Source: Synechococcus sp. CO36386bin_37 (GTDB taxonomy: Bacteria; Cyanobacteriota; Cyanobacteriia; PCC-6307; Cyanobiaceae). From it: DNA of 14,511 bases. A model generated the notes under the pieces. It searched no databases. It was given only the letters and a program-made list of their open reading frames with translations, and had not been told where the DNA came from. The stretch is from NCBI GenBank assembly GCA_011525445.1, contig WTGE01000093.1:1-14511 (forward strand), given 5' to 3'. Within the stretch, counting starts at the first letter, position 1. Every line of letters starts with the position of its first letter. This document shows, in pieces, positions 1 to 14,511 of the stretch. Both the position numbers and the translations under genes were made by a program.

Positions 1-10
1 TTGAAGGCAG

Positions 11-62
11 AAACCCTCCACATGCTTTCAAATGGTGAGAATTTCAAGCATGTGTAGGGTTT
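11..62 (-). terminator. Long hairpin downstream of fmdB, probable terminator
   Basis: Arms 11-27 and 46-62 are inverted repeats of 17 nt with a single mismatch (C18 opposite T55). A further AAAT/ATTT pairing (30-33 with 41-44) lies inside the loop. It begins 17 nt beyond the fmdB stop codon on the minus strand, where a terminator would be expected. The T-tract after the stem is short (TTT then CTGCC), so it may instead be a 3' stabiliser, or a terminator shared with a gene left of the window. Confidence 0.55.
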
Positions 63-78
63 CACCGTCTTTATATAT

Positions 79-354
79 TTAGCAGCCTCGATTCAACATC
101 CACGGTCTGGTCGTGCTTTCTTGAAGTCGGGGTTTTGTCGATGGCTCTCTTGTTTTTTTTGTGATGAGCTCTGGCTCTTTTCGTTCTGTTTTTAGCCGTA
201 ATCCGCCAGTAAGCATCATTGGTGGATTAAAAAGTCGTTTGCCTTGCACACCACACTGTGGACATTCTGAATTGGTATCTCGTTCGGATATTGTTCTCCA
301 AACTTCATATGTCGGACATTGTTCGCTTGGGCATGAAAATTCGTAAACTGGCAT
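79..354 (-). CDS. fmdB: FmdB-type zinc-ribbon protein
   Basis: A 91-residue protein opening with MPVYEFSC, the typical start of FmdB-family small zinc ribbons. Four cysteines, C8, C13, C31 and C34, could hold one zinc. The first knuckle is C-x4-C (CPSEQC) rather than the usual C-x2-C; the second is the usual CPQC. The C-terminal half, from about residue 52, is rich in Lys, Arg, Thr and Pro and looks disordered. FmdB was named as a putative regulator of the amide-inducible fmd cluster of Methylophilus; its biochemical role is not firmly established. It follows fmdA on the same strand after 73 nt containing a hairpin, so it may be read through from fmdA at reduced level. The start is the ATG at 354, preceded by a weak AAGAGA Shine-Dalgarno. 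Family assignment is firm, function is not. Confidence 0.8.
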   Translation of the reverse strand: MPVYEFSCPSEQCPTYEVWRTISERDTNSECPQCGVQGKRLFNPPMMLTGGLRLKTERKEPELITKKTREPSTKPRLQESTTRPWMLNRGC

Positions 355-377
355 TGTTCTCTTGATATTGAAGTAAA

Positions 378-401
378 GGAGCCAGCAGCGTTACCGGCTC
401 C
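378..401 (-). terminator. Hairpin between fmdA and fmdB, possible attenuator
   Basis: GGAGCC (378-383) pairs with GGCTCC (396-401), with up to three further wobble-containing pairs inside. On the minus strand the stem is followed by TTTACTTC, a weak U-tract. It sits 27 nt past the fmdA stop and 24 nt before the fmdB start. It could partly terminate fmdA transcripts and lower fmdB expression. Its AAAG-(G)AGCCAG edge resembles the hairpin after amiF. Confidence 0.45.
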
Positions 402-427
402 ATTTGTTTAAAACGGAAGTTGTTATT

Positions 428-1633
428 TCAACAAGGCAAAATATCTTTGTCAAAAATGGAGGTGGGTAGTGCCAACGTACAACATGCATTAGGGATATCC
501 ACAATGCCGCTGATTCTGCCCTCAACAGGTGCGCAACTCAGAAGTAAGTATGCTTGCTCACCCGTGTAGCCAAATTTTTTCAAATACTCAATTGCGTTCA
601 AACATGCGCGTCTGTATGCAATGTGCACATCCATGTAGAACTGCTTACCTTCAAACTCATCTACAGAGATTCCCTCGAAAACAAGGTAATCGCTATAGTG
701 AGGTTCCACTGGACTTGTCTTAAACATGGGATTAACCATCCCATATTTGGCCATTCCTCCCTTAATGATATCGACGTGAAGGTCCAGATAACCGGACATT
801 TCGATCGCACCACAGAATGATATTTCTCCATCTCCTTGCGAGAAGTGAATATCCCCCATCGAAAGCTTGGCACCTTCAACATAAACAGGAAAGTAAATCC
901 TTGTGCCTTTTGTGAGATTTTTGATATCACAGTTGCCACCGTGCTCACGTGGTGGGACTGTGCGTGCGGCTTCGTTTGCGATCCGATCAAAATCACTGGC
1001 TCCTACATTGCCCAAAATTGCGCTGTTGGGGTTAGGCAATGCAGCGAGGACAGGCTCGCTGCCTGAGAGGCCAGCGCCATAAGTTCGGCGGTCAGGAGCT
1101 GTATTGACGAGCTCTGTTTCCCTTCGGTTCCATTCATTCAGGAGCTCCATGGATGGAGCGCAGCCAATCAGCCCAGGGTGTGTGATTCCAGCAAATTTCA
1201 CTCCGGGGATATGTCGAGACGAGGTGTAAACACCCTCCAAATCCCAGATTGCCTTGGCGGCTTTAGGGAAATGGTCTGTTAAGAACCCTCCACCATTCTC
1301 TTTCGCAAAAATTCCTGTAAAGCCCCATTCATCACCTTGTAATGCGCCAACTTCAAGAATGTCGACGACAAGGATGTCTCCAGGTTGGGCACCGTTGACC
1401 CAGATCGGTCCACTCAAAACGTGAACGACCTCAAGGTTGACATCGGCAATGTCTTGCGGATCATCATTGTCCTTGATCTGACCGTCTGTCCAGTCTTTGC
1501 ACTCGATACGGAACACATCTCCCGGATTGACGGATGCAACAGCAGGAATGTCTGGATGCCATCTGTTGTGACCAGGCATCTCCTGCTGATCCATTGGCTT
1601 TGTGAGATCAACCTTGAATAAGGTTTCTGGCAT
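428..1633 (-). CDS. fmdA: Formamidase, FmdA/AmdA (acetamidase/formamidase) family
   Basis: A 401-residue cytosolic enzyme of the FmdA/AmdA amidohydrolase family, close to the usual length of about 400. It is expected to hydrolyse formamide to formate and ammonium. Characteristic stretches include GHNRWHPDIP (21-30), HPGLIGCAPS (152-161), PREHGGNCDIKNL (228-240) and GDIHFSQGDGEISFCGAIE (260-278). The ATG at 1633 is supported by a strong GAGGAGGTGA Shine-Dalgarno on the minus strand (1655-1646), with a long spacing of 12 nt. A perfect NtcA-type site lies 52-65 nt upstream of the start codon. The gene lies between amiF (upstream) and fmdB (downstream), so the locus encodes two formamidases from unrelated families. 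Acetamide or another short amide is a possible alternative substrate; sequence alone does not decide. Confidence 0.92.
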   Translation of the reverse strand: MPETLFKVDLTKPMDQQEMPGHNRWHPDIPAVASVNPGDVFRIECKDWTDGQIKDNDDPQDIADVNLEVVHVLSGPIWVNGAQPGDILVVDILEVGALQGDEWGFTGIFAKENGGGFLTDHFPKAAKAIWDLEGVYTSSRHIPGVKFAGITHPGLIGCAPSMELLNEWNRRETELVNTAPDRRTYGAGLSGSEPVLAALPNPNSAILGNVGASDFDRIANEAARTVPPREHGGNCDIKNLTKGTRIYFPVYVEGAKLSMGDIHFSQGDGEISFCGAIEMSGYLDLHVDIIKGGMAKYGMVNPMFKTSPVEPHYSDYLVFEGISVDEFEGKQFYMDVHIAYRRACLNAIEYLKKFGYTGEQAYLLLSCAPVEGRISGIVDIPNACCTLALPTSIFDKDILPC

Positions 1634-1684
1634 TAGAAAGCATTATCACCTCCTCTATTGAAGTTATCTCAAGAGAACAAAGAG

Positions 1685-1698
1685 GTATTCGCTGATAC
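1685..1698 (-). promoter_or_regulatory. Perfect NtcA-type site (GTAN8TAC) upstream of fmdA
   Basis: On the minus strand the site reads GTA-TCAGCGAA-TAC, a full match to the NtcA consensus GTAN8TAC. Downstream towards fmdA there are two imperfect -10 candidates. TAACTT (1666-1661) fits TAN3T at an 18-nt spacing. TTCAAT (1662-1657) lies at the canonical 22-nt spacing but has one mismatch. NtcA is the cyanobacterial global nitrogen activator responding to 2-oxoglutarate, so fmdA is probably induced under nitrogen limitation. A near-match, GTTN8TAC, lies at 1729-1742. Binding itself is an inference. Confidence 0.65.
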
Positions 1699-1764
1699 GT
1701 TCTGAAATTATGCATTTTTATCGAATAAGTTATTACTACTACTATCGAAATCGCCTTTTCTGAT

Positions 1765-1790
1765 AAAGAGCCAGGCATTGCTGGCTCTTT
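1765..1790 (-). terminator. Terminator hairpin downstream of amiF
   Basis: A perfect 10-bp inverted repeat, AAAGAGCCAG (1765-1774) and CTGGCTCTTT (1781-1790), with a six-base loop. It lies 12 nt after the amiF stop codon. The run of T is better on the plus side (TTTCTTTT) than on the minus side (TTTATC), so it could act in both directions. It separates amiF from the fmdA promoter region, suggesting fmdA is mainly transcribed from its own promoter. Confidence 0.7.
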
Positions 1791-1802
1791 CTTTTCCGGT
1801 TT

Positions 1803-2852
1803 TTACAAGGCGATGGTTTCGACAGGCTTTGCTGTGGTCGTCCCATTTTTAGGCATAGGTCCAAGCTTTACGCCATCTGGGTAATACTTCCAGCCGTCCC
1901 TAACTTTGATACTGCTATCCCAGGGCAGTTTGTACTCTCCTTTTGCCAAGTCCTCAACCCATGTGAGATAGTTTTCTTTTTCCCCGCCAGGCTTGCCGAC
2001 GTAAGCACGGCATCCCAAATTGAAGATATTGTTCTCCAAGGCCCAATTCTCTCTGGCCTTATCGACAAGTCTGGGGAAGAGTTCAGCGGTGACAATTTCC
2101 CATGGATTCCGATGTCCTTGTTGAATGACGTTGCCGTCGTAGTTGCATACAGTTCCTTCGCCAAAATAATAAAAGACACCATCGTAGCCAGCCAAATTGA
2201 CTGAAATGGTATACATCAGATTCTGCCAGGCGTTGGTCCTGTTCGTCCAAATCCACTGGTCATTGACCTGGGTGGAGTATCCCGAAATGCGGATGTAGAC
2301 GTTGGCGCCTTTGTATGCCGCCTCCCTTGCCAGTTCAGGGAACATCCCGTCATGGCAAATACAGACTGCAAGTTTTGATCCTTTAGGTCCATCACATACA
2401 GGCATGCCATAGTTACCTGGAGACCATGGTTCAATCGGAACCCATGGTTGCAATTTGCGGTAGTGAAGTGCTATCTCACCGTCGGAATTAATAATGATTG
2501 CTGTGTTGAATGGTGGTTTGCTCGGATCATCATTAACCTCCATGAGTGAGAACACACCCCAGACATCATTTTCTTTACAGGCTTGCTTGAAACGACCAAT
2601 TTCCGGAGAATCGATGGTCAATAACATTTCATCGTAAGTCCAGATCGCAGTGTTCAGACCCTGGGTTGAATACTCAGGCATCACGATCAGATCGGCATCT
2701 GGATAGCCCGCTTTCGTCGATGCAACCGCTTTGCAAATCTGATCGACCTGGGTTTGGATGTCTTCCGGGCCTTTGATCACAGGGACCGGGTACTGAATCA
2801 TTGCGACGAGCAGTGATTCATCCCATGAGCTGACGCTTCCAGTACTGGCCAT
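1803..2852 (-). CDS. amiF: Formamidase, nitrilase superfamily (AmiF)
   Basis: A 349-residue nitrilase-fold amidase that hydrolyses formamide to formate and ammonia. The catalytic triad falls at the numbers described for Helicobacter pylori AmiF: Glu60 (in [11 protein letters not shown]), Lys133 (in HYRKLQPW) and Cys166 (in AVCICHDGM). The following segment [12 protein letters not shown] and the motif [10 protein letters not shown] also match AmiF as I recall it. This near-collinear agreement supports the ATG at 2852 as the true start, although no clear Shine-Dalgarno precedes it. The protein runs slightly longer than the roughly 334 residues of the Helicobacter enzyme, through a C-terminal tail. 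A nearby Met at residue 18 would remove the first strand and is unlikely. The broader-substrate paralogue AmiE is the main alternative, but motif details favour AmiF. Confidence 0.93.
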
Positions 2853-2968
2853 ATAGCGAAAATGAGAACCATATTCATCTTGAGCGTCGCTTCTGCCCTG
2901 CTCTGTATTTTTCGCTTCTTTTTTCAGTGTTGAGGTCTCAGAAGGTTGTTGTTGTTACACGTAGCTGC

Positions 2969-3445
2969 TTAGTTGTCGCGGAACTTTCCTTTTCGACAGG
3001 CATTAAGTGCCACCCGTTGTGCCCAATTCGGTGCTTCTTCGTTTCCCTTGTTCACGTGTTTTCCGTTGAAGTGCATCAGAAGTTGCCATTGGGTCGCTCC
3101 CCCTTCTTCACCAGGCTTCTCGTCAACTTCGAGCCAACGTCCATAGATGTTGTCGTAATCTGGCCATCCTGGTAAGTCAGGCATACTGCAAACAACATTG
3201 ACTTCGACAAATCGAGTGTTCTTGTTCTTGTCGATCACTTGGACCCCGCCGTCAAACAGACCATTGGGTTGTCCTGCCTTGAACTCGCTGACTAGGACGA
3301 CTCTCTGATCACCGACGATGCTGATCGTGTCACCTGGTTTTGCCAAGCTGATCGGAACCTCTTTCTGGGCGCCGCAGCTTGTCGCGCTAAGGCAAGCGAA
3401 GATGATGGTTGCCAGTTTTGATTTCGCTTTTTGGATGTGATTCAT
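2969..3445 (-). CDS. Hypothetical secreted protein or lipoprotein
   Basis: A 158-residue protein I do not recognise. It begins with a basic n-region (MNHIQKAKSK), then a hydrophobic stretch LATIIFACLS and ATSC at residues 21-24. This looks like a signal peptide with a permissive lipobox, C24 being the probable lipidated residue. The mature part is hydrophilic and carries two more cysteines, C86 and C150, which could form a disulfide. Aromatic-rich segments (DLPGWPDYDNIYGRWLEV) suggest a compact extracytoplasmic domain. It lies 116 nt upstream of amiF on the same strand; a link to formamide use is possible but not shown. The ATG at 3445 has no visible Shine-Dalgarno, so the start is tentative. 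A perfect GTAN8TAC site lies about 120 nt upstream of the start. Confidence 0.65.
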   Translation of the reverse strand: MNHIQKAKSKLATIIFACLSATSCGAQKEVPISLAKPGDTISIVGDQRVVLVSEFKAGQPNGLFDGGVQVIDKNKNTRFVEVNVVCSMPDLPGWPDYDNIYGRWLEVDEKPGEEGGATQWQLLMHFNGKHVNKGNEEAPNWAQRVALNACRKGKFRDN

Positions 3446-3563
3446 GGATGAACGTGGGTTGAGAATGGTTTGAATCGTGATGCTTTATGTAGAGATATGA
3501 CCTTTTGGGGCTTTGGTATCTGAGCGAGCTCCGTTTTGTGAGTAGTGCGGGCATTGTGAAGTG

Positions 3564-3577
3564 GTAACAGTTGTTAC
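3564..3577. promoter_or_regulatory. Perfect NtcA-type palindrome (GTAN8TAC) in a divergent promoter region
   Basis: GTAACA-GT-TGTTAC contains a full GTAN8TAC consensus with six-base symmetric arms. It lies between the minus-strand lipoprotein gene and the plus-strand DUF4278-type gene. I find no clean TAN3T box at the usual 20-24 nt spacing on either side. A repressor position near the start of plus-strand transcription is therefore as plausible as an activator position. NtcA represses gifA and gifB in model cyanobacteria, which fits the plus-strand gene if it is gif-like. Confidence 0.55.
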
Positions 3578-3583
3578 TCGACC

Positions 3584-3655
3584 AATCGTTCACCCTGCAA
3601 AGCAGGGCGCACTCATCCAGGGCCAGGGAACGGGGGCCCAATTGGTAAGGAGCGC
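3584..3655 (+). promoter_or_regulatory. Structured leader resembling a degenerate glutamine (glnA-type) aptamer
   Basis: The leader starts AATCGTTCACCC, which agrees with the conserved 5' strand of glnA-type glutamine aptamers as I remember it. Helix P1-like: CGTTC (3587-3591) with GAGCG (3650-3654), one G-U pair. P2-like: CCCTGC (3593-3598) with GCAGGG (3602-3607). P3-like: GGGCC (3620-3624) with GGCCC (3635-3639). The 3' end TAAGGAGCGC resembles the conserved GAAGGAACGC. The core CGGAAGUAGG expected after P2 is absent; 3608-3619 reads CGCACTCATCCA. The P1 3' strand overlaps the Shine-Dalgarno TAAGGAG (3646-3652), so helix formation would hide the ribosome site. It may be a variant or decayed aptamer, or a coincidence. 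Confidence 0.4.
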
Positions 3656-3660
3656 AATTC

Positions 3661-4095
3661 ATGTCCCACTATGTTTTTCGAGGAAACTCCTACGAGAAAT
3701 TAATGCGATCTTCAAAGGTCTCTGTAATCTCAAAAGAGTTAGTTTATCGCAAGAAGCCTGCCTTAGATCCGTCAGAAAATATTATTCGCTCTCAGAAAAC
3801 TGCACAGCTTCTGCAGCTCGAGACGAGGCCGAAGCCTGGGCTCCGTCTCGTTTACCGCGGTTGTGTGGTCTCTCCCCAGCCGTCTGTTATTCAACGACGT
3901 CGATCGATTCAACCTGGTGGGTTTATTCGCTCACGGATGACAGCCGAGTTGATCGGAGTGAATCCATCCTCATCCTCCCCTTGCTTGACTGTAAGAGAGG
4001 GAGGGATATTGCGTTCTCGTCGACTTGCTGCCCTGATTGGGGTTGAGTCCTCTGCGATGACAAGGAAAAGAGTGTACAGAGGGGTGGAGTATTGA
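3661..4095 (+). CDS. Basic repeat protein with DUF4278-like YRG motifs, possibly GifB-like
   Basis: A 144-residue, strongly basic protein. Three YRG-type motifs, VFRGNSY (5-11), LVYRGCVV (63-70) and RVYRGVEY (137-144), plus the variant LVYRKK (27-32), match the cyanobacterial DUF4278 signature. Between them lies a second repeat in three copies: IIRSQKTAQLLQLE (41-54), FIRSRMTAELIGVN (88-101) and ILRSRRLAALIGVE (116-129). These resemble the Arg-rich 'ML-R-A--EIGVE' core I recall from glutamine synthetase inactivating factors (IF7/IF17), and the length is near that of IF17 (about 149). The ATG at 3661 has a TAAGGAG Shine-Dalgarno at 8-nt spacing. The upstream NtcA palindrome and glutamine-aptamer-like leader support a nitrogen role. 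DUF4278-like is well supported; the GifB link is inference. Confidence 0.8.
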   Translation: MSHYVFRGNSYEKLMRSSKVSVISKELVYRKKPALDPSENIIRSQKTAQLLQLETRPKPGLRLVYRGCVVSPQPSVIQRRRSIQPGGFIRSRMTAELIGVNPSSSSPCLTVREGGILRSRRLAALIGVESSAMTRKRVYRGVEY

Positions 4096-4484
4096 GAGCT
4101 TTAGCTCGCGTGAGAACGATACGTTTCTCAGGAGTTGTCATGGTTGTTTCAATTTCTTTGTTTGCGGCGAAGTGAATCACGCATATTAAACAAATAATTA
4201 ATTAAATTCTTTTAATCGTATGAAAACAATGATTGGTGTTGAGTTTGCTGCATTCATGGCTTGCGTTTTTGATAGTGTTTGACGCATTGCGTCTAATCCT
4301 TTTGGATGGTTTCCTGTCTTTTAGAGGTCTAAGATTAAAATGAGTTTTAGTCTCTTAAAGTCCCGCAAAGGTGGCAATGATTTGTTCTCTGTAGGCTGAA
4401 TGACACTCAATAATGTTATGTGGTAAGTGCTTCTTTTCGCTTTTTAATTCCTTGCGACTGAAATTGTAGGTTCTGAGCTTGCAC
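4096..4484. other. Intergenic gap of 389 bp without a supported gene
   Basis: An AT-rich gap between the plus-strand DUF4278-type gene and the 3' end of the minus-strand permease. It holds small hairpins: TGAGAA/TTCTCA (4111-4116 with 4125-4130), GACGC/GCGTC (4281-4285 with 4289-4293) and a 9-bp stem at 4332-4353. None has a clear U-tract in either direction. Only 11- and 20-codon reading frames are present and I do not accept them as genes. A small RNA here cannot be excluded. Confidence 0.5.
4332..4353. repeat. AT-rich hairpin in the 4096-4484 gap
   Basis: AGATTAAAA (4332-4340) pairs with TTTTAGTCT (4345-4353) through nine pairs including one G-U, with loop TGAG. It is about 130 nt beyond the permease stop. 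Function unknown; possibly the end of the permease operon transcript or part of a small RNA. Confidence 0.35.
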
Positions 4485-6095
4485 TCATAAGGGAAGGTCT
4501 GAATCATTCCCGAGTTGCGTCAGCGCATGGGGAGAGACCTCGCGGAGTGCACTGTGGACGGCGATTGGTAAGACAAGCAGTGCAAGACCGGCCAGAACCG
4601 CTAGATGAGCCAGATTCGGAAGTTGTAGAGGTTGCCCTCTGCTGAACAGTTCCATATCAAGAATCAGAACACCGAGATAAAGCCCCCACCAAAGTCCTGC
4701 TCTGGTCTCGATGGGTTGCTGTTTTCGCCAGTTGTGAACTGCAAACAGCATGCTAGGAATTCCGATGGCCAGTACAGCACCTTCTAAAGCTGTTCGTCCG
4801 CACCAATTTGCTGCCCATGTGGCCATTACGAAGGCCAAAGAACACATGGTGTTGGGGTAGGGGATCCGAAAATGGTCGGAGTGTTTTGGCAGCTGGCGCC
4901 GCAGGGCCAGCAAACTTGCAGGGCCCATCGCGAGTGCGATCATCTGCGCCGCCGTGAGGAATGCGACGACCTGTTGCCATCCTGGGCCGATCAAAAACAA
5001 GGCTGATCCCACGATCAGGCTGCTGATCACAGCAACGTCCGGTACTCCATTTCGATTGATGTGTCCCAGGCGTGAGGGGAGCAGATTGCATTGACCCATC
5101 ATCCAGCTCACCCGAGCTGAGACCCCGAGATAGGCCATTGCAGTCGTGCTCGGAGAGAGGGCCGCGTCGATCAGCAGGAGAACCACCATCCAACCGAGCC
5201 CAAGCCCAAGTGCGAGGGCTGCAAGCGGTCCACCATGCAGGCTGAGGCTGAGATGGGCCCATCCCTGGCGGAGTGCGTCCGGGGGAACACTCACCAGAAA
5301 AGACAGTTGCAACGCGAGGTAGATCAGCAGGCTGATGCCCAGACCAAGTCCCATTGCTAGGGGCACATTGCGTTGCGGATTTCGGGCTTCTCCAGCAAGG
5401 TCAACGGCTGTGCGGAATCCCAGAAGGCAAAAGAGAATCCCTCCGCTTCCCACCGCGTCCACCAGTTCCGTACCTGGGTTGGAAGCGCCTGAGGCTGCGC
5501 CAACATTCGCCACAGACACTGGGATGCGTAGGTTGCCCCAATGCTGACTGAGCGCCATCAGAACTGTCGCGACGAGCAAAGGTACGACCAGTTTCCAGAT
5601 GGTGAGACTGTTAATCCAACGGGCAAGGCCTTTCACGCCGTTGAGGTTGATCCAGGTGAACAACACCAGCAAGGCCACGGCAACAGCAAGACCAGCTCCG
5701 CTGAGAACCTGGGTGCCGTTCTGATCTCTCGTCAGCCAGGGAAGGTTGGTGTCGAGATAATCGAGCATCGCCAGCAATTCGATTGTCGGCACGCACAGGT
5801 AGCTGATCCAGATGCTCCAGCCGCCGATGAAGCCTGATAGACGACCGTGACTGAGGAGTGGAATCTGGGCCAGAGCGCCAGAAGTGTTGATCAGTGAACC
5901 CAGCTCGGCAAAGACCAGAGCGAGTAGCAAAGAGATGAATCCTCCGAGAAGCCAAGCTGGCAGACTGGCTGGCCCCGCAGTCCGTGCAGCGTAATAAGAG
6001 GCGAATAACCATCCCGAACCAATCGTTCCAGTGACGACGGTCAGGGTGAGGCTACCGAGGCCCAGGTCACGCCTTAATTCCATAGCGTCGATCAC
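4485..6095 (-). CDS. APC-family amino acid/polyamine permease
   Basis: A roughly 536-residue integral inner-membrane protein of the amino acid-polyamine-organocation superfamily, with about 12 hydrophobic segments. The first membrane segment carries GTIGSGWLFA (23-32), the glycine-rich broken-helix motif of the family that binds the substrate amino and carboxyl groups. The conserved acidic residue of the second segment is seen in VFAELGS (61-67). Substrate cannot be assigned. The frame opens at a GTG (6095), 14 nt after the pabC stop; the in-frame ATG at 6083 gives 532 residues starting MELRRDLGLG and is an equally good start. Neither has a clear Shine-Dalgarno, suggesting translational coupling with pabC. 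It is the last gene of the queC-pabB-pabC operon. A role in pathway-product export or amino acid uptake would be speculation. Confidence 0.85.
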   Translation of the reverse strand: MIDAMELRRDLGLGSLTLTVVTGTIGSGWLFASYYAARTAGPASLPAWLLGGFISLLLALVFAELGSLINTSGALAQIPLLSHGRLSGFIGGWSIWISYLCVPTIELLAMLDYLDTNLPWLTRDQNGTQVLSGAGLAVAVALLVLFTWINLNGVKGLARWINSLTIWKLVVPLLVATVLMALSQHWGNLRIPVSVANVGAASGASNPGTELVDAVGSGGILFCLLGFRTAVDLAGEARNPQRNVPLAMGLGLGISLLIYLALQLSFLVSVPPDALRQGWAHLSLSLHGGPLAALALGLGLGWMVVLLLIDAALSPSTTAMAYLGVSARVSWMMGQCNLLPSRLGHINRNGVPDVAVISSLIVGSALFLIGPGWQQVVAFLTAAQMIALAMGPASLLALRRQLPKHSDHFRIPYPNTMCSLAFVMATWAANWCGRTALEGAVLAIGIPSMLFAVHNWRKQQPIETRAGLWWGLYLGVLILDMELFSRGQPLQLPNLAHLAVLAGLALLVLPIAVHSALREVSPHALTQLGNDSDLPL

Positions 6096-6109
6096 AGGTT
6101 CTGATGCGC

Positions 6110-6976
6110 TCAGGATGGCAATGATGGCTCCGGTTGTGGCACCAGTAACGATCTCCAGAGGGCTTCACCTCCTTCGCTCACTTGGAGTGACGTCCCATTC
6201 ACGTGGCTGATCGTTCGACAGCTCAAACTGTTGATTAACAGCCATTGATCATCAGGGAGAGGTTGGGGAGATAAGGATTGTTCCTGGATCACACCACGTT
6301 GGAGTAACTCCGCTCGCATCACGCCTGGTAGGCATCCGTCGCTTACGGGTGGAGTGAGCCACTCACCATGACGTCCTATGACGAGGTTGGCGCTGCTTCC
6401 GCAGCACAAAGCACCATTGGTGCTGAGCATCAATCCATCGTCAGCGCCTCGTTGTTGTGCTTCCCTGCGCACTTGGACCGATTGTCCATAGGCGAATGTT
6501 TTGCAACGACTCATCACACTCGATCCATGCCGGCGTTCATGGCGACTAATCCATGTCTGGATGACTCCAAACATTGGGGTGTGGCTTTGTAACGTCAACC
6601 AGAAGCGATGTTGTGAGGGATCAGGTGGTTTGGGATCCAGGTCAAGGCCTCGCTTGATTCCATTGCCACGGCTCCAATTCAGCCTCAGGGCTCCATCACT
6701 GTCGTTCAGACCAGAGCGTTCGATCGCTTCTTGAATGAGATCAATCAACCATGGCCCCTGAGGGGGTGAAGCCATCCCTAACAATGCAGCGCTCCTGTTC
6801 CATCGGTCCAGATGGGCTCCCAGCAAGCATGGAGAGTTGTTCTGGATGAGCACTGTTTCGAAGAGACCATCGGCAAGCTGCAGTCCCCGGTCGCTGACCG
6901 GCAGCGTCAGATCTTCGGGTTGGCCCCATTCGCCGTTGATCCAAGCGATGGTTGGTACAGATGGCTCCGACGTCAT
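6110..6976 (-). CDS. pabC: Aminodeoxychorismate lyase (class IV aminotransferase fold)
   Basis: A 288-residue PLP enzyme of the fold-type IV group, expected to convert 4-amino-4-deoxychorismate to p-aminobenzoate and pyruvate for folate synthesis. SDRGLQLADGLFET (28-41) is the family N-terminal motif, and Lys159 in SRCKTFAYGQ is the PLP Schiff-base lysine. The Glu that normally contacts the PLP ring nitrogen, five residues before the conserved Asn of E-x4-N, is replaced: the segment reads CCGSSANLV, with Cys192 at that position and Asn197 conserved. The ATG start overlaps the pabB stop as ATGA, so translation is coupled. Its place directly after pabB argues for PabC rather than a branched-chain or D-amino acid aminotransferase. 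The Glu change leaves the exact activity a little uncertain. Confidence 0.88.
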   Translation of the reverse strand: MTSEPSVPTIAWINGEWGQPEDLTLPVSDRGLQLADGLFETVLIQNNSPCLLGAHLDRWNRSAALLGMASPPQGPWLIDLIQEAIERSGLNDSDGALRLNWSRGNGIKRGLDLDPKPPDPSQHRFWLTLQSHTPMFGVIQTWISRHERRHGSSVMSRCKTFAYGQSVQVRREAQQRGADDGLMLSTNGALCCGSSANLVIGRHGEWLTPPVSDGCLPGVMRAELLQRGVIQEQSLSPQPLPDDQWLLINSLSCRTISHVNGTSLQVSEGGEALWRSLLVPQPEPSLPS

Positions 6977-8316
6977 TCCAGGGCATCCAGTAGTGGCAAC
7001 AGTTTCCAGTCGAGTTCGTCGGCCTCTGCCTGAGGATCTGAGTCAGCAACGATGCCACAGCCTGCATGCACCCTCAGCTCGTTGTCTTTGCGCAGGACAG
7101 TGCGGATCAAAATGTTGCTGTCAAAACGTCCATCCCAGTTCAGATTCAGCAGGGAGCCGCAGTATGGACCCCGTCCTTTGGGTTCTAATTCCTGAAGGCG
7201 TTGGCAGGCTCTGAGCTTGGGTGCACCGCTAATGGATCCTCCAGGCCAGCTCGCTTTCAGGAGATCCACCCAATTCAATCCTGGATTGAGCTCGCCTTTC
7301 ACGACCGATGTGAGGTGATGAACTCTGGCGTAGCTCTCCAGATTCACGAGTTGGGGAACGTGGATACTGCCGGGTCTGCAGACCCGGCCAAGATCATTTC
7401 GGAGCAGGTCCACGATCATGACGTTTTCGGCGCGATCTTTTGCGCTGCAGACCAATTCAGCTGCAAGATCTGCGTCGCGTTGAGGATCGCAATCCCGTGG
7501 GCGTGTGCCCTTGATGGGTCGGGTTTGAACTGTCCCATCTGGCAGCACTTCCATGAATCGTTCCGGGGAGGTGGAGAGGAGTGCTTCGCCTTGTGCTTCA
7601 CCATTGGCAATCACGAGTCCCGCGAAGGGGGCAGGGCAGGTTCGACGCAAGCGCAGAAACAGGTCCAGATTGCTGATCGGTGCCAGCAGGGTTGTACTGG
7701 TGCAGCTGGTGAGATTGGCTTGGAACAGATCACCCATGGCAATCAGTTCACGGATTCTTTCCACACCGTTGACATAAGCTTTTCGGCTGTTGTGTCGCCG
7801 CCAAGCTGAGCGCGCGAGTTCTTGGGTGGGATAGGGGTCAGGGTTGTGATGCACGTTTGAAGCCCAACCACGCATCCAATGCTCCATTTCGGCATGGCGT
7901 TTGGCATCGACTCCTTCGATCCAAATCGTGCGCTGTTGCAGGTCAAAGCGGAGCACAGGATCATGCCGACAGATCCAAAGGCTCGCCATGGCATCGCTTC
8001 TCCAGAACGGTTGGGGTTCGAGCCAGGCTGCGGCGTCATAACTGAGCCAGCCAGTCCAGTGCCCTGACTTCAGGGACTGCAGTGCTTCAAATGGATTGCT
8101 GGCGCCCTGTTCATCTGGAAGCCCCCTGCAACAGAAGTGTTCCAGAGGGTCAACGGCGAGGGTGAGCCACCGCCCGAGATCGCTGGCGTCGCCATCCAGC
8201 CAAATCAACCCCTCTTCCCCATGCTCATTGACCAGTGCGCGTGCCACTGCCACCGGTTCAATCCAGGGATGGCTGCTGCGAATCAGGGGGAGGATTTCTG
8301 TTGGCTTTGAGGTCAT
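6973..8316 (-). CDS. pabB: Aminodeoxychorismate synthase component I
   Basis: A 447-residue chorismate-binding enzyme that aminates chorismate to 4-amino-4-deoxychorismate, using ammonia from a PabA/TrpG glutaminase not encoded here. Chorismate-enzyme motifs seen are GDLFQANLT (195-203), SPERF (250-254), RPIKGTRPR with Lys269, [10 protein letters not shown] and [10 protein letters not shown] (358-367). The lysine of PIKGT is diagnostic of PabB; anthranilate synthase TrpE has PIAGT. I start the gene at the ATG at 8316, which overlaps the queC stop as ATGA. The frame stays open upstream to 8424, but those 36 extra residues are Arg-rich, unlike the family, and lie inside queC. The downstream end overlaps pabC by 4 nt. 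Confidence 0.93.
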
Positions 8317-8993
8317 GGACAGCTTGGACTGCAGAGGTCTGGACGTCCCGCGGCACGCAAGGCGTCGTCTCGGATTCGGCAGCTGTCGCAAACTCCACAA
8401 GGCACGTCGCCGCCTTGATAGCAACTCCAGGTTCGTTCAATGGGAACCCCCATCCCTAGGGCTTCCTCAACGATTTTCCGCTTACTCCACTCCACCAGTG
8501 GTGCCCACAATCTTGGGCCATGACCTTCACGGCCAGCACGGCTGCTCAGATTGGCCAGAGTCTGATAAGCCTCCAGATAATCGGGTCTGCAATCGGGATA
8601 TCCTGAATAGTCCACGGCATTGACACCCAAGACCAGTCGATCAGCACCTCGAGCCTCGGCAAGACTGAGGCCAATCGCAATGAAAACGGTGTTTCGACCG
8701 GGAACATAGGTGTTGGGAATGATGTTTTCCTGGAGGCCGTTGGTGGGCAAGGTCTGGTTCTGATCGGTGAGTGAGGATCCTCCCCACATTCCTAAATTCA
8801 CCTTGATGGTGTGGTGTTCAGCGAGATTCAGGGCATTGGCGATGTCTTCGGCGGCATCCAGTTCACGTCGATGTCGCTGTCCATAGTCAAAGGACAGTCC
8901 AATCACGCGCAAGCCTGATTGAAGGGCAATGGCAGCAGCTGTAGCGGAATCAAGCCCTCCTGAGAGCAGAGCAATGGCGATGGAATCGGTCAT
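8313..8993 (-). CDS. queC: 7-cyano-7-deazaguanine synthase
   Basis: A 226-residue ATP-dependent enzyme converting 7-carboxy-7-deazaguanine to 7-cyano-7-deazaguanine (preQ0), the precursor of queuosine in tRNA. It has the N-type ATP pyrophosphatase P-loop SGGLDS (11-16) and the C-terminal zinc site C-x8-C-x2-C-x2-C in [27 protein letters not shown] and [15 protein letters not shown] are typical family segments. I choose the ATG at 8993 because the product then starts [13 protein letters not shown], matching family length; an ATG at 9002 would add three residues. The frame remains open to 9089, but that part runs into the divergent ecotin gene. No good Shine-Dalgarno is visible. It heads the queC-pabB-pabC-permease operon; its partner queE lies about 1.2 kb away. 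Confidence 0.93.
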
Positions 8994-9019
8994 GCTTGGC
9001 ATTCTGTTGCCGTATCGGT

Positions 9020-9553
9020 ATGCCCATGGGTTTTGGTCTGGGTGTCTGGAAGTTGGCCCTTCCCGTGCTGATGGTTGGTGCAGCTGCACCCGCAGACGCC
9101 ATCCCTCGTTTGGATCTCAGTGGTTACCCAGCACCCAGCCGCAACTTAAATCGCTGGGTGATCCAGCCCTCTGGATTGCTACCAAAAAGCGATGACGTCA
9201 TGATTTCGGCTAATCCGCTCGATTGGAGAGTTCAGCTGATTGTCGGTAAGGAAGTTGATGTGGATTGCAACAGCAAGCGCTTGTCTGGACCTCCGTTATC
9301 CATGCGCCGACTTCCTGAGACTTCTGGAAAGGCTTTGTTCGAGGTGAATGGTCCGGTGCTTGTGTTGAGTACTCGGATGGCTTGCACGCGGGAACAATCG
9401 GCGGGTCGCTCTTTTCTTGCTCTTGGCAAACAACCCTATCTTGTTCCCTACAACGCTTCTTGGCCGATTGTTGTGGACTTGCCCGATGGGGTGGAGTTGC
9501 GTTGGAGAGTATGGAAAGCAGAGACAAAACAACATCAGGGTGTGAAGCTTTAG
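9020..9553 (+). CDS. Ecotin-type periplasmic serine protease inhibitor
   Basis: A 177-residue protein with a signal peptide (hydrophobic [13 protein letters not shown], probable cleavage after ADA at about 27) and an ecotin domain. It matches E. coli ecotin as I recall it in [34 protein letters not shown] and [10 protein letters not shown]. The disulfide cysteines are present at C83 (VDCN) and C122 (MACT). The reactive loop reads LSTR-MACT, against STM-MACP in E. coli, so P1 is predicted to be Arg119 instead of Met. Ecotin forms dimers that trap trypsin-fold proteases. The start could be the ATG at 9020 or 9026; an upstream ATG at 8996 adds MAFCCRIG and nearly touches the divergent queC start. 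No Shine-Dalgarno is evident. Confidence 0.88.
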
Positions 9554-9728
9554 GTCTTCGGTTCTCAAGGAGAGCGCTTTTCTCTGGGGTGTTTGTTGAT
9601 GAGGCGGAATGGAGTCGATCAGGCTTAAGAGTGACTTTTTGGTTTTAAGTCTTGATTGGTTATGATTTTGGCGAATGTAGGGTTCTGATTGAGTTGATCG
9701 ATTGGGGTGTTGTTAGCGAGAGGAAAAG

Positions 9729-9854
9729 ATGATGATTCATTACCATGCTAAAAATTATGCAGATCGATTGCGATTCGACGATTGTTTGGGAAAGCATTTC
9801 TCTCGGATTGAGCCTTGGTTGACTTGCGTCGCGACCAACTTCCATAAACATTAA
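9729..9854 (+). CDS. Candidate small protein, 41 residues
   Basis: A short frame starting with two ATGs (MMIHYHAKNYADRLRF...) and ending TAA at 9854. The start at 9729 is preceded by GAGAGGAAAAG, a strong Shine-Dalgarno with about 5 nt spacing, better than that of most genes in this window. The product is polar with many His and aromatic residues and two Cys (19 and 33), and has no membrane segment. I do not recognise a family. Evidence is limited to the ribosome site and the otherwise empty gap. Confidence 0.45.
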   Translation: MMIHYHAKNYADRLRFDDCLGKHFSRIEPWLTCVATNFHKH

Positions 9855-9962
9855 TGGACTCTCATTGGGTATATGGTTACGTGACGACGCGCATTGACTT
9901 TGTAATTTTCGTGCTCTCCCCATTCTTTTCTTGTTGCCTGGCTCAATCTCGGCGAGATTCAT

Positions 9963-10073
9963 ATGTGTTGTGCGATTTTATTGTTGGTAATTGATCTTGT
10001 GATTGTGTTTGGATTGGTTGTGATTGGCAAGCAAAAGCTCCGGCGGCGTATACATTGCTTCAAATTTGTTTGA
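9963..10073 (+). CDS. Candidate small single-span membrane protein, 36 residues
   Basis: A short frame encoding MCCA, then about 18 hydrophobic residues (ILLLVIDLVIVFGLVVIG), then the basic tail KQKLRRRIHCFKFV. This is the layout of an N-out/C-in single-pass membrane protein following the positive-inside rule. The Shine-Dalgarno is weak (GCGAG about 6 nt upstream). T-rich DNA can yield hydrophobic frames by chance, so confidence is low. It lies 108 nt after the 41-residue candidate. Confidence 0.3.
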   Translation: MCCAILLLVIDLVIVFGLVVIGKQKLRRRIHCFKFV

Positions 10074-10202
10074 TTGTTTGACGTTGTGATTAATCCTGTC
10101 TGAACGGTGACTTGAGTAACCAGAGAGACTGCTTTCTTGCCAATGTGAACAACGAGAAAAGATGAGGATTGTTCATTCCTGATTTTGTCTTTACCCTTTC
10201 AC

Positions 10203-12499
<2,297 letters not shown>

Positions 12500-12534
12500 T
12501 CAATTTACCGCTGTAGACCTTCACCTCAGTAGCC

Positions 12535-13269
12535 GTGCGCACTCTCTTGATTAGTGGTGCAAGTCGTGGGATTGGTCGTGCCATTGCTGAACGGGCTCTT
12601 GCCGACGGTCATCGCCTCAGTCTTGGGCTTCGTGACCCGATGGCGTTGAAACAGACTCCCTTAGATCCCGATCTGGCGGGACATGAGCGGGTTCTCCTCC
12701 ATCCCTACACCGCAGAGGATTCCGCCACCGCAGGAGTCTGGGTGGAATCCTCGATTCAACATTTCGGTGGCTTCGATGGGTTGATTCATAACGCCGGGGT
12801 TTTCAGTCGGGTTCCGCTGTTGTTCGAGCCAGAAGAAGCGTCTGAGATCGCTCATACCCTTGATGTGAATCTGATGGGCCCCTGGTGGCTCACACGAGCT
12901 GCATGGCCGCAGCTGGTATCTCATGGAGAGGGGCGGATCCAGGTGTTGGTTTCGATGAGTGGCAAGCGCAGCAAGGGTCGTCTGGCGGCTTACTGTGCCA
13001 GCAAATTTGGATTGCTGGGTCTGTGCCAGACCATGCGCAACGAAGGTTGGTCTGCTGGCATCCGGGTGACGGCGATTTGTCCTGGTTGGGTCAATACCGA
13101 TATGGCCGCTGACGGGCGCCATGGTCCTCGCCATCGAGGTCCTGCCCATTCGATGGAGGCAGAAGCGATGACGCAACCGGAAGACATCGCTTCGATCAGC
13201 TCAGCATTGTTGCGACTTCCCAATCAGGCCGTTCCGTTTGAGATCGCGGTGAACTGCAGCTTGGAGTAA
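12535..13269 (+). CDS. Short-chain dehydrogenase/reductase
   Basis: A 244-residue classical SDR oxidoreductase with a Rossmann fold. It shows the NAD(P)-binding GASRGIG (8-14), the NAG motif in HNAGVF, a catalytic Ser in LVSMSGKRSKG and the active-site pair in AAYCASKFG (YxxxK). PGWVNTDMA is the usual segment after the last core strand. An Arg follows in GASRG, which often goes with NADP(H). The substrate cannot be deduced. The start is a GTG at 12535; an in-frame TAG at 12514-12516 and the need for the glycine motif leave no better choice. The stop is 3 nt from that of the convergent dps gene. Confidence 0.9.
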   Translation: MRTLLISGASRGIGRAIAERALADGHRLSLGLRDPMALKQTPLDPDLAGHERVLLHPYTAEDSATAGVWVESSIQHFGGFDGLIHNAGVFSRVPLLFEPEEASEIAHTLDVNLMGPWWLTRAAWPQLVSHGEGRIQVLVSMSGKRSKGRLAAYCASKFGLLGLCQTMRNEGWSAGIRVTAICPGWVNTDMAADGRHGPRHRGPAHSMEAEAMTQPEDIASISSALLRLPNQAVPFEIAVNCSLE

Positions 13270-13272
13270 CGG

Positions 13273-13755
13273 TCAGGATTCAAGCAGGCTGCGCAGCATC
13301 CAGGCCGTTTTTTCGTGGATCTGAAGCCGCTGGGTGAGCAGGTCGGCGGTGGGTTCGTCACTTGCCGCTTCCGCCAGTGGAAAGACACTTCGAGCTGTGC
13401 GCGCCACCGCCTCATGGCCAGCCACTAATTCACGCACCATGTCGAGTGCTGCAGGTTGTTGCTCCGCCTCCTGGATGGAGGCCAGACCAGCCAGGTTGGA
13501 ACCGCCATGGGGAGCCAAAACACCGAGGGCGCGAATGCGCTCAGCAATCACGTCGAGGGCGTTCCACAGCTCGGTGTACTGGTCCATGAACATCAGGTGG
13601 AGTGTGTTGAACATTGGCCCAGTGACATTCCAGTGAAATCCATGGGTTTTGCCATACAGCACGTAGGTGTCGGCGAGCAGTCGGCTGAGTCCGGCAGCGA
13701 TTTCCTCGCGCTGTGCACTGGCGATGCCGATGTTGATGGGAGAGCTTTGGACCAT
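13273..13755 (-). CDS. dps: Dps-family ferritin-like DNA-binding/iron-storage protein
   Basis: A 160-residue four-helix protein of the Dps family, which forms 12-subunit cages that oxidise and store iron with hydrogen peroxide and protect DNA. The ferroxidase residues are visible: His41 (GFHWNVTG), His53 (TLHLMF), and Asp68 and Glu72 ([12 protein letters not shown]). The N-terminus ([11 protein letters not shown]) lacks the Lys-rich extension used by E. coli Dps for DNA binding, so an antioxidant iron-storage role may dominate. It begins 35 nt after the sigma factor stop on the same strand and may be partly cotranscribed with it. Confidence 0.93.
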
Positions 13756-13790
13756 GGCTTGTTCAGCGAGTGAGTGAGAACGGTTCCTCT

Positions 13791-14511
13791 TCAGGAATCC
13801 AGGGATTGGATGTAATCCCGCACTTTGCAGCGGCGTTGCGGTTGTCGCAGTTTCAGCAGGGCGCGGGTTTCGATTTGCCGCACTCTTTCTCTTGAGAGGT
13901 TCATGTCTTCTCCGATCTGCGCAAGAGTTCGGGGTGTGTCGTCTTCCAGGCCAAAGCGAAAGCGAATCACCGTGGCTTCCCTTGGTGTGAGCTCATCCAG
14001 CAAATGCTCGAGATCATCGTGCAAGGAGTCGCGGGTCAGGGTCTGCTCTGGAGTGGCGTTGGAATCCTCCAGCAAATCTCCTAGCTGAGTGTCCTGATCG
14101 CTCCCAACTTTGGCTTCCAAAGACACGGAGCGAGGAACACGCGCCAGGGTCTGACGCACAGTCTCTTCACTGACATTCAGTTCCTGGGCTAAATCAGTGA
14201 TTGAAGCGGTACGCCCTTCATTGCTTGCGATGTCTTGTTGAACGCGTTTGATTCGGTTGAGCTTTTCGGTGACGTGTACGGGCAAGCGGATTGTTCGGCT
14301 CTGGGTGGCGATAGCCCTCGTGATGCCCTGGCGAATCCACCAGTAGGCGTAGGTGCTGAAGCGAAATCCTCGGGTGGAATCGAATTTTTCGACGGCTCGC
14401 TCCAGCCCCAACGTTCCCTCCTGAACCAGATCAAGCAGTTCCATACCGCGGTTCTGGTACTTCTTGGCTACAGCCACCACCAGGCGCGAATTCGCCTGGA
14501 TCATCCTGTCC
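13791..14511 (-). CDS. RpoD-like group 2 RNA polymerase sigma factor (5' end outside window)
   Basis: The C-terminal 240 or so residues of a primary-like sigma-70 factor; the coding frame continues past the right edge with Asp-Arg before the first visible Met, so the gene is partial. Region 2 is complete from [12 protein letters not shown], through [12 protein letters not shown], to the -10-recognising [19 protein letters not shown]. Region 3 follows at [15 protein letters not shown], and region 4 with its helix-turn-helix is [15 protein letters not shown] to [18 protein letters not shown]. Cyanobacteria carry several such group 2 factors; the ending with DYIQSLDS and the unseen region 1 do not allow choosing a specific sig name. 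The neighbouring dps gene is compatible with a stress role, which is inference. Confidence 0.92.

Follow-up and report, generated by a model that had tools for sequence, protein, structure and literature searches.

Organization of the locus

The DNA analysed here (hereafter the window) is a stretch of 14,511 nucleotides from a marine Synechococcus-like genome. It contains a gene for a protein of 144 amino acids, preceded by a structured RNA leader and divergent from a block holding formamidases of the FmdA and AmiF types. The features of the region are, in order:

79-354, in a block with the two formamidases: zinc-ribbon protein
428-1633, reverse strand: formamidase FmdA (NF045496, 668 bits; cut-off 500)
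1803-2852, reverse strand: formamidase of the amidase/nitrilase type, AmiF-like (NF009803, 602 bits; cut-off 406)
2969-3445, reverse strand: gene for a 158-amino acid product with no hit in Pfam or NCBIfam, lying between the riboswitch gene and the two formamidases
3552-3557, forward strand: CATTGT, a weak -10-like hexamer placed where the family has TATAAT (three of six letters shared)
3564-3577, forward strand: NtcA-type box GTAACAGTTGTTAC, fitting GTAN8TAC, with the predicted transcription start near its first base
3584-3642, forward strand: predicted Glutamine-II riboswitch aptamer (RF01704)
3587-3591, forward strand: pseudoknot 5' strand CGUUC, invariant, its pairing with 3628-3632 present in all 12 aligned leaders
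3593-3607, forward strand: P1 hairpin, CCCUG (3593-3597) with CAGGG (3603-3607), 96.7% of cells paired in 12 leaders
3608-3611, forward strand: conserved strand CGCA, invariant in 12 of 12 aligned leaders and present in the Rfam consensus
3620-3639, forward strand: P2, GGGCC (3620-3624) with GGCCC (3635-3639), 95.8% of cells paired
3628-3632, forward strand: pseudoknot 3' strand GAACG, from the Rfam alignment and the 12-leader alignment
3647-3652, forward strand: Shine-Dalgarno AAGGAG, seen in the sequence 3' of the aptamer
3661-4095, forward strand: apparently controlled gene, 144 amino acids, with repeated YRG..Y and RS..TA.LL modules and a sub-threshold DUF4278 match

The leader RNA

When the whole window was compared with all of Rfam, the sole match at the gathering threshold was to Glutamine-II (RF01704, formerly Downstream-peptide and also known as the type 2 glutamine riboswitch), at 3584-3642 on the forward strand. 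It scores 43.6 bits against a gathering score of 33 (E 5.8e-8) and spans positions 1-60 of the 60-position model. This E value leads us to reject a chance origin, which the first-pass annotation had entertained. Folding energy by itself is uninformative (z -0.53), since 54 of 200 shuffled sequences fold equally well or better, and it would not have revealed the aptamer. Judged by its sequence, the leader is an ordinary Glutamine-II riboswitch of the class already known from marine cyanobacteria. It would add one further copy to that class, and binding of glutamine by this copy is predicted.

The first-pass annotation had described the sequence elements correctly and placed the aptamer wrongly. 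ATCGTTCACCC is present at 3585-3595 and is followed by hairpins, and AAGGAGCGC is present at 3647-3655. AAGGAGCGC is not the 3' strand of the aptamer, as had been proposed: the Rfam match ends at 3642 and the pairing strand is GAACG at 3628-3632. Nor does the aptamer overlap the ribosome site, the Shine-Dalgarno lying beyond its end at 3647-3652. The search with the glnA and Downstream-peptide models which that annotation had recommended put Downstream-peptide above its cut-off and glnA below, and its stem comparison among orthologous leaders found the pseudoknot, P1 and P2 kept.

Twelve leaders, chosen by hand and not at random, were aligned: that of the window, those of six full-length orthologues (L253-L258), those of three shorter relatives of the gene (L259, L260 and L264) and two from Prochlorococcus (L025 and L053). 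The H-type pseudoknot CGUUC/GAACG, P1 and P2 were found in the window and in its 11 chosen relatives, 97.4% of the 192 cells of these helices being standard pairs; when the partner strand is shifted by 1 to 3 columns, pairing drops to 28-55%. Changes on both sides of a pair occur in 11 cells, a number reached by none of 500 shuffles, kinship being ignored. Three of the six P2 pairs are changed on both sides somewhere in the alignment. Three pairs with a two-sided change were also reached by 200 of 500 shuffles, and the number of pair types was matched by 467 of 500. The pseudoknot strands never vary and are therefore uninformative on covariation. The window has the GCA-containing strand as CGCA at 3608-3611; in Glutamine-II this strand lines the ligand site (Huang 2019, PMC6698751).

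Promoter and NtcA-type box

For statistics on the upstream and downstream regions a larger set of leaders was assembled from at least 341 pattern matches. The 311 with a usable start were clustered into 45 cellular and 42 viral representatives, and after unrelated bacteria, phage-like MAG contigs and shifted duplicates had been dropped by hand 30 or 26 cellular and 38 viral representatives were left. The exact-core pattern favours canonical copies, and relatedness is ignored in every count.

The sequence GTAN8TAC, which we take to be the NtcA consensus, occurs four times in the window against 0.36 expected. In 21 of the 26 cellular representative leaders it precedes CGTTCA by 3-10 nt, most often by 4 nt, against a background of 15 occurrences per 320 kb; the gap in the window is 9 nt. 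Among the viral representatives 8 of 38 have such a box within 60 nt, mostly at other distances. A TATAAT-like hexamer stands 12 to 7 nt before the box in a set of 111 distinct cellular upstream stretches, a spacing from which transcription would begin near the box's first base. The start in the window is accordingly predicted there, upstream of 3584. A sigma-70 consensus scan of 3400-4400 gave no promoter-like site. No terminator-like site was found between the aptamer and the ATG, which fits translational control. In the account of Bolay 2018 (PMC6316151), NtcA represses the gif genes and an NtcA box precedes PMM1846.

The downstream gene and its relatives

A protein search with the 144-amino acid product returned 47 relatives besides the window's own entry. 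All but one are 142-149 amino acids long and 53-64% identical; the remaining one has 88 amino acids. Repeated YRG and RS..TA motifs are conserved across the 15 proteins that were aligned. The score against DUF4278 (PF14105) is 15.5 bits, below the Pfam cut-off of 25.3, so the protein does not qualify as a member; all 15 aligned proteins match DUF4278 weakly (best E 0.0011). An AlphaFold model shows a faint hairpin-plus-helix repeat and is too poor to use, with a pLDDT of 52 and a pTM of 0.16.

A direct search of GTDB contigs for the gene found no relative. A later search of 400 genomes of the family found distant relatives, with a match in 13, six of these spanning nearly the whole protein at 43-50% identity. 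A Glutamine-II RNA directly precedes the match in ten of the 13 (G294, G283, G229, G065, G260, G220, G116, G166, G151 and G002), including all six full-length orthologues. G078, which has a weak gene match (E 1.1e-4), has no Glutamine-II RNA at all. The other two, G190 (L263) and G277 (L262), retain the gene, its GTAN8TAC box and a GTTCA remnant, but the remaining part of the aptamer is degenerate. These are apparent natural losses of the riboswitch, and on that reading the switch would be dispensable in some lineages.

Glutamine-II RNAs are present in 4 to 11 copies in 11 of 12 genomes (76 in total, one of them below the cut-off), and four further genomes have 4 to 10 copies each. Bolay 2018 (PMC6316151) describes type 2 switches as multi-copy in marine picocyanobacteria, located before DUF4278 genes whose expression glutamine activates.

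Glutamine riboswitch cores were also seen in at least 120 IMG/VR contigs (L121-L240), often before very short ORFs of the YRG type. All 20 viral contigs that were scanned pass at least one of the two Rfam models, 16 of them RF01704 and six RF01739. Tandem cores stand a few bases apart in L127, L156 and L177, and about 230 bases apart in L199. In isolated cyanophages such as P-SSP7 (NC_006882.2, L379:3004-3057; 48.1 bits) the RNA separates the major head gene from a small gene that follows psbA. The cyanophage RNA is unannotated in 18 of 18 matched records, several of which are duplicate records of one phage. Glutamine riboswitches are known in phages (PMC9004378, PMC9964418); a literature search found no report of the Glutamine-II class there.

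Alternative readings of the leader

The most durable of the alternatives concerns how the switch would act on translation. The decisive fold could be one in which CGUUC pairs with the Shine-Dalgarno segment GAGCG (3650-3654) when glutamine is lacking and with GAACG when it is bound, the two pairings being mutually exclusive. This would fit a published proposal in which an unspecified fold masks the ribosome site in competition with the pseudoknot (Huang 2019, PMC6698751). A complement to GUUC, G-U pairs allowed, occurs within the 22 nt preceding the start in 19 of the 26 cellular representatives versus 66 of 219 control genes (p 2.8e-5), and exact GAAC in 9 of 26 versus 17 of 219 (p 4e-4). Against the 43 controls which have a Shine-Dalgarno, however, the first test weakens (22 of 43, p 0.06) and the gap in the second is smaller (5 of 43, p 0.024). 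Leaders pair hardly better with their own sites than when swapped (-4.18 versus -4.01 kcal/mol), viral leaders show no excess (7 of 38 versus 78 of 571), and the pairing is absent in the six full-length orthologues.

In the window itself the CGUUC (3587-3591)/GAGCG pairing, with one G-U pair, is worth -5.7 kcal/mol, a value reached by 6.4% of the 219 control genes and by 7.0% of the 43 with a Shine-Dalgarno; in a smaller control set the figures are 14% and 17% (with a Shine-Dalgarno). The folding models cannot hold a pseudoknot, which was imitated by barring its strands; so treated, ensemble folding gave no significant freeing of the site (p 0.08; p 0.36), and modelled closure of the aptamer in the window left the unpaired fraction of the ribosome site at 0.45 to 0.45, or 0.45 to 0.46. 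The predicted fold of the free leader contains another mask, GC-CUC (3609-3614) with GAG-GC (3650-3655), and the site stays closed in the model when the aptamer strands are barred. We consider the CGUUC mask unlikely to be the decisive fold. As a family-wide rule it was rejected, being weak against Shine-Dalgarno controls, absent in viral leaders and unsupported by ensemble folding. The first-pass annotation had drawn its P1 over the Shine-Dalgarno. Such a pairing may form as an alternative fold and is not part of the aptamer; neither is it conserved, the six full-length orthologues having no GGAG before the ATG.

A second possibility is that the RNA is a relic, a decaying copy gone out of use. 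Its 43.6 bits are low among the copies listed (31 to 74.5 bits), and two relatives have visibly degenerate leaders. Yet the window has lost none of the positions invariant in the 12-leader alignment, and relatives retain the box, the aptamer and the gene as a unit, so that we hold this to be very improbable; the decay which had been suspected here seems to have occurred in G190 and G277 instead.

Least credible, to the point of being nearly negligible, is a variant glnA (Glutamine-I) aptamer whose core has changed and whose ligand may differ: both classes share ligand-site sequence (Huang 2019, PMC6698751) and RF01739 gives a weak match at the same place (19.6 bits, E 0.089), but this is far under the 35 bits set as its gathering score, a threshold that RF01704 does exceed for its own model, and we rejected Glutamine-I membership on that score. 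The Glutamine-I three-way junction with its loop-E core was not found, the core sequence, in the consensus quoted by the first-pass annotation, being absent from the window. Its absence is no alteration because the matching class has a pseudoknot instead (Huang 2019, PMC6698751), and the supposedly altered core is the standard CGCA strand of Glutamine-II. The proposal of a glutamine riboswitch leader before a gene of a marine Synechococcus-like genome stands, with its class changed from the glnA type to Glutamine-II.

The formamidase neighbourhood

The block with both formamidases lies beside the orthologue in all three genomes that were fetched at length. In these relatives FmdA is 96-99% and AmiF 97% identical to the window's enzymes, whereas the riboswitch gene is 44-47% identical; the controlled protein thus evolves much faster. 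The unnamed 158-amino acid gene is kept in the same three, at about 57% identity.

FmdA was found in 62 and AmiF in 21 of the 400 family genomes. In 12 of the 13 gene-bearing genomes FmdA is divergent from the gene and 1.3-2.2 kb away, the exception being G078 with its weak match; AmiF adjoins the gene in ten, and G116 and G166 have FmdA alone. Within the sampled genus a profile search places the gene in 13 of 34 genomes. All 13 also have a formamidase of one kind or the other, as does G346, in which a mere 750 bases of contig precede AmiF, so that the gene could not have been seen; G001, one of the 34, may not be among the 400 searched for formamidases. The association of AmiF with the gene has a Fisher p of 3.6e-12 over the 400 genomes and of 3e-6 over the 34, relatedness being ignored. 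Three findings count against a simple account of the linkage, the in-frame stops given below among them. Fifty genomes have FmdA without any match to the gene. A Glutamine-II RNA lay within the available DNA at 3 of 15 AmiF loci scanned, the six loci already known being excluded.

Two further observations concern the enzyme genes. In-frame stops interrupt FmdA of G220 (three; G220:C1:2426517-2427719) and AmiF of G294 (one; G294:C11:39653-40684), and reflect either decay or sequencing error. A second GTAN8TAC box at 1685-1698, reading GTATTCGCTGATAC on the strand of the gene, precedes the FmdA start by 52 bases in the window; none of three relatives examined keeps it at that position, and one of them carries such a box at a different place.

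The RNA is of a known kind, and the formamidase linkage is the less expected part and the one worth following. Within one genus the presence of the gene tracks that of formamidase genes almost exactly, in divergent adjacency, and an orphan protein thereby gains a testable partner. Our literature search, which covered a minority of subscription papers, found no paper joining a formamidase and a glutamine riboswitch in Synechococcus. Bolay 2018 (PMC6316151) regards the control of glutamine synthetase in marine picocyanobacteria as unclear and proposes as candidates the DUF4278 proteins encoded after type 2 switches.

A proposed model for the locus

We consider it very probable that the locus has a Glutamine-II riboswitch in the 5' leader of the 144-amino acid gene. 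On our best reading the switch would be glutamine-activated and NtcA-repressed, and the gene would encode a small regulator tied to formamide nitrogen. Under nitrogen shortage NtcA, to judge from the position of the box over the transcription start, would block the promoter; with nitrogen plentiful the leader would be transcribed. Rising glutamine would then stabilise the CGUUC/GAACG pseudoknot and translation of the small protein would go up. The direction is taken by analogy from another member, in which glutamine turns expression on (Bolay 2018, PMC6316151; Huang 2019, PMC6698751); the crystal structure of Glutamine-II is also published (Huang 2019, PMC6698751). The protein, with its repeated DUF4278-like modules, might then tune nitrogen uptake or assimilation. 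Since the gene adjoins formamidase genes, a plausible target is the formamide-to-ammonium route or the enzyme which takes up that ammonium.

A bolder and tentative reading, to which we give clearly less than even weight, makes the 144-amino acid protein a glutamine-induced factor devoted to formamide use, as its brake or its partner. Glutamine, as the end product of ammonium assimilation, would switch on a fast-evolving adaptor, whose target would be either the neighbouring formamidases or the step taking up their ammonium. If true, it would supply a concrete target for an orphan protein behind the type 2 glutamine switches of marine picocyanobacteria.

Comparison with known systems

Small proteins made when nitrogen is plentiful include two regulators of cyanobacterial nitrogen metabolism, IF17, the gifB product, and PirA, which is presumably a member of the DUF4278-type family, and the protein described here would resemble them in this respect. 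Unlike them, it has DUF4278 at a sub-threshold level and its modules are repeated with RS..TA.LL segments. IF17 has DUF4278 as its N-terminal part and is encoded by a gene with a glutamine riboswitch (Bolay 2018, PMC6316151); PirA and the GS inactivating factors are reported in PMC8092223 to be absent from marine picocyanobacteria. With Glutamine-I (RF01739) the leader shares the ligand-site strands CGUUC and GGAACG, but not the three-way junction with loop E. Glutamine-II is the closest known system: the whole RF01704 model is matched, with pseudoknot, P1, P2 and CGCA, in the leader of a small gene in a genome of the marine picocyanobacterial type, and as with PMM1846, an NtcA-type box stands in front (Bolay 2018, PMC6316151). 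The window differs from the Rfam consensus in the linker between CGCA and P2, and from typical Glutamine-II loci in the length of its gene, 144 amino acids versus 17-100 (Weinberg 2010, PMC2864571), and in the position of that gene beside formamidases.
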